A stretch of 64,000 nt of DNA from Clostridiales bacterium. GTDB taxonomy: Bacteria > Bacillota > Clostridia > Saccharofermentanales > Saccharofermentanaceae. Each line of letters opens with the position of its first letter. The stretch's first letter is position 1. The DNA is taken from contig JAFSPU010000009.1 of NCBI GenBank assembly GCA_017451265.1, forward strand, positions 1 to 64,000, given 5' to 3'. The position numbers and the translations under genes are program-made. Positions 1-64,000 of this stretch are shown here, one piece after another. The notes under the pieces were generated by a model that had not been told where the DNA came from, made no database searches, and saw only the letters and a list, made by a program, of their open reading frames with translations.

Positions 1-21
1 GAGGGTACAAAACCTTCTACC

Positions 22-141
<120 letters not shown>

Positions 142-145
142 ATAT

Positions 146-190
146 GAAGCCTCAAGCGCTAAACGCTTGAGGCTTCTTTATTTGTTTTTA
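146..190 (+). terminator. Intrinsic terminator of the rRNA operon
   Basis: A perfect 13-bp inverted repeat (146-158 and 164-176, arm GAAGCCTCAAGCG) with a 5-nt loop is followed by a T-rich tract (177-190). It sits a few bases after the 5S gene, so it ends the rRNA transcript. Confidence 0.93.
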
Positions 191-217
191 TTTCTTAGAA
201 ATTAGACTGAAATTTGT

Positions 218-246
218 TTGCCACAAAAAAACATTATTGTTATCAT
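218..246 (+). promoter_or_regulatory. Sigma-A-type promoter of the response regulator operon
   Basis: TTGCCA at 218-223 and TATCAT at 241-246 are separated by exactly 17 bp, placing the start near 253, about 33 nt before the ATG at 286. A GGGAGAG ribosome site lies at 270-276. This promoter probably drives the regulator, kinase, murA, hydrolase and rlmH as one unit, because their spacings are 1-12 nt. Confidence 0.7.
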
Positions 247-285
247 AAATTGTAATGTTACATTTTTCGGGAGAGAAGAATTAAT

Positions 286-996
286 ATGGAAAAAATCTTG
301 ATAGTTGATGATGAGCCGCAGATTGTTTCTTCAGTATCAGACGTATTGGGAAGCTTCGGATTCGAAACCATATCTTCTACTGATGCCACAGAAGGCTATA
401 AGATGGCACAGGAGAAGTCTCCCGACCTTATCATCCTTGATTGGATGATGCCCCAGCTTAATGGCCTTCAGTTTACAGAGAACTTAAGAAAAGAGGGATA
501 TGATATCCCGATCCTTTTCCTTACCGCTAAGGGTATGCTCACAGTTTATGAGATCGAGGCCTTGAGAAGAGGTGCTGATGATTATATGCCCAAACCTTTT
601 GACCCTACTCTTCTTGTAGAGCGTGTTAAGGCTCTTCTTAAGAGATCCACTAGAAGCACCGGTGACAGCAAGCCTGATAATTCCAAGCATGTTTACTGTG
701 ACGGCGAGCTCGTTATCGATTACGATGCCATGCAGGTCCTCGTTAACGGCGAGAGCTGCGACTTAACTTCCAATGAGTTTAAGCTTGTTCAGTATCTTGA
801 GCAGAACGCAGGACGTGTCTGCACCAGAGATGAGCTTCTTACCAAGGTTTGGAATTACGCTTTCTCTGGTGACGTAAGAACAGTTGATGTTACCGTAAGA
901 AGAACAAGAAAGAAGATTGAACCCAATCAGCCTAACTATAAGTACATTCTTACCAGGCGTGGTTCGGGTTATTATTTCCCGAAGGAATTTGACTGA
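286..996 (+). CDS. OmpR/PhoB-family response regulator (WalR/PhoP-like)
   Basis: A 236-residue cytoplasmic two-component regulator. The N-terminal receiver domain (about residues 3-118) has the acidic pair D8-D9, phospho-acceptor D52 in IILDWMMP, T80 and K103, all intact. A C-terminal winged-helix DNA-binding domain (about 130-234) has the usual VWNYAFSGDVRTVDVTVRR recognition region. It is directly followed by its presumed kinase 12 nt downstream. The neighbouring murA, walJ-like and rlmH genes suggest a role in cell-wall control, as for WalR, but a phosphate-type PhoP role cannot be excluded from sequence. Start chosen because GGGAGAG precedes the ATG at a suitable distance. Confidence 0.93.
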   Translation: MEKILIVDDEPQIVSSVSDVLGSFGFETISSTDATEGYKMAQEKSPDLIILDWMMPQLNGLQFTENLRKEGYDIPILFLTAKGMLTVYEIEALRRGADDYMPKPFDPTLLVERVKALLKRSTRSTGDSKPDNSKHVYCDGELVIDYDAMQVLVNGESCDLTSNEFKLVQYLEQNAGRVCTRDELLTKVWNYAFSGDVRTVDVTVRRTRKKIEPNQPNYKYILTRRGSGYYFPKEFD

Positions 997-1008
997 GAGT
1001 AACCGGCG

Positions 1009-2934
1009 ATGATCGCGTTTATCACATCGCATTTCGCGCTGTGTGTGGTCGGTGTATGTATCCTGATCTTTGCAGGACTCGCCGTCGGCTACATTGTCGG
1101 CAATAATGTTTATAACCATAACGCTGATGAGCAGGTCAAGAAGATCATCGACAAGCTTGAGTATCAGGGTCAGGTCAGGTCGTCCATCATCGATAATGTA
1201 AGTCTCGGTGTCATCACTTACGATGCCGACGGTATCGTATATAACAACCGAGACATCGAGGCCATGGAAGGTTTCCTGGAAGGAAGTCCCATCCCTGCGA
1301 CTATGGACGAGTTCCTCGATAAGTTTGAGCAGGGCAATCATCTTAAATCAGATTATTTATTAAATATAGACAATACGGATTCCGCTATCCGAGTTAACTA
1401 CAACAGCGGCAATAAGATCTTCGAGATCAAGATCCTGCACAAGATCTATGAGAACACCAGACTGGATATCGTTATCGTCGATGACATCACTCAGATCAAG
1501 GACGATGAGCGCCGTCAGAAGGATCTTGCTGCGAATGTTTCACATGAGCTTAAGACTCCTCTCACGGTTATCCGTGCATCCGAGCTCTTTATTAATAATA
1601 TAACTCCTGATAATATGCCGTCCTACGAGCAGATCAAGACCTGGGGTACCAGAGTCGTTACCAATGCCGTCAGGATGCAGGATATCGTTCAGGACTTCCT
1701 TACTCTGTCCATGTGCCAGGATAAGGTTCCCATGACTATCGTAGATATCGGTCAGATTATCGGCCGCGCAGTTTCTTCCGTGGCAGAGTATCCCGGCAGG
1801 GACAAGGTCGACATCAAGATCCCTGAGGACATGTATTATCCGCTCGTTTACGGTAATGAGAACCTCCTCATGAGAGTCGTGATCAACCTGCTTACGAATG
1901 CCATTAAGTATATCTCGTACGAGGGCAAGACTGCGGCTGACAAGGTCGAGCTCAGTGTCTCGGCTGTAGGCGACAGGATCGGTATCGAGGTTTCCGATAA
2001 CGGAATGGGTGTCCCCGAGAAGGACGTGGAGTACCTTTTCGAGCGCTTCTTCCGCGTGGAGAACTCCGGCTCGCGTGAGACCGGCGGCTCCGGTATCGGC
2101 CTTGCCATCGTCAAGGACATCGTGGACATGCACGAGGGTACCATCAGCGTAAACACAGAACTTTACAACGGCTCCTCCTTTACTGTGCTGCTCCCCATTG
2201 CGGGATCCGTCTTCGAGAACGTGTACGAGGATGCCAAGACCGGCATCATAAGCGAGAAGCCTTACTTCAGCTCCGCGGCCGAGTTCATGGCCCTGCAGGC
2301 AGTGGAGGCTGCACGCTCCATGGGTTACGACGATATCGAAGGCATCGCGGACGAGTTCGAGCAGATTCCTGTGGGAGAGACGTCTTTAAGAGAGCAGAAG
2401 ATGGTCGAGCTGCTTAAGGCTTTCGGTGACGAAAGATACACGGACCTTGTTGACGAGCTGACATTCATCGAGCCCGACATGATCGACGAGCCGCTCGTGC
2501 TTCCCACGGAGGGTAATGTGCCCGAGGATGAGCCCGAGACGCAGGCGGATGAGTTTATAGAGCAGATACTGGAGGTTCCCGAGGAGGAGCCCGTTAACGA
2601 GCCTGAGGTCATCGAGCCTGCGGAGCCCGTAGAGACAGAAGAAGAGAGGGCGGCCAGAGAAGACCGCGCCAGAAGAGAAGAAGCCAAGGCTATCCTCACG
2701 CAGCAGATCCTGCCCAGAGCCGTTCCTGTAAAGACTCAGGAGAAGCCCGTTGAGGATGTCAGAAGACAGGCAGTAACGGTCCATCCCGCAGAGACGGAGC
2801 CCGTCAGGACTGCACCCAGGAAGAAGAGAAAGGGCAGCCTGTTCCTTGACTTAACAGCCTCTACCGAAGATAATAGTGAGGCGCAAATCCAGTCTGCCGT
2901 AAGGCAAGTCCTGGACGAGACGGAAGGAAAGTAA
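1009..2934 (+). CDS. Sensor histidine kinase with long acidic C-terminal tail (PhoR/WalK-like)
   Basis: A 641-residue membrane kinase that should phosphorylate the preceding regulator. One N-terminal membrane segment (about residues 8-33) and no sizeable external domain; a PAS-like region (about 55-165); dimerisation/phospho-acceptor box with H179 in NVSHELKTPLTVI; N-box N293/N297; G1 box DNGMGVP (330-336); G2 box GGSGIGLAIV (359-368). The kinase core ends near residue 400. The last roughly 240 residues are an acidic, Pro/Glu/Val-rich and finally Arg/Lys-rich tail with no recognisable domain, which is unusual for this family. The reading frame is uninterrupted, so the tail is genuinely encoded. 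The lack of a sensor loop suggests that it senses within the membrane or cytoplasm. Confidence 0.93.
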   Translation: MIAFITSHFALCVVGVCILIFAGLAVGYIVGNNVYNHNADEQVKKIIDKLEYQGQVRSSIIDNVSLGVITYDADGIVYNNRDIEAMEGFLEGSPIPATMDEFLDKFEQGNHLKSDYLLNIDNTDSAIRVNYNSGNKIFEIKILHKIYENTRLDIVIVDDITQIKDDERRQKDLAANVSHELKTPLTVIRASELFINNITPDNMPSYEQIKTWGTRVVTNAVRMQDIVQDFLTLSMCQDKVPMTIVDIGQIIGRAVSSVAEYPGRDKVDIKIPEDMYYPLVYGNENLLMRVVINLLTNAIKYISYEGKTAADKVELSVSAVGDRIGIEVSDNGMGVPEKDVEYLFERFFRVENSGSRETGGSGIGLAIVKDIVDMHEGTISVNTELYNGSSFTVLLPIAGSVFENVYEDAKTGIISEKPYFSSAAEFMALQAVEAARSMGYDDIEGIADEFEQIPVGETSLREQKMVELLKAFGDERYTDLVDELTFIEPDMIDEPLVLPTEGNVPEDEPETQADEFIEQILEVPEEEPVNEPEVIEPAEPVETEEERAAREDRARREEAKAILTQQILPRAVPVKTQEKPVEDVRRQAVTVHPAETEPVRTAPRKKRKGSLFLDLTASTEDNSEAQIQSAVRQVLDETEGK

Positions 2935-2935
2935 T

Positions 2936-4258
2936 TTGGATTCATATTCTTTTAAGATAACAGGGGGAAAACCCCTTAATGGTCACGTTAACGTAAGCGG
3001 AAGTAAGAATGCTGTATTAGGCATCCTTGCCGCTTCCATGATGATCGATGGAACATGTACACTCGAGAATGTTCCGGACATCTCTGACGTGCACGTAATG
3101 GTTAAGATATGCGAGTCTTTGGGTGCAAAGATCGATACCAGCTTAAGTCCGGACGGATCCGTTACTTTGCAGATCGACCCCAGAGGTATCAATACATATG
3201 AGGCTACGAGCCCCGGCGTATCGAAGATAAGAGCGTCCTACTATCTTCTCGGAGCTTTGCTCGGAAGATGCGGTAAGGCATCCTTACGTATGCCCGGAGG
3301 CTGCGACTTCGGTCAGCGTCCGATCGACCTTCACCTTAAGGCATTCAGACAGATGGGTGCCAGAGGCGCAGACTACAGAAACCTTAACGGTGGCATCATA
3401 TCGCTTCATGCGGAGCCTTTAAGAGGCGCCAAGATCTTCCTTGATATCGTAAGCGTGGGTGCAACCATCAATGTCATGCTCGCTGCCGCCAAGGCTCAGG
3501 GCAAGACCACCATCGTAAATGCGGCCAAGGAGCCTCATATCGTTGACGTAGCTAACTTCCTTAACGCGATGGGCGCCAGGATCAAGGGCGCAGGTACAGA
3601 CACGATCAACATCGTCGGCGTGCCTTCACTGCCCGGTAACTTCACATATTCCATTATTCCCGATCAGATCGAGACGGGAACATATATGATCGCTGCAGCC
3701 GTAACAGGCGGTGACGTAACGATCCATAACATCATTCCTACCCATATGGATCCTCTCTCATCCAAGATGCGTGAGATGGGATACATCATCGAGGAGGGTG
3801 ACGATTTTCTGAGAGTATACAGGGATCCCGAAGAGGAGATCTGGGGCACCAACGTAAAGACGGCGCCTTATCCCGGATTCCCTACGGACCTTCAGCCGCA
3901 GACTGTTGTTCTTCTTTGCCTGTCTAAGGGACAGAGCAAGATGGATGAGGATGTCTGGGAGAACAGATATCAGTATATCCCCGAGCTTGCCCGTATGGGT
4001 GCCAATGTCAACATTTTCGGACACTTCGCACTTATAAACGGAATCGACAAATTCAATGCGGCTCAGGTAAGGGCTACCGATCTTCGTGCCGGTGCGGCTC
4101 TCGTCTGTGCAGCTCTTTCTGCCGAGGGTACATCTTATATCGATGAGGCAAGAAGGATCGACAGAGGATACGAGAAGATCGTTGAGAAGTTAAAGTCCCT
4201 CGGAGCTGATATCGAAGTTACTGAAAGTACCGGTTATTTCGTGGACAAAGAGGCTTAA
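2936..4258 (+). CDS. murA: UDP-N-acetylglucosamine 1-carboxyvinyltransferase MurA
   Basis: A 440-residue enzyme that transfers enolpyruvate from phosphoenolpyruvate to UDP-GlcNAc, the first committed step of peptidoglycan synthesis. Visible family features: K24-N25 in SGSKNAVLG, the catalytic loop MPGGCDFGQRPIDLHL with C123 (the fosfomycin-target Cys), and the repeated alpha/beta EPSP-synthase fold. The start is TTG at 2936, one base after the kinase stop, with GGAAGGAAAG just upstream; no in-frame ATG fits the family N-terminus better. Firmicutes often have two MurA paralogues; which one this is cannot be told here. Its position between a two-component system and walJ/rlmH is notable. Confidence 0.95.
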   Translation: MDSYSFKITGGKPLNGHVNVSGSKNAVLGILAASMMIDGTCTLENVPDISDVHVMVKICESLGAKIDTSLSPDGSVTLQIDPRGINTYEATSPGVSKIRASYYLLGALLGRCGKASLRMPGGCDFGQRPIDLHLKAFRQMGARGADYRNLNGGIISLHAEPLRGAKIFLDIVSVGATINVMLAAAKAQGKTTIVNAAKEPHIVDVANFLNAMGARIKGAGTDTINIVGVPSLPGNFTYSIIPDQIETGTYMIAAAVTGGDVTIHNIIPTHMDPLSSKMREMGYIIEEGDDFLRVYRDPEEEIWGTNVKTAPYPGFPTDLQPQTVVLLCLSKGQSKMDEDVWENRYQYIPELARMGANVNIFGHFALINGIDKFNAAQVRATDLRAGAALVCAALSAEGTSYIDEARRIDRGYEKIVEKLKSLGADIEVTESTGYFVDKEA

Positions 4259-4259
4259 T

Positions 4260-5054
4260 ATGGAGCTTGTCCCCTTATTCTCCGGAAGCAGCGGCAATGC
4301 AACGCTGATCCGTACAGACAACGCCAATATCCTTATAGACGCAGGCTGGAACTGCAAGGCCATCGTTAATGCGCTTAATGAAGTAGGAACTTCTCCGGAA
4401 GATATCGACGCGGTCTTTATTACCCACTCTCATGTGGATCACGTAAGCGGACTGGATGTCTTCATAAGAAAGTACCCGAGCAGACTGTATGCCACGGAGC
4501 AGACTTTCAGGGGGATTCAGAAGAGGTTTACCAAGCCTCACACGCTAACACCCGACATCGTTATCATACCCGGCCGCGAGACTGAGATCGTACCCGGCCT
4601 TAAGGTTAAGGCCATAAGCACGCCTCACGATGCGGCTGGCTCATGCTGCTACAAGATCATCACTGACGACAAAACATGCATGGTCATGACTGACATGGGA
4701 TACGTTACCGAGGACATAATGTCTGCTGCCAAGGGCATAGATGCCATCCTAATAGAATCCAATTACGACAGAAGGATGCTCGTGTACGGGGATTATCCCG
4801 AGGAACTTAAGGTGAGGATCGCAGGTGACGGCGGACACTTAAGCAACGACGACTGTGCCGAGGCGGTGAAGCTTCTCATCGACAGCGGCACGAGAAGATT
4901 TATCCTGGGTCACCTTTCGGAGAATAACAACACGCACGAGAAGGCGGAGCAGACCGTCTGCGAGTATCTGTCATCATTCAAGTTTAAGAAGGGCAAGGAC
5001 TACGAGCTTACGGTGGCGAACCGTTACGAGCCTACGCCCGCACTCATTTTCTGA
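4260..5054 (+). CDS. walJ: Metallo-beta-lactamase-fold hydrolase, WalJ/YycJ-like
   Basis: A 264-residue cytoplasmic protein with the YycJ-type N-terminus (PLFSGSSGNATLIRTDNANI) and the binuclear-metal motif THSHVDH (residues about 55-61). Further ligands are present: H in STPHDAAGS, D in VMTDMGY and H in LGHLSENNN. The family is thought to act as a nuclease or phosphodiesterase linked to coordination of division and replication. It starts one base after murA and is followed one base later by rlmH. The walJ-rlmH adjacency is a feature of walRK loci in Bacilli, supporting the assignment. Confidence 0.85.
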   Translation: MELVPLFSGSSGNATLIRTDNANILIDAGWNCKAIVNALNEVGTSPEDIDAVFITHSHVDHVSGLDVFIRKYPSRLYATEQTFRGIQKRFTKPHTLTPDIVIIPGRETEIVPGLKVKAISTPHDAAGSCCYKIITDDKTCMVMTDMGYVTEDIMSAAKGIDAILIESNYDRRMLVYGDYPEELKVRIAGDGGHLSNDDCAEAVKLLIDSGTRRFILGHLSENNNTHEKAEQTVCEYLSSFKFKKGKDYELTVANRYEPTPALIF

Positions 5055-5055
5055 T

Positions 5056-5520
5056 ATGAAGATCACTGTAATAAGTCCCGGTAAGATACGCGAGAAGTGG
5101 CTCATCGAAGGCGTGGAAGAGTATGTTAAGCGCTTAAGTAAGTACTGCAAGACTGAGCTCATCGATGTTGAGGCTTCACCTGACTACATCCCCGTGGACC
5201 GTGCGCTCGCACAGGAAGGCGAGAGGATGCTTTCCAAGATCAAGCCCGGCGATCAGGTCTGGGCCATCGACCTTCACGGTAAGGAAATGACTTCAGAGGC
5301 TATCTCGGAGGCACTCGTCTCCTCGCTTGAGAAGGGCGGCGGCAAGCTCACTGTAGTCATCGGCGGAAGCAATGGCATCGACAAGGCCGTTACGAACCGT
5401 GCCAATCTGCGCCTGTGCTTAGGCAAGCACACGATTACTCATACCATGACAAGGCTTATAATATTGGAGCAGATATATCGCGGGTTTAAGATCAATTCCG
5501 GCGAGAATTATCATAAGTAA
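5056..5520 (+). CDS. rlmH: 23S rRNA pseudouridine-1915 N3-methyltransferase RlmH
   Basis: A 154-residue SPOUT-class methyltransferase, close to the usual 155-160. It carries the SAM-binding knot motif FVIGGSNG-like (VVIGGSNGID) and the highly conserved C-terminus LEQIYRGFKINSGENYHK. It methylates pseudouridine 1915 of 23S rRNA in the assembled ribosome. It is the last gene of the presumed regulator-kinase-murA-walJ-rlmH unit; the next gene has its own strong promoter. Confidence 0.96.
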   Translation: MKITVISPGKIREKWLIEGVEEYVKRLSKYCKTELIDVEASPDYIPVDRALAQEGERMLSKIKPGDQVWAIDLHGKEMTSEAISEALVSSLEKGGGKLTVVIGGSNGIDKAVTNRANLRLCLGKHTITHTMTRLIILEQIYRGFKINSGENYHK

Positions 5521-5535
5521 TATAAAAGGATCAAT

Positions 5536-5564
5536 TTGACAAATAGTACGAGCGTTTGTATAAT
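5536..5564 (+). promoter_or_regulatory. Consensus promoter of the histidine operon
   Basis: TTGACA (5536-5541), 17-bp spacer, TATAAT (5559-5564): both hexamers are perfect consensus. Transcription should begin near 5571, inside the repeat described next. The strength of the promoter suggests that it needs repression. Confidence 0.93.
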
Positions 5565-5571
5565 GCTCGGG

Positions 5572-5598
5572 TACTTTAGTACTTTAGTGCGCTAAAGT
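5572..5598 (+). promoter_or_regulatory. Candidate operator or 5' hairpin of the his operon
   Basis: ACTTTAG (5581-5587) and CTAAAGT (5592-5598) form a perfect 7-bp inverted repeat around TGCG; a direct copy of TACTTTAG precedes it at 5572-5579. The element begins at the predicted transcription start. It could be the site of a histidine repressor of the TrpR-like HisR/YerC type, or a 5'-end hairpin in the mRNA. No T-box is visible. Confidence 0.5.
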
Positions 5599-5618
5599 GA
5601 ATAGAAAGGAAGAGACTT

Positions 5619-6809
5619 ATGATCGACGCTAAGTTCTATACAGCAGACGGATTTACGGACACACTGCCCGGTATCTGTGCCTTTAAGAAGAAGACTGAAA
5701 AAGAGCTCGAGAAGCTCTACAGGCTCCACGGCTACAGACAGATCGAGACCCCGGGCATTGAGTATCTGGATATATACAGCCGCCCGGGCTTTGTACCGGA
5801 GCAGAATCTTTATAAGATGACTGATCAGAAGGGAAGGCTTCTGGCTTTGCGCTATGACGGCACTATCCCCGCTGCAAGATATGCGGCAGGCATCAAGGAC
5901 TTCGATCCCGCTTCGCTGCCGTTAAGACTGTGCTACATCGAGAACATGTTCAGATTCGCTGATTCAGGCGGAGGAAAGCAGAACGAGTTCACACAGGCAG
6001 GCGTCGAGCTCATGGGAGCAGACGGAGCCGATGCAGATGCAGAGGTAATAGCACTTGCGATCAAGTCCGCGCTGTCCGCAGGCATCAAAGATCTTCAGAT
6101 CTCCGTAGGTCAGGTAAGGCTTTACGACGGAATTGCAAAGCAGCTGGGTCTAAGCGATGCCGACAAGGATGCAATCAGAAATGCCATCAGCAGCCGTGAT
6201 ACGGTTACGATCGAGAAGACATGCGATCAGTTAGGCCTTGAAAGGGAACAGAAGGAGCTTCTGCTCATGCTCCCCGATGCACAGGGAACTTACGACATCA
6301 TCGATGCTTTCAGATCCAAGGTTACCGAGAAGGAAGCTCTCGATGCGCTCGACAACTTAAAGGATATACTCGATGCTTTGGATGAGCAGGGCTTCCTCAA
6401 GTATGTTTCCGTAGACTCGGGCCTGCTCGGCGGATCCGTGGATTACTACACAGGCGTTATCTTTAAAGGATATACATATGAAGTCGGCTTCCCGATCATC
6501 TCCGGTGGCCGCTACGACAACACTGTTGCCGTTTTCGGAAGACAGATGGGCTGCGTAGGTTTCTCCTTAAGCCTTACACTCACACTGACGGCACTTCTGC
6601 GTCAGGGAGTATCCATGGAGGAGACACCCTGCGATGTCGTTATCGGCTTCAGGCAGGGCTTCAGAGGCAAGGCTTACGAAGAAGCACAGAAGCTTCGCGA
6701 TGAGGGCCTCGCGGTCATACTCGACACCACAGGCAAGAGTAAGGACGAGCTTAATGAGTATGCAGGAAAACAGGGCATCGGAAGAGCCCTTTACGTGGAG
6801 GGGGAGTAA
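5619..6809 (+). CDS. hisZ: ATP phosphoribosyltransferase regulatory subunit HisZ
   Basis: A 396-residue HisRS-like paralogue that lacks tRNA ligase function and completes the short form of HisG. It shows class II synthetase-like blocks: [14 protein letters not shown] near residue 40, [13 protein letters not shown] (motif 2-like) near 80, and [10 protein letters not shown] plus GGRYD near 275-300. The short HisG immediately downstream confirms its role. GAAAGGAAGAG precedes the ATG. It is the first gene of the operon. Confidence 0.94.
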
Positions 6810-6810
6810 G

Positions 6811-7449
6811 ATGCTGACGATTGCTTTATCTAAAGGAAGACTCGCCGAAAAGGCGATAATGCTTCTCGAGAACGCAGGCTACGACTGCACTGCAGCCAAG
6901 GACGAGTCCAGAAAGCTCATCCTCGAGGACGAGAAGGCAGGCCTGAGATTCATCATGGCCAAGCCCGCTGACGTGCCGACTTATGTTGAGTACGGCGCAG
7001 CTGACATCGGCTTTGTAGGAAAGGATACGCTCCTTGAAGAGGGAAGAGACCTGTATGAGGTAGCAGACTTGGGCTTCGGTAAGTGCAGGATGTGTGTTGC
7101 AGGCCCCGTAAGCCTCAAGGACGGCAAGCTCGACCTTATCCCCAACAAGAGGATCGCGACCAAGTACCCCAATATCACGAGAGCTTATTTCGAGGGCGTG
7201 AAGAAGGAGAGCGTGGAGATCATAAAGCTTAACGGCTCCATCGAGCTCGCACCGCTTATCGGCCTTGCCGACTGCATCGTGGATATAGTGGAGTCCGGAA
7301 GGACACTGAAGGAAAACGGTCTTGATGTTATCGAGACGGTGGCTGACATCTCCGCGCGCGTCGTAGTTAACCGCGTGTCCATGAAGATGAAGTCCTCGGA
7401 GATCAAGCCGATGGTAGAAAAGATCAAGGAACAGGTGGCACTGTTATGA
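6811..7449 (+). CDS. hisG: ATP phosphoribosyltransferase catalytic subunit HisG (short form)
   Basis: A 212-residue enzyme joining ATP and PRPP, the first step of histidine synthesis. [15 protein letters not shown] is the family N-terminus, and the PRPP-binding stretch [18 protein letters not shown] is present. The length is that of the short form that needs HisZ. An upstream in-frame start at 6634 exists, but it would lie inside hisZ; the ATG at 6811 has GGAGGGGGAG before it. Its end overlaps hisD by 4 bp (ATGA). Confidence 0.95.
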
Positions 7450-8753
7450 AATGTAAGCTTGTAAACGGAACAAAAGATAACCTCAAGGAATTATGTGAGG
7501 AACTCGGCGCCAGAGGCAAGATGGACTTAGGTCCCGTTATCACCACGGTGCAGGGAGTTATCGATGATATAAGAGCAAGGGGAGACGAGGCGGTACTCGA
7601 GTACACCTTGAAGTTCGATAAGGCTTCACTCACCCCCGGGACTATGCGCGTAACAGCAGATGAGATCAAAAGCGCGTACGCTTCCCTTGAGAAGGAAGAT
7701 CCCGAGCTTCTTCGCATCATGAAGACAGCAGCTGAGAACATCAGAGTCTTCCACGAGCAGCAGAAGGAAGAGGGCTTCATGATGGATACGGCCAAGGGCT
7801 CCAAGATTGGTGTGCGTGTGCGTCCCATCACAGTGGCAGGCGTATATGTTCCCGGAGGCACGGCGCCTCTGCCGTCCACGGTCCTCATGGATGTCATTCC
7901 CGCGTCCGTTGCAGGAGTACCGCGTATCGTATTCTGTACGCCGCCGAGAGCTGACGGAACCATCGCACCCGTTATCCTCGCCGCAGCCGACATTGCGGGC
8001 GCCACCGAGATCTACAAGGTCGGAGGCTCACAGGCAGTAGCTGCTATGGCTTATGGTACCGAGACTATCCCGAGGGTAGACAAGATCTGCGGCCCCGGCA
8101 ACATCTTCGTAAACACAGCGAAGAGACTCGTATTCGGCCAGGTTGATATCGACATGTTCGCGGGCCCTTCCGAGGTCATCATCATCGCAGACGAGTCGAG
8201 CAACCCTGAGTTCGTAGCAGCTGACATGCTCGCACAGGCCGAGCACGACAAGCTCGCTTCCGCGATCGTTCTTGCAGTAGGCGACGACCTCGCACGCAAG
8301 ATCTGGGAGGCGGCAGACAGAAGATCAGACGCAGCTAACCGTCAGGCACAGCTTGAAGGCTCCATGCAGAATTACTGCTCCGTCATAAGCGTCGACTCAC
8401 TCGACACGGCGATAGCTTTTTCCGAGGAGCTTGCACCTGAGCACCTCGAGCTGTGTGTAGCCGACCCTGATGCGGCTTTAGAGAAGATCAACAATGCCGG
8501 CGCGGTATTTATGGGTAACTACTCACCGGAGCCTCTCGGAGATTATTTCGCAGGCCCTAACCATACGCTGCCTACGAGCGGTACGGCAAGATTCTTCTCT
8601 CCTCTTAACACAGGGGACTTCTATAAGAAGATGAGTGTCATCAACTATAATGAAGAATCTTTAAAAGATGTATATAAGGATGTAGCAAGATTCGCAAGAA
8701 GCGAGGGGCTCGACTGCCACGCAGCTTCCATCGAATCAAGATTCGAGGATTAA
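7446..8753 (+). CDS. hisD: Histidinol dehydrogenase HisD
   Basis: A 435-residue zinc enzyme that oxidises histidinol to histidine in two NAD steps. Recognisable blocks are [34 protein letters not shown], the metal/catalytic region [12 protein letters not shown]...AQAEHDK and the APEHLEL motif containing the catalytic Glu-His pair. Length matches the family. It starts inside the hisG stop and ends one base before hisC, indicating translational coupling. Confidence 0.97.
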
Positions 8754-9854
8754 ATGAGTAAGTTTTGGAACAAGAAGATAAATGAGGCTGAGCCTTACGT
8801 CGCAGGCGAGCAGCCTAAGAAGGGACAGAAGGTCATCAAGCTTAACACCAACGAGAACCCGTACCCGCCGTCACCTATGGCAAGGGCGGTTCTGCGCAGC
8901 TTTGATGTAGCTGACTTAAGGCTGTACCCGGACACGAACGGCACCGAGTTTATCGATGCTGTCGCACAGGCCGAGGGCGTGAAGCCTTCGCAGGTCTTTG
9001 CGGGTAACGGTTCTGACGAAGTGCTCGCGCTTTGCTTCCAGACCTTTTTCGAGAGGGAGGAGAACACGGACCTTTCCGTGCTTACCCCCGAGTTCAGCTA
9101 CAGCTTCTACCCGGTTTTCGAGAAGTTTTACGGGATAAGGTCGAAGAAGATACCTTTAAGAGAGGGCATGGTAGTGGACGCAGAAGACTATATCGGCGTT
9201 CCCAACTGCGGTATCGTGATCGCCAACCCGAATGCACCGACTTCCCGCTCCATCTCCACAGAGGACATCAGGAAGATCTGTAAGGGCAGCCCCGATTCCG
9301 TGGTACTCATCGACGAGGCGTATGCCGAGTTCGCAGACCCTTATGAGACTGCAGTGAGCCTGCTTCCCGAGTGCCCTAACCTCGCTGTGGTAAGAACGAC
9401 GTCGAAGTCCTACAGCCTTGCGGGATTGAGAGTGGGTTATGCTATCGCTTCCGAGGAACTTATCGAGGGCCTGAAGCGTGCCAGGGATTCTTTTAATTCA
9501 TATCCCACCGACAGACTCGCGCAGAAGATCGCTGCCGCTGCAGTTAAAGACGTGAAGTATCACGAGGAATGTATTAAGAAGATAGTAAAGACCAGGACCT
9601 ATACGCAGAATGAGCTGAGGGCACTCGGCTTCGAGATGCCGGATTCGTCCGCTAATTTCATTTTTGCGAGGCCCCCGAAGGGAATTGACGCAGAATCGTT
9701 ATACATAAACCTTCGCGCGCGGGGTATACTTGTAAGGTATTTCAAAACACCGGGAATAAACGACAGACTCCGCATTACGATAGGTACTGATGAGGAGATG
9801 CAGACGTTTATCGCCGCTGTTAAAGAGGAGGTATCAAATGCCAAGGACAGCTGA
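8754..9854 (+). CDS. hisC: Histidinol-phosphate aminotransferase HisC
   Basis: A 366-residue fold-type I PLP enzyme. It has LNTNENPYPPSP at the N-terminus, ANPNAPTS for the cofactor site, DEAYAEF, and the PLP lysine in TTSKSYSLAGLRVGYA. The C-terminal RITIGTDEEM is typical. It starts immediately after the hisD stop and overlaps hisB by 17 bp. It converts imidazole-acetol phosphate to histidinol phosphate. Confidence 0.95.
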   Translation: MSKFWNKKINEAEPYVAGEQPKKGQKVIKLNTNENPYPPSPMARAVLRSFDVADLRLYPDTNGTEFIDAVAQAEGVKPSQVFAGNGSDEVLALCFQTFFEREENTDLSVLTPEFSYSFYPVFEKFYGIRSKKIPLREGMVVDAEDYIGVPNCGIVIANPNAPTSRSISTEDIRKICKGSPDSVVLIDEAYAEFADPYETAVSLLPECPNLAVVRTTSKSYSLAGLRVGYAIASEELIEGLKRARDSFNSYPTDRLAQKIAAAAVKDVKYHEECIKKIVKTRTYTQNELRALGFEMPDSSANFIFARPPKGIDAESLYINLRARGILVRYFKTPGINDRLRITIGTDEEMQTFIAAVKEEVSNAKDS

Positions 9855-10428
9855 GATCACCAGAAAGACAAAAGAAACTGATATCACGGTTCTTATCGAC
9901 CTTGACGGCAAGGGCGAGAACGAGATCTCTACGGGTATCGGATTCTTCGACCACATGCTTACGGCTTTGTCCAAGCACTCCGGTATCGACATGAAGATCT
10001 CCTGCAAGGGTGACCTTGAGGTCGACGCACACCACTCTGTCGAGGATACGGGCATCGTACTGGGTCAGGCAGTGGCAAAGGCTTTGGGCGATAAGGTCGG
10101 CATCCGCCGCTACGGAAGCGCAAGGATTCCGATGGATGAAGCACTCGGCGAGGCTGTCATCGATATCTCCGGCAGACCGTTCATCGTATTTGACTGTGAG
10201 TTCAAGGGTGACATGATGGGTCAGATGGATACTCAGTTAGTTGAGGAATTTATGAGATCTTTCGCGTATAATGCGGGGATAACACTCCACATATCTGCCC
10301 CTTATGGTACCAACGACCACCACAAGGCAGAGGCTATGTTCAAGGCTCTGGCACGAGCTTTAAGACAGGCCACGGAGATCGATCCGAGATTCGAAGGACA
10401 GATCGTCTCCACCAAAGGAAGCTTATAA
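9838..10428 (+). CDS. hisB: Imidazoleglycerol-phosphate dehydratase HisB
   Basis: A 196-residue monofunctional dehydratase. Metal-binding histidine motifs are DAHHSVEDTGI and NDHHKAEAMFKA, with FFDHML near residue 40. There is no HAD phosphatase domain, so the histidinol-phosphate phosphatase must be another gene. The ATG at 9838 is preferred over an upstream in-frame ATG at 9790, since AGAGGAGG stands 7-8 nt before it and MPRTAEITRKT matches the family start. Confidence 0.96.
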   Translation: MPRTAEITRKTKETDITVLIDLDGKGENEISTGIGFFDHMLTALSKHSGIDMKISCKGDLEVDAHHSVEDTGIVLGQAVAKALGDKVGIRRYGSARIPMDEALGEAVIDISGRPFIVFDCEFKGDMMGQMDTQLVEEFMRSFAYNAGITLHISAPYGTNDHHKAEAMFKALARALRQATEIDPRFEGQIVSTKGSL

Positions 10429-10449
10429 TTTATTCGGAGGAATATAAAC

Positions 10450-11331
10450 ATGCTTATTAAGGATACTGATTTTATTGAGCAGCCGGTGCTTGCCAAGGGT
10501 AAGGTAAGAAACATCTATGATCTGGGCGACAGCCTTCTTCTTATCGTTACTGACAGAATCTCGGCTTTTGACGTAGTCTTCGACGAACTGATCCCTGACA
10601 AGGGTAAGGTTCTCTCGTCGATCTCCGCTTTCTGGTTCGACTTTACAAAGGACATCATCCCGAACCATGTCATCACGACAGATGTATCGAAGTATCCTAT
10701 GGGCTTCGACAAGTATAAGGAAGAGCTCGAGGGAAGATCCATGCTCGTTAAGAAGGCACAGATGCTTCCTGCAGAGTGCATCGTAAGAGGCTACCTCGAG
10801 GGTTCTGCTCTTAAGGAGTACAAGGCTAACGGTACTGTCGGCGGTATTAAGATGCCTGAGGGTATGGTACAGGGTGACAAGCTCCCTGAGCCTTTGTTCA
10901 CACCTTCCACTAAGGAAGAGAGCGGCCACGACATCAACATCACTTACGAGCAGCTCGTTGACCTGATCGGTGAAGAGGATGCCAAGGGTCTGCGCGATGC
11001 TTCCATCGCTCTTTACAACAAGGTATCCGAGTTCGCTCTTACAAAGGGCCTTATCCTTGCTGACACCAAGTTCGAGTTCGGTAAGATCGACGGCGTACTC
11101 ACAGTATGCGACGAGATGTTTACACCTGACTCCTCCAGATTCTGGGATGCAGCTGACTACGAGCCCGGACACGCTCAGAAGAGCTTCGACAAGCAGTTCT
11201 TGAGAGAGTGGCTTGAGACACTCGACTGGGATAAGACTTATCCCGCTCCGACTCTCCCCGAGGAGATCATCAACAAGACTGCAGAGAAGTACCGTGAGTG
11301 CTACAGCAGACTTACAGGCAAGGAAATCTGA
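10450..11331 (+). CDS. purC: SAICAR synthetase PurC
   Basis: Phosphoribosylaminoimidazole-succinocarboxamide synthase, 293 residues, the longer form of the family. ATP-grasp-like motifs are present: AKGKVRNIYDLGD, DRISAFDVVFDELIPDKGKVL, ECIVRGYLEGSA and LILADTKFEFG. It acts in de novo purine synthesis two steps before formyl-AICAR. The gene sits inside the his operon between hisB and hisH, with its own good ribosome site (TCGGAGGAA). HisH/HisF release AICAR, the compound immediately downstream of PurC's product, so co-expression makes metabolic sense. Confidence 0.96.
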   Translation: MLIKDTDFIEQPVLAKGKVRNIYDLGDSLLLIVTDRISAFDVVFDELIPDKGKVLSSISAFWFDFTKDIIPNHVITTDVSKYPMGFDKYKEELEGRSMLVKKAQMLPAECIVRGYLEGSALKEYKANGTVGGIKMPEGMVQGDKLPEPLFTPSTKEESGHDINITYEQLVDLIGEEDAKGLRDASIALYNKVSEFALTKGLILADTKFEFGKIDGVLTVCDEMFTPDSSRFWDAADYEPGHAQKSFDKQFLREWLETLDWDKTYPAPTLPEEIINKTAEKYRECYSRLTGKEI

Positions 11332-11337
11332 TCATAA

Positions 11338-11964
11338 GTGATAGCCATAGTTGACTATAAGATGGGCAATCTCGCCTCCGTGCGTAAAGCCCTCGAATAC
11401 ATACACAGAGAGTGCATCATTACCGACGACCCCGCTGTCATCACGCGTGCGGACGCTCTTATCCTTCCCGGAGTAGGTGCGTATGCACCTGCCATGGAGG
11501 CTCTGCGCTCTAAGGGCCTCGATGCTGTCGTAAAAGATTTCGCGGCATCGGGCAAGCCTATGCTCGGTATCTGTCTCGGAATGCAGCTTCTGCTGTCCGA
11601 GTCAGAGGAGGGTGCGGGTCCTGACGGCAATATCAAGGGCCTCGGGATCATACCCGGAAGCGTAAAGAAGTTCCCTGATGCCGACACGGTGCAGCAGGGC
11701 CTTAAGGTTCCGCAGATCGGCTGGAATAAGCTCACGGATGTGACGGGAAGCCTCCTTCGCGACGGCGACTACGTTTATTTCGTACACTCCTTTTACTGCG
11801 CCCCGGAAGATTCTGCTGACGCTGCAGCTTACACGGAGTACGGCATAAAGTATGCGTGTGCGCTTGAGCACGGCAACATCTTTGCCACCCAGTTCCACCC
11901 CGAGAAGAGCGGTGAAGCCGGCCTTCAGATTCTCGAAAGATTCGCAAGGAGGATAAAGAAGTGA
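11338..11964 (+). CDS. hisH: Imidazole glycerol phosphate synthase glutaminase subunit HisH
   Basis: A 208-residue class I glutamine amidotransferase that feeds ammonia to HisF. Nucleophile C79 in LGICLGMQ, and the His-Glu pair in TQFHPEKSG, are intact. The start is GTG at 11338 (MIAIVDYKMGNLASV), six bases after purC; the ribosome site is weak. Its stop overlaps the GTG of hisA. Confidence 0.95.
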   Translation: MIAIVDYKMGNLASVRKALEYIHRECIITDDPAVITRADALILPGVGAYAPAMEALRSKGLDAVVKDFAASGKPMLGICLGMQLLLSESEEGAGPDGNIKGLGIIPGSVKKFPDADTVQQGLKVPQIGWNKLTDVTGSLLRDGDYVYFVHSFYCAPEDSADAAAYTEYGIKYACALEHGNIFATQFHPEKSGEAGLQILERFARRIKK

Positions 11965-12674
11965 TAATACTCCCTGCAGTAGACCTCTTAGGAGGGAAGT
12001 GCGTAAGACTTCTTAAGGGTGACTACAACAAGGTCACCGTATATAATGACGACCCGCTTGAGCAGGCTTGGGCTTTCAAGGAAGCAGGTGCCGAGTGGAT
12101 CCATGTTGTTGATCTCGATGCGGCCAAGTCCGGAGTTCCGACTAACCACGAGATCATTCGTGCCATTGCTGAGAAGGCCGGACTCAAGGTAGACACCGGC
12201 GGCGGTATCCGTAACATGGATACATTGAGAAGATGGATCGAGGATTACGGCGTATCAAGATGCGTGCTCGGAACGGCTGCTGTTAAGGACCGCGCTTTCA
12301 CGGAGAAGGCCATCGAGATGTATGAAGAGAAGATCGCCATCGGTATCGATGCCAAGGACGGCGAAGTCGCAGTAGACGGCTGGACCGCAGGCTCCGGTAT
12401 CGATGCAGTAGAGTTCGGACTGATCATGAAGTCGATCGGTGCGCAGACGGTAGTCTTTACCGACATTGCTCGTGACGGTATGCTCACGGGCCCCGCTGTG
12501 GAGTCCACGAAGCTCATGGTCGAGAAGACCGGCCTCGATGTAATCGCATCGGGCGGAATCGGTTCGAACGAAGATATTATGAATGTTAAGACCTCGGGCT
12601 GCGCAGGCGTAATCGTCGGCAAGGCCATCTACGAAGGAAAGGTAGACCTTAAGGCATGCTTACAAAGCGTATAA
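11961..12674 (+). CDS. hisA: ProFAR isomerase HisA
   Basis: A 237-residue (beta/alpha)8 isomerase of the histidine pathway. The N-terminal [15 protein letters not shown] contains the catalytic Asp, [12 protein letters not shown] the second half-barrel Asp, and GGIGSNEDI the phosphate site. It starts at GTG 11961 in a GTGA overlap with hisH and overlaps hisF by 19 bp. The lack of a PriA-like double function cannot be proven, but no trp genes are nearby. Confidence 0.94.
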
Positions 12675-13786
12675 TCCCCTGTCTTGATGTTAAAGACGGA
12701 AGAGTAGTAAAGGGAGTTAACTTCGTTTCCTTAAGGGATGCGGGTGATCCCGTGGAGTGCGCAAAGGAGTATAACCTCTCGGGCGCCGATGAACTCGTTT
12801 TCCTCGACATCACTGCTACACTTGAGGCGCGCGATACGGTCATCGACATGGTCGAGCGCGTGGCAAATGAAGTCTTCATTCCTTTCACGGTAGGCGGAGG
12901 CATCCGCACTGTAGAAGATATCCGCGCCATCCTGAACGCAGGTGCCGACAAGGTGTCTTTGAACTCGGCAGCAGTCAAGGATCCTTCTTTCGTTAAGAAG
13001 GCTTCCGAGATCTTCGGTGCGCAGTGCATAGTAGTTGCCATTGACGTTAAGCGCCGCGAGGGCCAGGCGGATAAGTTCCCTTCAGGCTGGGAAGTCGTCA
13101 TTGCAGGCGGCACGAAGCCCACAGGCATTGATGCCTTGTGGTGGGCAAAGGAAGTCGTTTCCCTGGGTGCAGGTGAGATCCTGCTTACAAGTATGGACAA
13201 GGACGGCACCAAGTCCGGTTTTGATAACGTGATCACAGCCATGATAGCCGATGCAGTTTCGGTGCCTGTCATTGCGAGCGGCGGAGCAGGTTCCATGGAG
13301 GACTTCTACGACGGTATCGTTGACGGCAAGGCGGACGCAGTACTCGCGGCTTCACTGTTCCATTTCGGTGAGATCAGAATAAGCGACCTTAAGGAGTATC
13401 TGGAGGGGAGAGGCATTCCCGTAAGACGCATCCCCAAGGAGCTTGACATGTGGGCGCACATGAAGAAGAATTCCGACGGCATGGTCCCTGCGATCTGCCA
13501 GGATGCCGAAAATGGCGAAGTACTCATGATGGCTTACATGAACTATGAGGCTTTCCGTCTTACATGTGAGACGGGTTATATGCATTACTATTCAAGATCG
13601 AGGAACACCCTGTGGAAGAAGGGCGAGACATCCGGACATATACAGAAGGTCATTTCCTGTGCCATAGACTGCGACAAGGACACGCTGCTTTATAAGATCG
13701 ATCAGACCGGAGCCGCATGTCACACCGGAAACAGAACATGTTTCTATACGCCCCTCGAGGACTGGGATCTTAATAAGAAAGAGTAA
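12656..13786 (+). CDS. hisF: Fused HisF-HisI: IGP synthase cyclase plus phosphoribosyl-AMP cyclohydrolase
   Basis: One uninterrupted 376-residue frame. Residues 1 to about 255 are HisF: D11 in [14 protein letters not shown]130 in VVAIDVKRR, and phosphate loops TVGGGIRT and ASGGAGS. Residues about 268-376 are His[14 protein letters not shown], the tight metal motif DCDKD (338-342), and zinc ligands C355 and C362 in [11 protein letters not shown]. The two parts perform non-consecutive steps (step 3 and the cyclase step). A short linker ([10 protein letters not shown]) joins them. HisI is more often fused to HisE; here hisE is separate, 20 bp downstream. Confidence 0.94.
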
Positions 13787-13805
13787 GAGTTATAAGGAGA
13801 TTGTT

Positions 13806-14084
13806 ATGGACATCACAAAAGAGCTTTACAACGTTGTACTGAACAGACAGAAGGATCCCCAGGAAGGTTCCTATACGAACTATCTTCTAGAGGCAGGTAC
13901 TGAGAAGATCGCCAAGAAGTTAGGCGAAGAGGCAGTCGAGACTGCTATCGCAGCTGCCAAGAGATCCAAGACTGAAGTCATCGAGGAGATCTCTGATGTT
14001 ATCTACCACATGCTCGTTCTCATGGTAGACATGGGTATCACACCCGAGGATATCGAGAAGGAGCTTAGAGGCAGAAGAAGTTGA
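13806..14084 (+). CDS. hisE: Phosphoribosyl-ATP pyrophosphatase HisE
   Basis: A 92-residue all-alpha MazG-like pyrophosphohydrolase for the second histidine step. The motif LGEEAVETAIAAAKR and the acidic EEISDVIYH carry the Mg-binding Glu/Asp residues; SYTNYLLEAG is family-typical. It follows the HisF-HisI fusion with TAAGGAGA as ribosome site. It closes the histidine pathway genes. Confidence 0.96.
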   Translation: MDITKELYNVVLNRQKDPQEGSYTNYLLEAGTEKIAKKLGEEAVETAIAAAKRSKTEVIEEISDVIYHMLVLMVDMGITPEDIEKELRGRRS

Positions 14085-14878
14085 TAAATGCCTTTGTAAG
14101 TTTGCTCGCAGCGGCGGTGCTGTTTGCGGGCGGATTTACTTATGACGTTCCGGACATTATGATGCCGGATACGGACAGGGACGGCTCGGCAGATGCTGTC
14201 GACGCCGAGCCTCTTAATCCCAATCCGATGATAAATTACATTGTCGTCGGTCTGGATTATGAAGATACAGATACTTTCTCAGATGAAATCTCATATTATG
14301 AATCCCTGATGGATTCTGCCGGGATGGAATGGATCGAGGTGCATATAAGCACCTGGGATGAATTTACGGAATTCTGGCAGCACATGAAGAATTACCGTCC
14401 TGACGGGACTTACGGCGAGCTTGAGTACTATTCCGGAGTGGATAACCTGATAATAGAGTGCCATGGTAACGAGAGTGGATTGCTTTTCGATCCTTATGAC
14501 GGCTATCAGGGAATTAATATCATCGATTACGGACTTTTAGGGTCCTTACAGTCAGCCCATATTAATGTATTAAATATAAGGTCCTGTTTCTCAGCCTATA
14601 CGGGAGGGGAAACAAGTGCCGCGCGCGAGGCCGTGCTGAATCTGGATGTGGACGAGGCTTATGGCTGGAGCGGGCTCGTCTATTACGATCCTGTAGTTAA
14701 TATGAGTTATTATGCTTATCCCGAGGCAGACGGGTACTTCCGTTTTACCCGTGACGGCAGCGCAGAGGCTGACGCGGAACGCATCAGACATACGGTCTCA
14801 CGGTATGATCCGGCCGCCAATCTTGTGCTGTATTATTACGATACTGTGCTATATAGTACGGAATCGGCAGCGGCCTGA
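14081..14878 (+). CDS. Secreted protein of unknown function, clan-CD-like His/Cys dyad
   Basis: A 265-residue protein starting at TTG 14081, inside the hisE stop. Residues 3-19 form a signal-peptide-like hydrophobic stretch. DTDRDGSADAVD (30-41) resembles a calcium-binding thrombospondin type-3/EF-hand loop. The rest is a single domain with hydrophobic strand, then H128-G129 (IIECHGNESG), and about 40 residues later a second strand ending in C169 (INVLNIRSCFSAY). This spacing and order recalls clan CD cysteine peptidases (caspase, gingipain, clostripain, CHAT). That link is inference from motif layout only; an inactive or unrelated fold is possible. No terminator separates it from hisE. Confidence 0.7.
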   Translation: MINAFVSLLAAAVLFAGGFTYDVPDIMMPDTDRDGSADAVDAEPLNPNPMINYIVVGLDYEDTDTFSDEISYYESLMDSAGMEWIEVHISTWDEFTEFWQHMKNYRPDGTYGELEYYSGVDNLIIECHGNESGLLFDPYDGYQGINIIDYGLLGSLQSAHINVLNIRSCFSAYTGGETSAAREAVLNLDVDEAYGWSGLVYYDPVVNMSYYAYPEADGYFRFTRDGSAEADAERIRHTVSRYDPAANLVLYYYDTVLYSTESAAA

Positions 14879-14888
14879 TACATTGTTG

Positions 14889-14917
14889 TTGAGCGTACAC
14901 TTTCGGTAAAATATAAT
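14889..14917 (+). promoter_or_regulatory. Promoter of the acyltransferase gene, probably leaderless
   Basis: TTGAGC (14889-14894), 17-bp spacer, TATAAT (14912-14917). Only six bases (TACAAT) separate the -10 box from the ATG at 14924, so transcription should start at or next to the A of the start codon, with no Shine-Dalgarno sequence. Confidence 0.75.
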
Positions 14918-14923
14918 TACAAT

Positions 14924-15994
14924 ATGGCAGATGATCATTACAGAGGATATATTGACTCGTTAAAGGGGATGGCTGTTATAGCTATAATACTTTATCATCT
15001 GTCATATTTTGATGATCCGGGGTTGCCATGGCCGTTTTGGTGGATTACTCATAATGGAGACCGCGGAGTTCAGATCTTCTTTGTTATTTCGGGGTTCCTC
15101 AGCTATTTGTCATTAGACCGTCTTTTTAAAATACCCGATACAGTTACGTTTGAAAGATCAGTGCAGTGGATTAAGGGGAGACTAATCAAGCTCATTCCTT
15201 TATATTACCTGGCTTTGGTGTTCAGTTTAATAACTCGTTCATGGAGTCCTATGTGGCTTGGGAATGAGGGACATGTCACCTCTTTAAATGTTTTTGCCCA
15301 TGTATTACTGATACATGAATTTTTCCCTCATTATTTTAATAGCATATTATGGGTTGAATGGTATTTAGGGGCTCTTGTATTGTATTTGGTCATGACACCT
15401 CTTTTATATAAGTATGCAAATAGCTTAAAGCGAATGATACTTGTATTATTGTTTTTCGAGATTGTTATTATCGCTTCCCAAGGTCTACTAATGACTTATT
15501 TGCCTCTTGAGAATGATCATTTTGTTTATTATGGATATTTAAAAAACCATTCTCCTTATTCTCATCTTGTCGTTTATTCTTTAGGTGTTGTACTCGGAGT
15601 TTTGACTCATAAAAACATTAATAGCCTGAAGAACCCTAGGTTTGTATCCAATGCAATTTTAGTGTCTCTGTTTATTGAGCTGATTGTTTTAAGTGCTGTG
15701 GACGTTAAGAATATTAATTTTTTCGGTCTGTGGTCCTTTTTGCTCATTCTGAGTCAGGAGATTTACTCTTCGCCGATAATAGATAACCGTTTCTTTAGAT
15801 TGATAGGAAAGCATTCATATGTGATGTACTTGTTCCAATTCATTTTTTTTAATGTTTATGATATGTTTATAGACGTTGATGGACTGGCGGGATGGTGCCT
15901 TAAGGGAGTAATCTGTATTACATTGCTGCTGTGTTTTTCATGCTTAACAAATGTGATAAGAACGAAGTTTAGAAAACATTTTTTTTCTCGTTGA
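14924..15994 (+). CDS. Membrane acyltransferase 3 family protein (OafA/YrhL-like)
   Basis: A 356-residue integral membrane protein. YIDSLKGMAVIAIILYHLSY is the acyltransferase-3 signature with its conserved His in the first membrane helix, followed by VQIFFVISGFL; about ten hydrophobic segments run to the end. The family O-acetylates cell-surface sugars. Base and codon use is visibly more AT-rich (TTA, ATA, TTT) than the flanking his and ribosomal genes, suggesting recent acquisition or weak expression. Its stop codon overlaps the -35 box of the next promoter. Confidence 0.88.
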   Translation: MADDHYRGYIDSLKGMAVIAIILYHLSYFDDPGLPWPFWWITHNGDRGVQIFFVISGFLSYLSLDRLFKIPDTVTFERSVQWIKGRLIKLIPLYYLALVFSLITRSWSPMWLGNEGHVTSLNVFAHVLLIHEFFPHYFNSILWVEWYLGALVLYLVMTPLLYKYANSLKRMILVLLFFEIVIIASQGLLMTYLPLENDHFVYYGYLKNHSPYSHLVVYSLGVVLGVLTHKNINSLKNPRFVSNAILVSLFIELIVLSAVDVKNINFFGLWSFLLILSQEIYSSPIIDNRFFRLIGKHSYVMYLFQFIFFNVYDMFIDVDGLAGWCLKGVICITLLLCFSCLTNVIRTKFRKHFFSR

Positions 15995-16020
15995 CATAAG
16001 TAAATATGCCGTGATACAAT
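15991..16020 (+). promoter_or_regulatory. Promoter of rpmG-secE-nusG
   Basis: TTGACA (15991-15996), 18-bp spacer, TACAAT (16015-16020). The start should be near 16027, just before a small hairpin. The -35 hexamer contains the stop codon of the upstream gene. Confidence 0.85.
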
Positions 16021-16028
16021 TGTCGAGC

Positions 16029-16052
16029 AAAAAAGCCGCAAGGTCTTTTTTT
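16029..16052 (+). promoter_or_regulatory. 5'-end hairpin with GCAA loop upstream of rpmG
   Basis: AAAAAAGCC, GCAA tetraloop, then GGTCTTTTTT: a stem with one bulged T flanked by A- and T-tracts. It lies at the predicted mRNA 5' end. It looks like a terminator but would act on its own transcript, so a stabilising hairpin or an early attenuator is more likely. The same design occurs at 30750. Confidence 0.6.
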
Positions 16053-16081
16053 ATTGTGTAGAAAAACGGAGGAGCTAGTAT

Positions 16082-16246
16082 ATGGCTAAGGCTGATGTCA
16101 GAGATAAGCTCACACTCGCATGTGAAGAGTGCAAGAGAAGAAATTATCAGACATATAAGAATAAGAAGAATACTACTGAGAGACTTGAGCTCAAGAAGTA
16201 TTGCCCTTTCTGCCGTAAGCATACGGTACACAAGGAGACCAAGTAA
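16082..16246 (+). CDS. rpmG: Ribosomal protein L33, zinc form
   Basis: A 54-residue large-subunit protein: [20 protein letters not shown] at the start and a second CPFC pair later, giving the four-Cys zinc site of the C+ form. GGAGGAGC lies 8-9 nt before the ATG. Its TAA overlaps the ATG of secE by one base. The rpmG-secE-nusG order is typical of Firmicutes. Confidence 0.95.
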
Positions 16247-16608
16247 TGGCTGACAAGTCAAAGAAAAACGTTTTCCAGAAGATCGGACAGGTTTTTAAGG
16301 AAGTTCGTCAGGAACTCAAGAAGTCTGTATGGCCGTCTAAGGAAAAGCTTAAGGCTACATCTGCAGTTGTACTTGCAGTAATCCTTTTCTTTGCTGTTTT
16401 CCTTAGTTTTATCTCTATCGGCGGAAGATGGGTTCTCGATAAGATCAATTTCTACGATGAAGTTGAGCCTACGGCTACAACAGCTGCAGTTACTGCAGTA
16501 ACAGAGCCTGTTGAGGCTGAACCTGTTGAGACTGAGGCTGCTTCTGAGACTGAAGAAGTTGTCGAGACCGAAGCTGTAGAAGAGACAACAGCTGAAAGCG
16601 AGGGCTGA
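16246..16608 (+). CDS. secE: Preprotein translocase subunit SecE with acidic extracytoplasmic tail
   Basis: A 120-residue protein. The conserved amphipathic region (FKEVRQELKKSVWPSKEKL, residues 17-35) and a single membrane segment (about 39-57) identify SecE, which clamps SecY. Gram-positive SecE is normally about 60 residues; here residues 71-120 add a Thr/Ala/Val/Glu-rich acidic tail (repeated EPVE, ETE). With the usual N-in topology the tail would lie outside the membrane. Context (rpmG upstream, nusG one base downstream) supports the identity. Confidence 0.93.
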   Translation: MADKSKKNVFQKIGQVFKEVRQELKKSVWPSKEKLKATSAVVLAVILFFAVFLSFISIGGRWVLDKINFYDEVEPTATTAAVTAVTEPVEAEPVETEAASETEEVVETEAVEETTAESEG

Positions 16609-16609
16609 T

Positions 16610-17182
16610 ATGGCAGACGAGAAAGAAGCCAAGTGGTACGTAGTTCATACTTACTCCGGCTATGAGAACAAGGTTAAGACCTTGCTCGAGAAGACGATTG
16701 CCAACAGAGGAATGCAGGAGATCATCCAGGATATCTACATTCCCACTGAAGATATTATCGAGATCAAGGACGGAAAGAAGAAGCCCATCAAGCGTAAGAA
16801 GTACCCCGGGTACGTCTTCATCAAGTTTGTGAGCGGATTCGATACACTCGGAAGAGATGAGGAGCCGTCCACAGCTGATAAGGAGCTTTGGTACCTTATC
16901 AGAAACACAAGAGGCGTTACGGGTTTTGTATCCACTAACCCCAACAAGCCTCTTCCGATCGCAGACAGTGATCTGGTAGCAATGGGCATTGACACCGATT
17001 GGGTACCTGAGGTTGACTACGATGTCGGAAGCACGATCCGTGTTATCAGCGGACCGTTCGCTGATTCTATCTGTGTCGTCGAAGAGATGAACAACGAGAA
17101 GCAGCAGGTTAAGGTTAAGCTTACGATGTTCGGTCGTGAGACACCTGTTTACCTCGACTTTACACAGGTCGAGAAGATCTAA
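16610..17182 (+). CDS. nusG: Transcription antitermination factor NusG
   Basis: A 190-residue RNA-polymerase-binding factor. The NGN domain (KWYVVHTYSGYENKVKTLLE, and KYPGYVFIKF) is followed by a KOW domain near the C-terminus (VISGPFADSICVVEEMN). It couples polymerase to pausing, Rho or ribosome functions. It starts one base after secE, and the rplK-rplA genes follow after a 55-nt gap containing a small hairpin (17185-17208). Confidence 0.96.
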   Translation: MADEKEAKWYVVHTYSGYENKVKTLLEKTIANRGMQEIIQDIYIPTEDIIEIKDGKKKPIKRKKYPGYVFIKFVSGFDTLGRDEEPSTADKELWYLIRNTRGVTGFVSTNPNKPLPIADSDLVAMGIDTDWVPEVDYDVGSTIRVISGPFADSICVVEEMNNEKQQVKVKLTMFGRETPVYLDFTQVEKI

Positions 17183-17237
17183 AGACTGTAAGCGGTTTTC
17201 CGCACAGTAAATAAAACTTTTTTGGGAGGTGGCCGTT

Positions 17238-17666
17238 ATGGCTAAGAAAATTGCAGGTTATGTAAAACTTCAGATTCCTGCAGGCAAAGCTACACCCGCG
17301 CCGCCGGTAGGACCAGCTCTTGGACAGCACGGTATCAACATCGCGCAGTTCGTTAAAGAGTTTAATGAGAGAACCGCTAAGGATGCCGGACTCATCATTC
17401 CTGTAATCATTACAGTATATGCTGACCGTTCCTTCACTTTCATTACCAAGACTCCTCCGGTGCCGGTACTTCTTAAGAAGGCCTGCAACATTGAGAGCGC
17501 TTCAGGTAAGCCTAACACACAGAAGGTTGCTACAATCTCTTTCGAAGAATGCAAGAAGATTGCAGCTATCAAGATGGTCGATACAAATGCATCTTCTATC
17601 GAGTCCTGTGCCGAGATGGTAGCAGGTACAGCAAGATCCATGGGTATCGTTGTAACTAGAGACTAA
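17238..17666 (+). CDS. rplK: Ribosomal protein L11
   Basis: A 142-residue GTPase-centre protein: [20 protein letters not shown], then [18 protein letters not shown], and a C-terminal [14 protein letters not shown] at 17229 would add three residues, but it lies in the GGGAGGT ribosome site, so the ATG at 17238 is chosen. rplA follows after 17 nt. Confidence 0.97.
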
Positions 17667-17683
17667 GGAAGGAGAGACTGTAG

Positions 17684-18376
17684 ATGAAAGCAGGTAAGAG
17701 ATATACAGAAATCGCTAAGCTTGTTGACAGATCAGTAGCTTATGATCCTTCCGAGGCAGTTAAGCTTATTGAGCAGACAGGTAAGGCAAAGTTCGACGAG
17801 ACTGTAGAGCTTCATGTACGTCTGGGTGTTGACTCCCGTCACGCTGACCAGCAGGTTAGAGGTGCGGTAGTACTTCCTCACGGTACAGGTAAGACAAAGA
17901 AGGTTCTCGTTTTCGCAAAGGGCCCCAAGGCTGACGAGGCTACAGCAGCTGGTGCTGACTTCGTAGGTGCTGAGGATATGGTTCAGAAGATCCAGTCCGA
18001 GAACTGGTTTGACTTCGATGCAGTTGTTGCAACTCCCGACATGATGGGTGTTGTAGGACGTATCGGTAAGGTTTTGGGTCCTAAGGGCCTCATGCCTAAC
18101 CCTAAGTCCGGAACTGTTACAATGGATGTTACTAAGGCTATCAACGATATCAAGGCCGGTAAGGTTGAGTATCGTCTTGATAAGACAAACATCATCCACT
18201 GCCCCATCGGCAAGGTTTCTTTCGGTGAGGAGAAGCTCCTCGAGAACCTCAATGCCATCATGGAGGCAATTGCTAAGGCAAAGCCTGCCGCAGCAAAGGG
18301 ACAGTATTTCAAGAATGCTACCATCGCTACAACGATGGGTCCCGGTATCAAGTTGAACGCACAGAAGTACGTTTAA
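17684..18376 (+). CDS. rplA: Ribosomal protein L1
   Basis: A 230-residue L1-stalk protein with the signature [14 protein letters not shown] and TKTNI-like region ([16 protein letters not shown]). Length is standard. In many bacteria L1 represses its own operon; no clear L1 site is seen upstream of rplK. The L10 leader lies between it and rplJ. Confidence 0.97.
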
Positions 18377-18399
18377 TCTTGAATTAACTAACAATTAAA

Positions 18400-18502
18400 T
18401 ATCTTTCATGCCTAAGACAGCTGCAGGAGACTGCCGCCGAGGAATGAAGTTTAGAACTAATAAGTTTGAACTTTAACCCTTATGTCTTACGGCATAAGGG
18501 TT
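18400..18502 (+). ncRNA. Ribosomal protein L10 leader with attenuator
   Basis: Upstream of rplJ, CCTAAGACAGCTGCAGGAGA and CTGCCGCCGAGGAATGAAG reproduce the conserved core of the Firmicutes L10 leader, a binding site for L10(L12)4. It is followed by a perfect 10-bp inverted repeat (AACCCTTATG at 18475-18484, CATAAGGGTT at 18493-18502) and a T-containing tract. The hairpin should act as the terminator that L10 binding favours. Confidence 0.88.
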
Positions 18503-18531
18503 TTAAAATCTTATAAGGAGGTAAATAAGAA

Positions 18532-19131
18532 ATGCCCAGTGAGAAAATCCTTGCGGCTAAGAAGCAGGTTGTTGCTGATCTCGTTGAAGAGTTCAAGAGT
18601 GCTAAGACATTCGTATTCGTAGCATCCCGTGGTCTTACCGTTGAGCAGGATACAAACATGAGACGTGATCTGAGAGCCGGTAACGTTAAGTTCCAGGTTA
18701 TCAAGAACACAGTTCTCCGTCTCGTATTCAAGGAGCTCGGTATCGATGGAGTAGACGAGATTTTTGAAGGCCCTACAGCTGTAGCATATTCCGAGGATGT
18801 TGTCGCTCCTGCGAAGATCATTGCGAAGTTTGCTGAAGATTTTGAGCCTTTGCAGATCAAGGGCGGTGTTATTGACGGTAAGGTTGCTTCCGTTGATGAG
18901 GTCGTTGCTCTTTCCAAGGTTCCGGATCCCGAGACACTCTACAGCCAGGTCGTTTATGGTTTGCTTTTCCCTTTTACAAAGCTTGCCATGCTCGTTAAGG
19001 CAGTAGCAGAGAAGAAGCAGGAAGAAGACGGTGCACCCGCACCTGCAGCAGAAGAAGCACCTGCAGCTGAAGAGGCAGCTCCCGCCGAGGAAGCACCTGC
19101 AGCTGAAGAAGCAGCTCCTGTAGAAGCCTGA
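18532..19131 (+). CDS. rplJ: Ribosomal protein L10 with Ala/Glu-rich tail
   Basis: A 199-residue stalk base protein; residues 1 to about 163 are the normal L10 fold with the C-terminal helix that binds L7/L12 dimers. Residues 164-199 are an extra low-complexity tail built of Ala, Glu and Pro (EEAPAAEEAAP-like units). AAGGAGG precedes the ATG at 18532. It is expressed with rplL under the L10 leader. Confidence 0.95.
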   Translation: MPSEKILAAKKQVVADLVEEFKSAKTFVFVASRGLTVEQDTNMRRDLRAGNVKFQVIKNTVLRLVFKELGIDGVDEIFEGPTAVAYSEDVVAPAKIIAKFAEDFEPLQIKGGVIDGKVASVDEVVALSKVPDPETLYSQVVYGLLFPFTKLAMLVKAVAEKKQEEDGAPAPAAEEAPAAEEAAPAEEAPAAEEAAPVEA

Positions 19132-19180
19132 TAAGGCACAACAAAATTAAAACTAAATCATTAAATGGAGGAATTTTAAA

Positions 19181-19558
19181 ATGGCTAGTGAGAATATCAC
19201 AAAGATCCTCGATGAGATCAAGGCTCTTTCCGTAACAGAGCTTTTCGACCTCGAGAAGGCAATTGAAGAAGAGTTTGGCGTATCTGCAGCAGCTATGGTT
19301 GCAGCAGCTCCTGCAGCTGGCGGTGCAGCTGGCGGCGCTGAGGAGAAGACAGAGTTCACAGTTATGCTCAAGAGCTTCGGTGACGCTAAGATGGGCGTTA
19401 TCAAGGCTGTTAAGGATGCTATGGGTCTCGGCCTTAAGGATGCTAAGGAGCTCGTTGAGAAGGCACCTGTTGCCCTCAAGGAGAACGTATCCAAGGATGA
19501 GGCTGATGATCTCATGAAGAAGCTCGCTGATTGCGGCGCTGAGCTCGAGCTCAAGTAA
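19181..19558 (+). CDS. rplL: Ribosomal protein L7/L12
   Basis: A 125-residue stalk protein: N-terminal dimerisation helices, Ala/Gly-rich hinge (about 35-52), and C-terminal domain with [20 protein letters not shown] and [15 protein letters not shown] for elongation-factor binding. A GGAGG site precedes the ATG. The strong terminator that follows ends the operon; rpoBC is not downstream as it often is. Confidence 0.97.
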
Positions 19559-19587
19559 TTCTTCGGGATTATTAACGTCAATTAATA

Positions 19588-19622
19588 AAGAGGCTGTCTC
19601 TTATGAGACGGCCTCTTATTAT
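19588..19622 (+). terminator. Terminator after rplL
   Basis: Stem AAGAGGCTGTCTC (19588-19600) pairs with GAGACGGCCTCTT (19605-19617) around a TTAT loop, then a T-rich stretch follows. It ends the L11-L12 operon. Confidence 0.9.
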
Positions 19623-19638
19623 TTATATTAAAGAAGTA

Positions 19639-19667
19639 TTGACTTTGGTTGGTATACCTTATATAAT
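19639..19667 (+). promoter_or_regulatory. Promoter of the tRNA pair
   Basis: TTGACT (19639-19644), 17-bp spacer, TATAAT (19662-19667), with the first tRNA base 16 nt further on. A strong stable-RNA promoter. Confidence 0.88.
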
Positions 19668-19682
19668 CTTCAAGCGATTTAT

Positions 19683-19759
19683 GGCGGCATAGCTCAGTTG
19701 GCCAGAGCGTCCGGTTCATACCCGGCAGGTCGTAGGTTCGAATCCCACTGCCGCTACCA
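19683..19759 (+). tRNA. tRNA-Met (CAT), elongator type
   Basis: 77 nt including an encoded CCA. Acceptor GGCGGCA pairs with TGCCGCT; D stem GCTC/GAGC; anticodon loop TTCATAC; T loop TTCGAAT. The pattern resembles the elongator tRNA-Met of Bacillus, though a CAT anticodon can also belong to tRNA-Ile2. Two stems carry a non-pair by my reading: T27-C43 in the anticodon stem and A51-C63 in the T stem. Confidence 0.9.
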
Positions 19760-19769
19760 TTTTTCGAAA

Positions 19770-19844
19770 GGCCCGTTGGTCAATCGGCTAAGACGTCGCC
19801 CTTTCACGGCGGAGTGACGAGTTCAACTCTCGTACGGGTCACCA
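19770..19844 (+). tRNA. tRNA-Glu (TTC)
   Basis: 75 nt including CCA. Acceptor GGCCCGT pairs with ACGGGTC; anticodon loop CTTTCAC gives TTC; T loop TTCAACT. It lies 10 nt after the tRNA-Met in the same transcript. Confidence 0.94.
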
Positions 19845-19852
19845 GAAAAATG

Positions 19853-19886
19853 AAGGGCTGTCTCTTACCGGGACGGCCTTTTTTTA
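19853..19886 (+). terminator. Terminator of the tRNA operon
   Basis: AAGGGCTGTC and GGGACGGCCTT form a G-U-containing stem followed by seven Ts. The T-tract merges into the extended -10 promoter of the next gene. Confidence 0.87.
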
Positions 19887-19895
19887 TGCTAAAAT
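19887..19895 (+). promoter_or_regulatory. Extended -10 promoter, probably leaderless start
   Basis: TGC directly before TAAAAT (19890-19895) forms an extended -10 element. The ATG at 19902 is six bases further, so the transcript should begin at the start codon; no ribosome site exists. No good -35 box is visible because the terminator occupies that place. Confidence 0.6.
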
Positions 19896-19901
19896 TCACC
19901 T

Positions 19902-21119
19902 ATGCTTAGAAAGAAATTATTATCAGTAGCACTCGCATTAACAATGCTGTTTACCATGAGCATGTCTGTAGTGGCAGACGGCTGGAATTATGATGTCGAG
20001 TATTTTATTAGAGGACTGTATCAGGGCTGTCTCGAGCGTGAAGCTGACGAGGCCGGCCTTATGTACTGGTACGGAAGGATCACATCAGGAGAGATCACAG
20101 GTAAGCAGGCAGCTTACGGATTCTTCTACAGCCAGGAGTTCCTTAACAGTCTTCCCATGATGACGGAAGACCAGGTTATCAACAGATACTACAACGTCTT
20201 CCTCGGAAGATGGGCTGAGCCCGAGGGCCTCGCTTACTGGACGCAGATGCTGCACAGCGGAGGCGGACCGGATGAGCTTTTCGCAGGCTTCGCAGACTCC
20301 CAGGAGTTCCTCGGCAGATGTAATGCTGCAGGCATAGACGCGGGACCGCACCTTAACGTACCTAACGTCACTTCCTACTGGGGCCCGTATTCCACGGCGT
20401 TCAACCTGTTAAGGCTCAGAGGGTGCACCATCGACGATGCAGCCGTGATCAACTCCATAATCGACCAGTGCAACTATTGGACGAGCCTCGAGTACTCGGG
20501 ATCCCCCGATGCGCTGCACTACCAGCTGGGCGGCAAGAACCTGATGCCCGGAAGCGGAATCGACTGCTCGGGCTTCGTAACGGCTATCTATAAGAGAGCG
20601 CTCGGTACGCAGATCATGGGTTACGGTGAGGTCTACAACGCCGCTATCTACACATCTTCGCAGGTACAACGCGGATCATGGATTGCAGGACCTGACAGAT
20701 GTCCTCCGATGACAGAGGGCGTTTACTCCACAATCGGTGACTTCGGCCGCCCGGTTTACACGGACCGCTACGGCATCTCCTCGGCTTATGCCATGAATAC
20801 GTTCCAGTGGCACCATTACCTTAATGCGATCGGCTGCACGGGTAATTCGTATCTCACATGGAGAATCGGCAATTATTCGCAGGAGGAGATCGAGACTGTA
20901 CTTAACACCAGAGGCTTCAAGCCCGGCGATATCATTATGTGGTATACATCCGCAGTAGACGCGGTTCACTCGGATCATATAGGCATCTACGCCGGCAACG
21001 GTATGGTATGGCACTGCACATCGATGCTGGACAACGGCGTTCAGCTGACGCCTATCAGTTTCATGGGAAGTTACGAGGGAACGAGTCTGCAATACTGTCG
21101 AATTTATCACATGACTTAA
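19902..21119 (+). CDS. Secreted DUF4214 - NlpC/P60-type hydrolase
   Basis: A 405-residue exported protein. A signal peptide (about 1-25) is followed by two DUF4214-like units (about 33-140: EADEAGLMYWYGRI and AEPEGLAYWTQML), a fold often found in surface or adhesive proteins. The C-terminal half has the NlpC/P60 triad: C222 in GIDCSGFV, H359 in SDHIGIY and H371 in VWHC. It probably cleaves peptidoglycan stem peptides or a related amide bond; the roughly 130-residue insertion between Cys and His is large. It stands alone between the tRNA terminator and the ABC genes. Confidence 0.85.
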   Translation: MLRKKLLSVALALTMLFTMSMSVVADGWNYDVEYFIRGLYQGCLEREADEAGLMYWYGRITSGEITGKQAAYGFFYSQEFLNSLPMMTEDQVINRYYNVFLGRWAEPEGLAYWTQMLHSGGGPDELFAGFADSQEFLGRCNAAGIDAGPHLNVPNVTSYWGPYSTAFNLLRLRGCTIDDAAVINSIIDQCNYWTSLEYSGSPDALHYQLGGKNLMPGSGIDCSGFVTAIYKRALGTQIMGYGEVYNAAIYTSSQVQRGSWIAGPDRCPPMTEGVYSTIGDFGRPVYTDRYGISSAYAMNTFQWHHYLNAIGCTGNSYLTWRIGNYSQEEIETVLNTRGFKPGDIIMWYTSAVDAVHSDHIGIYAGNGMVWHCTSMLDNGVQLTPISFMGSYEGTSLQYCRIYHMT

Positions 21120-21129
21120 AATCCTATCG

Positions 21130-21138
21130 TGTTATAAT
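21130..21138 (+). promoter_or_regulatory. Extended -10 promoter of the ABC exporter operon
   Basis: TGT precedes TATAAT (21133-21138). The ATG at 21147 lies eight bases after the -10 box and has no Shine-Dalgarno sequence, so this too looks leaderless or nearly so. Confidence 0.6.
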
Positions 21139-21146
21139 ACGTTTCT

Positions 21147-22883
21147 ATGGGAAATGTTAAGACAATACTTAAGTCTGTAAGGGATAATAAGAAGGCGACA
21201 ATACTCTCACTGGTATTTATATTGGGTGAGGTATTTCTCGAGGTTTTGATTCCTTATATCACCGCGCTCCTTGTTAACAGGATCAAGGAAGGCATCGACA
21301 TGAATTACATCCTGAAGATGGGTGCGATCATGGTAGCTGCAGCCGTTGTTTCTTTGGGATGCGGTATTCTCGCAGGTCTGTTCTCGGCCAAGGCATCTGC
21401 AGGTGTTGCCAGAAACTTAAGAGCGGATGTATTTGCCAGGATTCAGAATTTCTCATTTGCCAATGTCGATAAGTTCTCATCATCATCTCTGGTTACGAGA
21501 ACTACTACTGATATTACCAACGTACAGAATTCATATATGATGTGCATCAGGATCGCGGTAAGAGCGCCTATGATGCTCATCTTCTCGATAATAATGGCAT
21601 CTATCATGGGCGGAAAGCTCGCGCTGACATTCGCGGTAATCATTCCTGTTCTCGCTTTCGGTCTTATCATGATCGCCAAGAAGGCCATGCCCGCATTTGT
21701 GGCGGTATTTAGAAAGTACGATAAGCTTAACGAGTCCGTGGAGGAAAATGTCCGCGGCATGAGAGTCGTTAAGGGCTTTGCCAGGGAAGACTACGAGATC
21801 AGGAAGTTCTCGACAGCTTCCGAAGACATCATGAAGGACTTCACCAAGGCAGAGAGGATAGTCGCACTGAACGGACCGCTTATGCAGTTCTGCCTGTACT
21901 TCAATATGCTCTTCGTTCTCTTCGTAGGTTCCAAGCTCGTAATGACCGGTTCCGGTATCGATGTAGGACAGATGTCAGCAATGATCACATACGGCGTGCA
22001 GGTTCTTATGTCGCTTATGATGATCTCCATGATCTACGTTATGCTTACGATGTCCCTTGAGTCCATTAAGAGACTTGCCGAGGTTCTTAACGAGGAACCC
22101 ACGATCACGAATCCTTCCGAGCCTGTTATGGAGGTTAAGGACGGTTCCATCGACTTTACCGATGTACACTTCAAGTATTCCGAGCATGCCGAGAGAGAGG
22201 CTCTGTTTGATATAGACCTTCACATCGATTCCGGCATGACAGTAGGTGTGCTCGGAGGCACGGGTTCGTCCAAGACCACATTCGTCCAGCTTATCCCGAG
22301 GCTTTATGATGTCACTTCCGGTTCCGTTAAGGTAGGCGGCATCGATGTTAGAGAATATGATCTTAATACCTTGAGGGATGCAGTATCTGTGGTGCTGCAG
22401 AAGAATGTCCTGTTCTCGGGAACTATCAAAGATAACCTGCGCTGGGGTAATGAGAATGCCACTCAGGAGCAGATTGAGGAAGCATGCCGTCTTGCTCAGG
22501 CTGATGATTTCGTCCGTTCTTTCGAGAACGGATACGATACTTTCATAGAGCAGGGAGGTTCCAATGTCTCCGGCGGACAGAAGCAGAGACTGTGTATCGC
22601 AAGAGCGCTTCTTAAGAACCCTAAGATCCTGATCCTCGATGACTCGACATCCGCCGTCGATATGAAGACGGATGCTCTCATAAGGAAGGGCTTCAAGGAA
22701 TTCATTCCCGATACTACAAAGATAATAATCGCACAGCGTGTAGCTTCCGTTATGGATGCTGACATGATCGTGATACTCGACGGCGGTAAGATCGTTGCCA
22801 CAGGCAAGCACGATGAGCTCCTTGAGACATCCGAGATCTACCGCGAGATATATGAACAACAGACGAAAGGAGGATTGGAGTAA
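21147..22883 (+). CDS. ABC exporter half-transporter, degenerate-site subunit
   Basis: A 578-residue fusion of six membrane helices (about 15-310) and an ATPase domain (about 335-570). Walker A is GGTGSSKTT and the signature is VSGGQKQR. Walker B reads ILILDDSTSAVD: the catalytic Glu is Asp, as in the degenerate site of heterodimeric exporters of the BmrCD or TM287/288 kind. The next gene starts inside its stop codon and supplies the intact catalytic site. The substrate (lipid, drug or peptide) is unknown. Confidence 0.92.
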   Translation: MGNVKTILKSVRDNKKATILSLVFILGEVFLEVLIPYITALLVNRIKEGIDMNYILKMGAIMVAAAVVSLGCGILAGLFSAKASAGVARNLRADVFARIQNFSFANVDKFSSSSLVTRTTTDITNVQNSYMMCIRIAVRAPMMLIFSIIMASIMGGKLALTFAVIIPVLAFGLIMIAKKAMPAFVAVFRKYDKLNESVEENVRGMRVVKGFAREDYEIRKFSTASEDIMKDFTKAERIVALNGPLMQFCLYFNMLFVLFVGSKLVMTGSGIDVGQMSAMITYGVQVLMSLMMISMIYVMLTMSLESIKRLAEVLNEEPTITNPSEPVMEVKDGSIDFTDVHFKYSEHAEREALFDIDLHIDSGMTVGVLGGTGSSKTTFVQLIPRLYDVTSGSVKVGGIDVREYDLNTLRDAVSVVLQKNVLFSGTIKDNLRWGNENATQEQIEEACRLAQADDFVRSFENGYDTFIEQGGSNVSGGQKQRLCIARALLKNPKILILDDSTSAVDMKTDALIRKGFKEFIPDTTKIIIAQRVASVMDADMIVILDGGKIVATGKHDELLETSEIYREIYEQQTKGGLE

Positions 22884-24823
22884 TGCCGCCAAGAGGTGGA
22901 GAAGGCGCCGGCTTAGGCCAGGGCAAAGAAGGCTATAACCAGGGCTTCGGCGGGCTCGGAAGAGCTCTGAAGATGTTCTTCGGATTTTATCCGAAGATGG
23001 GAAAAGCAGCTGTATTTTGCATTATATTCTCCGCTGCCGTATCAGCAGCACCCCCGATCTTCCTTCAGAAGGTCCTCGCCATCGTTATCGATGGTGTAGA
23101 GGGAGGCGTTTCCTGGGAAGCAGCACGTCCGGAGATCGTAAACAATCTCATCATCCTTCTGGTGATGTATGCTTTGGCTTTGATCCTGTCTGTTATTGAG
23201 ACACAGATCATGGCTGTTATGACTCAGGGTTACCTTGATAAGCTCCGTAAAGAGATGTTCGGAGGCATGCAGCGCCTGCCTATTAAGTACTTCGATACAC
23301 ATAAGCACGGCGATATCATGTCCCATTACACGAACGACAGTGATACCTTAAGACAGCTCGTGTCGCAGGCATTCCCCGCGCTTTTAAGATGCGGTACCAT
23401 CGTTCTCGGCGTATTTGCTCTGATGCTCTATTACAGCATTTGGATGACGCTTGTGCTGGTAGCAGGTGTATTCCTGATGTTCTACCTGACAAAGTTCGTC
23501 GGCGGAGGTTCTGCCAAGTACTTCGTTAAGCAGCAGGAGGCCGTAGGTAAGACCGAGGGTTATATCCAGGAGATGGTAAACGGTCAGAAGGTCGTTAAGG
23601 TCTTTAACCACGAGGACAAGTCCATCGATGAGTTCAATCAGATCAATAACAGCCTGTTCGAAGATTCCTGGAGAGCGAACGCATATGCCAATGTACTGGC
23701 TCCTATCATCGGTAACGTTGGTAATATCATCTACGTTGTACTCGCTATCGTAGGCGGACTGCTGATCCTGTTCAAGGCTCCGAGCCTTTCGATCTCAGGT
23801 CTGGCGTTTGATGTTTCCGTTCTGGTTCCGTTCCTTAACATGTCCAGACAGTTCACGGGTAATATCAACCAGCTCACCATGCAGATCAACTCTGTCGTTA
23901 TGGCAGGCGCCGGTGCACAGAGAGTATTCTCTCTGATCGATGAGAAGCCCGAGACTGACGACGGCTATGTTGCTTTGGTTAACTGCAAGACAGATGCTAA
24001 CGGCGAGGTAACTGAGACTGAGGAGCGTACAGGCCACTGGGCATGGAAGCATCCCCACCAGGCTGACGGCACTGTTACTTACAAGCTTCTTGAGGGTGAC
24101 GTCGAGATGGTGGATGTCGACTTCGCTTATGAGGAGGGTCATGATGTCCTGCATGATGTAAGCGTCTTCGCTAAGCCCGGACAGAAGGTCGCATTTGTCG
24201 GCGCCACGGGTGCGGGCAAGACCACGATCACGAACCTTATCAACCGTTTCTATGACATAGCTGACGGTAAGATCAGATACGACGGAATCAACGTTAATAA
24301 GATAAAGAAGAGGGACCTTCGAAAGTCCCTGGGTCTCGTACTGCAGGAGACGAACCTGTTTACGGGCACGGTTATGGATAACATCAGATACGGCCGCTTA
24401 AGCGCAACTGACGACGAGTGCAGGGAGGCTGCCAAGCTTGCGGGTGCGGATGACTTCATCACGCGACTTCCCGAGGGTTACGACACACTGCTTACCAACA
24501 ACGGTGCCAATCTGTCGCAGGGTCAGCGCCAGCTCCTCGCTATTGCGCGTGCTGCAGTAGCCGATCCGCCGGTAATGATCCTTGATGAGGCTACGTCCTC
24601 TATCGATACACGTACTGAGTCCATCGTTCAGAAGGGTATGGATAAGCTCATGGAGGGCAGAACGGTATTCGTAATCGCTCACAGACTGTCCACCGTAATG
24701 AACTCCGATGTGATCATGGTTCTTGACCACGGACGCATCATTGAGCGCGGTTCTCATGATGAACTCATCGCCAAGAAGGGTACATACTATCAGCTTTATA
24801 CAGGAGCGTTCGAGCTCGAGTAA
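22883..24823 (+). CDS. ABC exporter half-transporter, catalytic-site subunit
   Basis: A 646-residue partner of the preceding gene. A Gly-rich N-terminus (MPPRGGEGAGLGQGKEG) precedes six membrane helices and an ATPase domain with Walker A GATGAGKTT, signature LSQGQRQ and Walker B VMILDEATSSID with the catalytic Glu. An extra hydrophilic stretch (about 365-400) lies before the ATPase domain, as in BmrD-type subunits. The signature has Ser-Gln-Gly rather than Ser-Gly-Gly. ispE follows 8 bp later. Confidence 0.92.
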   Translation: MPPRGGEGAGLGQGKEGYNQGFGGLGRALKMFFGFYPKMGKAAVFCIIFSAAVSAAPPIFLQKVLAIVIDGVEGGVSWEAARPEIVNNLIILLVMYALALILSVIETQIMAVMTQGYLDKLRKEMFGGMQRLPIKYFDTHKHGDIMSHYTNDSDTLRQLVSQAFPALLRCGTIVLGVFALMLYYSIWMTLVLVAGVFLMFYLTKFVGGGSAKYFVKQQEAVGKTEGYIQEMVNGQKVVKVFNHEDKSIDEFNQINNSLFEDSWRANAYANVLAPIIGNVGNIIYVVLAIVGGLLILFKAPSLSISGLAFDVSVLVPFLNMSRQFTGNINQLTMQINSVVMAGAGAQRVFSLIDEKPETDDGYVALVNCKTDANGEVTETEERTGHWAWKHPHQADGTVTYKLLEGDVEMVDVDFAYEEGHDVLHDVSVFAKPGQKVAFVGATGAGKTTITNLINRFYDIADGKIRYDGINVNKIKKRDLRKSLGLVLQETNLFTGTVMDNIRYGRLSATDDECREAAKLAGADDFITRLPEGYDTLLTNNGANLSQGQRQLLAIARAAVADPPVMILDEATSSIDTRTESIVQKGMDKLMEGRTVFVIAHRLSTVMNSDVIMVLDHGRIIERGSHDELIAKKGTYYQLYTGAFELE

Positions 24824-24831
24824 ACGCGTTC

Positions 24832-25758
24832 ATGAAGACTTCTTATGACACGACTGCATTTGCCAAGATAAACCTTTTCTTAAGGTGCTGCGGCAAATAT
24901 GATAACGGATACCACAGGCTTTATATGCTCATGCAGCAGATCGGCCTGGGTGACGATATCTTTATTGAGTTCGATGATGACAGGGACTTCGGGATCGAGA
25001 TTGAGTCCGGGGTGGATATCCCCAGTGAGAAGGACCTGGGCTATAAAGCCGCCAAGGCGTTCTACGATGCTTTCACGGAGAAACTCAGAAGCTCGGCCAA
25101 GCCCGTGCCGAGGTTTCCTTTTACGTTTATCAGGGAGACTAAGAATGTTCCTTCCCAGGCGGGACTCGGAGGCGGCAGTTCTGATGCGGCTGCGGTCCTG
25201 CAGATACTGCAGCAGCACTTTGATTATCCTTTGAGTGAAGACGAGATGATAAAGATAAGCAGCAGACTCGGTGCCGATGTACCGTTCTTCCTTACGGGCG
25301 GCACATGCATTTGCGAAGGCGTAGGGGAGATCGTGACTGAGCTTCCCGATCTTTCCGGAGTGAATATCATCCTCGTTAAGCCCGAGGTCGGCGTGGGTAC
25401 CAAGGAGTGTTACGAGCTTTCCGATGAGACCCCTGCGGTCTTTGATGAGGAAGCTTATAAAGAGCGCATGAATGAGATCTTTAATGATGAGAAGAAACTG
25501 CCCGTGGAGCGCATCAGGGAGGCTGAGCCTGAACTTATCAATGACCTGCAGGCGCCAGCCGTAAAGCTTGCTCCCGTAATCGCAGATCTTATTGGCGCAG
25601 TAAAAGAAACCGGCTCGCTTTTTGCAGCGATGACCGGTTCCGGTAGTTGCGTATTCGGTATTTATGAGGATGAGAAGTCCGCTTCTGAAGCTGAGGCGGC
25701 GCTGAAGGAAGACCCCCGTACGTCAGGCTGTCAGATTATCCCTTCTGTTCTGATCTGA
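24832..25758 (+). CDS. ispE: 4-diphosphocytidyl-2-C-methyl-D-erythritol kinase IspE
   Basis: A 308-residue GHMP kinase of the MEP isoprenoid pathway. AFAKINLFLRCCGKYDNGYH is the substrate region, QAGLGGGSSDAAAVL the ATP-binding GHMP loop, and TGSGSCVFGIY the C-terminal motif. It probably shares the transcript of the ABC genes. Its last 36 bp overlap the converging GNAT gene. Confidence 0.95.
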   Translation: MKTSYDTTAFAKINLFLRCCGKYDNGYHRLYMLMQQIGLGDDIFIEFDDDRDFGIEIESGVDIPSEKDLGYKAAKAFYDAFTEKLRSSAKPVPRFPFTFIRETKNVPSQAGLGGGSSDAAAVLQILQQHFDYPLSEDEMIKISSRLGADVPFFLTGGTCICEGVGEIVTELPDLSGVNIILVKPEVGVGTKECYELSDETPAVFDEEAYKERMNEIFNDEKKLPVERIREAEPELINDLQAPAVKLAPVIADLIGAVKETGSLFAAMTGSGSCVFGIYEDEKSASEAEAALKEDPRTSGCQIIPSVLI

Positions 25759-26289
25759 CATATAAGCAAACAGTCCTCTTTCATATCCGCGTGAGTCCTC
25801 GCTGTCCAGAACGATAAATCCTCTATTGGCATAAAAGTCTCTCATCTTTACGTTGGAGACCGCCGTGTGAAGAAGTACCAGTCCGGATCTTGTAGAGATC
25901 GGCATCCTTAATGCTTCATTCATGAGTGATACGCCGAGTCCCGTATCCCTGAATTGCTCACAGACTGCGAATCTGGAGATATAAGCGCAGTCCCTGTACT
26001 CCCTTAAAGTTCTCGCTGTTTGAGCGGAGAAACTGTATTTCATCGGGTTGTCGCAGTAGCTTACTGTGATAGTGCCCACGGGTACCTCATTGCATGTCGC
26101 CACTAGGCAGTGATGCCTTCTGATCCTCTCCTTTACGGATTCGGTGCTCTCAGTAAGCGATTCAAGAACGTCGGAATTGATACCCGAAGACATGCGGTAG
26201 AATTCCATGGCCTCGCGTATGAGATCACGGATCTTCTTGGCTTCTTCGGGAAGCGCTTCTCTTATTATTATCTCGTCGGTGTTATCCAT
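25723..26289 (-). CDS. GNAT-family N-acetyltransferase, last gene of the arg operon
   Basis: A 188-residue acetyltransferase with the acetyl-CoA loop in EQFRDTGLGVSLMNEAL and the C-terminal NVKMRDFYANRGFIVL. It lies 11 bp after argF on the same strand. The operon has argB and argC but neither argA nor argJ, so this GNAT is a candidate N-acetylglutamate synthase; that is inference from position only, and a general GNAT with another substrate is equally possible. Its 3' end overlaps ispE. Confidence 0.85.
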   Translation of the reverse strand: MDNTDEIIIREALPEEAKKIRDLIREAMEFYRMSSGINSDVLESLTESTESVKERIRRHHCLVATCNEVPVGTITVSYCDNPMKYSFSAQTARTLREYRDCAYISRFAVCEQFRDTGLGVSLMNEALRMPISTRSGLVLLHTAVSNVKMRDFYANRGFIVLDSEDSRGYERGLFAYMSDQNRRDNLTA

Positions 26290-26300
26290 TATGCCTCCGC

Positions 26301-27227
26301 TCAGGAGTTAAGGAAGCAGTTTACGAGGATAGCCTTATGGGCATGGAGTCTGTTCTCGGCTTCCTGGAAGACATAGCTTCTGGGTCCGTCGATGATATCC
26401 TCTGTAACCTCATAGCCTCTGTATGCGGGCAGGCAGTGCAGGAAGATTGCATCCTTATCGGCAACGGAGAACAGATCCTTATTGATCTGATAATCCTTGA
26501 AGATAGCGACTCTCTTAGCCTTCTCCTCTTCCTGACCCATGGAAGTCCAAGTGTCTGCATAAAGAACGTCAGCGCCCTTGGCAGCCTCATAAGGATCTGT
26601 GGTCATGAGGACCTTGGAGCCTGTTACGGCAGCGTCCTTGAGAGCCTGGTCAACATACTTCTGAGGACATGTGTAGTCCTTAGGGGAAGCGACAGCTATA
26701 TCCATACCTGCCTTGGCACACGCCTGGAGCAGGGAGTTGGCTACGTTGTTTCCGTCACCGATGTAAGCAAGCTTAAGGCCCTTGAGGTCACCCTTTACCT
26801 CCTTAATGGTAAGAAGGTCAGCGATCATCTGTGTGGGGTGCTGGTCGTCTGTAAGGCCGTTGATTACCGGGATGGAGCCGTACTTGGCAAGGTCCACAAC
26901 ATCCTGGTGTGCAAAGGTTCTGATCATGATACCGTCTACCATGCCCGAGAGTACTTTGGCTGTATCATGAATAGTCTCGCCTCTTCCGATCTGGATGTCA
27001 TCGTTGCTCAGGAACAGCGCGTGACCGCCGAGCTGGTACATGCCTACCTCGAAGGAGACACGTGTTCTTGTGGATGACTTCGTAAAGATCATTGCGAGGG
27101 ACTTGCCCTTCAGGTAGTGGTGCTCGATGCCGGCATAGGTCTTTGCCTTCATGTCGGCTGCGATATCAAGAAGATAATTAAGTTCTTCGATTCCTACGTC
27201 TTCGTGCAGATCGATAAAATGCTTCAT
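26301..27227 (-). CDS. argF: Ornithine carbamoyltransferase ArgF
   Basis: A 308-residue enzyme making citrulline from ornithine and carbamoyl phosphate. The carbamoyl-phosphate loop STRTR (residues about 52-56) and HCLPAYRG are intact. A longer in-frame start at 27266 would overlap argD; the ATG at 27227 (MKHFIDLHEDV) follows GTGAGGA and matches the family, so it is chosen. Fourth gene of argC-B-D-F. Confidence 0.95.
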   Translation of the reverse strand: MKHFIDLHEDVGIEELNYLLDIAADMKAKTYAGIEHHYLKGKSLAMIFTKSSTRTRVSFEVGMYQLGGHALFLSNDDIQIGRGETIHDTAKVLSGMVDGIMIRTFAHQDVVDLAKYGSIPVINGLTDDQHPTQMIADLLTIKEVKGDLKGLKLAYIGDGNNVANSLLQACAKAGMDIAVASPKDYTCPQKYVDQALKDAAVTGSKVLMTTDPYEAAKGADVLYADTWTSMGQEEEKAKRVAIFKDYQINKDLFSVADKDAIFLHCLPAYRGYEVTEDIIDGPRSYVFQEAENRLHAHKAILVNCFLNS

Positions 27228-27234
27228 ATGGTCC

Positions 27235-28455
27235 TCACTTTCTGTTGCCCTTGAGTATCTTGGCAAGTGTGTTTACAAACATGGCTGCTTCCCTCTGAGA
27301 GATGATGAGAGGGGGTGCGATCCTGATTACGGATTCGCCGATGGCGCTTACGAGGAAGCCTTCCTGCATCAGGCGCGTCTTCATGCCAGCGGCCTGGATG
27401 GAGCTGTCGAACTCGATTCCGATGAGAAGGCCCATGCCCCTTACTTCCTTGATCTTGTCCGACTTTGCCTTAAGCGCGTTAAGTTTGTCGAAAAGGAATG
27501 CGCTCACGGAGTTTACATTGGCAAGCAGTGTCGAGTCTGAGGAAATCAGCTGGTCGATAACGGCATTTCCTGCGGCACAAGCCAGAGGGTTTCCTCCAAA
27601 TGTGGAGCCGTGGTCACCGGGCTTCATGCCTGTGGCAACTTCGTCTGTGCACAGCATGGCTCCGATGGGAACACCGCCTGCAAGACCCTTTGCGAGAGTC
27701 ATGATATCGGGAACGATCTCGTAGTTCTCGTAGCAGAACAGTCTGCCTGTCCTTCCGACACCGGTCTGAACCTCATCGATGATGAGGAGGATGCCGCGCT
27801 CCACGCACAGCTTCTTGACCTGCTTTACATAAGTGATATCAGCGGGGTGTACACCGCTTTCGCCCTGGATAAGCTCGAGCATGACAGCACAGGTCTTGTC
27901 GTCAACCATGGCCTCGAGTGCTGCGATGTCGTTGTAGTCCACATACTTGAAGCCGGGCACATTAGGTGCGAAAGGGATCCTGAACTTCTCCTGGCCCGTG
28001 GCTGCGATGGTAGCCATGGTCCTTCCGTGGAAGCTCATCTTGGCTGTGATGATCTCGTTCTTCTCGGGCTGTCCCTTGTAGTAGAAGTAGCCCCTCGCAA
28101 TCTTGATGGCAGCCTCGTTGGCTTCGGCACCGGAATTACAGAAGAATGCCTTGTCGGCGAAGCTGTGGCTGCAAAGCTTGAATGCGAGCTCTGCCCTCTG
28201 GGGGATCATGTAGTAGTTGCAGCAGTGTATAAGCTTGCTTGCCTGATCGCTTATGGCCTTGGTCAGAGCCTTGTTGTTGTGACCGAGCGAATTAACGGCA
28301 ATACCGCCGATCATGTCCATATACTTTCTGCCCTGCGTATCCCAGAGCCAGACTCCCTTGCCCTTTGTGAAAGCGATGGGGGCGGGTCCGAATACATTAA
28401 GACAGTATTTTGATTCATAGAGCTTGGTAAGCTCGAGGTCGTTTTCTATTCCCAT
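27235..28455 (-). CDS. argD: Acetylornithine aminotransferase ArgD
   Basis: A 406-residue class III PLP aminotransferase. Motifs: FCNSGAEANEAAIKIAR, LIIDEVQTGVGRTG and the PLP lysine in TLAKGLAGGVPIGAML. The position between argB and argF makes acetylornithine (not ornithine or GABA) the likely substrate. It starts 13 bp after argB and ends 7 bp before argF. Confidence 0.95.
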   Translation of the reverse strand: MGIENDLELTKLYESKYCLNVFGPAPIAFTKGKGVWLWDTQGRKYMDMIGGIAVNSLGHNNKALTKAISDQASKLIHCCNYYMIPQRAELAFKLCSHSFADKAFFCNSGAEANEAAIKIARGYFYYKGQPEKNEIITAKMSFHGRTMATIAATGQEKFRIPFAPNVPGFKYVDYNDIAALEAMVDDKTCAVMLELIQGESGVHPADITYVKQVKKLCVERGILLIIDEVQTGVGRTGRLFCYENYEIVPDIMTLAKGLAGGVPIGAMLCTDEVATGMKPGDHGSTFGGNPLACAAGNAVIDQLISSDSTLLANVNSVSAFLFDKLNALKAKSDKIKEVRGMGLLIGIEFDSSIQAAGMKTRLMQEGFLVSAIGESVIRIAPPLIISQREAAMFVNTLAKILKGNRK

Positions 28456-28467
28456 AATGATTGCTCC

Positions 28468-29400
28468 TTACTTGATCTCGCTTTTGTCCTTAACGATCAT
28501 GGTGCCGATACCCTTCTTGGTGAACATCTCAAGGATGATGCTGTGGGGGATACGGCCGTCGATGATGTGAGCGCGTCGGACTCCTCTGATGACGGTGTCG
28601 AGACAGCCCTCGACCTTGGGGATCATGCCGCCTGTGATGATGCCCTCTCTCTTGCACTCCTGGATGGAAGGAATATCGAGCTGGCCGATCAGCGACTTGG
28701 TTCCGTCCTCGTTATCCCTCAGGACGCCTCTTACGTCGGTAAGGGTGATGAGCTTGCTCGCCTTGAGCGCAACAGCGACTTCGGCTGCTACCGTGTCTGC
28801 GTTGATGTTGTAGCTCTGGCCGTCCTTGCCGACACCGATGGGAGCGATGATCGGGATGTACTCGTCGTTTGCGAGCATCTCGATGACATGCGTGTTGATG
28901 TTGGTGATCTTACCTACGTAACCTACATCGATGTCGTTACCGTCGCTGTCCTTGGTGAGCTGCTCGGCTTCGATGAGGTTTCCGTCGATACCGCAGATAC
29001 CGACTGCCTTAGCACCCTTGAGGTTCAGCGCGGAGACGATCTCCTTGTTGGTCTTGCCGATCAGTACCATCTGGGCGATGCTCATGGTCTTTGCGTCAGT
29101 GTATCTTAATCCGTTTACGAAATGAGACTCGACGTTTACTTCCTTGAGCATGCTGCTGATGTCAGGTCCGCCGCCGTGTACGACTACAGGGTTGATGCCG
29201 ATGTACTTGAGGAGCGTGATGTCATCCATAACGGACTGCTTGAGCTCTTCGTTTACCATTGCGTTGCCGCCGTACTTGATGACGATAGTCTGGCCTCTGA
29301 GTTTCCTTATGTAGGGAAGGGCCTCGATGAGAATCGTGGCCTTATCGATCTTTTCCTGCATCTGGCCCGAGATTACGGGCATTTCTTTCTGGTCTGCCAT
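28468..29400 (-). CDS. argB: Acetylglutamate kinase ArgB
   Basis: A 310-residue amino-acid kinase. [15 protein letters not shown] and [13 protein letters not shown] are the nucleotide/substrate loops. It phosphorylates N-acetylglutamate. An N-terminal extension (about 20 residues before [10 protein letters not shown]) is the kind present in arginine-inhibited hexameric kinases, so feedback inhibition is plausible. GAGGAG precedes the ATG. It lies 1 bp after argC. Confidence 0.95.
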
Positions 29401-29401
29401 A

Positions 29402-30478
29402 TTAAACTCCTCTTGTTAATGTTCCGAGTCCCGTCTCTTCCGGGAAGCCGAACATAACATTGCATGTCTGGATTGCCTGCAGCGCAGCACCCTTGCCTAA
29501 GTTGTCCTGCGCCGAGAAAAGCTTTATATATCCTGTGTCCTCATCGTACACACCTGTGATGTCGATGTAGTTGCTGCCGTTGACGTTCTTGACGTCGGGC
29601 ATAACACCCTTGGGGAGGACTCTTACGAACTTCTCGTTCTCGTAATACTTGGTAAGAACCTCAAGCACCTTCTCTCCCGTAACATCCGCGAAAGCCGCAG
29701 TGGGTCTGCAGTAGATGCTTGCGAGCATGCCTCTCTTGAAGGGCGCAAGGTGGGGAGTGAAAGCTGCCTTTACCGCCTTGCCTTCGCCGTCTCCTGCCTG
29801 GAACGAGAGCTGCTCGTTGATCTCGGTGTTGTGTCTGTGGCCTACGGTGCCGTAGGGCTTGAAGCTTTCATCGAGCTCGCAGAAAGAGTACTCGAGCTTC
29901 TCCTTGCGGCCCGCACCCGTTACGCCGGAAGTGGCGTCGATGATGATGCCTTCCTTCTCGATGAGCCCCGCCTTAAGGAAGGGAGTGAGAGGAATGATGG
30001 AGCATGTGGGGTAGCAGCCGGGGTTAGCCGCAAGACTGCAGTCCTTTATCTGCTCCCTGTAAAGCTCGGGGAGACCGTAGACGGCCTGCTCAAGCAGCTC
30101 CGGGTGAGGATGGTCAAGCTTGTAAGACTTCTCGTAAGTCTTAAGGTCCTTGTAACGGAAGTCTCCGCTGTGGTCGATAACGCGGCAGCCTGCAGCAAGA
30201 AGCTGGGGGACGACCTTGGAAGATACTCCGTGGGGAAGAGCCGTGATAACGAGATCGCTCTCCTTGCCGATGACATCGTATGAGACCTCTTCGGTGCTTA
30301 CGAGTGTGTTGTCGACTACACCTCTGAATACGGGATAGATGTCAGAGAACTTCTTTCCCTTGAATGTCTCTGAAGTGAGATATTTGAATTCAACTTGCGG
30401 GTGTCCCGAGAAGCCGTGTACGAGCTCTGCTCCTACATAACCGGTACTGCCGACGATACTTACCTTAATAGTATTCAT
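29402..30478 (-). CDS. argC: N-acetyl-gamma-glutamyl-phosphate reductase ArgC
   Basis: A 358-residue NADPH-dependent dehydrogenase, slightly longer than the usual 345. [12 protein letters not shown] is the nucleotide loop; the catalytic Cys lies in [19 protein letters not shown] holds the active-site His. First gene of the operon, behind an ArgR-type operator. It probably sets the order argC-argB-argD-argF-GNAT. Confidence 0.95.
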
Positions 30479-30553
30479 TTATATTCTTTACTCCATTATT
30501 TATTAATAAACAACAGTGACTATAATACGCCCCTTTCTTGAGTGCGTCCACGA

Positions 30554-30595
30554 AAAGTATTTATGCAGTTTAATGCATAAATATTCATTTGTCAA
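30554..30595 (-). promoter_or_regulatory. arg promoter overlapped by two ARG boxes
   Basis: On the minus strand TTGACA (30595-30590) and TAAACT (30572-30567) are 17 bp apart. The spacer contains TGAATATTTATGCA (30587-30574), matching the ArgR consensus TGAATWWWWATTCA at all but one fixed position. A weaker copy is centred 20 bp downstream (30554-30567). TATTTATGCA and TGCATAAATA form a perfect inverted repeat around the -10 box. Binding of ArgR/AhrC here would block the polymerase. Confidence 0.82.
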
Positions 30596-30732
30596 CGCTT
30601 GTATTATATGCACAAACCTCAGAGATTATTGATGTGCAATAAGTCCAAAATAAGCTGTGTTCAATTGAATTAATGCCAAATCACTGCTGCTTTTTTTGGT
30701 AACTGTGTCATATAGAAGATGAAAAACCGCTT

Positions 30733-30769
30733 TGCTATTATAGTCGCATAAAAGCCGTAAGGCGTTTTT
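30733..30769 (+). promoter_or_regulatory. Extended -10 promoter and 5'-end hairpin of the msmK-like gene
   Basis: TGC plus TATTAT (30736-30741) is an extended -10 element; the start should be near 30748. AAAAGCC, GTAA tetraloop, GGCGTTTTT (30750-30769) then forms a small hairpin at the mRNA 5' end, followed directly by GGAGG (30770-30774). Same design as at 16029. The remaining 30480-30730 stretch is AT-rich with the arg promoter and nothing else that I can identify. Confidence 0.6.
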
Positions 30770-30782
30770 GGAGGTTATGAAA

Positions 30783-31898
30783 ATGGCAAGTTTATCTTTC
30801 CAGCATGTTTACAAGAAGTATGACGGCGGCGTAGTTGCTGTATCAGATTTCAACCTTGAGGTTGCTGATAAGGAGTTCGTTATCCTCGTTGGTCCTTCTG
30901 GTTGCGGTAAGTCTACAACACTTCGTATGCTCGCAGGTCTTGAAGATATTTCAGAGGGTGAGATCTACATTGAAGACCGTCTTATCAACGACGTTCTTCC
31001 TAAGGACAGAGATATCGCGATGGTTTTCCAGAACTACGCTCTGTATCCTCACATGACAGTACGTGACAACATGGCATTCTCCCTTAAGCTCAAGAAGATG
31101 CCTAAGGACGAGATCAATCGTCGTGTAACAGAGGCAGCTAAGATCCTCGAGATCGAGCACCTCCTCGAGAGAAAGCCTAAGGCTCTCTCCGGTGGACAGA
31201 GACAGAGAGTTGCTCTCGGACGTGCTATCGTTCGTGATCCTAAGGTCTTCCTCATGGACGAGCCTCTCTCCAACCTTGACGCTAAGCTCCGTGTTCAGAT
31301 GCGTGTTGAGATCACAAAGCTCCACCACAGACTCAAGACAACGTTCGTTTACGTTACACACGACCAGACAGAGGCTATGACCATGGGTACAAGAATCGTC
31401 GTTATGAAGGACGGTTTCATCCAGCAGGTTGACTCTCCTACGGAGCTCTATGATAACCCGATCAACACATTCGTTGCCGGATTTATCGGAATGCCTCCTA
31501 TGAACTTCATCAATGCTACAATCAACGTTGACGGCAACGATGTATATGTAACATTCGAGAACGTAACAGTTAAGCTCCCTGAGCGTTATGCTGTTGAGGA
31601 AGTTATGGAGCGTGACGGCCAGGAAGTTATCTTCGGTGTACGTCCTGAGGCTATCACAGATGAAGCTACATACGTAACAGAGCACCCTGAGACAGCTTTC
31701 GCAGCTGACGTAGACGTCGTTGAGATGCTCGGTGCCGAAACATACCTCTATGTTACGGTTAACGGAGCTCTCCCTCTCACATGTAGAGTTGACCCTACAA
31801 CATCTCAGTCAACTGTTGGTCAGGTTGTTGACCTTGCTATCGATACAAACCGTATCCACCTCTTCGACAAGGATACAGAGCAGAGCATCATTTCCTGA
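30783..31898 (+). CDS. Sugar ABC transporter ATPase, MsmK/UgpC/MalK type
   Basis: A 371-residue ATPase that energises carbohydrate importers. Walker [10 protein letters not shown], signature [14 protein letters not shown], Walker [17 protein letters not shown], then a C-terminal OB-fold (TOBE) regulatory part (about 240-371; [10 protein letters not shown]). It is a lone gene with no permeases beside it, typical of a shared multitask ATPase such as MsmK. Codons are those of highly expressed genes. ATG 30783 is preferred over 30777 and 30768 because GGAGG ends 8 nt before it. Confidence 0.92.
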
Positions 31899-31921
31899 TA
31901 ATTTACTCTCCAGAGTTGTAT

Positions 31922-31956
31922 AGAGCCGGTTCGGGTTTCCGACCGGCTCTTTTTAT
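31922..31956 (+). terminator. Terminator after the msmK-like gene
   Basis: AGAGCCGGT pairs with ACCGGCTCT, continued by TCGG/CCGA (one bulged T) around GTTT, followed by TTTTTATTT. Confidence 0.92.
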
Positions 31957-31994
31957 TTGCTTTTTTTCGTTTTTGTGTCAAATCCCTGTATGAC

Positions 31995-32023
31995 TTGTTT
32001 AAAAACGCCTAAAAAGTTATTAT
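31995..32023 (+). promoter_or_regulatory. Promoter of the regulator-ftsEX operon
   Basis: TTGTTT (31995-32000), 17-bp spacer, TATTAT (32018-32023). Start near 32030; AAAGGAG then precedes the ATG at 32068. Confidence 0.55.
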
Positions 32024-32067
32024 TTATTAGTATTAATGTGCCCTAAGATCCGACAAAGGAGACTAAC

Positions 32068-33174
32068 ATGGAAGAGATCAAGAAATGTATAAAGCTTGCA
32101 TCATCGATACTTAAGACCGAAGCAGGTGTTATGGACACGAATGGTTCCATAATCGCTTCTACCAATCCTGACATGGAAGGTCAGTCCGATTCGGCTTCCC
32201 GTGCGGTAATGCTTGGTGAGGATCAGTTCTCATCGACATCCGACAAATCTTATATGAAGATCATCGTTAACGACCAGGTTCGTTATATCGCATATCTTCA
32301 CGGCACAGATGCCAATTCCAGAGTAAACCTCTCTTTGCTTGGCGAGTGGATCAAGACCGTGGTAAAAGAACACGGTACTGATGCCGAGAAGGAACTCTTC
32401 ATCAAGAGCGTTCTTCTTGAGAATGAGCTTGCAGGTGAGATCCCGATCAAGGCAAGAGATTTCAAGATCAACTGCAATGAGCCCAGACTCGTTATCGTCG
32501 TAAGGACGAACGAGGAGGACGGTGCCGCCACTCTCGACATGCTCCAGAGCATCTACGGCGAGAATGCCAACGCAACTGTTCTTGCCATGGACGAGACTAC
32601 TTCCATAATGGTTCTTAATGTCGGCAGTGAGGAAGATCCCGATGCTGATGAGAACTCTTTCGTAGATGAGACGAGCCAGGCTATCCTCGATACTCTTAAT
32701 AATGAGGGCATCACGGCTTACATCGGAGTAGGTTCGATCGTGCCTGTGTTCCAGCAGATCGCCAAGAGTTACAGGGATTCCATGCTCGCACTGCGTGTAG
32801 GCAAGATCTTCGAGAAGAACTGCTACATCTCCAAGTACAATCAGCTCGGAATCGGAAGACTTATCTATCAGCTTCCGTCCACTCTCTGCCGCATGTTCAT
32901 TGAGGAAGTATTCCCTAATGAGGCTTACAGGTCGCTCGACGAGGATACACTCGCAACTATCGACTGCTTCTTCGAGAATAACCTGAACGGAAGTGAGACG
33001 AGCCGTGAACTCTTCGTTCACAGAAATACATTGGTTTACAGACTGGATAAGGTAAAGAAGAATACGGGACTTGACTTAAGATCATTTGACGATGCAGTTC
33101 TGTTTAAGATCGCATCCATGGTCAGGACGTATCTTCAGTATCTTGAGACGTCTAAGGATAACATGATCAGATGA
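32068..33174 (+). CDS. PucR/CdaR-family transcriptional regulator
   Basis: A 368-residue protein. The C-terminal PucR-type helix-turn-helix (SETSRELFVHRNTLVYRLDK, about 310-330, then GLDLRSFDDAVLFKIA) is clear. The middle region has the GGDEF-like sensory fold of this family (YIGVGSIVPVFQQIAKSYRD). The N-terminus is a short sensor-like domain. Its stop overlaps the ATG of ftsE (ATGA), so it is translationally coupled to ftsEX, which suggests a link to division or wall hydrolysis. The ligand is unknown. Confidence 0.87.
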   Translation: MEEIKKCIKLASSILKTEAGVMDTNGSIIASTNPDMEGQSDSASRAVMLGEDQFSSTSDKSYMKIIVNDQVRYIAYLHGTDANSRVNLSLLGEWIKTVVKEHGTDAEKELFIKSVLLENELAGEIPIKARDFKINCNEPRLVIVVRTNEEDGAATLDMLQSIYGENANATVLAMDETTSIMVLNVGSEEDPDADENSFVDETSQAILDTLNNEGITAYIGVGSIVPVFQQIAKSYRDSMLALRVGKIFEKNCYISKYNQLGIGRLIYQLPSTLCRMFIEEVFPNEAYRSLDEDTLATIDCFFENNLNGSETSRELFVHRNTLVYRLDKVKKNTGLDLRSFDDAVLFKIASMVRTYLQYLETSKDNMIR

Positions 33175-34553
33175 TTAAATTTAACAACGTAAGAAAGACA
33201 TACAAGAACTCCGGCGCCAATGCCAAAGAGGCCTTAAGAGGAGTATCGTTCCTCATAGACGACGGCGAATTTGTATTCATCATAGGTAAGTCCGGTTCGG
33301 GTAAATCCACGCTTCTTAAGTGTATGAACTGCGAGGAGAGACCGAACTCAGGTACAATAACAATAGACGGTTTTCCCATCTCCGATATGAGCAGATCTCT
33401 GGTTCCTGTCTTAAGAAGACAGATCGGAATGATCTTCCAGGACTTCAGACTGATCGAGACCAAGACTGTAGCCGAGAACATCTCGTTTGCAGGTGAGATG
33501 ATGGGCCTTTCCAGAAAGAGCCTGCACCAGAAGGTTCAGCTCGTTCTTAACATCGTAGGACTTAAGGACAAGTCCGATGCATATCCCCAGCAGCTCTCCG
33601 GAGGTGAGCAGCAGAGGATCGCCATCGCAAGAGCGATGCTTAATAATCCCAAGATCATTATCGCGGATGAGCCTACGGGTAACCTTGACCCTGAGACTTC
33701 CGAGAATATCATGGGCCTTCTTCTTGATATCAACAGATCCGGAACGACTGTCATTGTATGTACGCATGACGCCAACCTCGTTGACAGAATGAAGAAGAGA
33801 GTAATTGAAATCGAAGACGGTATCGTTGTAAGAGACAGGGAAGACAGCGCTTATGCCGATGAGGAAGAGCAGAAGGTTCCCGAGATGTCGCTGAATGTCG
33901 ATTTCGGCGAGGACGCCGATTACCATGCGGGTTATGACGAGGACACCTATAATGTTGAGAAGCCTCCTGTGGGAGATTTCTATTTCGGTGATACCCCGGC
34001 ATCTGCCATGCGTCCTGCTGCGCCTGCTCCCGTGCCTGTTCCCGTTCCTCCCGCACCCGCTGCCGTGGTTCCGATACCGGTTCCCGAAGCTTCTATTACA
34101 GATACAGAGGAAGATGTCCCCGAGGAAATCTCTTACGGTGAGATGACGGATATTTCCGAGCTTAAGGTGGAGAACGAGATTGAAGAGCAGATCTTTATGC
34201 CCGAAGCTAAGAACAGCTCCGAGGTTCCTGCCGCACCCGCACAGGAGCCTGCAGCCGTAATCCCGGCGGTTCCCGTTCAGCCCGTTCCCGAGCAGCCTGT
34301 TTTGCCGGAGATAAAAGAAGAGATTAACGAAGCTTCCGTTAATGAGGAAGAGGAGATCATCGAAGAAGTTCCCGTGTCAGAGTTCTATTTCGGTGAGGCG
34401 CCTGCGGAAAGTGAGTTCCTGCCTGAAGAAGCAGTTGAGGAACCGGCTCCTGCACAGGAGATTCCCGAAGTGCCCGAGGAAGATGACAGCTGGCTTAAGG
34501 AAGTCCGCATGGATGATATAGATCTTGATATCCAGGAGGACGATGACGAGTGA
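33171..34553 (+). CDS. ftsE: FtsE division ATPase with 230-residue acidic C-terminal extension
   Basis: A 460-residue protein; FtsE is normally about 228. Residues 1-228 are the complete ATPase: Walker A GKSGSGKST (39-47), signature LSGGE (142-146), Walker B IIIADEP (162-168), H199. Residues 230-460 form an acidic, Pro/Val/Ala/Glu-rich tail with two copies of an FYFG-containing motif (VGDFYFGDTPA at 267-277; VSEFYFGEAPA at 402-412) and a terminal VRMDDIDLDIQ segment. The frame is intact and ftsX overlaps its stop. The ATPase with FtsX controls an extracellular peptidoglycan hydrolase. Confidence 0.93.
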   Translation: MIKFNNVRKTYKNSGANAKEALRGVSFLIDDGEFVFIIGKSGSGKSTLLKCMNCEERPNSGTITIDGFPISDMSRSLVPVLRRQIGMIFQDFRLIETKTVAENISFAGEMMGLSRKSLHQKVQLVLNIVGLKDKSDAYPQQLSGGEQQRIAIARAMLNNPKIIIADEPTGNLDPETSENIMGLLLDINRSGTTVIVCTHDANLVDRMKKRVIEIEDGIVVRDREDSAYADEEEQKVPEMSLNVDFGEDADYHAGYDEDTYNVEKPPVGDFYFGDTPASAMRPAAPAPVPVPVPPAPAAVVPIPVPEASITDTEEDVPEEISYGEMTDISELKVENEIEEQIFMPEAKNSSEVPAAPAQEPAAVIPAVPVQPVPEQPVLPEIKEEINEASVNEEEEIIEEVPVSEFYFGEAPAESEFLPEEAVEEPAPAQEIPEVPEEDDSWLKEVRMDDIDLDIQEDDDE

Positions 34554-35446
34554 GCTTTAAGACATTTTTCAATTCCATAAGAGAAGGTTTGTCGGGTATC
34601 AAGCGTCACCCGTTCGTTACGATCGCTTCCATCACGACCATTCTTCTGATGCTGATTGTATTAAGCATATTCTTTATTTTCTCTGCCAATGCGAGATCCA
34701 TCATGAGAAAGCTTGGACAGCAGCCTCCGATTGAAGTTTATATGAAGCTTCAGGTATCGGATGAGGAGCTTTCGCAGACAGAGATGCTCATCCATCAGGA
34801 TGCGCGCATCATCGAGGTAGTGAGAAGAAGCCCTGAAGAGAACTACTACAACTTCAAGAGCAACCTGGGCGACAGCCAGTCCATCCTCGACGAGTTCGAC
34901 TACAACATGTATCTGCCTTATACATTCAGCGTAAGGATCTCGGATCCTTCGCTGGGCGATGAGGTCGTTTCAAGGCTTGAGACACTTCCGGGCGTATCCA
35001 AGGTATCCCGTGAGAGCCGAGTAATGGATGTTCTCGAGCGTGCAGGCAGATATGTAAATATCGGTACGGCAGCAGCATCCGTATTGCTGTTCGTTATCGC
35101 GCTGTTCATTATCTCCACGATGGTAAGAATCTCCGTTTACTCAAGAGCAAACGAGATTGAGATCATGAAGTTTGTCGGTGCTACTAATGCATACATCAGA
35201 ATGCCGTATGTAGTAGAGGGCGCGCTCATCGGTCTTATCAGCGCCGTGTGTGCGTGGGCAGTAACGATCATCATGTATAAGATTCTGTACACTAATGTAA
35301 TGGCTAATGTAGATATCACAAGTTTCTACGCCATCCTGCCGGTCAAGTCCGTAATCTGGTGGGTACTGGGTCTCACACTTATCACCGGTATCCTCATCGG
35401 AGGTATCGGCAGCGGCATCTCAGTAAGGAAGTATATTAAGGTATGA
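34550..35446 (+). CDS. ftsX: FtsX division permease
   Basis: A 298-residue membrane protein of the FtsX/MacB fold: four membrane segments (about 23-48, 170-195, 220-248, 265-288) and an extracytoplasmic domain (about 50-165) between the first two. The cytoplasmic RANEIEIMKFVGATNAYI motif contacts FtsE. Start is GTG 34550, overlapping the ftsE stop. It passes ATP-driven changes to the hydrolase encoded next. Confidence 0.95.
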   Translation: MSFKTFFNSIREGLSGIKRHPFVTIASITTILLMLIVLSIFFIFSANARSIMRKLGQQPPIEVYMKLQVSDEELSQTEMLIHQDARIIEVVRRSPEENYYNFKSNLGDSQSILDEFDYNMYLPYTFSVRISDPSLGDEVVSRLETLPGVSKVSRESRVMDVLERAGRYVNIGTAAASVLLFVIALFIISTMVRISVYSRANEIEIMKFVGATNAYIRMPYVVEGALIGLISAVCAWAVTIIMYKILYTNVMANVDITSFYAILPVKSVIWWVLGLTLITGILIGGIGSGISVRKYIKV

Positions 35447-36795
35447 TGATGAACTTTATCGAAAAGCATTTCAAGAAGATAACTGCAGCGCTTCTTCTGC
35501 TCGCGGTAATCGGAGCGGGAAGCTTCACGGCACTGCTTTTGAGCAGGCCCGTAAGTGCATCGAACGACGTTTTCATGCGTGCTTCTGTTTTCCGTTATGA
35601 CACGGCAGAGGAGCTCGAGGCCAGAAGAGCTGAGAGAGAGCAGGCAGCCGCCAATGCACAGGCAGCTGCCAACATGGTGGCTTCTCTTGCAAGCGAGAGA
35701 AATGCTTTAAGCGGTGAGCTTGCAGAGCTCAACGAACTCTCTGAAGAGCAGAGGGCACAGTACGAAGTTATCGCGGCTCAGCTCGCGGCTGCACTCGTAG
35801 CCAAAGCCGAGGCGCTTGACGCATACATTCAGGCACAGGAGAATCTCGAGGCTACCGAGCTTATGTTCCAGGAGAGACTCTCCGTAATGTTCGAGTACCA
35901 GAACAAGTCTACGCTTGAGGTCCTGCTCGAGTCTGACAGCCTTGCAGGTTTCTTCACAAACATGGAAATCATCACGCTTATCTCCGATGCTGATGCCCAG
36001 GCTGTAGACCAGATGGAGATCGCACTGCAGAATGCAGAGATGCAAAGAGAGCTTGCACTGCAGCAGGCAGATGAGATGCAGGCTATCGCTGATGAGAAGC
36101 AGGCTCAGCTCGATGAGCTCGAGGCGCGTATCGGCGAGACGACGGCAGCTCTCGAGGATATCTCGTGCGAGCTCGACTCATGGACAGCTCAGGAGAACAG
36201 TCTCGAAGCGCTCGCAGCTTCACTTGATGCACAGATTGCTAACCTGCAGGCTCAGTACAATGCCGAGCAGGCAGCACCCACCACTTCGGCAACTTCAGAG
36301 ACCTCGGAGACATCGGAGACCGGACTTGCAAATCCTACTATCTCTGTAACTCCAACACCTGCCCCCACATCCAACGCGAGCGGCGTGTCACTGCAGTGGC
36401 CTACCTGGTGTCATACGATTACTTCCTACTTCGGCAACAGAGTTCATCCTATCTACGGCAATACGAGATTCCACTCGGGTATCGATATTGGTGCCGGCTT
36501 TGGTGATACTATCATGGCTGCGGCTTCCGGTACGGTTATCTACGTAGAGACACCTGTTCCCGGTCAGAGCTGGGGCGGTTCCGGTTACGGAAACTACTTC
36601 ATTATCGACCACGGCAACGGCGTATCAACTCTCTATGCCCACTGCACGAGCGTTTATGTCAGCAACGGACAGAGCGTATCCCAGGGTGAGGCTGTCGGAA
36701 CGGTAGGTTCAACAGGCGGCTCCACAGGATCGCACCTGCATTTCGAGGTCAGAATAAACGGAACCCGCGTGGACCCGTTAAGCTACCTGCCTTAA
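35443..36795 (+). CDS. Coiled-coil M23 peptidoglycan hydrolase (EnvC/PcsB-like role)
   Basis: A 450-residue exported protein. Signal or anchor helix (about 12-38), a long coiled coil (about 55-275), a Ser/Thr/Pro linker with SETSETSET (about 280-312), and a C-terminal LytM/M23 domain. Zinc motifs HSGIDIG, YAHC and HLHFEV are complete, so the enzyme should be active, unlike EnvC. Overlap with ftsX and the coiled coil make it the likely FtsEX-controlled hydrolase. Three ATGs in a row (35443, 35446, 35449) leave the exact start open; AAGG fits the third best. Confidence 0.92.
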   Translation: MMMNFIEKHFKKITAALLLLAVIGAGSFTALLLSRPVSASNDVFMRASVFRYDTAEELEARRAEREQAAANAQAAANMVASLASERNALSGELAELNELSEEQRAQYEVIAAQLAAALVAKAEALDAYIQAQENLEATELMFQERLSVMFEYQNKSTLEVLLESDSLAGFFTNMEIITLISDADAQAVDQMEIALQNAEMQRELALQQADEMQAIADEKQAQLDELEARIGETTAALEDISCELDSWTAQENSLEALAASLDAQIANLQAQYNAEQAAPTTSATSETSETSETGLANPTISVTPTPAPTSNASGVSLQWPTWCHTITSYFGNRVHPIYGNTRFHSGIDIGAGFGDTIMAAASGTVIYVETPVPGQSWGGSGYGNYFIIDHGNGVSTLYAHCTSVYVSNGQSVSQGEAVGTVGSTGGSTGSHLHFEVRINGTRVDPLSYLP

Positions 36796-36819
36796 CTTAT
36801 AAGGAATATTCTTATATAT

Positions 36820-37752
36820 ATGGACGAAAAGTATTATGCTTCAGGCATGCCCCTTGATGAGCGCGAGGACCATCTGGTCAGAGCTGTTGCCCTTAATGGC
36901 AATGTTAAAGCTGTTGCCATAAAGACGACGGCAGCTGTCGAGAAGGCACGTGAGCTTCATAACACGACTAATGCGGCCACGGCCGCACTCGGTAGATTTA
37001 TGACAGGATCCCTGCTCATAGCCGAGAGCCTGAAGAATGATACTGACACCCAGACGACGATAATCAGGGCCGACGGTCCCATTAAGGGCATGACCTGTGT
37101 GTGTGACAGCAAAGGTCACGCCAGAGCCTATCCTTATGAAGGCAATGTTGAGACTACTTATTTAAGACCCGGTAAGATCAATGTGGGGGAGGCCGTGGGT
37201 AAGAACGGATCCCTGACCGTAATCCGCGATGTAGGCTTAAAGGAACCATATTCGGGTTCTGTCGAGCTTATCTCGGGAGAGATTGCCGAGGACTTTACTT
37301 ATTATCTTGCTTCATCCGAGCAGACACCTTCCGTGGTGGCTTTGGGAGTTCAGATCAAGGACGGACATGTCATCAATGCCGGCGGCATGATGATCCAGAT
37401 GATGCCTGGCTACACGGAAGAGGATCTTGATTACGTGGAGAAGAGGGCGAACGGAGGCTTCCCGGAGATTACTTTCCTTATGGAGGAAGGATTCTCTCCC
37501 GCGAAGATCCTCGATCTTTTTATGGGGGATCCGCAGATCACATACCTTAACGGCTACCCCGTAGGCTTCGAGTGCCCCTGCTCCAAGGAGAGGATGAGTG
37601 ACGGTCTGGCTACGATCGGACGCGCTGAACTCTATAAGATGATAAAAGATAATAAAGATATAGAAACTGTATGTCACTTCTGCGGAACAAAGTATACTTT
37701 TACCCCATCCGAACTGGAAAAAATCTTTGTGGATATCATGGGAAAAGACTGA
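36820..37752 (+). CDS. hslO: Redox-regulated chaperone Hsp33
   Basis: A 310-residue holdase chaperone activated by oxidative unfolding. The C-terminal zinc switch has all four cysteines: CPCSKERM and, about 30 residues later, CHFCGTKY. The N-terminal domain begins DHLVRAVALNGNVKAVAI. It acts in the cytosol under oxidative and heat stress. AAGGA lies 14 nt upstream, rather far. The gene stands alone before the S10 operon. Confidence 0.95.
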   Translation: MDEKYYASGMPLDEREDHLVRAVALNGNVKAVAIKTTAAVEKARELHNTTNAATAALGRFMTGSLLIAESLKNDTDTQTTIIRADGPIKGMTCVCDSKGHARAYPYEGNVETTYLRPGKINVGEAVGKNGSLTVIRDVGLKEPYSGSVELISGEIAEDFTYYLASSEQTPSVVALGVQIKDGHVINAGGMMIQMMPGYTEEDLDYVEKRANGGFPEITFLMEEGFSPAKILDLFMGDPQITYLNGYPVGFECPCSKERMSDGLATIGRAELYKMIKDNKDIETVCHFCGTKYTFTPSELEKIFVDIMGKD

Positions 37753-37797
37753 TTTTACTTGATTTTGCAGAAATTTTAAGATTTTTTCAAAAAACTA

Positions 37798-37826
37798 TTG
37801 CCAGAAAACCAAACCCGTAGTAAAAT
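37798..37826 (+). promoter_or_regulatory. Promoter of the S10 ribosomal superoperon
   Basis: TTGCCA (37798-37803), exactly 17 bp, TAAAAT (37821-37826). Transcription should start near 37832, giving a leader of about 270 nt before rpsJ. Confidence 0.8.
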
Positions 37827-37831
37827 TGCAC

Positions 37832-38092
37832 CCGTGCGACTTTAGAAGGCGCATGAAGCTTTGAAACCGGAGATTGCCGTTAAAGCTGTGAGCTGCACGG
37901 CCTGGCGGGTAACTTCGGCGGAGCAGTCGGGACGTGGATCCCGGCGATTCGGCTTAAAGCCGGCAGCGATTAACAAAGTAACCGTTGCCCGGGAGCCAAA
38001 GTGCCGTATAGATATGCGGTAACTGGAGATCCGGGTTTTTGAATGGAAGCTAAGGAAACGCCCGGCAAGGTTGAATAAAATACAGCATATTT
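37832..38092 (+). ncRNA. Structured 5' leader RNA of the S10 operon, unassigned
   Basis: GC-rich sequence between the promoter and the rpsJ ribosome site, with several local stems: TGCG/CGCA (37835-37853), AGCTTT/AAAGCT (37857-37887), CGGGA/TCCCG (37928-37943), CGGCT/AGCCG (37950-37962), CCGTAT/ATGCGG (38004-38019) and CCGGG/CCCGG (38031-38065). An intervening CCCGGG (37988-37993) could compete with the last stem. No coding frame fits. I do not recognise an RNase P, tmRNA, SRP, T-box or known riboswitch core. Autoregulation by an r-protein such as L4 is the obvious hypothesis. Confidence 0.65.
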
Positions 38093-38104
38093 GGAGGAAA
38101 AGAA

Positions 38105-38413
38105 ATGTCTAACCAGAAGTTGAGAATCAAGATCAAGGCTTATGATCACAAGCTCCTTGACGAGAGTGCAGAGTCCATCATTGACGCAGTTCAGAGAACA
38201 GGCGCTTCATACTCCGGACCTATCCCGCTCCCTACAGAGAAGGAGATCGTTACTATCTTAAGATCACCTCATAAGTACAAGGACTCTCGTGAGCAGTTCG
38301 AGCAGAGAACTCATAAGAGACTGATCGATGTATATACGTCCAACAACAAGACAGTTGAGGCGCTTCAGAAGCTTGACTTACCTGCAGGCGTTTCCATTGA
38401 GCTCAAGGCTTAA
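38105..38413 (+). CDS. rpsJ: Ribosomal protein S10
   Basis: A 102-residue small-subunit and antitermination (NusE) protein: [20 protein letters not shown] at the start and [20 protein letters not shown] inside. First gene of the superoperon; GGAGG lies 8 nt upstream. Confidence 0.98.
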
Positions 38414-38510
38414 TAGAAACTAATACAGGTATTTAATCGGTTCATGGAACTGCCAAGTCTGTGGGCCGAGGTCATGTTCGCACAAAGCGAGCGAACCAAT
38501 AACCTAAACA
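38414..38510 (+). promoter_or_regulatory. Structured rpsJ-rplC intergenic RNA element
   Basis: The 110-nt gap contains mutually exclusive pairings: GTTC/GAAC (38440-38450), GGTTC (38439-38443) with GAACC (38493-38497), and TTCGC (38477-38481) with GCGAA (38491-38495). Most other gaps in this operon are 10-25 nt. It may be an r-protein site or an mRNA processing site. Confidence 0.45.
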
Positions 38511-38523
38511 GGAGGAAAAGAGA

Positions 38524-39156
38524 ATGGCAAAATTTGTTATCGGCAGAAAGTCCGGAATGACACAGCTTTTCGATGAGAATGGCAATGTCATACCTGCAAC
38601 AGTCATCGAAGTAGAGCCTATGTATGTGCTCCAGAACAAGACTGTTGAGACAGACGGCTACAAGGCTGTTAAGGTCGGATCCGGCGCAATACGCGAGAAG
38701 CTTGTAAACAAGCCTGATAAGGGTCAGTTTGCAAAGGCAGGCGTAGAGGTAAAGAGAGTTATCCGTGAGTTCAAGACAGAGGATGACTTCGAGCTTGGTC
38801 AGGAGATCAAGGTTTCAGACATGTTCGCTGTAGGCGATCAGGTTGATGTAAGCGGTGTTTCCAAGGGTAAGGGTTTCCAGGGCAACATCAAGCGTCACGG
38901 TCAGAAGGGTGGTCCTTCCGGTCACGGTTCCATGTACCACAGAAGAGTCGGTTCCATGGGCGCTACATCTACACCCGGTCGTGTTATGCCCGGCAAGAAG
39001 ATGCCTGGACATATGGGCGCAGTAAATTGCACAGTACAGAACCTGAGCGTCGTTATGGTTGACGGCGACAGAGGAATCCTCGTCTTGAAGGGCGCGATTC
39101 CCGGACCTAAGGGCGGTCTCGTAACAGTTGAGACTTCCGTTAAGGCAGCAAAGTAA
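38524..39156 (+). CDS. rplC: Ribosomal protein L3
   Basis: A 210-residue assembly-initiating protein near the peptidyl-transferase centre. The central [12 protein letters not shown] and the conserved [20 protein letters not shown] loop (site of Gln methylation in some bacteria is in the related stretch) are present. ACAGGAGG precedes the ATG. Confidence 0.97.
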
Positions 39157-39177
39157 TAGGCGGGAGGAGAGATAAAA

Positions 39178-39801
39178 ATGGCTAAATTAGACATATACAA
39201 TCTTAGCGGCGCCGTTACAGGCTCTATCGAGCTTTCAGATGAGATCTTTGGCATCGAGCCCAATAAGCACGCGATCGCTGCTGTAATCAGAAACCAGCTC
39301 GCAAATCGCAGACAGGGTACATCCTGCACAAAGACAAGAAGCGAGACAAGCGGTGGCGGAAAGCGCCCCTGGAGACAGAAGGGAACAGGTCGTGCTCGTC
39401 ACGGTTCCACACGTTCTGCTCAGTATGTTGGCGGTGGTACAATCTTTGGACCCAAGCCCAGGGATTACAGCTACACAGTACCTAAGAAGATTAAGAGACT
39501 CGCTATGAAGTCCGCACTTTCTTCTAAGCTTGCAGAAAACAAGATCATAGTTGTTGAGAACTTCGACCTTGATCAGATCAAGACAGCAGCTGCTGTTAAG
39601 GCTCTCAAGGATCTGAAGGCTGAGGCAGGCGCTCTCATCGTTCTCGATGCAAAGAACGAGAATGCAGAGCTCTCTGTAAGAAACATCCCTGATGTTAAGT
39701 CTTCACAGGTCAACACGATCAACGTATTCGACATTATGAAGTATGACAGCCTGCTCGTAACTAAGGCAGCTGCAGAGAAGATCCAGGAGGTGTACGCATG
39801 A
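39178..39801 (+). CDS. rplD: Ribosomal protein L4
   Basis: A 207-residue protein with the extended exit-tunnel loop KRPWRQKGTGRARHGSTRS and a C-terminal globular part. In E. coli L4 represses the S10 operon through its leader; here it is the first suspect for the 37832-38092 element. It overlaps rplW by 4 bp. Confidence 0.97.
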   Translation: MAKLDIYNLSGAVTGSIELSDEIFGIEPNKHAIAAVIRNQLANRRQGTSCTKTRSETSGGGKRPWRQKGTGRARHGSTRSAQYVGGGTIFGPKPRDYSYTVPKKIKRLAMKSALSSKLAENKIIVVENFDLDQIKTAAAVKALKDLKAEAGALIVLDAKNENAELSVRNIPDVKSSQVNTINVFDIMKYDSLLVTKAAAEKIQEVYA

Positions 39802-40154
39802 TTAAGACAGCGCAGGATATCATCATCGCGCCTGTAATCACTGAGAAGTCTTCCGGTGAGATGGCCGACGGCAAGTACACATTCAAGGTAGCAGTTAACG
39901 CTACAAAGACTGAGATCAAGAAGGCTTGCGAAGAGCTTTTCGAGGTTAAGGTAACAGGCGTAAACGTTGTTAACTATGACGGTAAGCTCAGAAGACAGCG
40001 TTATCAGCTCGGAAGAACACCTGCTTTCAAGAAGGCAGTTGTAACAATCGATACAGAGGGTAAGGAAGTTTCTTACCTCGGTAAGGGCGGCAAGGACGTC
40101 AAGGTATCGAAGAAGTATAAGACATCCATCGAAGACTTCGGCTTTGGTGTGTAA
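39798..40154 (+). CDS. rplW: Ribosomal protein L23
   Basis: A 118-residue tunnel-exit protein, about 20 residues longer than usual at the C-terminus (KGGKDVKVSKKYKTSIEDFG). Core features are APVITEKSS and YTFKVAVNATKTEIKKA. L23 docks trigger factor and SRP, so the added tail lies near the nascent-chain exit. Confidence 0.95.
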   Translation: MIKTAQDIIIAPVITEKSSGEMADGKYTFKVAVNATKTEIKKACEELFEVKVTGVNVVNYDGKLRRQRYQLGRTPAFKKAVVTIDTEGKEVSYLGKGGKDVKVSKKYKTSIEDFGFGV

Positions 40155-40176
40155 GGTCAGATAAGGAGTAAATAAA

Positions 40177-41007
40177 ATGGCAGTAAAAACATTTAAACCT
40201 ACTTCTCCGGCAGTCAGACAGATGGCAGTTGCCGATTATTCTGTCCTTACTAAGAAGGCACCTGAGAAGAGCCTTCTTGTAACAGCCAAGAAGCATGCAG
40301 GTCGTAATTCTTACGGCCGTATCACAGTTCGTCATCAGGGCGGCGGAAACAAGAGAAAGATCCGTATCATCGACTGGAAGAGAACAAGAGACGATGTACC
40401 TGCAGTAGTTAAGGCTATCGAGTACGATCCTAACAGAACTGCTTACCTCGCACTCATCCAGTATCAGGACGGACAGAAGTCCTACATCCTTGCTCCTAAC
40501 GGAATCAAGGTAGGCCACAAGATCGAGAGCGGCGAGAAGGCTGATATCCTTCCCGGTAACGTAATGCCCCTCTCTGTAATCCCTGTTGGTACAGTAATCT
40601 GCTGCATCGAACTCAATCCCGGAGCAGGCGCTCAGCTCGTAAGAACTGCAGGTGCTTCCGCTCAGCTCATGGCTAAGGAAGGCGATTACGCTCAGGTAAG
40701 ACTTCCTTCCGGTGAAGTTCGTATGATCAGCGTTAAGTGCCGCGCAATGATCGGTTCTATCGGTAATGCAGAGCACGAGAACGTAAAGATCGGTAAGGCC
40801 GGTAAGTCCAGACACATGGGCAAGAGACCTTCCGTTCGAGGCGTTGTAATGAACCCTAACGATCACCCTCACGGTGGTGGTGAAGGTAAGTCCCCTGTCG
40901 GTCTTCCGGGCCCTGTTACACCTTGGGGTGTTCCTACTCTCGGTAAGAAGACGAGAAATAAGAAGAAGGCTTCTAACAAGTACATTGTAAGAAGCAGAAA
41001 GGGTTAA
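40177..41007 (+). CDS. rplB: Ribosomal protein L2
   Basis: A 276-residue core protein. [20 protein letters not shown] and the conserved [19 protein letters not shown] with the functional His are intact. Standard length, start after AAGGAG. Confidence 0.98.
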
Positions 41008-41018
41008 GGAGGAGTAAG

Positions 41019-41297
41019 ATGTCTAGATCCGTTAAGAAGGGTTACTACGTACAGGACGCCCTTATGAAGAAAATCAAAGCATTGAATGATGCCGGCGAGA
41101 AGAAGGTTATCCAGACTTGGTCCCGTGCTTCCACCATTTTCCCTGAGTTCGTAGGTCACACAATTGGTGTTTATGACGGACACAAGTTCATTCCTGTATA
41201 TGTTACAGAGGACATGATCGGTCATAAGCTCGGAGAGTTCGCTCAGACACGTAAGTTCGGCGGTCACACAAGCGGCGAAAAGTCCGCATCTAAGTGA
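41019..41297 (+). CDS. rpsS: Ribosomal protein S19
   Basis: A 92-residue head protein: [19 protein letters not shown], and [18 protein letters not shown] near the end. Normal for the family; a GGAGG site precedes it. Confidence 0.97.
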
Positions 41298-41319
41298 TAA
41301 CCGGAAGGAGGAACGATTC

Positions 41320-41796
41320 GTGGAAAAGATAATTTTGAACAAAGAGAATATTGAGAAGAACCGTGAGGCTATTCTGGAAGCATACAGCAAGCCTGTATCC
41401 GCTTCCTCCAGACTTCCTGTTCCTACAAAGAAGCAGAAGAAGATGCTCGGCCTCGGAAGAGATCAGGGTACAGCTACAGCTAAGTATGTCAGAATCTCAC
41501 CCCGTAAGGTAAAGATCGTTGCTGACCTCATCAAGGGCAAGTCCCTCGAAGATGCTTACGCTATCCTGATGTACACTCCTAAGGCAGCTTCGCCTGTACT
41601 TACAAAGGTGCTCAAGTCCGCAGAGGCAAATGCGGTTAACAATTTCGGTCTTAACAAGTCCGATCTCTATGTGGCTGATGCATACGCTAACGAGGGACCT
41701 ATCCTCAAGCGTTTCATCCCCAGAGCAAGAGGCGCAGCAAACAGAATCAACAAGAGAACCAGCCATGTGACTGTAGTTCTCAAAGAGAGAGTATAA
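41320..41796 (+). CDS. rplV: Ribosomal protein L22 with N-terminal extension
   Basis: A 158-residue protein; L22 is usually about 110. The L22 core begins near residue 50 ([20 protein letters not shown]) and includes the tunnel hairpin and [10 protein letters not shown]-like end ([18 protein letters not shown]). The extra N-terminus is real, since the GTG at 41320 follows GGAAGGAGG at an ideal distance and the preceding TAA lies just upstream of that site. Confidence 0.93.
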
Positions 41797-41808
41797 GGAG
41801 GACATCGC

Positions 41809-42546
41809 ATGGGCCAGAAAGTAAATCCCCATGGTTACAGAGTAGGCGTCATTAAGGATTGGGATGCCCGCTGGTATGCCGACAAGAAGACATTCGGCGA
41901 TTTCCTTGTAGAGGATAAGAAGGTTCGTGATTTCATCATGAAGAAGACAGATGAGATCATCAAGGACGCCAGCAAGAATTCCAAGAAGCCGATCGACGAG
42001 AACCGCAGAAACGTAGCAGGTATCGCTAAGATCGGTATCGAGAGAAAGGACGCTGAGAAGATCTCCGTTACTCTCGAGGTTGCAAGAGCAGGTCTTGTTA
42101 TCGGCGGTAAGGGTGCCGGAATCCAGGCTCTGACAACAGCACTTCAGAAGAAGTTCGGTAAGGAATTCAGAGTAGAGGTTAAGGAAGTTAAGGATATCGA
42201 TGCAAACGCTCAGCTCGCTGCAGAGAATATCGCTTCCCAGCTCGAGGCAAGAATCGGTTTTAGACGTGCAATGAAGAAGGTTATGGCTTCTGCTATGAAG
42301 CAGCCCGGCGTAGAAGGAATCAAGACAAAGTGTTCCGGTCGTCTTGGCGGTGCCGAGATCGCACGTTCCGAGACTTATCACGAGGGTACAATCCCGCTTC
42401 AGACACTTCGTGCTGATATCGACTATGGTTTTGCTGAGGCAAACACAACATACGGTCGTATCGGTGTAAAGGTTTGGATCTACAAGGGTGAGATCCTCCC
42501 TGAGAAGAAGTCCGCTGAGGCTTCAGTAGAAGGAGGTCAGGACTAA
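41809..42546 (+). CDS. rpsC: Ribosomal protein S3
   Basis: A 245-residue protein with [20 protein letters not shown], a KH domain (about 60-110, [12 protein letters not shown]) and a C-terminal domain containing [12 protein letters not shown]. It lines the mRNA entry site. Its stop overlaps the start of rplP by one base. Confidence 0.97.
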
Positions 42547-42980
42547 TGTTACTTCCTAAGAGAACAAAGTACAGAAAGCAGCAGAGAGGCCGCATGAAGG
42601 GTAAGGCCATGCGCGGTAACTACGTTTCATACGGTGATTATGGTATCGCAGCAACAGAACCCTGCTGGATCAAGGCAAACCAGATCGAGGCGGCCCGTAT
42701 CGCTATCAACAGATACGTAAAGCGTGGCGGTAAGGTTTGGATCAAGATCTTCCCTGACAAGCCTGTTTCCAAGAAGCCTGCTCAGGTTCGAATGGGTTCA
42801 GGTAAGGCAGCTAACGAGTACTGGTGCGCAGTTGTTAAGCCCGGAAAAGTTCTTTTCGAAATCGCAGGCGTAACAGAAGAGCAGGCTCGTGAGGCTATGA
42901 GACTTGCAGGACATAAGCTCCCTTGCGGCACAAAGTTCGTTGTAGCTGAGAAGGTAGCAAACAAGAAGGAGGAAGAGTGA
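42546..42980 (+). CDS. rplP: Ribosomal protein L16
   Basis: A 144-residue protein near the A-site t[23 protein letters not shown] and [20 protein letters not shown]. Normal length and start (GGAGG inside the end of rpsC). Confidence 0.97.
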
Positions 42981-42981
42981 T

Positions 42982-43179
42982 ATGACAGCTGAAGATATTC
43001 GTAAGAAGTCATCTGAAGAGCTCGAGAAGGAACTCGTTTCTCTCAAGGATCAGCTCTTCAAGCTTCGTTTCCAGAACGCAACACATCAGCTCGACAATCC
43101 TTCGCAGATCTCTGCAGTAAAGAAGGATATTGCAAGAGTTAAGACAATCATCCGTGAGCAGCAGCTCAAGGCTAACTAA
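42982..43179 (+). CDS. rpmC: Ribosomal protein L29
   Basis: A 65-residue helical hairpin protein at the tunnel exit: [20 protein letters not shown] and [12 protein letters not shown]. It starts one base after rplP, with GGAGGAAG upstream. Confidence 0.96.
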
Positions 43180-43193
43180 GGGGGAGACGTAAG

Positions 43194-43451
43194 ATGGCAG
43201 AAAGAAACTTGAGAAAAACAAGAGTCGGCCTCGTTACATCTGACAAGATGGACAAGACGATCACGGTTTCTGTAGTAGAGCACGTTAAGCACCCTCTTTA
43301 CGGAAAGATCATGAAGAGAACCTATAAGCTCAAGGCACACGATGAGAACAACGAGTGCAAGATTGGCGATAAGGTTAAGGTTATGGAGACAAAGCCGATG
43401 TCCAAGGACAAGAGATGGAGATTGGTTTCTATTGTCGAGAAGGCTAAGTAA
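43194..43451 (+). CDS. rpsQ: Ribosomal protein S17
   Basis: An 85-residue OB-fold protein binding 16S r[23 protein letters not shown] and [20 protein letters not shown]. Normal for the family. Confidence 0.96.
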
Positions 43452-43475
43452 GCAGGTAAGAAGGAGGATATATCT

Positions 43476-43844
43476 ATGATTCAGGTTGAATCCACACTGA
43501 AATCTGCCGACAACACAGGAGCTAAGGAGCTCGCTTGTATTAAGGTTCTCGGCGGTTCTTGGCGCAAGTACGCCAACATCGGTGATGTTATTGTATGTTC
43601 CGTTAAGGCAGCTGCCCCGGGCGGAATGGTTAAGAAGGGCGACGTTGTTCGCGCTGTAGTAGTTAGATCTAAGAAGGGTGTAAGAAGAGCTGACGGTTCC
43701 TACATCAAGTTCGATGAGAACGCTGCTGTTATCATCAACGACGATAAGAACCCTAAGGGCACTCGTATCTTTGGACCCATCGCAAGAGAGCTTCGTGAGA
43801 AGGATTACATGAAGATCCTCTCCCTCGCACCGGAAGTTCTTTAA
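43476..43844 (+). CDS. rplN: Ribosomal protein L14
   Basis: A 122-residue protein: [20 protein letters not shown] and [20 protein letters not shown]. It forms an inter-subunit bridge. Normal length. Confidence 0.97.
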
Positions 43845-43858
43845 GGAGGAGATAAGAA

Positions 43859-44209
43859 ATGGCAAGTAAAGTTCATGTAAAGAAGGACGATCAGGTTATC
43901 GTCATCTCCGGTAAGGACAAGGGTGCTGCAGGCAAGGTTCTCAAGGTTGATACAGACAAGAACCGTGTCTATGTAGAAGGCGCTAACATCGTAAAGAAGC
44001 ATCAGAAGGCCAGAACTCAGAATGATCCTTCCGGAATCATCGAGAGAGAAGGTTCTATCGATGCAAGTAACGTTATGGTAGTCTGCCCCAAGTGCGGCAA
44101 GGCAACCAGAGTTGCTAAGAAGGTAAATGAAGACGGTTCCAAGGACAGAGTCTGCAAGAAGTGCGGCGCTGTTATCGACACCGTTAAGAAGGCCAAGAAG
44201 GGGGTTTAA
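43859..44209 (+). CDS. rplX: Ribosomal protein L24 with zinc ribbon
   Basis: A 116-residue assembly initiator. KOW motif (VIVISGKDKGAAGKVLKVD) at the N-terminus and a C-terminal four-Cys ribbon (VVCPKCGKAT and RVCKKCGAVI), which makes it a little longer than the E. coli form. Such ribbons occur in many Gram-positive L24s. Confidence 0.96.
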   Translation: MASKVHVKKDDQVIVISGKDKGAAGKVLKVDTDKNRVYVEGANIVKKHQKARTQNDPSGIIEREGSIDASNVMVVCPKCGKATRVAKKVNEDGSKDRVCKKCGAVIDTVKKAKKGV

Positions 44210-44215
44210 TAGAAG

Positions 44216-44758
44216 ATGGCATCCAGATTAAAGGAAAAGTACACATCGGAAGTCGCTCCCGCTTTGAAGAGCGAGTTCAAGTATACCTCCACAATGCAGA
44301 TCCCCAAGATTGAGAAGATCGTTCTCAACATGGGTGTCGGCGAGGTCAAGGATAACGCTAAGGCGCTCGACAATGCTATGCGCGACATGGGTATCATTGC
44401 TGGTCAGAAGCCTGTAGCTACTGTATCCAGAAAGTCAATCGCTAACTTTAAGCTTCGTGAGGGTATGAAGATCGGTTGTAAGGTTACACTCCGTGGTGAG
44501 CGTATGTACCAGTTCCTGGACAAGCTCATCAGCATCGATCTCCCCCGTGTTAGAGACTTCAGAGGCATCAGCCCTAATTCTTTTGACGGTCACGGAAACT
44601 ATGCAATGGGTATCAAGGAGCAGCTCATGTTCCCTGAAATCGATTACGATAAGATCGACAAGATCCGCGGCATGGATATCATTATTGTTACAACAGCTCA
44701 GTCCGATGAGGAAGCCAAGAAGCTTCTCGAACTCATGGGCATGCCGTTCCGTAAGTGA
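44216..44758 (+). CDS. rplE: Ribosomal protein L5
   Basis: A 180-residue 5S-binding protein: [20 protein letters not shown] and the conserved P-loop-like RVRDFRGIS. Standard length; the start follows rplX by 6 bp, with its ribosome site inside the rplX end. Confidence 0.97.
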
Positions 44759-44776
44759 TTGGGAGGAATTAGATAA

Positions 44777-44962
44777 ATGGCAAAGACATCAATGAAGTTT
44801 AAGGCAACAAGAACTCCTAAGTTCCCCACACAGCAGCACAACCGTTGCAAGCTCTGTGGAAGACCTCACGCTTACATTCGCAAGTACGGCATCTGCCGTG
44901 TATGCTTCCGTGACCTGGCTTACAAGGGCCAGATCCCGGGCGTAAAGAAGGCAAGCTGGTAA
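44777..44962 (+). CDS. rpsZ: Ribosomal protein S14, zinc form
   Basis: A 61-residue protein: [20 protein letters not shown] holds two CxxC pairs that bind zinc. This short type Z is normal for Firmicutes. TTGGGAGG precedes the ATG. Confidence 0.97.
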
Positions 44963-44979
44963 GGAAGGAGAAAAGAGTT

Positions 44980-45375
44980 ATGCAGATTACAGATGCAATT
45001 GCAGATATGCTCACAAGAATTCGTAACGCAGGTAATGCAGGTCACGCTACAGTCGAGATCCCTGCTTCTAACCTGAAGAAGGCTATAGCTCAGATCCTTT
45101 TGGACGAGGGTTATATCAGCGGTTTTGACGTGAAGGAAGACTCCAAGCAGGGGACTATCACAGTTACTCTTAAGTATGCTGGTAAGAAGCACGCCATTTC
45201 CGGAATCAAGAGAATCTCTAAGCCCGGTCTCCGTACTTATGCAGACAAGGAAAACCTTCCTTATGTTCTCGGCGGTATGGGTATCGCAATTATTTCTACA
45301 TCCAAGGGTGTTGTTACAGACAAGACAGCACGTAAGATGGGTGTAGGCGGCGAAGTTCTCGCTTACGTTTGGTAA
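44980..45375 (+). CDS. rpsH: Ribosomal protein S8
   Basis: A 131-residue protein: [20 protein letters not shown] at the start and [20 protein letters not shown] near the end. In E. coli S8 represses the spc operon. Here the only structured gap in the spc part follows directly after this gene. Confidence 0.97.
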
Positions 45376-45460
45376 TAAGCTTAATCTAAGCTTTATACAT
45401 CTCTGAAAAGCCTGTCACGGGCGACATACTCGGGGCAAGGCGCAATCTAAAGAGCAGGAG
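45376..45460 (+). promoter_or_regulatory. rpsH-rplF intergenic hairpin element
   Basis: The 95-nt gap holds a 7-bp hairpin AAGCTTA/TAAGCTT (45377-45383 and 45387-45393, loop ATC) directly after the rpsH stop, then a GC-rich stretch with GCC/GGC pairing (about 45410-45424). No promoter is clear. It may be a processing, pausing or r-protein site. Confidence 0.4.
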
Positions 45461-45470
45461 GAAATAAATT

Positions 45471-46013
45471 ATGTCCAGAATCGGTAGAATGCCGATAACG
45501 ATCCCCGCAGGCGTTGACGTAACACTCGATGGCCAGCATGTGACTGTTAAGAAGGATAAGAACGTTCTCGAGATGAATGTTGATCCTTCCATCACAGTTA
45601 AGAAGGACGGAGACGTTATCACGGTAGAAAGACACTCCGACGACAAGGTTCACAGATCTCTTCACGGTCTGACAAGAGCTTTGCTCCACAACATGGTTGT
45701 CGGCGTAAGCGAGGGTTTCCAGAAGGACCTCGAGATCAACGGTGTAGGTTACAGAGCTGAGAAGAAGGGTAACGATGTAGTATTCCACTTGGGATATTCT
45801 CACCCTATCGAGTTCAAGACACCTGAAGGAATCACTATTGACATTCCTTCCCAGACACAGATTTCGGTAAAGGGCGCTGATAAGCAGCTTGTCGGTGAGA
45901 CAGCAGCTAAGATCAAGAGCCTCAGAGTTCCTGATGTTTATAAGGGCAAGGGTATCAAGTATGCCGGCGAGCACCTTATCATCAAGGAAGGTAAGACCGG
46001 AGCTAAGAAGTAA
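45471..46013 (+). CDS. rplF: Ribosomal protein L6
   Basis: A 180-residue two-domain protein: MSRIGRMPITIPAGVDVTLD and the C-terminal IRVPDVYKGKGIKYAGE-type signature. It contacts the sarcin-ricin region. Normal length with GCAGGAGG upstream. Confidence 0.97.
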   Translation: MSRIGRMPITIPAGVDVTLDGQHVTVKKDKNVLEMNVDPSITVKKDGDVITVERHSDDKVHRSLHGLTRALLHNMVVGVSEGFQKDLEINGVGYRAEKKGNDVVFHLGYSHPIEFKTPEGITIDIPSQTQISVKGADKQLVGETAAKIKSLRVPDVYKGKGIKYAGEHLIIKEGKTGAKK

Positions 46014-46032
46014 GGGGAGGATGAATTGAATT

Positions 46033-46401
46033 ATGATTAACAAGATTGACAAGAATGAAATTCGTAAGAGAAAGCACCTCCGCGTCAGAAAGAACGTTTC
46101 CGGTACTACTGAGCGTCCCAGGCTTTGCGTTTACAGAAGCAACAGCCACATCTATGCTCAGGTTATCGACGATACAACAGGTACGACGCTGGCAGCAGCT
46201 TCTTCCCTTGACAAGGACGTAAAGTCCCAGGTAGAGAACGGCGGCAACATCGATGCTGCTAAGGAAGTTGGCAAGCTCATCGCTAACAGAGCTCAGGAAA
46301 AGAAGATCACTGAAGTCGTTTTCGACAGAGGCGGTTATGTCTATCACGGACGCGTTGCAGCTTTGGCAGAAGCGGCAAGAGAAGCCGGACTTCAGTTCTA
46401 A
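46033..46401 (+). CDS. rplR: Ribosomal protein L18
   Basis: A 122-residue 5S-binding protein: [20 protein letters not shown] and [20 protein letters not shown]. Normal for the family. Confidence 0.97.
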
Positions 46402-46419
46402 TAGGGAGGAGAGAATTAC

Positions 46420-46911
46420 ATGGCTTATACTTCTAACGAAGAATTACAGGAGAAGGTCATCCACATCGGCCGCGTTTCCAAGACTGTTAAGGGTGGACGT
46501 AACATGCGTTTCTCCGCTCTCGTAATCGTCGGTGACGGAAACGGACACGTAGGCAAGGGTATCGGCAAGGCTGCCGAGGTTCCCGAGGCTATCAGAAAGG
46601 GCGTTGAGGAGGCTAAGAAGAACATCATTGAGGTACCTGTTCTCAACGGAACGATTCCTCATGCGACAGTCGGCGAATTCTCCGCTTCACACATCATCAT
46701 GAAGCCCGCTAAGTCAGGTACCGGTGTTATCGCCGGCGGTCCTGTCCGTGCGGTATGCGAGCTTGCTGGAATCACTGATATCAGAACAAAGTCCATCGGC
46801 TCCAACAACCCTAACAACATGGTTAACGCTACAATGGAAGGTCTCAAGGGCTTGAAGTCTATCGAAGAGGTAGCTAGAGTAAGAGGCAAGTCCGTTGAGG
46901 AAATTCGCTAA
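46420..46911 (+). CDS. rpsE: Ribosomal protein S5
   Basis: A 163-residue accuracy protein: double-stranded RNA-binding fold, [20 protein letters not shown], and [16 protein letters not shown]. It is followed after only 18 bp by rplO; the rpmD (L30) gene that usually stands here is missing. Confidence 0.97.
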
Positions 46912-46929
46912 TTATCGGAGGTATTTAAA

Positions 46930-47370
46930 ATGAAGCTCAATGAATTGACTTCAGGCGGAAATGCCAAGGCATACCGCAAGGGCCGTGGCGCAGGATCCGG
47001 AAACGGTAAGACATCCGGCCGCGGACATAAAGGTCAGAAGGCTAGATCCGGTGGCGGAGTAAGACCCGGATTCGAAGGAGGTCAGATGCCTCTTTACAGA
47101 AGACTCCCTAAGAGAGGCTTCAACAATAAGCGTTTTGCACCTGCTTACATTATCGTAAACATTGAGGACCTCGAGAAGTTCGAGGGTACAGAGGTTACTG
47201 CAAAGGCTCTCGCCGAGCAGGGTATCATCACACTGCCTAAGGTAAATGACGGTATCAAGATCCTCGGCAACGGCGACCTCACAAAGAAGCTTGACGTTAA
47301 GGCTACAAAGTTCTCGGCATCCGCTAAGGAGAAGATCGAGAAGGCCGGAGGAACGGCAACGGAGGTTTAA
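46930..47370 (+). CDS. rplO: Ribosomal protein L15
   Basis: A 146-residue protein with the Gly/Arg-rich N-terminus ([20 protein letters not shown]) and [15 protein letters not shown]. It starts after ATCGGAGG. secY follows 3 bp later. Confidence 0.97.
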
Positions 47371-47373
47371 TAA

Positions 47374-48687
47374 ATGACGGGTATGTTTGATACACTGATC
47401 AATGCTTTCCGTCAGCCGGAGCTCAAGAAGAAGATTCTTTTCACTCTTCTTATACTCGGTCTTTATGAACTCGGCGGCTTGGTTCCGGTTCCCGGAATCA
47501 ACGCCTCCGCTTTTACAGCTCTCGTTCAGAACTGGGGTCAGATCGGTGCGATGCTCGATATCATTTCCGGTGGTGGACTTTACCACTGTACGATATTCGC
47601 AATGGGTGTAACACCTTATATCAATGCGTCGATCATCATCCAGCTTTTGACAGTAGTTATCCCTTACCTTGAGAACCTTGCTAAAGAAGGTGAATCAGGA
47701 AGAAAGAAGATGGCTAAGATCAACAGAGTAACAGCTATCTGCCTTGCTTTCCTCCAGGCTTGCCTTTTCTGCTATTCTGCAAGATCCACAATGATCACAT
47801 CGATCCCCAAGTGGCTCTCCGCAGTTCTCATCATCGTTTCATTCACAGCCGGTACATGCTTTGTAGTATGGCTCGGTGAAAGAATCAACGATAAGGGTAT
47901 CGGTAACGGCGTTTCTCTGATCATCTTTGCAGGTATCGTTACAAGACTGCCCCAGATGGTTCAGAACGTATTCGACAAGTCAGCTGAAGTATCTTCTTTG
48001 GTTCCCAACCTTGCTCTCGGAGTAATCGTAGGAATCCTCGTATTCTTCGCACTTGCATTTGTCGCTATCGGAATCATCGTATTCTGCGTATACGTACAGA
48101 ACGCTGAGAGAAGAATTCATGTTCAGTACTCTAAGAAGACTGTAGGTAGAAAGCTCTACGGCGGACAGAGCTCCTACATCCCGATCAAGATCAACCAGTC
48201 GGGAGTTATGCCGGTCATCTTCGCAATGTCTATTCTGTCATTGCCTAACATGATCGTCACAATGTTCTTGCAGCACAGCACAAATGTTGTCGTTAACTGG
48301 TTCAGGAATTTCAATACAAGTCCTTGGTACTATGTATTCTACTTCCTCCTCGTTATCGCATTCACATTCTTCTATTCTGCAATTCAGTTCAATCCTATTG
48401 AAATCTCGAACAGCATTCAGAAGAACGGTGGATTTATTCCCGGTATCAGACCCGGTAAGCCGACAACAGACTATATCGCAAAGACAGCCAACAGACTTAG
48501 CTGGGCTGACGGATTGTTCCTTTCTGCAATCTGCCTTATTCCTACCCTCTTAAGTCTCTTTGCCGGTCTTGAGAATATGTGGTTCGCCGGAACTTCAGTT
48601 CTCATCCTTACCGGAGTTGCGAACGATCTGGTAACACAGATCGAGGGTCAGCTCGCAACAAGAAACCTGAAGGGTTTCCTTGACTGA
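47374..48687 (+). CDS. secY: Preprotein translocase subunit SecY
   Basis: A 437-residue channel protein with ten membrane segments. Recognisable: GGGLYHCTIFAMGVTPYINA in the second helix region, IPIKINQSGVMPVIFA and the C-terminal cytoplasmic RPGKPTTDYI-like loop. It forms the export channel with SecE encoded at 16.2 kb. A stem-loop with a T-tract follows it. Confidence 0.97.
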   Translation: MTGMFDTLINAFRQPELKKKILFTLLILGLYELGGLVPVPGINASAFTALVQNWGQIGAMLDIISGGGLYHCTIFAMGVTPYINASIIIQLLTVVIPYLENLAKEGESGRKKMAKINRVTAICLAFLQACLFCYSARSTMITSIPKWLSAVLIIVSFTAGTCFVVWLGERINDKGIGNGVSLIIFAGIVTRLPQMVQNVFDKSAEVSSLVPNLALGVIVGILVFFALAFVAIGIIVFCVYVQNAERRIHVQYSKKTVGRKLYGGQSSYIPIKINQSGVMPVIFAMSILSLPNMIVTMFLQHSTNVVVNWFRNFNTSPWYYVFYFLLVIAFTFFYSAIQFNPIEISNSIQKNGGFIPGIRPGKPTTDYIAKTANRLSWADGLFLSAICLIPTLLSLFAGLENMWFAGTSVLILTGVANDLVTQIEGQLATRNLKGFLD

Positions 48688-48710
48688 CCGTAAATAAAAA
48701 CTACATTTAA

Positions 48711-48758
48711 GCGGCCTTCGTACGTATCTTCAAGGTACGCCGAAGGTCGTTTGTTTTT
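48711..48758 (+). terminator. Terminator or attenuator between secY and adk
   Basis: GCGGCCTTCG (48711-48720) pairs with CGAAGGTCGT (48741-48750), allowing two G-U pairs, with inner CGTAC/GTACG as an alternative; TTTGTTTTT follows. It may partly end transcription after secY. Confidence 0.75.
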
Positions 48759-48792
48759 AAGAAATCTATACGACCGAAAGGATCGAATTAAT

Positions 48793-49449
48793 ATGAAACT
48801 CATTATTCTCGGAGCCCCCGGCTCAGGAAAAGGCACAACAGCAACTGTTCTTCGCGAGAAGTACAGCCTCGCTCACATTTCTACAGGAGACATCTTCCGC
48901 GCTAACATCAAGAACGGAACACCTCTGGGTGTAGAGGCAAAGAGCTATATCGACAAGGGTGCACTAGTACCCGACTCAGTTACAATCCGCATGGTAGAGG
49001 ACAGACTGTCCCAGGCTGACACAGCAGGCGGCTACATCCTCGACGGTTTCCCGAGAACTCTCGCTCAGGCTGAGGCTTTGGATGAGATCCTTGCCAAGAA
49101 CGGTTCTTCCATTGACGCTGTACTCTCCATCGTTGTTGATGATGAGATCATCAAGGACAGAGTTTCTTCAAGAAGAGTCTGCGAGAAGTGCGGTGCATCT
49201 TACAACGTACGCTTCAAGCCCACTAAGGTTGAAGGCGTCTGCGACGAGTGCGGCGGTAAAGTAGTTCAGAGAGCTGACGATACAGCTGAGACTGTAGCTG
49301 CAAGACTCGAGACATACTACAAGAACACACAGCCTCTTATCGATTTCTATCAGGGAAGAGGCCTCATCGTAGAAGGAAATAACGACAAGTCTTCCGAGGA
49401 CTGCCTGAAGCAGATCGAGGAAGGACTTAAGGGCAAGGGCCTTATCTGA
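48793..49449 (+). CDS. adk: Adenylate kinase with zinc-binding lid
   Basis: A 218-residue enzyme balancing AMP, ADP and ATP. P-loop GAPGSGKGT at the N-terminus, LDGFPRTLAQAEAL for AMP, and a long lid with four cysteines (CEKCGASYNV and CDECGG) that bind zinc. The ATG at 48793 (MKLIILGAPGSG) after GAAAGGATC is chosen over an in-frame upstream start at 48751, which lies in the terminator region. Confidence 0.96.
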   Translation: MKLIILGAPGSGKGTTATVLREKYSLAHISTGDIFRANIKNGTPLGVEAKSYIDKGALVPDSVTIRMVEDRLSQADTAGGYILDGFPRTLAQAEALDEILAKNGSSIDAVLSIVVDDEIIKDRVSSRRVCEKCGASYNVRFKPTKVEGVCDECGGKVVQRADDTAETVAARLETYYKNTQPLIDFYQGRGLIVEGNNDKSSEDCLKQIEEGLKGKGLI

Positions 49450-49465
49450 ACGAAGGTGATCGGCC

Positions 49466-50236
49466 GTGGTTGAGATATTATCTGATTACGAACTTGATCT
49501 GATGAGAAAAGCCGGCAGGCTTACTGCCGTTGTCTTAAGCGAACTTCGCAAGGCGGTAAAGCCCGGCGTAACCACCAAGCAGCTTGATGATCTTGCACAG
49601 ATGATCATTAAGGAGGCTGGCGGCACATGTCCCTGCGTAGGATACGGAGAGCCTCCGTTCCCCGCAGCAATCTGTACATCCATAAACGATGTCGTTGTTC
49701 ACGGTATCCCGTCAAACAGAGTTGTCCTTAAGGAAGGCGACATCGTAACTTGCGATGTAGTTGCCGAGCTTAACGGATTCATGGGTGACGCAGCGAGAAC
49801 TTTCCTTGTAGGAGAAGTAAAGGAGGAAACTAGACTTCTCGTTGAGAGAACGAAAGAATGCTTTTTCGCAGGACTTGAGAAGGCGCAGATCGGAAACCGC
49901 ATCGGTGATGTAAGCGCTGCCGTTCAGGCTTGCGCCGAAGGTTACGGATACGGAGTCGTAAGAGAACTTACAGGACACGGTATCGGCAGGGAAATGCACC
50001 AGGAGCCCGATGTTCCGAATTACGGCAAGGCCGGCAGAGGAACAAGGATCGTAAAGGGCATGGCTTTCTGCATCGAGCCCATGATCAATATGGGCAAGCG
50101 CAATGTGCTTCTCGGTCACGACGGCTGGGCAGTATGCTCCGCTGACGGAAAGCCTACGGCACATTATGAGAATACGGTTATAATAACGGAAAACGGACCC
50201 GAGATGACTACTTATGAGGAGGGACTTAATGGCTAA
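49466..50236 (+). CDS. map: Methionine aminopeptidase type I
   Basis: A 256-residue M24 enzyme that removes initiator Met. Metal ligands are present: [39 protein letters not shown] and [12 protein letters not shown]. Start GTG 49466 follows GAAGGTGAT. It overlaps infA by 8 bp. Adk-map-infA order is classic for Firmicutes. Confidence 0.96.
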
Positions 50237-50450
50237 GGAAGACGTTATTGAAGTAGAGGGTATTGTTGAAGAGGCTTTGAAGAATGCTACGTTCAAGGTT
50301 AAGCTCGACAACGGTTATGTTGTTACGGCTTATATCTCCGGAAAGCTTCGTCAGAACTACATCAAGATCCTGCCCGGAGACAAGGTAACAATGGAATTGT
50401 CACCTTATGACCTGTCCAAGGGAAGAATCACATGGAGAGGCAAGAACTAA
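50229..50450 (+). CDS. infA: Translation initiation factor IF-1
   Basis: A 73-residue S1-fold protein: [20 protein letters not shown] and [20 protein letters not shown]. The ATG at 50229 follows GGAGGGAC at the right distance; an in-frame start at 50214 lies inside that ribosome site and is rejected. Confidence 0.97.
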
Positions 50451-50473
50451 TCCAAATTATTCAAAAAACATAC

Positions 50474-50526
50474 TTGCATAAATAAAAAATGCTGATAGAA
50501 TATATTAGCGTGCGCGTAAAAGCGCA
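50474..50526 (+). promoter_or_regulatory. Internal promoter and 5' hairpin upstream of rpmJ
   Basis: TTGCAT (50474-50479), 16-bp spacer, TAGAAT (50496-50501). The predicted start near 50508 is followed directly by the hairpin TGCGC/GCGCA (50511-50515 and 50522-50526, loop GTAAAA). The rest of the 115-nt gap is A-rich up to GGAGGAGG. Confidence 0.55.
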
Positions 50527-50565
50527 TTGTTTATGTAGCAATAAAATGCAGGAGGAGGAAGAACG

Positions 50566-50679
50566 ATGAAAGTCAGACCGTCGGTAAAGCCTATGTGCGA
50601 GAAGTGCAAGGTAATTCGCCGTCATGGCAAAGTCATGATCATTTGTTCCGACCCCAAGCACAAGCAGGTGCAGGGTTAA
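50566..50679 (+). CDS. rpmJ: Ribosomal protein L36, zinc form
   Basis: A 37-residue protein: [20 protein letters not shown] then [10 protein letters not shown], giving the three-Cys/one-His zinc site. GGAGGAGGAAG precedes the ATG. Confidence 0.97.
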
Positions 50680-50865
50680 GGACAAGATCCGACTGCAGAC
50701 AGATTTAGCCCTGTCGAGTCGCTCGCGCGGAACTGCTCTTCCGCGAACAACAAAAGAACAAACAACGAATTAAAGCTTATAACACGACAAGTGGGGGCGG
50801 CTGTTCCCTGTAAAGAGAATTCCCTGCGGCGTGTCGTATGATAATTCAAAATTACTACACCAAAT
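50680..50865 (+). promoter_or_regulatory. Structured leader of the rpsM-rplQ (alpha) segment
   Basis: A nearly 200-nt gap, long for this operon. It contains a strong hairpin GCGGAA/TTCCGC (about 50729-50746), an A-rich single-stranded part, and a stem ACGACA (50784-50789) with TGTCGT (50832-50837) enclosing a GC-rich segment with a repeated TTCCCTG. It ends just before GGAGGAAG. It could be a site for S4, encoded three genes downstream, by analogy with the E. coli alpha operon. Confidence 0.5.
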
Positions 50866-50877
50866 GGAGGAAGAAAA

Positions 50878-51249
50878 ATGGCTCGTATTGCCGGTGTTGA
50901 TCTGCCGAATGATAAGAGAATTGAGATTGCACTCACTTATATCTACGGCATTGGTACGACAAGCGCATCCAGCATCATCAAGAGTGCCGGATTGAATCCT
51001 GATACCAGGGTTAAAGATCTTACAGAGGATGAAGTCGCTAAGATCCGTGAGACGATCGAACGCGAGAATATCGTTGTTGAGGGTGACCTCAAGAGACAGA
51101 TTGCGGGAGACATTAAGCGTCTTACCGATATCAATTGCTACAGAGGACGTCGTCACAGACTGGGCCTTCCTGTTCATGGACAGCGCACAAAGACGAATGC
51201 TCGTACCCGTAAGGGCCCGAAGCACACAGTTGCAGGCAAGAAGAAGTAA
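50878..51249 (+). CDS. rpsM: Ribosomal protein S13
   Basis: A 123-residue head protein: [20 protein letters not shown] and the C-terminal [20 protein letters not shown]. Normal length. Confidence 0.97.
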
Positions 51250-51265
51250 GGGGAGGCAGATTTAA

Positions 51266-51661
51266 ATGGCTAATAATAAAACGGTCAGCAGACCCAAGAG
51301 ACGTGAGCGTAAGAACATCGTTGAAGGTGCAGCTCACATCCACGCTACTTTTAACAACACCATCATCACAATTACTGATAAGGCAGGAAATGCTATTTCC
51401 TGGTCTTCTGCAGGAATGCAGAACATGAGAGGTTCCCGTAAGGGTACAGCTTTTGCGGCACAGGTCGCTGCCGAGGATGCTGCTAAGAAGGCAGTTGATC
51501 ACGGCATGAAGACTGTAGAGGTTTATGTCAAGGGACCCGGAGCAGGCCGTGAGTCTGCTGTTAGAGCACTCGCTACAGCTGGTCTTGAGATTACGATGAT
51601 CAAGGACGTTACACCCGTTCCTCATAACGGCTGCCGTCCTCCTAAGCGTCGCAGAGTTTAA
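51266..51661 (+). CDS. rpsK: Ribosomal protein S11
   Basis: A 131-residue platform protein: [20 protein letters not shown] and [20 protein letters not shown], ending [13 protein letters not shown]. Normal. Confidence 0.97.
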
Positions 51662-51684
51662 TACGAAAGAAGGGTAATTGATTT

Positions 51685-52281
51685 ATGGCTAGAGATATGA
51701 CACCTGTTCTCAAGAAGTGCAGATCCCTTGGTATTGAGCCTGCAGTTCTTGGAATTGACAAGAAATCTAACAGAAACAGAAACGCAAGACCTAAGAAGAT
51801 GTCCGAGTATGGCGTTCAGCTTAAGGAAAAGCAGAAGGCTAAGTTCATCTACGGCGTTCTTGAGAAGCCTTTCAGAAACTACTTCGAGAAGGCTCAGAAG
51901 CTTCACTATGGTACAGTCGGTGAGAATCTTATGATCCTCCTCGAGACAAGACTTGATAACGTTCTCTTCAGAATGGGTTATGCCAGAACAAGAGACGAGG
52001 CTAAGCAGATCATCAGCCACAGAAATATCAACGTAAACGGCAAGACAGTTAACATTCCTTCTTATCGTGTAAGCGTTGGTGATGTTATCGAGGTTAAGGA
52101 TTCTGCTAAGTCTTCTCCCAGATTCAAGGAGATCATCGAGAGAACAGACGTTATCGCTGTTCCCGAGTGGCTCTCTGCTGATCACGAGAAGTTCTCCGGT
52201 AAGGTTAATGCAATCCCTACCGCAGAGCAGATCGATGTTCCTGTAAACGCAGTCGCAATCGTCGAGTTGTACAGCAAGTAA
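51685..52281 (+). CDS. rpsD: Ribosomal protein S4
   Basis: A 198-residue protein with an S4 RNA-binding domain (about 90-150: LETRLDNVLFRMGYARTRDE). It has no N-terminal zinc cysteines (MARDMTPVLKKCRSLGIEPA has one Cys), as in the zinc-free form. Within the alpha operon, as in E. coli but unlike B. subtilis. Confidence 0.95.
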   Translation: MARDMTPVLKKCRSLGIEPAVLGIDKKSNRNRNARPKKMSEYGVQLKEKQKAKFIYGVLEKPFRNYFEKAQKLHYGTVGENLMILLETRLDNVLFRMGYARTRDEAKQIISHRNINVNGKTVNIPSYRVSVGDVIEVKDSAKSSPRFKEIIERTDVIAVPEWLSADHEKFSGKVNAIPTAEQIDVPVNAVAIVELYSK

Positions 52282-52306
52282 TAGCCTGTAGAACGGAGGA
52301 AAAACA

Positions 52307-53260
52307 ATGAACGATATTTTACAGCCTACCATTGAATGTAAAGAAACAAGCGAAGACGGTTCTTACGGCAAGTACGTCGTATCACCTCTTGAGCGCGGAT
52401 ATGGTACTACGCTGGGAAACTCCCTGAGGAGAGTCTTGCTTTCTTCTCTTACAGGTGCTGCTGTAACAGCTATCAAGATCGATAATATCTACCACGAGTT
52501 CACAACTGTTCCCGGTATCATCGAGGACATGACAGAGATTATCCTTAACATCAAGGATATCCGCGTTAAGCTCCACAGTGATTCCCCCAAGACAGTATGC
52601 ATCAGCGTACCTGAGGGCAAGACAGGCGAGCTCAAGGCAGGTGACATCGTTCATGATGACGAGATCGAGATCGTTAATCCTGATCTTGTAATCGCACATC
52701 TTAACGGAACTGCTAAGGTGTTCATGGAACTGACAATCAGCAAGGGCCGCGGATACAACACCGCTGAGCAGAACAAGGTTGACGGTCAGGCTATCGGTAT
52801 CATCGCTATCGATTCCATCTTCACACCTATCAAGAAGGCTAACTTCGTTGTTGAGAATACCCGTGTAGGAGCAAGAACTGACTACGACAGCCTTACCCTC
52901 GAGGTATGGACAGACGGTACTATCGCAGTTGACGAAGCTTTCGCTTCTGCAGCCGACATCCTTATCACGCACCTTAGCCTCTTCAAGGCTTTGACAGATA
53001 CGGACAGCGGCATCAGTTTCAAGACTGTTGAGCCTAAGGCTGAGAAGAATTCCGAGCTTAACAGAGCTATCGAGGACCTCGATTTCTCAGTTCGTACTTA
53101 CAACTGCCTGAAGAGAGCTGCCATCAACACAGTTGGCGATCTCATCAGCAAGTCCGAGGACGAGATGATCAAGGTTAGAAATCTTGGAAAGAAGTCGCTT
53201 GACGAAGTCATCGCTAAGCTTTCCGACATGGGTCTGCATCTTTCCGATGCGGATTTATAA
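52307..53260 (+). CDS. rpoA: RNA polymerase alpha subunit
   Basis: A 317-residue protein: N-terminal dimerisation domain (SPLERGYGTTLGNSLRRVLL) and C-terminal DNA-binding helix-hairpin domain (LKRAAINTVGDLISKSEDEM). Standard length and place between rpsD and rplQ. Confidence 0.98.
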   Translation: MNDILQPTIECKETSEDGSYGKYVVSPLERGYGTTLGNSLRRVLLSSLTGAAVTAIKIDNIYHEFTTVPGIIEDMTEIILNIKDIRVKLHSDSPKTVCISVPEGKTGELKAGDIVHDDEIEIVNPDLVIAHLNGTAKVFMELTISKGRGYNTAEQNKVDGQAIGIIAIDSIFTPIKKANFVVENTRVGARTDYDSLTLEVWTDGTIAVDEAFASAADILITHLSLFKALTDTDSGISFKTVEPKAEKNSELNRAIEDLDFSVRTYNCLKRAAINTVGDLISKSEDEMIKVRNLGKKSLDEVIAKLSDMGLHLSDADL

Positions 53261-53285
53261 GAGTACATCAGGAGGATATTGACAT

Positions 53286-53810
53286 ATGGCAATCAATAGA
53301 AAAATGGGCCGTCCGTCAGATCAGAAGCTTGCGATCCTTCGCAGCCTCTCCACGACACTTGTTATTAACGGTAGAGTAGAGACAACTGTTGCACGTGCAA
53401 AGGAAGTCAGCTCCATCGTAGACAAGCTCGTAGCGGACGCTATCAAGGAGAAGGACAACTTCACAACAAAGGACGTTACAGTTTCTGCTGCTAAGCTTGA
53501 CGGTAAGGGCAACAAGGTTCTTGTAACAAAGACATCCAAGAACGGAAACAAGTACGATACAGTAGATCGTGAGATCAAGACTAAGACAGTTACTGTTGAT
53601 GCAGCTTCCAGACTTGCAGCAAGAAAGAGAATGACATACTGGCTTATGAAGAGCCATGATGCAGAGGGCAACGCTATCAATCCCGTCAACAAGATGTTCG
53701 ACGAGATCGCTCCCAAGTATGAGGGCAGACAGGGCGGTTACACAAGAGTTATCAGACTCGGCGCAAGACGCGGTGACGGTTCTGAGATGGCTATCCTCGA
53801 GTTCGTTTGA
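53286..53810 (+). CDS. rplQ: Ribosomal protein L17 with internal insertion
   Basis: A 174-residue protein; L17 is usually about 115-125. The N-terminal core ([20 protein letters not shown]) and the C-terminal [20 protein letters not shown] are normal. About 50 residues between them (roughly 64-112, Lys/Thr/Val-rich) are extra. The frame is intact. It ends the superoperon. Confidence 0.95.
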
Positions 53811-53848
53811 TCCCGTAAGATCTTACTGAACAACAGTTAAAATTCTAA

Positions 53849-53880
53849 CGGGGCTGCGTATTTGCAGCCCCGATTTTGTT
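53849..53880 (+). terminator. Terminator of the ribosomal superoperon
   Basis: CGGGGCTGC (53849-53857) and GCAGCCCCG (53864-53872) around GTATTT, followed by ATTTTGTT. Confidence 0.93.
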
Positions 53881-53902
53881 ACCGGATATCTGAAAAACGA
53901 GA

Positions 53903-55678
53903 ATGGACTGCGCTGTACAAGTTAAGAACGTCGTCTTCTCCTATAAGAACGAAGAGGGAGAGGTTACGCCTGATAAGGCACTGAACGGTATAAGCCTTGA
54001 TATTAAGGCCGGTTCTTATTGCGCGGTATTGGGACCGAACGGCTCAGGCAAGTCCACTCTCGCCAAGATAATCGATGTCCTGGAGTTCCCGGATGAGGGT
54101 GACGTGGCCGTTCTCGGCGTAGTCCCTTCGGACGAAGATAAGTGCTATGAGATCAGACAGAACTGCGCTTATGTATTCCAGAATCCCGACAACCAGATAG
54201 TCGGTACCATAGTAGAAGAAGATGTGGCATTCGGTCCCGAGAACCTCGGAGTGCCTCTCCCTGAATTGAGGGAACGTGTGGATGCCGCTCTTAAATATAC
54301 AGGCCTTTATGAGCTTAAAGACCGTGAAGCCGCCACCTTATCCGGCGGCCAGAAGCAGAAGCTTGCCATAGCGGGAGCTCTTGCCATGAACCCGAAGATT
54401 CTAATCCTTGATGAATCCACCGCTATGCTCGATCCCGTAAGCCGTGATGAATTCCTTAACATCGTTGAGGACCTGAACCGCGATAAGGGTATCACTGTTA
54501 TAACCATTACGCATGACATGAATGAAGCCGCAAGGTGCGAGAAGATCTTCGTCGTAGAGAACGGCAGCGTGACCATGGAGGGAACTCCCGCATATATCTT
54601 CTCTCATCCCGATGCGGTTAAGAAGGCAGGTCTCGATCTGCCTCAGGATATAGATCTTATTTATGAGCTCGCAGAGTTGTCTGATTCCTCCGTTGACGAG
54701 GAAGATTTGTATGATGATTCGTCCAAGGTCAGGACGGCTGTAAGGCTCGCTTCCAAGGCTGTAGATATGCCTAAGCAGACTCATTACGATAAGCGTGAAC
54801 AAGGCCGTAAGATCTTGCAGATCACAGACCTTTCCTACTCATATGATTCCGGCAAGCACTATGCACTTGAGCATATCGATCTCGAGGTATACGACGGTGA
54901 AATTCTCGCAGTAGTCGGAAAGAGCGGCTGCGGTAAGACGACACTCATCTCGCACCTGAACGGCATCGTGAGGCCTCAGACGGGTGACGTGACGCTGTTC
55001 AGGGAAGACGGCACTGACTTAAGCACCACAAGAAAGAAGGATATCGCAGCCATAAGGAGCAGCGTGGGCCTCGTGTTCCAGTACCCCGAGTACCAGCTTT
55101 TCGAGGAAACTGTCGAGAAGGACATTGCGTACGGCCTTATCAACATGGGAGCTGCTGAAGACAACATAAGCGTCAGGGTAAAGGAAGCCGCCAGGATCGC
55201 GGGCCTTTCCGAGGACGTGCTCGGTAAGAGTCCTTTCGAGCTCTCCGGTGGACAGAAGAGAAGAGCTGCGCTTGCGGGCGTGCTTGTAATGAAACCGAAA
55301 GTGCTCGTTCTTGATGAGCCTGCAGCAGGCCTGGATCCTAAGGGACGCCGCGATATGTTTGAGACCATAAAGGCACTGCGCGATGCGGGTACCACCATAA
55401 TAATAGTGTCGCATAACATGGATGAAGCCGCGCGCTTTGCGGACAGGATCGTGTGCCTTAAGGAGGGAAAGAAGGTGGCGCAAGGAACGGCATCCGAGTT
55501 GTTTGAAGACGAGAAGAAGGCTCGCGAATGCGGTCTGTCTATGCCGGTGCTTTACGACTTCTCTTCCAAGATCAGAAATGAACTTTCAAAGCTTCACCCG
55601 GGTATCAGCCTGATGCCTCCGCTCCCGTTCTGCGGTGACGAAGCTCGTTCTATCGTAAGGAGCGTGCTGTCATGCTGA
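53903..55678 (+). CDS. ecfA: Fused ECF transporter ATPases EcfA1-EcfA2
   Basis: A 591-residue protein holding two ABC ATPase domains. Domain 1 (about 5-245): Walker A GPNGSGKST, signature LSGGQKQK, Walker B ILILDESTAMLD, as in EcfA1. Domain 2 (about 295-540): GKSGCGKTT, LSGGQKRR, VLVLDEPAAGLD, as in EcfA2. These are usually two adjacent genes behind rplQ; here they are one frame. With EcfT they energise exchangeable vitamin- and metal-binding S components encoded elsewhere. No clear Shine-Dalgarno stands before the ATG. Confidence 0.94.
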   Translation: MDCAVQVKNVVFSYKNEEGEVTPDKALNGISLDIKAGSYCAVLGPNGSGKSTLAKIIDVLEFPDEGDVAVLGVVPSDEDKCYEIRQNCAYVFQNPDNQIVGTIVEEDVAFGPENLGVPLPELRERVDAALKYTGLYELKDREAATLSGGQKQKLAIAGALAMNPKILILDESTAMLDPVSRDEFLNIVEDLNRDKGITVITITHDMNEAARCEKIFVVENGSVTMEGTPAYIFSHPDAVKKAGLDLPQDIDLIYELAELSDSSVDEEDLYDDSSKVRTAVRLASKAVDMPKQTHYDKREQGRKILQITDLSYSYDSGKHYALEHIDLEVYDGEILAVVGKSGCGKTTLISHLNGIVRPQTGDVTLFREDGTDLSTTRKKDIAAIRSSVGLVFQYPEYQLFEETVEKDIAYGLINMGAAEDNISVRVKEAARIAGLSEDVLGKSPFELSGGQKRRAALAGVLVMKPKVLVLDEPAAGLDPKGRRDMFETIKALRDAGTTIIIVSHNMDEAARFADRIVCLKEGKKVAQGTASELFEDEKKARECGLSMPVLYDFSSKIRNELSKLHPGISLMPPLPFCGDEARSIVRSVLSC

Positions 55679-56484
55679 GTGATATAAGCCTCGGACGTTA
55701 CGTGGATACAGGCTCGGTACTGCACAGGACCGACCCAAGGCTGAAGGTGATCCTGTACATGGTGTACCTGATTTCGGTGTTCATCGTTAATTCACCGCCG
55801 GCTCTGCTGGTGCTGTTCGTGCTCACCGTGATACAGCTTGTCACGGCAAAGGTTCCGCTCGATGTAATGTGGTCCACATTAAAACCGGTACTGCCGCTGG
55901 CACTGTTTATCTTTGTCATCAATGTGTTTACGATAAAGCAGGGTGAAGTGCTGTGGTCCTGGAGGTTCCTGACGGTTACCGATGTGGGAACTACCCGGGC
56001 CATACTGATGGCTTTAAGGATCATATTCCTCATCCTGTGCACCTCAGTGCTGCTTACACTCACGACGACACCTCTTAAGATTGCGGACGCACTGGAGTCA
56101 CTGCTGTCACCCCTTAAAGTGTTACATGTTCCGGTGCATGAAGCGTCCATGATGATGTCGATCGCACTGAGATTTATCCCGACTCTTATAGAGGAGACGG
56201 AAAAGATAATGAAGGCTCAGGAGTCCAGGGGTGCGAACTACGACACGGGCTCATTCATAAACAGACTTAAGGGTTATGTCGCGGTTCTGATCCCGCTGTT
56301 CGTATCTTCATTTAAGCGCGCTGAGGACCTTGCGGTGGCAATGGATGCGAGGTGTTACAAGGGAGGAAAGAACAGGACAAAACTGAATCCCCTTAAGATT
56401 ACGAAGACGGATGTTGCCGTGTTCATTCTGTTCCTCGCGGGAGCTGCGGTGCTGATCGCGACGGAAGTTTATTTCGCACGTTAA
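55672..56484 (+). CDS. ecfT: ECF transporter transmembrane protein EcfT
   Basis: A 270-residue membrane protein with about five or six helices. The coupling motifs that contact the ATPases are visible (AQESRGANYD and AMDARCYKGG, both Ala-x-Arg/Ser-Arg-Gly types). It overlaps ecfA by 7 bp. Confidence 0.95.
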   Translation: MLSDISLGRYVDTGSVLHRTDPRLKVILYMVYLISVFIVNSPPALLVLFVLTVIQLVTAKVPLDVMWSTLKPVLPLALFIFVINVFTIKQGEVLWSWRFLTVTDVGTTRAILMALRIIFLILCTSVLLTLTTTPLKIADALESLLSPLKVLHVPVHEASMMMSIALRFIPTLIEETEKIMKAQESRGANYDTGSFINRLKGYVAVLIPLFVSSFKRAEDLAVAMDARCYKGGKNRTKLNPLKITKTDVAVFILFLAGAAVLIATEVYFAR

Positions 56485-56510
56485 ACGGCATTCTATAAAA
56501 TATATTTGTG

Positions 56511-56519
56511 TGGTAAAAT
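56511..56519 (+). promoter_or_regulatory. Extended -10 promoter of the ROK kinase gene
   Basis: TGG precedes TAAAAT (56514-56519); start near 56526. GAAGGAGAC then lies before the ATG. No good -35 box. Confidence 0.45.
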
Positions 56520-56557
56520 TATCGGGTTATTAACGTTTCAGAAGGAGACAACTACAG

Positions 56558-57541
56558 ATGGCTTATTACGTCGGTATCGATTTGGGCGGAACCAATATCA
56601 AGGCGGGAATCGTCGATGATCAGGGAAAGCTCTTGAATAAGGAAAGCATCAAGACTAAGGCAGAAAGACCCTGCGAAGAGATCATCAAGGACATGGGTAT
56701 GCTCGCTGCCAAGGTTATCGAAGAGGCAGGACTTAAGAAGGAAGACATTAACGCTATCGGTATCGGTTCTCCCGGAACTCCCGACAACAAGTCAGGTCTT
56801 CTCGTTTATGCAAAGAATCTTCCTTTCGTAAATGCTCCCATGAGAAAGATTATCAGAGATGTTATCGATCTTCCTGTTTACATCGATAACGATGCTAACT
56901 GCGCAGCTATGGCAGAGGCAGTTGCAGGTGCAGCTAAGGGCGTAAAGGATTCAGTAACTATCACACTCGGTACAGGCGTAGGCGCAGGTGTTATCATCAA
57001 TGGTTCTATCTACTCCGGTTTCAACCAGGCAGGTTCCGAGTTCGGTCATACAGTTCTCGTAAGCGGCGGTGAGCAGTGCTCCTGCGGACGTAAGGGCTGC
57101 TTCGAGGCATATGCTTCCGCATCCGCTCTCGTAAGAATCACAAAGGAAGCTGCTGAGGCTAATCCCGATTCCAAGCTCAATGACGTTATCAGAGAGAACG
57201 GTAAGGTTAACGGTAAGACAGCGTTCATCGCCCAGAGACTTGGCGATGCTGCAGCTGACGGCGTTATCGATAAGTACACAGACTATCTTGCAGACGGTCT
57301 TGCAAATGCCATCAACACATTCATGCCTGAGGTGCTCGTTGTAGGCGGCGGCGTATGTAACGAAGGTGATCCTCTCCTCGTACCTTTGCAGGAGAAGACG
57401 ATGAGCCGTCCTTTCTTCGGCCCCGGCGTTAAGAAGACAAGAATTGCTCTGGCTCAGATGGGTAACGACGCAGGTATCGTCGGCGCTGCCATGATGGGCA
57501 TGAACTGCTTCGATATGAAGCTCGACGGCACAGCCTGCTGA
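56558..57541 (+). CDS. ROK-family glucokinase
   Basis: A 327-residue sugar kinase. YVGIDLGGTNIKAGIVDDQG is the phosphate-binding start; VTITLGTGVGAGVIINGSIY and the ROK zinc motif CSCGRKGCFEAYAS follow; IDNDANCAAMAEA holds the catalytic Asp. It probably phosphorylates glucose for glycolysis (GlcK). The codon use is that of highly expressed genes. It separates ecfT from truA, which normally are neighbours. Confidence 0.93.
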   Translation: MAYYVGIDLGGTNIKAGIVDDQGKLLNKESIKTKAERPCEEIIKDMGMLAAKVIEEAGLKKEDINAIGIGSPGTPDNKSGLLVYAKNLPFVNAPMRKIIRDVIDLPVYIDNDANCAAMAEAVAGAAKGVKDSVTITLGTGVGAGVIINGSIYSGFNQAGSEFGHTVLVSGGEQCSCGRKGCFEAYASASALVRITKEAAEANPDSKLNDVIRENGKVNGKTAFIAQRLGDAAADGVIDKYTDYLADGLANAINTFMPEVLVVGGGVCNEGDPLLVPLQEKTMSRPFFGPGVKKTRIALAQMGNDAGIVGAAMMGMNCFDMKLDGTAC

Positions 57542-57544
57542 TAA

Positions 57545-58309
57545 ATGCCTTCTGTCGCTCTCGTAATCGAATTCGACGGTACTGACTTCGTCGGCTGGCA
57601 GATCCAGGACAACGGCAGGTCAGTTCAGGAGGAGATTCAGAGGGCTCTCACAACACTTTATAAAAAAGAGATCAAAGTAACGGGATCATCCCGGACAGAC
57701 GCCGGTGTGCACGCACGCGGCCTCGTCTGTTCGGCGCAGGTCCCGTTTACTATACCCGCTGAAAAGCTTCCTCTGGCTTGCAATGCGATTCTGCCTGAGG
57801 ATGTCGCTGTTGTCGCGGCATACGATGTGCGTGAGGACTTCAATGCACGTTTCGACTCGCAGGGGAAAAGGTATATTTACCGCATAGTCCATGACCGCGT
57901 AAGGCACCCGCTGCTTGCGCGGTACTCCTATTTCGTTACCGGAAAGCTTGATGTCAACGCCATGAAAAAAGCTGCCCCTTTCTTTGAGGGTGAGCATGAC
58001 TTCGCGGCGTTCTGTGCTGTCGGTGGTTCGCAGAACACGACAGTGCGCAGGCTTAATCATGTCGAGGTTAGAAGCGAGGGTGACGGCCTCATTGAGATAG
58101 AGGTAAGAGGCGAGGCTTTCCTGTATAACATGGTGCGCATCATATCCGGCACTCTTCTTTATGTCGGGCAGGGAAAGATCGCGCCCGAGGATATCCCTGC
58201 CGTTATTGATTCGTGCGACCGTGAGCGCGCCGGAAAGACACTTCCTCCCGAAGGTTTAACACTCGAAGAAGTCTTCTATGACTGGGAGAATATTAAGCAA
58301 AATAAGTAA
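57545..58309 (+). CDS. truA: tRNA pseudouridine 38-40 synthase TruA
   Basis: A 254-residue enzyme: FVGWQIQDNGRSVQEEIQRA and the catalytic Asp in SSRTDAGVHARG; VRIISGTLLYVGQGKI near the end. It starts 3 bp after the ROK kinase. rplM-rpsI, which often follow, are not here. Confidence 0.96.
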   Translation: MPSVALVIEFDGTDFVGWQIQDNGRSVQEEIQRALTTLYKKEIKVTGSSRTDAGVHARGLVCSAQVPFTIPAEKLPLACNAILPEDVAVVAAYDVREDFNARFDSQGKRYIYRIVHDRVRHPLLARYSYFVTGKLDVNAMKKAAPFFEGEHDFAAFCAVGGSQNTTVRRLNHVEVRSEGDGLIEIEVRGEAFLYNMVRIISGTLLYVGQGKIAPEDIPAVIDSCDRERAGKTLPPEGLTLEEVFYDWENIKQNK

Positions 58310-58343
58310 AGTTTAAGACTTGTTTAAATCAGGTCTGTATTCA

Positions 58344-58372
58344 TTGAAGCGGCATTTTGCCGTGTATATAAT
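58344..58372 (+). promoter_or_regulatory. Promoter of the nfeD-stomatin pair
   Basis: TTGAAG (58344-58349), 17-bp spacer, TATAAT (58367-58372). The start near 58379 is 28 nt before the ATG at 58407. Confidence 0.78.
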
Positions 58373-58406
58373 TGTGATAACTTCGATGGAAAGGGAGGGA
58401 AATGTC

Positions 58407-58859
58407 ATGGAAATGTGGATCTTATGGCTTATACTAATGGTGGTATTCATAGTGATTGAAGGCATCACATTGGGGCTTACTACCGTGTGGTGTGCAGTCG
58501 GAAGTCTGGCGGCGGCAATATGCGCATATTTCGGCGCCAACGTCGGCATCCAGATAGCAGTCATGGTGATCGTATCCGTCGTTTGCTTCTTTATCTGCCT
58601 TAAGTGGATCAAACCTCAGCTTGATGCACGTCATGAGAAGAAAGAGAACGCGACCAATGCAGACAGACTCTTCGGAGAAGAGGCAATTGTTATCAAGGAG
58701 ATCAACACTCTTGAGTCCAAGGGTCAGGTCAAGGTAAGAGGAGATGTCTGGAGCGCCAAGACATCAGACCCCGAAAGGGTCATCCCGGTAGGCGCAAAGG
58801 TTAAGGTAATCAAGACCGAGGGCGTAAAGCTCCTGGTCGAGGAAATCAAGGAGGCTTAA
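58407..58859 (+). CDS. NfeD-family membrane protein
   Basis: A 150-residue protein: hydrophobic helices (about 3-25, 28-45, 48-66) followed by a soluble OB-fold domain (about 85-150; FGEEAIVIKEINTLESKGQV, VKVIKTEGVKLLVEEI). NfeD proteins work with SPFH partners in membrane microdomains. The ATG at 58407 is preferred to an upstream in-frame TTG at 58320, because GGGAGGG lies before it and the promoter lies between the two. Confidence 0.9.
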   Translation: MEMWILWLILMVVFIVIEGITLGLTTVWCAVGSLAAAICAYFGANVGIQIAVMVIVSVVCFFICLKWIKPQLDARHEKKENATNADRLFGEEAIVIKEINTLESKGQVKVRGDVWSAKTSDPERVIPVGAKVKVIKTEGVKLLVEEIKEA

Positions 58860-58862
58860 ACA

Positions 58863-59747
58863 ATGGTTGGAGTAATCATTACAATTGCAGTCGTATTTAT
58901 CATTCTGGCAGTACTGTCGATCGATATTGTTCCTCAGGCAACAACACATATCATCGAGCGTTTCGGTACTTACAAGGCTACATTCGATACGGGATTCCAC
59001 ATGAAGGTCCCTTTCATCGATAAGGTTGCCAAGAGGATCTCCCTTAAGGAGAAGGTTGCAGACTTTGCTCCTCAGGCCGTTATCACAAAGGATAACGTTA
59101 CAATGCAGATCGATACCATTGTTTTCTATCAGGTACTTGATCCTAAGCTCTATACATACGGAATCGAGCGTCCTATCCTTGCTATCGAGAACCTTTCTGC
59201 TACAACACTTCGTAACATCATCGGTGAACTCGAGCTCGACCAGACACTCACATCCCGTGACATCATCAACACAAAGATGAGAGAGATCCTCGACGACGAG
59301 ACAGATCGCTGGGGTATCAAGGTTAACAGAGTTGAGCTTAAGAACATCATCCCGCCTAAGGAAATCCAGATGGCGATGGAGAAGCAGATGAAGGCTGAGC
59401 GAGAGAAGAGAGAGGCTATCCTCATTGCTGAAGGTAAGAAGGAAGCAGCTATCCGTGAGGCAGAGGGTGAGAAGATGTCCGCTATCCTCCGTGCTGAGGC
59501 TCGTAAAGAGGCGGCTATCCGCGAGGCAGAAGGTCAGGCAGAGGCTATCCTCAAGATCAACGAGGCTAAGGCTCAGGGTCTGCAGATGATCAAAAATGTT
59601 CAGGCTGACGACGGACTTGTTAAGATCCGTTCCCTCGAGGCTATGGAGAAGATCGCAAACGGTCAGGCTACGAAGATCATCATTCCTTCGGAGCTCCAGG
59701 GCGTTGCAGGACTTGCTACATCCGTCAAGGAAATCATTAAGTCTTAA
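58863..59747 (+). CDS. Stomatin/QmcA-like SPFH protein
   Basis: A 294-residue protein: one N-terminal membrane helix (about 2-22), the SPFH/band-7 domain (about 25-180; IIERFGTYKATFDTGFHMKV) and an Ala/Glu-rich coiled coil (about 185-260) with repeats of EAAIREAEG. It starts 3 bp after nfeD, the classic pair thought to organise or protect membrane domains. Confidence 0.94.
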   Translation: MVGVIITIAVVFIILAVLSIDIVPQATTHIIERFGTYKATFDTGFHMKVPFIDKVAKRISLKEKVADFAPQAVITKDNVTMQIDTIVFYQVLDPKLYTYGIERPILAIENLSATTLRNIIGELELDQTLTSRDIINTKMREILDDETDRWGIKVNRVELKNIIPPKEIQMAMEKQMKAEREKREAILIAEGKKEAAIREAEGEKMSAILRAEARKEAAIREAEGQAEAILKINEAKAQGLQMIKNVQADDGLVKIRSLEAMEKIANGQATKIIIPSELQGVAGLATSVKEIIKS

Positions 59748-59763
59748 TAAGAATAATAAAGAA

Positions 59764-59804
59764 TGGTATAATTAGGGCTCCGGGGGATTTCTCCGGAGCT
59801 TTTT
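59764..59804 (+). promoter_or_regulatory. Extended -10 promoter overlapping a terminator-like hairpin before pncB
   Basis: TGG plus TATAAT (59767-59772) is an extended -10; its start (about 59779) falls in the hairpin GCTCCGG/CCGGAGC (59777-59783 and 59793-59799), which ends in TTTTT. The hairpin probably terminates the nfeD-stomatin transcript; whether it also forms at the 5' end of the pncB mRNA depends on the true start. Confidence 0.65.
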
Positions 59805-59829
59805 AGTGAGCAATTTAAGGAGGTCGCAT

Positions 59830-61287
59830 ATGAACGGCTGGAATGACAGAACTAATATGACGATGCTGACTGACTTCTATGAGCTTACCATGGGCAAGGG
59901 TTACCTTGACGACGGCAAGGCAGAGAAGATCGTTTACTTCGACGTTTTCTTCAGAAATATACCTGAGCAGGGTGGCTATGCCATCATGGCAGGCCTCGAG
60001 CAGGTTATCGACTATCTTTCCAATCTGCATTTTACAGAAGAGGATCTTCAGTTTTTAAGCGGATACGGATTCGATGACAAGTTCATCGATTACCTGAGAA
60101 ACTTCAAGTTCTCATGTGATGTATGGGCTGTTCCCGAGGGAACTCCCGTATTCCCCAGAGAGCCCCTTATCAAGGTAAGAGGACCTGCTCTTCAGGCACA
60201 GCTGCTTGAGACGGCTCTTCTTTGTACGATCAACCACCAGACTCTTATTGCCACCAAGACAGCAAGAATCGTGCGAGCTGCTGAAGGCAGACCGATAATG
60301 GAATTCGGTGCCAGAAGAGCACAGGGTTTTGATGCTTCTGTTCTCGGTGCGCGTGCAGCTTATATCGCGGGCGCGGCAGGTACATCCTGTACGATCTGCG
60401 GACAGCAGTTTGATATCCCGCTCTCCGGAACAATGGCTCACTCCTGGGTCATGCTCTACGACGATGAGTTCGAGGCATTCAAGGCATATGCCGAGTCTTA
60501 TCCCGACAAGTGCCTGCTCCTCGTAGATACATACGATGTTTTGAAGTCAGGTATTCCGAATGCGATCAGATGCGCACATGAAGTTCTCGAGCCTATGGGC
60601 AAGAAACTTCTCGGCATCAGAATCGATTCCGGAGACCTTACATATATGACTCAGAAGGCAAGGAAGATGCTCGATGAGGCAGGTCTTACAGACTGTAAGA
60701 TCACTGTTTCCAACGCTCTTGACGAGTACCTCATCAGAGACCTCATCTCACAGGGCGCTTGCATCGATTCCTTCGGTGTAGGTGAGAGACTTATCACCTC
60801 CAAGGCCGAGCCGGTATTCGGCGGCGTTTATAAGATCGCGGCCGTTGAGGATGATAACGGCAATGTTGTTCCCAAGATGAAGATCTCTGAGACAACAGCC
60901 AAGGTTACGACTCCCTGTGACAAGGAGATCGTAAGATTCTACGACAAGGAGACAGGCAAGGCGCTCGCAGACGTTCTCTTCGTTAAGGGTGAGCCCATCC
61001 CGGACGGCGAGCCTTATGAGATCTTCGATCCTGTGGAGACTTGGAAGGCTAAGACACTTACAAACTACACCACCAAGAAGATCCTCGTGGAGATTTTCAG
61101 AAGCGGTGAACTCGTATACGAGAAGCCCAGCATCACGGATATCAGAAACAACTGCACCAAGCAGCTCGATACACTCTGGGATGCCGTTAAGAGATTCGAG
61201 AATCCACATAACTTCTATGTTGATCTTTCTCCCAAGCTCTGGCAGATCAGAGATGATATCTTAAGAGGCTACAGAAATAATAAGTAA
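59830..61287 (+). CDS. pncB: Nicotinate phosphoribosyltransferase PncB
   Basis: A 485-residue enzyme of NAD salvage that makes nicotinate mononucleotide. NMTMLTDFYELTMGKGYLDD is the family start; EFGARRAQGFDASVLGARAA and GTMAHSWVM (with the phospho-His) follow; IRIDSGDLTYM is the phosphate site. ATG 59830 is chosen because AAGGAGG ends 7 nt before it; the upstream in-frame start lies before that site. Confidence 0.95.
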   Translation: MNGWNDRTNMTMLTDFYELTMGKGYLDDGKAEKIVYFDVFFRNIPEQGGYAIMAGLEQVIDYLSNLHFTEEDLQFLSGYGFDDKFIDYLRNFKFSCDVWAVPEGTPVFPREPLIKVRGPALQAQLLETALLCTINHQTLIATKTARIVRAAEGRPIMEFGARRAQGFDASVLGARAAYIAGAAGTSCTICGQQFDIPLSGTMAHSWVMLYDDEFEAFKAYAESYPDKCLLLVDTYDVLKSGIPNAIRCAHEVLEPMGKKLLGIRIDSGDLTYMTQKARKMLDEAGLTDCKITVSNALDEYLIRDLISQGACIDSFGVGERLITSKAEPVFGGVYKIAAVEDDNGNVVPKMKISETTAKVTTPCDKEIVRFYDKETGKALADVLFVKGEPIPDGEPYEIFDPVETWKAKTLTNYTTKKILVEIFRSGELVYEKPSITDIRNNCTKQLDTLWDAVKRFENPHNFYVDLSPKLWQIRDDILRGYRNNK

Positions 61288-61299
61288 GAGGTGAATAAC

Positions 61300-61785
61300 A
61301 TGGCTAACCCTATCGTAACTATTAAGATCAAGGACATGGGCGACATCAAGGCTGAGCTTTATCCTGATGTTGCACCCATCACAGTAGAGAACTTCGTAAA
61401 GCTTGCAGGTTCCGGCTTCTATAACGGACTTACATTCCACAGAATCATTCCCGGATTCATGATCCAGGGCGGAGATCCTGAGGGTACAGGAATGGGCGGT
61501 CCCGGATACTCTATCAAGGGTGAGTTTGCCGCTAACGGCGTACCTAACAGCCTCATTCACACAAGAGGCGTACTCTCCATGGCAAGATCCATGATGCCTG
61601 ATTCAGCAGGTTCACAGTTCTTTATCATGCACGAGGATGCTCCGCATCTTGACGGACAGTATGCAGCTTTCGGTAAGGTTATTGAGGGTATCGAGGTAGT
61701 CGATAAGGTAGCTTCCGTAAAGACAGATTATAACGACAAGCCTCTTGAGCCTGTTGTAATCGAGATCATGTCAGTTGAGGTGTAA
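61300..61785 (+). CDS. Cyclophilin-type peptidyl-prolyl isomerase
   Basis: A 161-residue cytoplasmic enzyme: FHRIIPGFMIQGGDPEGTGM with the catalytic Arg, MARSMMPDSAGSQFFIMH, and FGKVIEGIEVVDKVA. No signal peptide. ATG 61300 is preferred over GTG 61291, which is part of the AGAGGTGA ribosome site. It follows pncB by 12 bp and probably shares its transcript. Confidence 0.95.
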   Translation: MANPIVTIKIKDMGDIKAELYPDVAPITVENFVKLAGSGFYNGLTFHRIIPGFMIQGGDPEGTGMGGPGYSIKGEFAANGVPNSLIHTRGVLSMARSMMPDSAGSQFFIMHEDAPHLDGQYAAFGKVIEGIEVVDKVASVKTDYNDKPLEPVVIEIMSVEV

Positions 61786-61794
61786 TTTTCACGA

Positions 61795-63213
61795 ATGGAC
61801 GCTAAAGCCGATTCACGAATAAAGCATCTTGATTTCATATTCATAGATCTGTTCTGTGTTGAGATCTCGTTTGTCCTGGCCATCATCACAAGATACGGTC
61901 TGGCGGACTTTGTACAACTGATCACGAACAGTAACACCGACGATTCGAAGGCATTCAGACTCGTAAACGTCGTGATCATTCTCGCATATCTCGTATTCAT
62001 GCTGTTTACGGGACCTCATACGGGTATTGTAAAGAGAACTCATCTTAAGGAGTTCTGGAACGTAGTGATCTTAAATTCAGAGATCCTGTTTACGCTGTTC
62101 ACATTCCTGTATGTGATCAAGGTTTCAGCTATCTATTCCCGACTCATGATCGGATACTTCTTCGTATTCGATATAGCGGTAATGATGCTGTTCCGAACAT
62201 TCAGGAAGCTTATCCTAAGGATCAGATTCCTTGACGGAACCGATTCTGCGGGAGTTCTTCTCGTAGCACAGACTGATACAGCCGAGGCGTTCGTCAATAC
62301 ACTGATGACTAATAACAGCGGCTTCTATCACTTTAAGGGAATCATCTTCACGGATGCATACACAGAGCCCGAGTTTATGGGAATCCCGGTAATAAAGCAA
62401 AAGGAGATGCTCGACTACGTCAAGCTTCATCCTATTAACGATGTTTTCATGTTAACGAAGTCCGGAGGAAGACTCGCATCGGCTTTCATCAACATGGGTA
62501 TCACGGTCCACAGAGCGATGGATCTCGAGACTCCCAATATGTATAATGCGACACTTAATCAGATCGGCAATTATACGGTCATCACTTCGACTATTTCACG
62601 CGCAACGATGGGAGAGCTTCTGATAAAGAGAATCTGCGACATCTTTTTCTCTATCATCGGACTCTTCTTCACTGCTATACTTACCATCTTCCTTGCCCCT
62701 ATCATAAAGATGCAGGCTCCGGGTCCGGTCTTCTTCAAGCAGACCCGTGTAGGTAAGAACGGTAAGACATTCAAGATGTATAAGTTCCGCTCTATGTATA
62801 TCGATGCAGAGGAGAGGAAGAAGGAGCTCATGTCCCAGAATGAGATGAAGGGTCTTATGTTCAAGATGGAGAACGACCCGAGAATATTCCCTGCGGGCAA
62901 CTTCATGCGTAAGACTAGTATCGATGAGTTCCCCCAGTTCTGGAATATCTTCAAGGGTGACATGTCCCTTATCGGTACGCGTCCTCCTACATTGGACGAA
63001 TACGAGAACTACAAGCGTCACCACATGAGCCGCCTCGCCATGAAGCCCGGTCTCACCGGTATGTGGCAGGTATCCGGAAGATCCGACATCAAGGACTTTG
63101 AGGAGATCGTAAGACTTGATAATGAGTACATCAGAAACTTCAGCATCGGTCTTGATATCAAGATTTTCTTTAAGACCATCGGTACCGTTCTTGGTATGAA
63201 GGGATCGAAGTGA
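61795..63213 (+). CDS. Polyprenyl-phosphate hexose-1-phosphate transferase (WbaP/undecaprenyl type)
   Basis: A 472-residue membrane enzyme that begins exopolysaccharide or glycan assembly by loading a sugar phosphate on the lipid carrier. Four N-terminal helices (about 12-135), a nucleotide-binding-like middle domain, a fifth helix (about 280-300), and the catalytic domain with KMYKFRSMYIDAEERKKEL, IDEFPQFWNIFKGDMSLIG, TRPP and KPGLTGMWQVSGRSDI. It starts 10 bp after the cyclophilin and overlaps the next gene by 4 bp. It likely opens a polysaccharide locus continuing beyond the window. Confidence 0.94.
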   Translation: MDAKADSRIKHLDFIFIDLFCVEISFVLAIITRYGLADFVQLITNSNTDDSKAFRLVNVVIILAYLVFMLFTGPHTGIVKRTHLKEFWNVVILNSEILFTLFTFLYVIKVSAIYSRLMIGYFFVFDIAVMMLFRTFRKLILRIRFLDGTDSAGVLLVAQTDTAEAFVNTLMTNNSGFYHFKGIIFTDAYTEPEFMGIPVIKQKEMLDYVKLHPINDVFMLTKSGGRLASAFINMGITVHRAMDLETPNMYNATLNQIGNYTVITSTISRATMGELLIKRICDIFFSIIGLFFTAILTIFLAPIIKMQAPGPVFFKQTRVGKNGKTFKMYKFRSMYIDAEERKKELMSQNEMKGLMFKMENDPRIFPAGNFMRKTSIDEFPQFWNIFKGDMSLIGTRPPTLDEYENYKRHHMSRLAMKPGLTGMWQVSGRSDIKDFEEIVRLDNEYIRNFSIGLDIKIFFKTIGTVLGMKGSK

Positions 63214-64000
63214 CTTCTCCCGCAGCGGCAAAGAAAGACGGCAGACTGTTCTCGGAGGCCCTGTACCTCGCAAGTTTCGCCTGCCTGCTTGTGTTCTTTT
63301 TCCTGCAGACTACGACTTTTACAATGGATGTCCCCGGGCCTGTTTACAGCCTGGTAAGGGGCATCCTTTGTTTTTGTGCGGTGTACAGAATAAGCGTTTA
63401 TCGTGAGCAGATAGGTCCTGCCACAGCAGTCGCGCTCGCGGCTTTTACGGGCCTCGGTGTATTTTTCCTTATCGCGAGGGGGGACACCATGGTGCTTGAT
63501 ATTGCGCTGCTTACAGCGAGTGCTGTTAACGTGTCCTTCAGAAGGATACTGCAGATCTATGTGTTCACGGCAGCTTTTATAAGCCTGCTTGCGCTGGTGT
63601 GCTCGCAGACGGGCGTCATACCCGACTTCACTTTCCTTACGAACTACGGAGCTGACGAGCATGTGCGCCACTCTCTCGGCATAATTTACCCCACAGACTG
63701 CTTTGCGCACGTGTTCTACCTTGCGGCGGCTTACTTCCTGTTAAGGTGGAAGCGCGTGACGTGGTGGGAAATCGCGGGAGCGGCAGTGCTTTTCGCTGTT
63801 GTGTTCTTCTTTACGAGTGCACGTGCAGACTTGGGCGGTGCAGTCCTGATGCTGATCCTTATTGCAGCGGCAAAAGCAACAGGGTACAAGGACCGTCTGC
63901 CGAAGGTGCTTAAGCAGGTCTTCGTGTGGGTGCTGATGCCCGTGTGCACGGCTGTCATCCTGACCCTGACATACCTTTACAGCGAGAGCAGACCGTTTAT
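63210..64000 (+). CDS. Polysaccharide polymerase-like membrane protein (partial, cut by window end)
   Basis: An open frame from GTG 63210 (in a GTGA overlap with the transferase) to the window end, at least 263 residues with no stop. It starts MTSPAAAKKDGRLFSEALYL and contains at least seven hydrophobic segments (for example LYLASFACLLVFFFLQ, TAVALAAFTGLGVFFLI, ITWWEI-like and AGAAVLFAVVFFFTSARADL). Short loop residues between TM segments and FFFTSARADLGG recall Wzy/O-antigen-ligase-like polymerases, where an Arg-rich loop serves catalysis. The family is not certain; codon use is GC-richer than the transferase. Confidence 0.72.
   Translation, partial: MTSPAAAKKDGRLFSEALYLASFACLLVFFFLQTTTFTMDVPGPVYSLVRGILCFCAVYRISVYREQIGPATAVALAAFTGLGVFFLIARGDTMVLDIALLTASAVNVSFRRILQIYVFTAAFISLLALVCSQTGVIPDFTFLTNYGADEHVRHSLGIIYPTDCFAHVFYLAAAYFLLRWKRVTWWEIAGAAVLFAVVFFFTSARADLGGAVLMLILIAAAKATGYKDRLPKVLKQVFVWVLMPVCTAVILTLTYLYSESRPF

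Follow-up and report, generated by a model that had tools for sequence, protein, structure and literature searches.

The window analyzed here is the whole stretch of 64,000 nucleotides of contig JAFSPU010000009.1 from a Clostridiales bacterium. Within this window, rpsJ, the gene for ribosomal protein S10, is followed by ORFs that we take, based on their position, to be rplC, rplD, rplW, rplB and further genes of the S10 operon. The nearest upstream ORF (36820-37752) ends 45 nt before a sigma-70-type promoter, from which transcription would start near position 37833. A leader of approximately 270 nt lies between promoter and rpsJ (Table 1). This leader (37830-38104) is predicted to fold with -100.7 kcal/mol (z -3.23), which none of 200 shuffled sequences equaled, and the large structured RNA that the original prediction had placed between promoter and rpsJ is thereby confirmed. 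The local fold of P1 and P2 together has a z of -2.11 and was equaled by eight of 200 shuffles.

Table 1. Features of the rpsJ leader, in window coordinates.
Feature	Position	Strand	Basis
Sigma-70-type promoter TTGCCA-17-TAAAAT	37798..37826	+	10/12 consensus matches; -35 TTGCCA 37798-37803, spacer 17 nt, -10 TAAAAT 37821-37826
P0, 5' hairpin	37833..37855	+	z -2.86; 2/200 shuffles equal it
S10-Clostridia core RF03136 (P1 + P2)	37853..37947	+	35.4 bits, gathering score 35.1
P1	37867-37872 with 37913-37918	+	Covariation
P1b	37877-37880 with 37905-37908	+	Covariation
GCUGC, P1 apical loop	37892..37896	+	Complements 37963-37967 and partly 38083-38086; proposed pairing
P2 hairpin	37926..37945	+	Cells paired: 62.3% (87 leaders), 76.4% (22 untrained leaders)
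Mid-leader GCAGC	37963..37967	+	Complementarity to P1 loop
P4 hairpin, base GCCCGG/CCGGGU	37987..38036	+	Covariation; -22.9 kcal/mol, z -3.42; outside Rfam model
U-run after P4 (U5)	38036..38040	+	4 or 5 T in 78/87 leaders
P5 element GAAACGCCCGGCAAGGUUG	38055..38073	+	One match in window, 0 in shuffles; one in own genome
SD-proximal CAGC	38083..38086	+	Complementarity to P1 loop
Shine-Dalgarno (SD) GGAGG	38093..38097	+	By reading
rpsJ (S10)	38105..38413	+	ATG at 38105; ORF list and protein search

An Rfam search of the whole window gave five matches, of which RF03136 is the sole one within the leader, passing the gathering score by a margin of 0.3 bits. No other family was found in 37700-38130 at E up to 1. 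In agreement with the original prediction, the leader holds no match at or above the gathering score to an RNase P RNA, tmRNA, SRP RNA, T-box or riboswitch, nor did Rfam match an independently transcribed housekeeping RNA, an outcome that would speak against a leader. Through its core the leader is a member of RF03136, and because this match lies within it, the earlier label 'unassigned' was wrong for the 5' third. The RF03136 model consists of 81 positions and reaches P1 and P2 only, i.e., about 35% of the window leader; its 3' end is 157 nt away from the start of rpsJ, and its alignment treats the apical arm bearing GCUGC as an unmodeled insert. Common to model and window leader are the position before rpsJ and the helices P1 and P2, whereas the window leader adds the GCUGC apical arm, GCAGC, P4 with its U-run, P5 and CAGC. 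The RF03136 core is known; the larger 3' part, with its terminator-like hairpin and the conserved motifs near the SD, lies outside the family reference model. The family model thus spans about a third of the conserved RNA, and among 59 relative genomes it matched 21 and passed the cut-off in just six. Rfam scans of relatives covered 43 of the 205 loci at most (40 plus three, L053 being among the three; L192 contains rRNA), and RF03136 matched 17 of the 40 other rpsJ loci, with 111-252 nt between match and rpsJ in the 16 that are non-Bacilli.

Upstream regions of rpsJ were gathered by protein search, with a match in 90 of 99 genomes; two loci without an rpsJ start (L011, L168) were dropped. The core pattern was absent in four of the 88 unique leaders, three of which were restored by a looser pattern, and the exclusion of the remaining one (L016) left a main alignment of 87 leaders from the window's order. 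An alternative alignment (A2; 40/43 references) was not used, its P4 5' arm being misplaced. Covariation in relatives had been set beforehand as the test of the prediction, and it is present. For the helix set that we specified (P1, P1b, P2, P4 and the pairing between the P1 loop and the mid-leader segment), 84.7% of the cells in the 87 leaders are standard pairs, compared to 75.4 ± 0.4 in shuffled and at most 50.3 in slid helices, with a covariation score of 0.319, slid helices reaching 0.133 at most. P4 is paired in 96.4% of the cells and shows two-sided changes in four of its six pairs. Conservation extends well into the 3' part: of the columns that are invariant or 90% conserved, 25 lie up to position 90 and 31 beyond it, and the conserved 3' blocks comprise GCAGC, GCCC(A/G)G...C(U/C)GGGUUUU, UGG, the near-invariant GAAACGCCCGG (38055-38065), GUUG, CAGC and the SD.

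A full-length covariance model (R1) built from the 87 leaders has a match in 177 of the order's 188 genomes and in 104 of the 106 good ones, many of which supplied training rows. Across 80 untrained rpsJ loci it finds 22 full-length leaders at E <= 1e-9, every one ahead of rpsJ, including one (L052) from the window's own family; elsewhere in the window it gives two weak matches of 9.9 and 6.9 bits. In these 22 leaders, which were picked by E-value and whose alignment (A3) was fitted to R1, 90.9% of the cells are paired compared to 71.5 ± 1.3 for shuffled and at most 56.8 for slid helices, and the covariation score is 0.482 against at most 0.114 for slid helices. P4 is paired here in 96.9% of the cells, with letters at these positions in just 10-12 of the 22 rows. 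P1, P2 and P4 covary, also outside the training set, and the leader is a real, widely conserved S10-operon RNA. One genome (G026) carries two rpsJ contigs with differing leader types (L016 on C108, L151 on C94), where contamination is possible.

The U-run directly follows P4. The five positions after GGG contain five T in 50 of the 87 leaders, four in 28, three in seven and two in two. Scanning 37600-38200 for simple terminators (contiguous stem, loop of 3-8) gave no site, the stem of P4 being longer and interrupted. No consistent upstream partner that could act as an antiterminator of P4 was found in truncated folds of 48 leaders (best column mean probability 0.054). Because of these two negative results, P4 seems to resemble a pause or attenuation site assisted by a protein or by NusA more than it does a plain terminator. 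The original prediction had further proposed a competing CCCGGG pairing. The complementarity is indeed there, with GCCCGG at 37987-37992 and again within P5 at 38060-38065, and CCGGGU at 38031-38036, but pairing of the P5 copy with the 3' arm of P4 yields -10.5 kcal/mol compared to -22.9 kcal/mol for P4 itself and is no better than in shuffles (z -0.09), and we discarded this competition.

Since full-length folding yields P4 in 41 of 48 leaders and an antiterminator was not found, P4 could also act constitutively, without control by a protein, either as a partial terminator or pause setting the basal output of the operon or by releasing a small RNA of ~205 nt. This would leave the conserved core, P5 and CAGC unexplained, and we regard it as improbable. 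Beyond the window's order we inspected 28 loci chosen by hand, of which all but one carry P5, using single-base shuffles for comparison. A hairpin of -9.8 kcal/mol or lower ending at a U-run before P5 occurs in 19 of the 27 P5-bearing leaders, such that P4 and U-run are retained with different sequences, and in 14 of the 27 the hairpin is equaled by at most two of 40 shuffles. Two further observations count against an attenuation role of P4: most leaders have a U-run of only 4-5, and a good P4 is absent in eight of these 27 leaders, seven of which are presumably Lachnospiraceae-like.

The apical loop of P1 is complementary to two downstream segments, the mid-leader GCAGC and the CAGC close to the SD (tail). 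Column-based scoring of the loop-mid pairing gives 80.9% paired cells; because some clades have the mid segment out of register, alignment-free tests were used, in which the pairing of each leader with its own segment was compared to permuted partners. In 66 leaders dereplicated from 147, with kinship not removed, the own pairing is better than permuted for the mid segment (z -2.97, p 0.001) and for the tail (z -3.87, 0/4000 permutations), compared to z -0.94 (p 0.18) for a control segment from the P4 interior. The longest paired run in this set gives 0/4000 for mid and p 0.0005 for the tail, with p 0.93 and 0.19 for the controls, and at least five contiguous pairs are found in 61/66 leaders for mid and 49/66 for the tail against 27/66 and 23/66 for the controls. 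Such runs in the controls count against a two-partner reading, and so do the mid p-values in smaller sets, which are 0.068 (tail 0.004) for the first set of 48 leaders and 0.066 (tail 0.0035) for a stricter set of 41. By eye, changes in the loop track the mid segment in L177, L178, L012 and L258, and the tail only in L038, L043 and L181. Both pairings would be mutually exclusive because they use the same loop bases, and a switch of the P1 loop between two partners is possible on the basis of this complementarity.

The same loop-tail complementarity, stronger within than between leaders, can be accommodated by a purely translational mechanism in which the protein-bound core puts GCUGC of the P1 loop on the CAGC before the SD, P4 being a spacer. 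Such a mechanism would also suit the sole Bacilli locus matched by RF03136 (L119), which scores above the Rfam cut-off and where the core lies 15 nt from rpsJ, without space for P4, as well as the seven Lachnospiraceae-like leaders that lack a good P4. Yet, the loop-tail match in the window itself consists of four pairs only, and both the 4-5 T after P4 in 78 of 87 leaders and the covariation of P4 outside the order exceed what a spacer needs. We consider a purely translational leader rather unlikely.

The P5 element is nearly restricted to rpsJ among the searched genomes. The pattern RAHACRCCCGGNNNNGTTG occurs once in the own genome. Across 15 genomes of the order it occurs 11 times, nine of these at the rpsJ leader, and the reversed pattern does not occur in them. 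We dismissed P5 as a genomic repeat: a looser pattern has 25 matches in 14 genomes, several of them outside rpsJ in one type of coding frame, presumably that of EF-G-like GTPases, and four matches in one genome represent another repeat. Outside the order, 34 of 41 modules have all four pairs of a P5 hairpin (ACRC/GYGU), one pair being changed on both sides in three Oscillospiraceae loci. In the window's order, 85 of the 87 leaders show A-G at the outer pair, and because the stem is not kept there, this hairpin is not claimed for the window.

P5 overlaps an 11-residue frame (38044-38079) in the window, and according to the alignment many relatives have an NTG codon behind the U-run, which could point to attenuation by a leader peptide. 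The spacing from NTG to ACGCCC, however, is out of fixed frame (L018, L158), the frame of L004 ends after two codons, no SD precedes the frame, and what would be a Pro codon within P5 is variable in its second base. Based on spacing, stops and the missing SD, as read in the 87-leader alignment, we rejected such an upstream ORF; leader-peptide control is highly improbable.

The placement of P5-type sequences differs between loci. Among 80 wide loci, 19 have ACACCCGG followed by TTGCCA, and all 19 are Bacilli by name; ACACCCGG lies inside P1 in the nine of these that were read, the other ten being assigned by pattern alone, and one Bacilli locus (L074) is without ACACCCGG-TTGCCA. Of the 61 remaining loci, 41 match a stricter P5 pattern no more than 200 nt ahead of rpsJ, so that 20 loci have neither placement. 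Five loci (L053, L056, L057, L077, L086) carry ACRCCCGG elements on the upstream side of the S10 promoter, at a distance of 341-377 nt from rpsJ and doubled in L086, and lack a downstream P5 by pattern; L054 and L055 have both upstream and downstream placements. It looks as if the P5-type module were part of a single binding site and able to change its place, homology of the placements being suggested by 8-11 letters. Combining these placements with the two partners of the loop, one may envisage a two-part machine, in which the P1 loop would pick either the mid or the RBS-side partner and a protein-site module of the ACACCCGG type would have been relocated in evolution, sitting in P1 in Bacilli, after the core in many Clostridia and before the promoter in one group of Clostridia. 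We put this joint reading forward tentatively and hold it to be doubtful.

With a confidence slightly better than even, we propose that the leader is a cis-acting autoregulatory RNA that combines pausing or attenuation at P4 with control beside the SD. The RF03136 core (P1 and P2) would serve as putative site for a ribosomal protein of the S10 operon, and the 3' part as expression platform, with P4 and its U-run as the presumed pause or attenuation site and with P5 and the SD-proximal CAGC acting on initiation at rpsJ. Surplus free protein would bind the core, upon which the polymerase would be held or released at P4; on finished transcripts, the bound protein would presumably lower initiation. 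The Rfam margin of 0.3 bits, the mere six of 59 relatives above the cut-off and the lack of rRNA mimicry count against this proposal. Control of the S10 operon by uL4 is classical in E. coli. There, uL4 stabilizes a NusA-dependent pause at the attenuator hairpin of the S10 leader, leads to NusA-assisted termination and also controls translation (excerpts of PMC10931766). The E. coli leader described in these excerpts is likewise long and structured, belongs to the same operon and has a hairpin with U-run before the first gene. By analogy, the window leader likely works like this uL4-controlled system, and L4 would be the likeliest ligand.

Excerpts of PMC7247131 present the S10 r-leader of Firmicutes as already established, citing Yao 2007, and add many examples from Clostridia, which are discussed no further in those excerpts except in one figure. 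In the excerpts of the literature cited here there is no statement on the ligand or mode of action of the Firmicutes S10 leader, and no description of the 3' part was found in open-licence PMC text. The full-length model with its defined pieces makes both ligand and mode of action testable. A further candidate r-leader before rpsJ, RLC-47-1, is described from Peptostreptococcaceae, likewise Clostridia in the broad sense (excerpts of PMC11109978), the likeness being one of position. Within the window, the L10 leader (RF00557, 18393-18515, 53.7 bits) is likewise a ribosomal protein leader with a hairpin and U4 before the SD; belonging to another family and another operon, it serves as comparator only.

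Mimicry of rRNA sequence in the leader was also considered and rejected, with nothing beyond shuffles and shared words of at most 11 nt, some of them in flanks of rRNA loci. 23S and 16S rRNA, searched in the own assembly (69.5% complete), gave no match. A 5S rRNA is located at the start of the window (24-140, Rfam). Downstream of the first gene, the gap between rpsJ and rplC (38414-38523) folds with -31.0 kcal/mol (z -3.63, equaled by none of 200 shuffles) and contains two hairpins ahead of the SD of rplC.
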